Position numbers and translations under genes: made by a program. The notes under the pieces are model-generated. The model was not told the DNA's origin, did not search any database, and saw nothing but the letters and a program-made list of their open reading frames with translations. From Dehalococcoidia bacterium UBA3254 (GTDB lineage Bacteria > Chloroflexota > Dehalococcoidia > Dehalococcoidales > UBA3254): 6,365 bases of DNA. Where the stretch lies: positions 1 to 6,365 of the forward strand of contig DEUU01000344.1 in the NCBI GenBank assembly GCA_002362735.1, given 5' to 3'. Shown here piece after piece: positions 1 through 6,365 of this stretch (position 1 is its first letter; the number at the start of each line of letters is the position of its first letter).

Positions 1-1847
1 ATGGCAGCGGCAATTTTTCCGGGGATACGGAGGTCGGGTTGTATCAAGCAAATATTTCTGATGACGCCGAGTATAGCGATTCTTTCCAAGATCTTGATGA
101 TATAGAGGATAGAAATGAGATATTTTTTAAGCTGAACCAATTCTCTTCTGTTTATCAAGTCACCTCGTTTATGATGCCTGGCGACCAAACCATCAACTTC
201 AGCACAGGATGGAGCCAGGCCAGCAGAGCTTGCCGCAGTGATTCAAGTATGTATCTGCAAGAGTCAGATAGGTTTGCCACAAAAATTGACAAGAGCAGCA
301 AGATTATCCTGGAAGATGATGGTCTTGATGCCAAGATAAACTCGCAATTTGAAGGGACTTCCGATCTTTATTACACGTCCGGAGCCAGCAAATACAGGCA
401 GATGCTGAGCGGAGAATTCCAGAGCGAAAACGAAATTTCTTACGGCTCATCTATTTCTGCGACGGTGGGAACCGGATTTGCAATCATCGACAGGCAATTG
501 GCTGAAGAAGGAAATCAGAGGTCCTATGAACATGGAAGCGGAAGGATCGCATTAAAAGAAAAGATTGGAGCCGACGATATCGAGAAGGCTCTGGATCTGA
601 CCTACCAGCCCGTGCTAATACAGATAGCTCCGGGGAGATGGATAAACCAATCCCAGAAATGGAGTGAAGGTTTTGTCAATGAAAACTGCGATTCATTTTC
701 CATAAGAGAAAAATTGTCCAGTTTGAATAAATTAGAAAGAACCACAACGGCAGCCTACACTGGGAGCTTCAATTCCAAGCTTAGATTTTCCGGTATGGGG
801 GAATTCCGCATCAAGGACACCAACGCCACGATCTCTGAGCAATATTCGGGCAATTTCACTATGAACCGGAGCCTCTTCCTGAAAGGGACGCCCAGATTCA
901 ACAAGGCCCACATTTCCGTGTCAAAGGAATTGACCATCGATCCAGGAAATAGCGAAATAGCAATTTATAATATAACGGTTTTAAACGATGGCAATACCTT
1001 ACTTGATCCCATCTTTGTCATAGATACATTTCCCACAGGAACTACTTTCCTGGATTCGTCTATCGAACCAGTTGAATTAGAAACTAGATACGCTAATTGG
1101 TCAGTTGAGCGATTAGCCCCTGGGGACTCCACAAGTTTCGAGCTGGTGCTCGGTGTTTACAGAAAGATCGAAAAGCTGAGCAATCGGATCAAGGCCACTG
1201 GATTCTATATTGATGCATCGGGCCTGACAAAGAAAACTACATCAAGCTATAATTGGACTTTGCCATACGACGGAATGAGCAGCAGATTAGACTACAAAGA
1301 GATATCTCTATCCATGAAAGCTTTTCAAGATCCAGAAGATCCCCGCCTCATCAAATACAAAATGACAGTAGATAACCAGGCTGATTATGATATATCCGCA
1401 GACCTAATTGCTACAATTCCCCCGGAGGGAAGGTTCTCTGATTCGTCTCCCAGGTCAAAGAATATCTCAGAAGAAAATGTGTCCTGGAATTTTAGCTTAG
1501 ACGCTAGAAGAAAGAAGATATTCAACCTTGAAATCGAGTTGAATAGGTCCGGCATAATCAATTCCCGATCTTTATTATATGTCTCTGCCGCCGCCGGAGG
1601 GTCTCCTCAGATTATCCAGGCTGCTTCATCAATTTTGATCGCAGGAGATGATGACAAATCCATCGTCATCAGAACCATTGACGACTGGCTGCCGGGCGAT
1701 TTATTGAACGAAAATCCCAAAGGGATTTGTGGATCGGGGGCATGTCCCTGTCTGTTTCCCCTCGACCGGAAATACTCTAATCTAACATCAATCAAATATA
1801 TTTCTGATAATAACATGTACGGACCGGATTTGGGATGCATATGTTGA
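1..1847 (+). CDS. Large secreted/cell-surface protein with DUF11-like repeats and Cys-rich tail (5' partial)
   Basis: The frame is open to the left edge (first whole codon at nt 3, Gly-Ser-Gly-Asn), so the true start and any signal peptide lie outside. The TTG at 39 has no claim to be the start. About 614 residues are visible, numbered from nt 3. Residues 1-300 are Gly/Ser/Asp-rich, probably beta-rich, with GSG motifs at the start and near residue 178; I recognise no family there. Residues ~303-404 look like a DUF11 module: an N-[IV]-T-V-x-N-D-G-N stretch, a D-T-F-P-x-G-T-x-F motif and an L-A-P-G-[DE] turn. Residues ~435-545 form a second, more divergent copy. The tail has five Cys (576, 581, 583, 612, 614: CGSGACPC, then a terminal CIC) and no transmembrane anchor. 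About 15 N-x-S/T sequons suggest an extracellular glycoprotein. DUF11 modules are common in archaeal surface proteins and adhesins. The role is not determinable here; a structural envelope or adhesion function is inference. Confidence 0.88.
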   Translation, partial: GSGNFSGDTEVGLYQANISDDAEYSDSFQDLDDIEDRNEIFFKLNQFSSVYQVTSFMMPGDQTINFSTGWSQASRACRSDSSMYLQESDRFATKIDKSSKIILEDDGLDAKINSQFEGTSDLYYTSGASKYRQMLSGEFQSENEISYGSSISATVGTGFAIIDRQLAEEGNQRSYEHGSGRIALKEKIGADDIEKALDLTYQPVLIQIAPGRWINQSQKWSEGFVNENCDSFSIREKLSSLNKLERTTTAAYTGSFNSKLRFSGMGEFRIKDTNATISEQYSGNFTMNRSLFLKGTPRFNKAHISVSKELTIDPGNSEIAIYNITVLNDGNTLLDPIFVIDTFPTGTTFLDSSIEPVELETRYANWSVERLAPGDSTSFELVLGVYRKIEKLSNRIKATGFYIDASGLTKKTTSSYNWTLPYDGMSSRLDYKEISLSMKAFQDPEDPRLIKYKMTVDNQADYDISADLIATIPPEGRFSDSSPRSKNISEENVSWNFSLDARRKKIFNLEIELNRSGIINSRSLLYVSAAAGGSPQIIQAASSILIAGDDDKSIVIRTIDDWLPGDLLNENPKGICGSGACPCLFPLDRKYSNLTSIKYISDNNMYGPDLGCIC

Positions 1848-1855
1848 TCAAATGC

Positions 1856-4498
1856 CTAGCTCCTTCGGCGCCATAATGCAGCTAATGCAAGGCATCCAAG
1901 AGAGGCGAGCCATCCCATGGGTGCTGCAACGGGAGCTGCAGTTGCATTGCCGGCTGGATGAGTGCCAGAGCTGGAGGCATTTGTTTTGTCAGAAATCGTC
2001 TCGGAGAATTCTTCCGCAGCGCCCAGGTAGGTATCGGTCACATTAAAAAATCCGCCAAATACCTGGATTGCGCCCATAACATTCTCTACTTGAATCTGCA
2101 GCGCATATCTACCAGGCAATGCTGCCAGCCGAACTGCATGGGGCTCTAAAATCTCTAAGCTGCCCTGCAGGGTATGATTAAGGCCGTCCGGCAAAGGCGT
2201 TCCCTCTATTATTTCAAAAAATTGGACTTTGCTCACTCCGGGCACTATTTGAATGAATTTATTGCGGGCGGTCTCGTTGGCCATCATAGCATCAAAATTC
2301 ATACCGACATTCAATTTCCCGTATTCTTCGCGCGTTATGTAGTAAATCGATCCGCCATCAAAGATCGCGGCAATCCATCCGGAGGAATCAAACTTGATAC
2401 TAACCTGCACAGAAGGCGAAGTGTCATTGAGATAGAGCAATCCTCGCAAGGTGCTGCCGCCAGGGTCTAAAATAGAGCTGTTATCATCGCTGAGCTGTAA
2501 TGTGGTCGCGCTCCAATTCCAGGAAAACCTCCAGTGATCGCCCGTTCCCTGCGCGAGTTCGGTTATGTCTCTGGAGAAGACGGTTCTGTTTCTGAAATCC
2601 AGAATATCAGCTCTTACCATTTGAATCTCTGCCGCCCGGGCTATCATCGAAAAGTTTGCAGGTTCAAGAGGTGATGCATTGTTAGGTATTTCAATCTGGG
2701 AGAGCTTTGGCTTGGGAACAACATTGCTTAACGTATATAGATAATACCGAAGCTCATTGTCATCGGCTACGCGAATATTCATTCCTGGCAAAATAGCGAC
2801 GGTAGAGTCGCGATTGAGGGTTACGTTTTCATTGTTGACCATGGCGATTAGTCTGGGTTGAATGGAAACAATCTCCATTTTTCCGAAATCAAGGCCCTCC
2901 TCTATCGGTAGAATATACTGATCCGATATCTGGAAAATGCCGTCAATGACTGCAAAGCGCTCCGACTCGATTTCAAAAACATTATCCACGTGCGCCATTA
3001 TTATCGGCATATCCTTGACTTCATTAATATCCTTTTTGTAAACGTATGTGGTCTTTGATTTGACGACAGAGCTGTTCACTTGAATCCCATTCTTCAGAAG
3101 CCGCAGAAAGATGCTATCATTTCCCAAATCCCTGATCTGCATCTCATAGCCTTCCGCAAGTGTGTAATTTCCCAGTGCGAATACTCCTTTAAGCTGGCGA
3201 TCCATGAGCACTAATCCCAGGTATCCATTCTCCAATAGGCTCTTATTGGCTTTTATTCCATCCTGCGTGGTATCGTATCCAGCGAAAAACTGGTTGCCAA
3301 GAAAGCTGATAACAAAATAATTTCCCCAGCGATCAAATTCAAATTGCTTTGATTGAATAAACGAAGTATACTGAAATCCTTCTTGAATAGCGGTTTTATT
3401 TGCCACATCAATATTCAATTTTGTGGGGATAGATACGATTCTATTCTCGACTCTGTGGAGGATCATAGATTCAGAGCCCAGCACATTCTCAGAGTCAAAG
3501 TAAAATCCGCTAAAATTTTTAAAATCCCATTTTGCTGCGGCGTACGAATTATAGATGCCGAAATTAATTGGGATAAATGAACTGGAATTAAATTTAGGAC
3601 CCCGTACATCATGCAGGCCGTAATTGAAAATACCTCCCTCTGGATAATAAACTAAATCGGGAGAATCAAGTATGACAATTAGCAGATTGCCCGTAAGAGG
3701 AATTATCGAATCTCTGGTGAGTTGAAGTGCTTTATCATTTTGGAAGACAAGGCTGTCCTCATTGAGTGCTGTAAGCTTCATGTTGCCGAGCTTTCCTCCT
3801 TCAAAGAGCTTAAAACTCGGGATGTCACTGATCTGAAAAATCGCATCTATCTGGGCAAATCCTGAATTCGGACTTTTCATGGCATTGGCCAGATGAACCA
3901 TAATCACTGGAGTGTCATCTTTTTTGTAGACGAAGGTCCCTTCACTGCTTGCCACTGACGAATGTACAATTTTTCCATTCTTAAAAAGGACAAATAAGGT
4001 CGCATCATTCTTCCCGGAAATCTCTTTAACTCCAAGAACATAACCTTCTTGAAGAGTTAATGTGTTGTTATAATTCAGATTATGAATCTCATTTTCGTCA
4101 AGCAGCACTTTCCTCAGTTCTCCTTTTCCGAGAACGTCAATCTCTTCGGTAAATGAGCTATGCGGATAGCCGGCCAGGTAGAGCTGGCCAAGGAATGCTA
4201 CAGCGTTATAGTTCCCCCACCGTTTATATTCAAACTGCCTTGACCATGCTTGAGATGTATAGACGATCTTGCCCTTATCTGCTCTTCTTTCTTCGACATC
4301 GATGCTCAGTTGTTCTCTGCCCTGATCCGTGTCGAGATCATAGAAGAACCAGCCGAAATCATCTGCATGCCAAATTCCATCGCCGCCGCTGAACTGGCCT
4401 CGGACAAAGGTAGCTTCAACCGGATCTTGCGCTGAAGAGCCTAAATGGAGCAAGAGAATTAGCACCGATATTGCCACGCCCGATGCAACCCAGATCAT
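1856..4498 (-). CDS. S-layer family protein with tandem S-layer duplication domains and C-terminal anchor
   Basis: This is a secreted structural protein of the cell envelope, 880 aa from ATG 4498. Residues 1-23 form a signal peptide (hydrophobic core, cleavage likely after SSA). Two homologous S-layer domains (the Methanosarcina S-layer/DUF1608 type) follow at ~41-290 and ~320-590. Paired landmarks are FEYKRWGNY / FEFDRWGNY, FLGQLYLAGY / FLGNQFFAGY and IDAIFQISD / IDGIFQISD. Residues ~593-820 are beta-like and unrecognised, so the protein exceeds the roughly 670 aa of the two-domain Methanosarcina protein. The end has a Ser/Thr/Ala/Gly linker (832-858), a hydrophobic helix starting Pro-Met-Gly-Trp (860-863) and a terminal RRRS, a layout like archaeosortase-processed anchors. 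About 20 N-x-S/T sequons suggest N-glycosylation. An upstream in-frame ATG at 4528 would add ten residues. I prefer 4498 because it has a GGTGAT ribosome site at good spacing and gives a standard signal peptide. Confidence 0.93.
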   Translation of the reverse strand: MIWVASGVAISVLILLLHLGSSAQDPVEATFVRGQFSGGDGIWHADDFGWFFYDLDTDQGREQLSIDVEERRADKGKIVYTSQAWSRQFEYKRWGNYNAVAFLGQLYLAGYPHSSFTEEIDVLGKGELRKVLLDENEIHNLNYNNTLTLQEGYVLGVKEISGKNDATLFVLFKNGKIVHSSVASSEGTFVYKKDDTPVIMVHLANAMKSPNSGFAQIDAIFQISDIPSFKLFEGGKLGNMKLTALNEDSLVFQNDKALQLTRDSIIPLTGNLLIVILDSPDLVYYPEGGIFNYGLHDVRGPKFNSSSFIPINFGIYNSYAAAKWDFKNFSGFYFDSENVLGSESMILHRVENRIVSIPTKLNIDVANKTAIQEGFQYTSFIQSKQFEFDRWGNYFVISFLGNQFFAGYDTTQDGIKANKSLLENGYLGLVLMDRQLKGVFALGNYTLAEGYEMQIRDLGNDSIFLRLLKNGIQVNSSVVKSKTTYVYKKDINEVKDMPIIMAHVDNVFEIESERFAVIDGIFQISDQYILPIEEGLDFGKMEIVSIQPRLIAMVNNENVTLNRDSTVAILPGMNIRVADDNELRYYLYTLSNVVPKPKLSQIEIPNNASPLEPANFSMIARAAEIQMVRADILDFRNRTVFSRDITELAQGTGDHWRFSWNWSATTLQLSDDNSSILDPGGSTLRGLLYLNDTSPSVQVSIKFDSSGWIAAIFDGGSIYYITREEYGKLNVGMNFDAMMANETARNKFIQIVPGVSKVQFFEIIEGTPLPDGLNHTLQGSLEILEPHAVRLAALPGRYALQIQVENVMGAIQVFGGFFNVTDTYLGAAEEFSETISDKTNASSSGTHPAGNATAAPVAAPMGWLASLGCLALAALWRRRS

Positions 4499-4508
4499 CT
4501 TTATCTCT

Positions 4509-4514
4509 ATCACC
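4509..4514 (-). promoter_or_regulatory. Ribosome binding site of the S-layer gene (start-deciding)
   Basis: On the minus strand GGTGAT lies 10 nt before the ATG at 4498 and matches the anti-Shine-Dalgarno end of archaeal 16S rRNA. It falls inside the coding frame that would begin at 4528. The 4528 ATG has only AGGGA directly abutting it, with no usable spacing. This favours 4498 as the start. Confidence 0.6.
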
Positions 4515-4579
4515 AATTGCAAGACCATTCCCTGGTAAGATATGGCCTACTGAAGGTTAAGAAGAGTTGGATGTTGTTG

Positions 4580-4602
4580 ATTATAAAAGTTCCGATTATA
4601 AT
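4580..4602 (-). promoter_or_regulatory. TATA-box region of the S-layer gene promoter
   Basis: Read on the minus strand, CTTTTATAA (4589-4581) resembles an archaeal TATA box and is preceded by the purine-containing GGAAC where a BRE would sit. A second AT-rich candidate, AATTATAATC (4602-4593), lies just upstream. From the first box, transcription would begin about 25 nt downstream near 4560. That gives a leader of about 60 nt before the ATG at 4498. No other good box lies between here and the gene. Predicted from sequence only. Confidence 0.5.
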
Positions 4603-4611
4603 TGCGGTTTT

Positions 4612-4625
4612 GTGCTCCGTGCTCC
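4612..4625. repeat. Perfect tandem 7-bp repeat upstream of the S-layer TATA box
   Basis: GTGCTCC occurs twice with no gap (4612-4618 and 4619-4625; minus strand GGAGCAC twice). It lies about 23 bp upstream of the CTTTTATAA box, where archaeal activators often bind ahead of BRE/TATA. A regulator site is inference. The second copy overlaps the outer arm (4623-4629) of the nearby palindrome. Confidence 0.55.
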
Positions 4626-4646
4626 AAAATGGGTGGTGAATCAGTT

Positions 4647-4772
4647 ATAGGTTGGAATTTGGATCTACTAGAGACATCTACATTTCCGGATACGGATTAT
4701 CTCAGGATGGCCACAATTGAAGGATGCACACAGTATCGCTATCCGCAAGAGAGTCCGAAAACTCCAACCTAT
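4647..4772 (-). repeat. 126-bp imperfect palindrome (structured RNA or MITE-like remnant)
   Basis: The arms ATAGGTTGGAATTT (4647-4660) and AAACTCCAACCTAT (4759-4772) are inverted repeats matching at 13 of 14 positions. In a minus-strand RNA the odd pair becomes a G-U wobble, so the helix would be unbroken; in a plus-strand RNA it is an A-C mismatch. Pairing can continue inward: GGA(C)TCT with AGATCC, then CGGATA (4745-4740, minus) with TATCCG. Outside the arms, TCCAAAA (4623-4629) and TTTTGGA (4773-4779) are also complementary. No clear target-site duplication flanks the arms. It could be a structured RNA, a small non-autonomous element, or a region tied to the neighbouring IS; the sequence does not decide. 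Confidence 0.6.
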
Positions 4773-4816
4773 TTTTGGACCACGACCTGTTAAATGCAAA
4801 TCTATGTTTAAATATG

Positions 4817-4827
4817 AAAAAAAAAAA
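4817..4827 (-). terminator. T-tract terminator downstream of the transposase
   Basis: The minus strand carries 11 consecutive T, starting about 40 nt after the transposase stop codon. Archaeal RNA polymerase commonly terminates at such T tracts without a hairpin. This would limit read-through from the transposase towards the S-layer promoter. Confidence 0.55.
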
Positions 4828-4867
4828 TGGGCAGTGTAACGAATTGGTATGAAAATCACCTCATTGA

Positions 4868-6097
4868 CTAAGCAGGAACATTGATTATCGTATACCCGGA
4901 CCGCTCCAGTGCCCTTATCATTGACCCTTCCCTGGCTTTTGAGTTTCTCTTAAAAACAGCTTCAGCTCCTTCATCCACATAAGCCTCGCCGGTAGTTAGC
5001 ACTCTGTATATATCACATAAGATACGATGTCCTAGGGCAATTAGGGCCCTCTTCTTTCCACGTCGTTTGGCAATGCCATTATAAATAGCGCTATAGGCAG
5101 AGCCTTTGGTTCTAGAAGCGGCCCAAGCAACCTCTGTGAGTATGCCTTTGAGGAATCCATTACCTTTTCGAACCTTTTCGCTTTTCTTTACTCCAGCACT
5201 CTCATTATTTCCAGGACACATTCCAGCCCAGGAAGAGAGATGGGCCTCATCTGGGAACTGAGACATATTGGTTCCTATTTCAGCAATTATTGCGGCCGCA
5301 GAAGTCTTACTAATCCCTGGCAATGTCTGGATGAGGCTGTTCTCCTTTTGAAAAAGGACCATACGCCTCTGGATCTCTTCATCTAATTCCCGTATTTGCT
5401 CTAACTGAAAAGCTATGTTATCCAAGTGGAATCTGAGAAGGAACCGGTGGTGTTCAGTTACTCGACCATTGAGCGCTTCAACAAGCTGAGGGACTTTGCT
5501 CTTTAGTTTGCCGCGAGCCATCTCGGAGATTTCTTCCCTGGAAAGCTCATCTTTTTCCAATAGGGATTGTATCATCTTCATAGAGGATTTGCCGTCTATC
5601 TTAGAGACAACAGAACCTAGCTTGATATTGGCATCTTCCAGAACCTTCTGGAGACGGTTCTTCTCCGAGGTCATAATTTCAATATGCTTCCTTCGCGTCC
5701 TGTTTAGGTCCCTCAGTTCCCTGATTTCCCTAGGCGGGATAAAACTCTTTGGTATCAAACCGTTGCGCAGCAAGGTGGCAATCCACTGGCTGTCCTTGAC
5801 ATCGCTTTTCTTGCCGGGAACTTTCTTGAGATACTGAGGATTCGCCAGGACTATATCAAAGCAATCTTCAAGGATATTGAAGATAGGTTTCCAATACACT
5901 CCTGTGCTCTCCATCGCAACCGCTTCTACTTGATTCTTTACCAACCAATCTTTTAGTTTTAATAGATCTGATGTCATAGTGGAAAAAGTTCGAATCTCGA
6001 ACTTCGGAGGCTTATCCAATGATCCTTTAGCTATGCATGCCTTAATCATGGACTTATGAACATCCAGACCGCAGCAACTTTCCAATATCGGTTGCAT
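4868..6097 (-). CDS. IS110-family transposase (DEDD, bridge-RNA-type recombinase)
   Basis: This 409-aa recombinase moves the element through a circular intermediate; characterised IS110-group relatives are guided by a bridge RNA. The N-terminal RuvC-like domain (residues ~8-160) has all four acidic residues: D12 in GLDVHK, E63 in MESTG, D99 and D102 in KSDVKD. Residues ~130-255 are charged and helical, probably a coiled coil. The C-terminal Transposase_20 domain (~255-345) has LPGISKTSAAAIIAEIG, then WAGMCPGNNESAG, where S300 is at the likely catalytic serine, followed by a Lys/Arg/Gly-rich stretch. No frameshift or internal stop is seen, and the length fits IS110-type members. The ATG start is supported by AAGGAGG seven bases upstream. 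The gene is probably functional. Confidence 0.97.
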   Translation of the reverse strand: MQPILESCCGLDVHKSMIKACIAKGSLDKPPKFEIRTFSTMTSDLLKLKDWLVKNQVEAVAMESTGVYWKPIFNILEDCFDIVLANPQYLKKVPGKKSDVKDSQWIATLLRNGLIPKSFIPPREIRELRDLNRTRRKHIEIMTSEKNRLQKVLEDANIKLGSVVSKIDGKSSMKMIQSLLEKDELSREEISEMARGKLKSKVPQLVEALNGRVTEHHRFLLRFHLDNIAFQLEQIRELDEEIQRRMVLFQKENSLIQTLPGISKTSAAAIIAEIGTNMSQFPDEAHLSSWAGMCPGNNESAGVKKSEKVRKGNGFLKGILTEVAWAASRTKGSAYSAIYNGIAKRRGKKRALIALGHRILCDIYRVLTTGEAYVDEGAEAVFKRNSKAREGSMIRALERSGYTIINVPA

Positions 6098-6104
6098 ATT
6101 TATG

Positions 6105-6111
6105 CCTCCTT
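6105..6111 (-). promoter_or_regulatory. Strong ribosome binding site of the transposase
   Basis: On the minus strand AAGGAGG is followed by the 7-nt spacer CATAAAT and the ATG at 6097. It is a near-perfect Shine-Dalgarno and fixes the start. It lies about 20 nt after the 3' edge of the candidate structured leader RNA. Confidence 0.8.
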
Positions 6112-6130
6112 GCTATGAGTGAAGCAACTG

Positions 6131-6261
6131 CTGATGATCTAAATTTGGTACGCGTGCCACATTGAAGGGGCAACATTCATGGGTGCTAATTGTTGCCTGG
6201 TCAGTTTTTCTGACGGGGTTAATACGAACCGCCAATTTCGATCGACCAAATCACTCATCAA
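6131..6261 (-). ncRNA. Candidate bridge RNA / structured leader of the IS110 element
   Basis: By eye, the minus-strand RNA closes on itself. UUGAUGA (6261-6255) pairs with UCAUCAG (6137-6131, one G-U). After a 3/5-nt internal loop, AUUUGGU (6251-6245) pairs with ACCAAAU (6149-6143). Inside are two hairpins: GUCAG-A5-CUGAC (6214-6200) and GGCAACA/UGUUGCC (6197-6191 with 6175-6169) with a 15-nt loop. IS110-group elements encode the bridge RNA 5' of the transposase on the same strand, and its loops pair with target and donor DNA. Position and fold agree with that role, but I could not assign target- and donor-binding loops. It could instead be an mRNA leader controlling transposase expression. 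Confidence 0.45.
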
Positions 6262-6275
6262 TAAGAAGATTGAAC

Positions 6276-6288
6276 ATTATTAGATATA
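6276..6288 (-). promoter_or_regulatory. TATA-like box upstream of the IS110 leader RNA
   Basis: Minus-strand TATATCTAATAAT (6288-6276) is the best TATA-like sequence ahead of the transposase. The usual 25-nt spacing puts the transcript start near 6260, at the 5' edge of the predicted fold. A weaker alternative, AAATTTAGA (6145-6137), would give a short leader of about 20 nt that skips the structure. Confidence 0.4.
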
Positions 6289-6312
6289 CCTATTCATAGC
6301 CTCATTTTCATT

Positions 6313-6346
6313 CCCATAGGTGACCCCTTGGGTCATGGGGGTTTTT
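6313..6346 (+). terminator. Hairpin followed by a T tract, plus strand
   Basis: TGACCC (6321-6326) and GGGTCA (6330-6335) form a perfect 6-bp stem with loop CTT. It extends through CCCA (6313-6316) with TGGG (6336-6339) around a TAGG bulge, and is followed by GG and TTTTT (6342-6346). It looks like an intrinsic terminator on the plus strand, yet no plus-strand gene precedes it in the window. It may instead be a structural feature near the left end of the IS. Confidence 0.35.
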
Positions 6347-6365
6347 CTGTAAATTCTGGTGTCCC

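Follow-up and report, generated by a model that had tools for sequence, protein, structure and literature searches.

A probable bridge RNA with right-then-left target guides upstream of the recombinase gene of an IS110-family element

The window, that is, the whole stretch of 6,365 nt that was analysed, carries an IS110-family element with an intact recombinase gene and a structured leader, and the features of the element are listed in Table 1. The element adjoins the 5′ end of a gene for an S-layer protein in the same orientation (890 aa, positions 1856-4528, minus strand; PF07752, E = 6.5e-119). Convergent to the S-layer gene is a gene for a DUF11 protein (3-1847, plus strand), which is open at the window start.

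Table 1. Coordinates of the element, its leader RNA and the adjoining target DNA in the window.
Feature	Positions	Strand	Remarks
Whole IS element	4846..6342	-	1,497 bp (computed length); first base of left end (LE) 6342, last base of right end (RE) 4846
IS110-family DEDD recombinase	4868..6097	-	409 aa, intact; ORF
Bridge RNA (probable), ~149 nt	6113..6261	-	ends approximate; covariance model R1 matches 6110-6261; covariation
P1 5′ strand, closing stem	6251..6258	-	P1: 5/11 pairs compensatory, 72/88 cells paired
P1 3′ strand, closing stem	6115..6122	-	outside the segment 6131-6261
P2 5′ strand, base of target-binding loop	6244..6247	-	2/4 pairs compensatory after hand correction
P2 3′ strand	6199..6202	-	alignment
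Right target guide (RTG), 5′ side of target-binding loop	6234..6243	-	reverse complement matches right flank
P3 stem-loop inside target-binding loop	6215..6233	-	48/48 cells paired, 1/6 pairs compensatory
Left target guide (LTG), 3′ side of target-binding loop	6204..6213	-	6 nt + core AA + AC
P4 5′ strand, base of donor-binding loop	6192..6197	-	pairs with 6123-6128; 48/48 cells paired, 1/6 pairs compensatory
P4 3′ strand	6123..6128	-	also RNAalifold
Presumed right donor guide (RDG), conserved UUAGnACCCAUGAAUGU segment	6172..6191	-	position only
P5 stem-loop inside donor-binding loop	6156..6171	-	34/40 cells paired, 2/5 pairs compensatory
Left donor guide (LDG)	6145..6152	-	6 nt + core AA; 7/8 equal to RE tip
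TATA-like octamer, candidate archaeal promoter	6281..6288	-	27 nt before RNA; 6/8 letters of TTTATATA
Sub-terminal inverted repeat, LE (ATGAAAAT)	6304..6311	-	sequence; invariant in 8 archaeal LEs
Sub-terminal inverted repeat, RE (ATTTTCAT)	4849..4856	-	sequence; same in relatives with RE sequence
Short dyad in LE (TGACCCAAGGGGTCA)	6321..6335	-	read by eye from LE sequences
Core dinucleotide AA, left junction	6343..6344	-	register from LDG/RE alignment; cut position presumed
Left target flank ACAGAA, matched by LTG, outside element	6345..6350	-	
Core dinucleotide AA, right junction	4844..4845	-	presumed
Right target flank TTCG, matched by RTG	4840..4843	-	

Both family domains were present in the recombinase, the RuvC-like PF01548 (83.7 bits; cut-off 29 bits) followed by PF02371 (72.2 bits; cut-off 21.3 bits), and its fold matched that of IS621/ISCro4. 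A full DEDD set and a probable catalytic serine had been attributed to this protein in the preliminary description, and the alignment agreed with this: E63, D99, D102 and S300 aligned to the IS621 residues, and D12 is presumably the first DEDD residue, as judged by its GLDVHKS motif. E63, D99, D102 and S300 were invariant in 39 aligned proteins and D12 was nearly so. The residue after the aligned serine was alanine (A301) in all 39, whereas glycine follows the serine in the published SG motif. Among 8,000 candidates scored, the nearest proteins were 94% identical, and the two that were named among the matches listed belonged to Methanotrichaceae. In the recombinase tree, the window grouped with a Methanothrix copy (support 100/95), and the element probably originates from an archaeon near Methanothrix. 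Viral contigs held relatives at 47-48% identity only, and a single-sequence scan of genome contigs gave no match. The tree was unrooted and contained 38 rows; nine rows with stops or odd lengths, including three with a downstream RNA, were skipped, and L103, L105, L107 and L108 had been removed beforehand.

The bounds of the element were set from the conservation of LE and RE in relatives and from the comparison of two copies, L095 and L096, in the same genome (G020). Comparison of leaders and trailers among archaeal relatives showed that LE opens with AC-NNN-CATG and RE finishes with ATTTTCATAYC-AA, and the two G020 copies were identical over 1,531 bp, corresponding to the element plus a few shared target bases. 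Excision of the L095 element at its deduced ends gave a 250-aa open frame spanning the junction, a 69-residue piece of which matched the PHP domain (PF02811, E = 2.3e-10). The L096 junction also lay inside a long open frame (406 aa), the tested piece of which had no Pfam match, and the remaining four rejoined sites gave no long frame. With the L095 frame restored and the long frame at L096, insertion looks scarless at one site and is probably scarless at a second. The bounds 4846-6342 enclose the RNA at 6113-6261, and the element ends do not exclude the leader segment.

The sub-terminal repeats, ATGAAAAT/ATTTTCAT, are 8 bp long. Between the sub-terminal repeat and the tip of the left end lies a short dyad, placed as in archaeal homologues. 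It is palindromic or nearly so in most of them, with varying letters (TGACCC..GGGTCA, TGGCCC..GGGCCA, TGCCT..AGGCA), and is possibly a recombinase binding site.

The segment 6131-6261 (minus strand), which lies in the leader of the transposase gene, had been described as a closed 131-nt fold with a split closing stem and internal hairpins. It folds at -38.7 kcal/mol, better than chance (shuffled mean -26.75, z = -3.27; 2/200 shuffles as good), and the split stem and hairpins appeared in its single-sequence minimum-energy fold. However, with its end at 6131 the segment lacks the 3′ strands of P1 and P4, and this structure is not the conserved fold: over eight homologues, 235/312 cells were paired and only 3/39 pairs were compensatory. 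The split closing stem was poorly kept (outer half 22/48 cells, inner half 57/80), as was the GUCAG/CUGAC hairpin (23/40 cells), and this poor pairing rules both out as conserved helices. The GGCAAC/GUUGCC hairpin was paired in 43/48 cells, but it competes with P4 (48/48) and may represent an alternative state.

A different fold, consisting of helices P1 to P5, was obtained from the eight homologous archaeal leaders, window included, from which the covariance model R1 was built. On the hand-corrected alignment, in which the P2 strand was shifted by one column in three rows, 234/256 cells were paired and 11/32 pairs were compensatory; P2, for example, changes from GGUC/GACC to GGGC/GCCC in L093/L094. 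On the uncorrected alignment 89.1% of cells were paired, and the covariation score of 0.268 (shuffled mean 0.175) was reached by none of 500 shuffles, indicating that the stems do covary across homologues. Slid versions of the structure scored at most 0.124, and the count of pair types was not above that of shuffles (396/500). The check suggested in the preliminary description, RNAalifold on an alignment of homologues, was run on the eight leaders with no structure supplied; it recovered most of P1, together with P3, P4 and P5, but not P2. Folded singly, 6113-6261 had a z of -2.40 (5/200 shuffles as good), and its minimum-energy fold contained P1. For 6110-6261 the conserved fold had -21.5 kcal/mol versus a minimum of -42.4 kcal/mol. 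In isolation, the conserved fold is thus predicted to be much less stable than the minimum-energy fold, and large unpaired guide loops should be energetically costly as long as neither protein nor DNA is bound. A search of Rfam placed no known family at the RNA; up to E 5 the window gave just two matches, both of them weak snoRNA matches elsewhere. The TATA-like octamer in front of the RNA was absent from some homologues, and a TATA box common to all homologues at a constant spacing was rejected since only some of them have one.

The guides were compared with the flanking DNA on alignment A5, which comprises 68 sources (the window, the 8 first archaeal loci, 23 genome loci matched by R1 and 36 of the 65 other loci matched by R1) and omits near-copies and the weakest matches. 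A recombinase gene was close by for 49 of its 69 matches, and L108 was left out before every count. These 49 supplied the 41 elements of the LDG permutation, the 37 of the RTG and fixed-register tests, the 39 of the LTG test with bacteria and the 33 of the two-base test. The RTG and fixed-register tests keep L033, L065 and L043, whose right ends are probably misplaced. The LTG test on 22 archaeal sites excludes L117, for which a second, more distant LE was chosen, and L124, in which the RNA is cut off after the guide; L106, L110, L114, L118, L119, L123, L125 and L126 lack a guide or LE landmark and stand outside the LTG test. Guides of L103, L107, L109, L112, L116, L117, L121 and L124 were located with hand-set patterns. 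L095 and L096 have the same RNA and were counted as two sites, and L004 was left out, its leader being identical to that of L001. The permutations treat related elements as independent, for example several Acidobacteria with a common target, and their counts are to be read as evidence, not as exact probabilities.

The LTG, the 10-nt stretch that precedes CUG in the RNA, matched the 10 nt immediately outside the left end, and in the window 9 of the 10 positions were identical. In eight elements, 41/48 variable positions agreed (14/200,000 permutations as good). The agreement extended to 22 archaeal sites (94/132; mean 44.1, 0/200,000 permutations) and held for the 13 sites outside the set used to build the fold (48/78, 1/200,000) and after removal of L095 (89/126, 0/200,000). 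Bacteria alone gave 184/240 over 30 elements (mean 149.3, 0/100,000), and archaea and bacteria together 247/312 over 39 elements (mean 196.7, 0/100,000); the archaeal sites L105, L109, L113, L120 and L122 missed, with at most 3 of 6 variable positions. In one Bacillus genome, four of five sites had ATAAAAAAC beside the left end, as in the RNA. On the other side of the element, the reverse complement of the RTG matched the right flank at 4/4 positions in the window (better of two registers) and at 96/148 over 37 elements (mean 63.9, 0/100,000 permutations). The signal was weaker in archaea alone (23/32, 105/100,000), and L065, L032, L007, L043 and L048 matched at 0 or 1 of 4.

The match of the LTG to the left flank could also arise if the flank were a carried part of the element, in which case it would reflect shared ancestry and not the choice of a target. 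Both G020 copies do have the same 8-9 bp beside LE. However, it was with those base pairs kept that the rejoined L095 flanks restored the PHP-domain frame, and elements with different RNAs have different flanks, which track the guide. A carried flank is therefore very improbable.

Equally improbable is a bridge RNA of the ordinary IS621 guide order, with the left guide 5′ and the right guide 3′. The upstream location of the RNA would suit that order, as would the recombinase, which has the length given for the IS110 subgroup (395-455 aa) in the part of PMC11187229 available, and the first 8 nt of the 5′ guide, read in sense, matched the left flank weakly above chance (1,013/50,000 permutations). 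Against this, the main swapped-role assignments gave no signal (36,665 and 44,811 of 50,000 permutations as good), whereas the sense 3′ guide fitted the left flank and the complement of the 5′ guide fitted the right flank, each with 0/50,000.

In the second loop, the LDG is a fixed 8-nt stretch of six nucleotides and a two-base core (AA or AG) which equals the right tip of the element. The version differs between groups, among them archaea with TACCAA or TATCAA, Deltaproteobacteria and Syntrophaceae with GGTGAA and GGGGAA, Bacillus with CAGAAA (there the right tip and the donor guide of the copies are both ACAGAAAAA) and Acidobacteria with TAGGAG. Elements from nine phyla, as labelled in the tree, matched at 7 or 8 of 8 letters. 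In a test on 41 elements, none of 100,000 permutations did as well as the own matches, although this test is loose, several best matches lying off the right tip, including the 9-mer of the window, which is a chance match. In the fixed register, the mean was 7.1/8 versus 3.75 for the tips of other elements, with ends chosen at ≥6/8. Two bases follow the core in the LTG; they equalled the first two of the left end at 62/66 positions (mean 33.3, 0/100,000), counted on the 33 elements with LTG matches of at least 6/8, and resemble in this the handshake guides described for IS621 in the accessible text of PMC11208158. The segment presumed to be the RDG was near-invariant in archaea, and comparison by eye across phyla revealed no convincing pairing for it.

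R1 was further searched against other loci and genomes. Among 82 other recombinase loci it matched 56 at E ≤0.01 and 65 at E 1, nearly always immediately beside the recombinase gene, and within the archaeal class it matched 30/237 genomes. In 12 bacterial loci, from Deltaproteobacteria/Syntrophaceae and Bacteroidota, the RNA was downstream of the gene. Seven of these 12 were present in the tree and formed one clade (100/99), pointing to one change of location, which in an unrooted tree could have run either way. L085 received an automatic 'down' label owing to a partial gene match, but its RNA is upstream.

These relatives bear on the reading of the leader as a control element for translation of the transposase, either a structured 5′ UTR or an attenuator, with incidental matches to the flanks. 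Such a leader would account for an RNA immediately upstream of the start codon with a stable single-strand fold. It would not account for the same RNA downstream of the gene in the 12 bacterial relatives or for loops that covary with DNA outside the element, for which a leader offers no reason, and we regard it as highly unlikely.

Because LTG, RTG and LDG match the DNA so strongly, the leader RNA is very probably the bridge RNA, or seekRNA, of an archaeal IS110-family element, with a three-way junction closed by P1 and with target- and donor-binding loops. This upholds the identity proposed in the preliminary description from the leader of an IS110 transposase, on the strength of conserved structure and guide matching. 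The target loop would consist of P2, RTG, P3 and LTG, and the donor loop of P4, RDG, P5 and LDG; target and element end would be joined scarlessly at the common AA core. The ends, the fold, the matching of LTG, RTG and LDG, the order of guides in the target loop and the restored gene of one relative were obtained by computation. The RNA would have to be expressed, the RDG, the core with its cut position and the strand chemistry are presumed, and the element may be active at present. The analysis provides a computed guide map for an archaeal element, comprising the ends, a probable core, three guides and a defined native target. The experimentally tested elements named in the available parts of the 2024 papers are bacterial.

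The guides stand right-then-left along the RNA. In this respect the RNA mirrors those of IS621 and ISEc21 and agrees with what is reported for IS1111, although it is upstream of the gene. In IS621/ISCro4 the target loop has left-then-right guides (available text of PMC11208158). Compared with those elements, the window RNA has no detected separate 5′ stem-loop, its P1 closes both loops, the core is AA or AG instead of CT, the sub-terminal inverted repeat is 8 bp instead of 2-3, and the recombinase, of 409 aa, differs as well. ISEc21, an experimentally tested member of the IS110 family, resembles the window in taking its guide RNA from the upstream non-coding region but has the bottom-strand match 5′ of the top-strand match, opposite to the window RNA (PMC11187229, in part). 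The IS1111-group seekRNAs of ISEc11, ISPa11 and ISKpn4, in contrast, are given in the same text with the order of the window, top strand and then bottom-strand complement. Sub-terminal inverted repeats are also common to the IS1111 group, with a range of 7-17 bp in the consulted portion of PMC11208160, and the window element. The IS1111 RNA, however, lies downstream in the right end, whereas that of the window type is upstream in archaea and most sampled bacterial loci, and the transposases differ as compared by length alone (409 aa versus 330-350; PMC11187229, in part).

Placement of the RNA upstream of the gene in the left end, as in the IS110 group, had been stated in the preliminary description and agrees with the window and its archaeal relatives. 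The other IS110-group marks, guide order and an absent or short sub-terminal repeat, were not found, and neither were a downstream RNA or a 330-350-aa transposase, the marks of the IS1111 group. The window system fits neither published group cleanly: location and protein length are IS110-like, and guide order and the 8-bp repeat are IS1111-like. In the text available, Siddiquee and colleagues tested one IS110 member, ISEc21, and mentioned exceptions in RNA location (PMC11187229), and Durrant and colleagues described the RNA moving between ends and presented structures in a figure, three of them from the IS110 group and three from the IS1111 group, with ISAar29, ISPpu10 and ISHne5 among the elements (Extended Data Fig. 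10c of PMC11208160).

ISArsp3 (Arthrobacter, according to the annotation of the record) encodes a transposase 41% identical to that of the window and showed LTG-, LDG- and RTG-type matches in the order of the window (9/10, 7/8 and 6/7), these being best-of-many matches in one element. R1 did not match ISArsp3, and its fold is therefore diverged or different from the R1 fold. Since ISArsp3 appears to share the layout, right-then-left order with an upstream RNA may already be drawn in the figure of PMC11208160. Among the papers listed by searches of PMC, no title or abstract opening mentions an archaeal or differently ordered bridge RNA except that of PMC11187229.

We consider it likely that the branch of IS110 recombinases of ~400 aa works with a mirrored bridge RNA encoded upstream of the gene: in the target loop the right guide would stand 5′ of the left, and the positions in the donor loop suggest the same order there. 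Where the RNA lies and how its guides are ordered would then be independent, the cassette of RNA plus recombinase would in effect be inverted relative to the element ends, and the place of the RNA would have changed once in the bacterial clade with the guide order unchanged. Programmable recombinase RNAs would in that case have a third arrangement, extending from methanogens to Bacillus and Acidobacteria, and guide order and RNA location, now the joint marks of IS110 versus IS1111, would come apart. The conflict with the published pairing of location and guide order bears on the evolution of the RNA and on the assignment of guides in new IS110 elements. Bridge RNAs are under development as programmable recombination tools.

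Several loci carry the RNA in other settings. On the RNA strand, L116 (RNA 1501-1654) and L122 (RNA 1501-1653) consist of a left end, the RNA and a right end, and no transposase was found inside them; the right-end tip fits the donor guide of the own RNA, and the right end follows the RNA at a distance of ~60 nt in L116 (by eye) and 310 nt in L122. They are candidate non-autonomous elements that keep the guide RNA alone, and related fragments were present in 12 of 237 archaeal genomes. L103, L105, L107, L108, L109, L106, L110, L114 and L123 have a bridge RNA with a broken recombinase gene or none within 1.5 kb. L121 (RNA 1501-1641, minus strand) has the same layout with a recombinase of 32% identity, and its target guide matched at 8/10 and its donor guide at 9/9. 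In L018, a second bridge RNA (2937-3077) stands before a second, partial recombinase match right after the first, which represents tandem elements.
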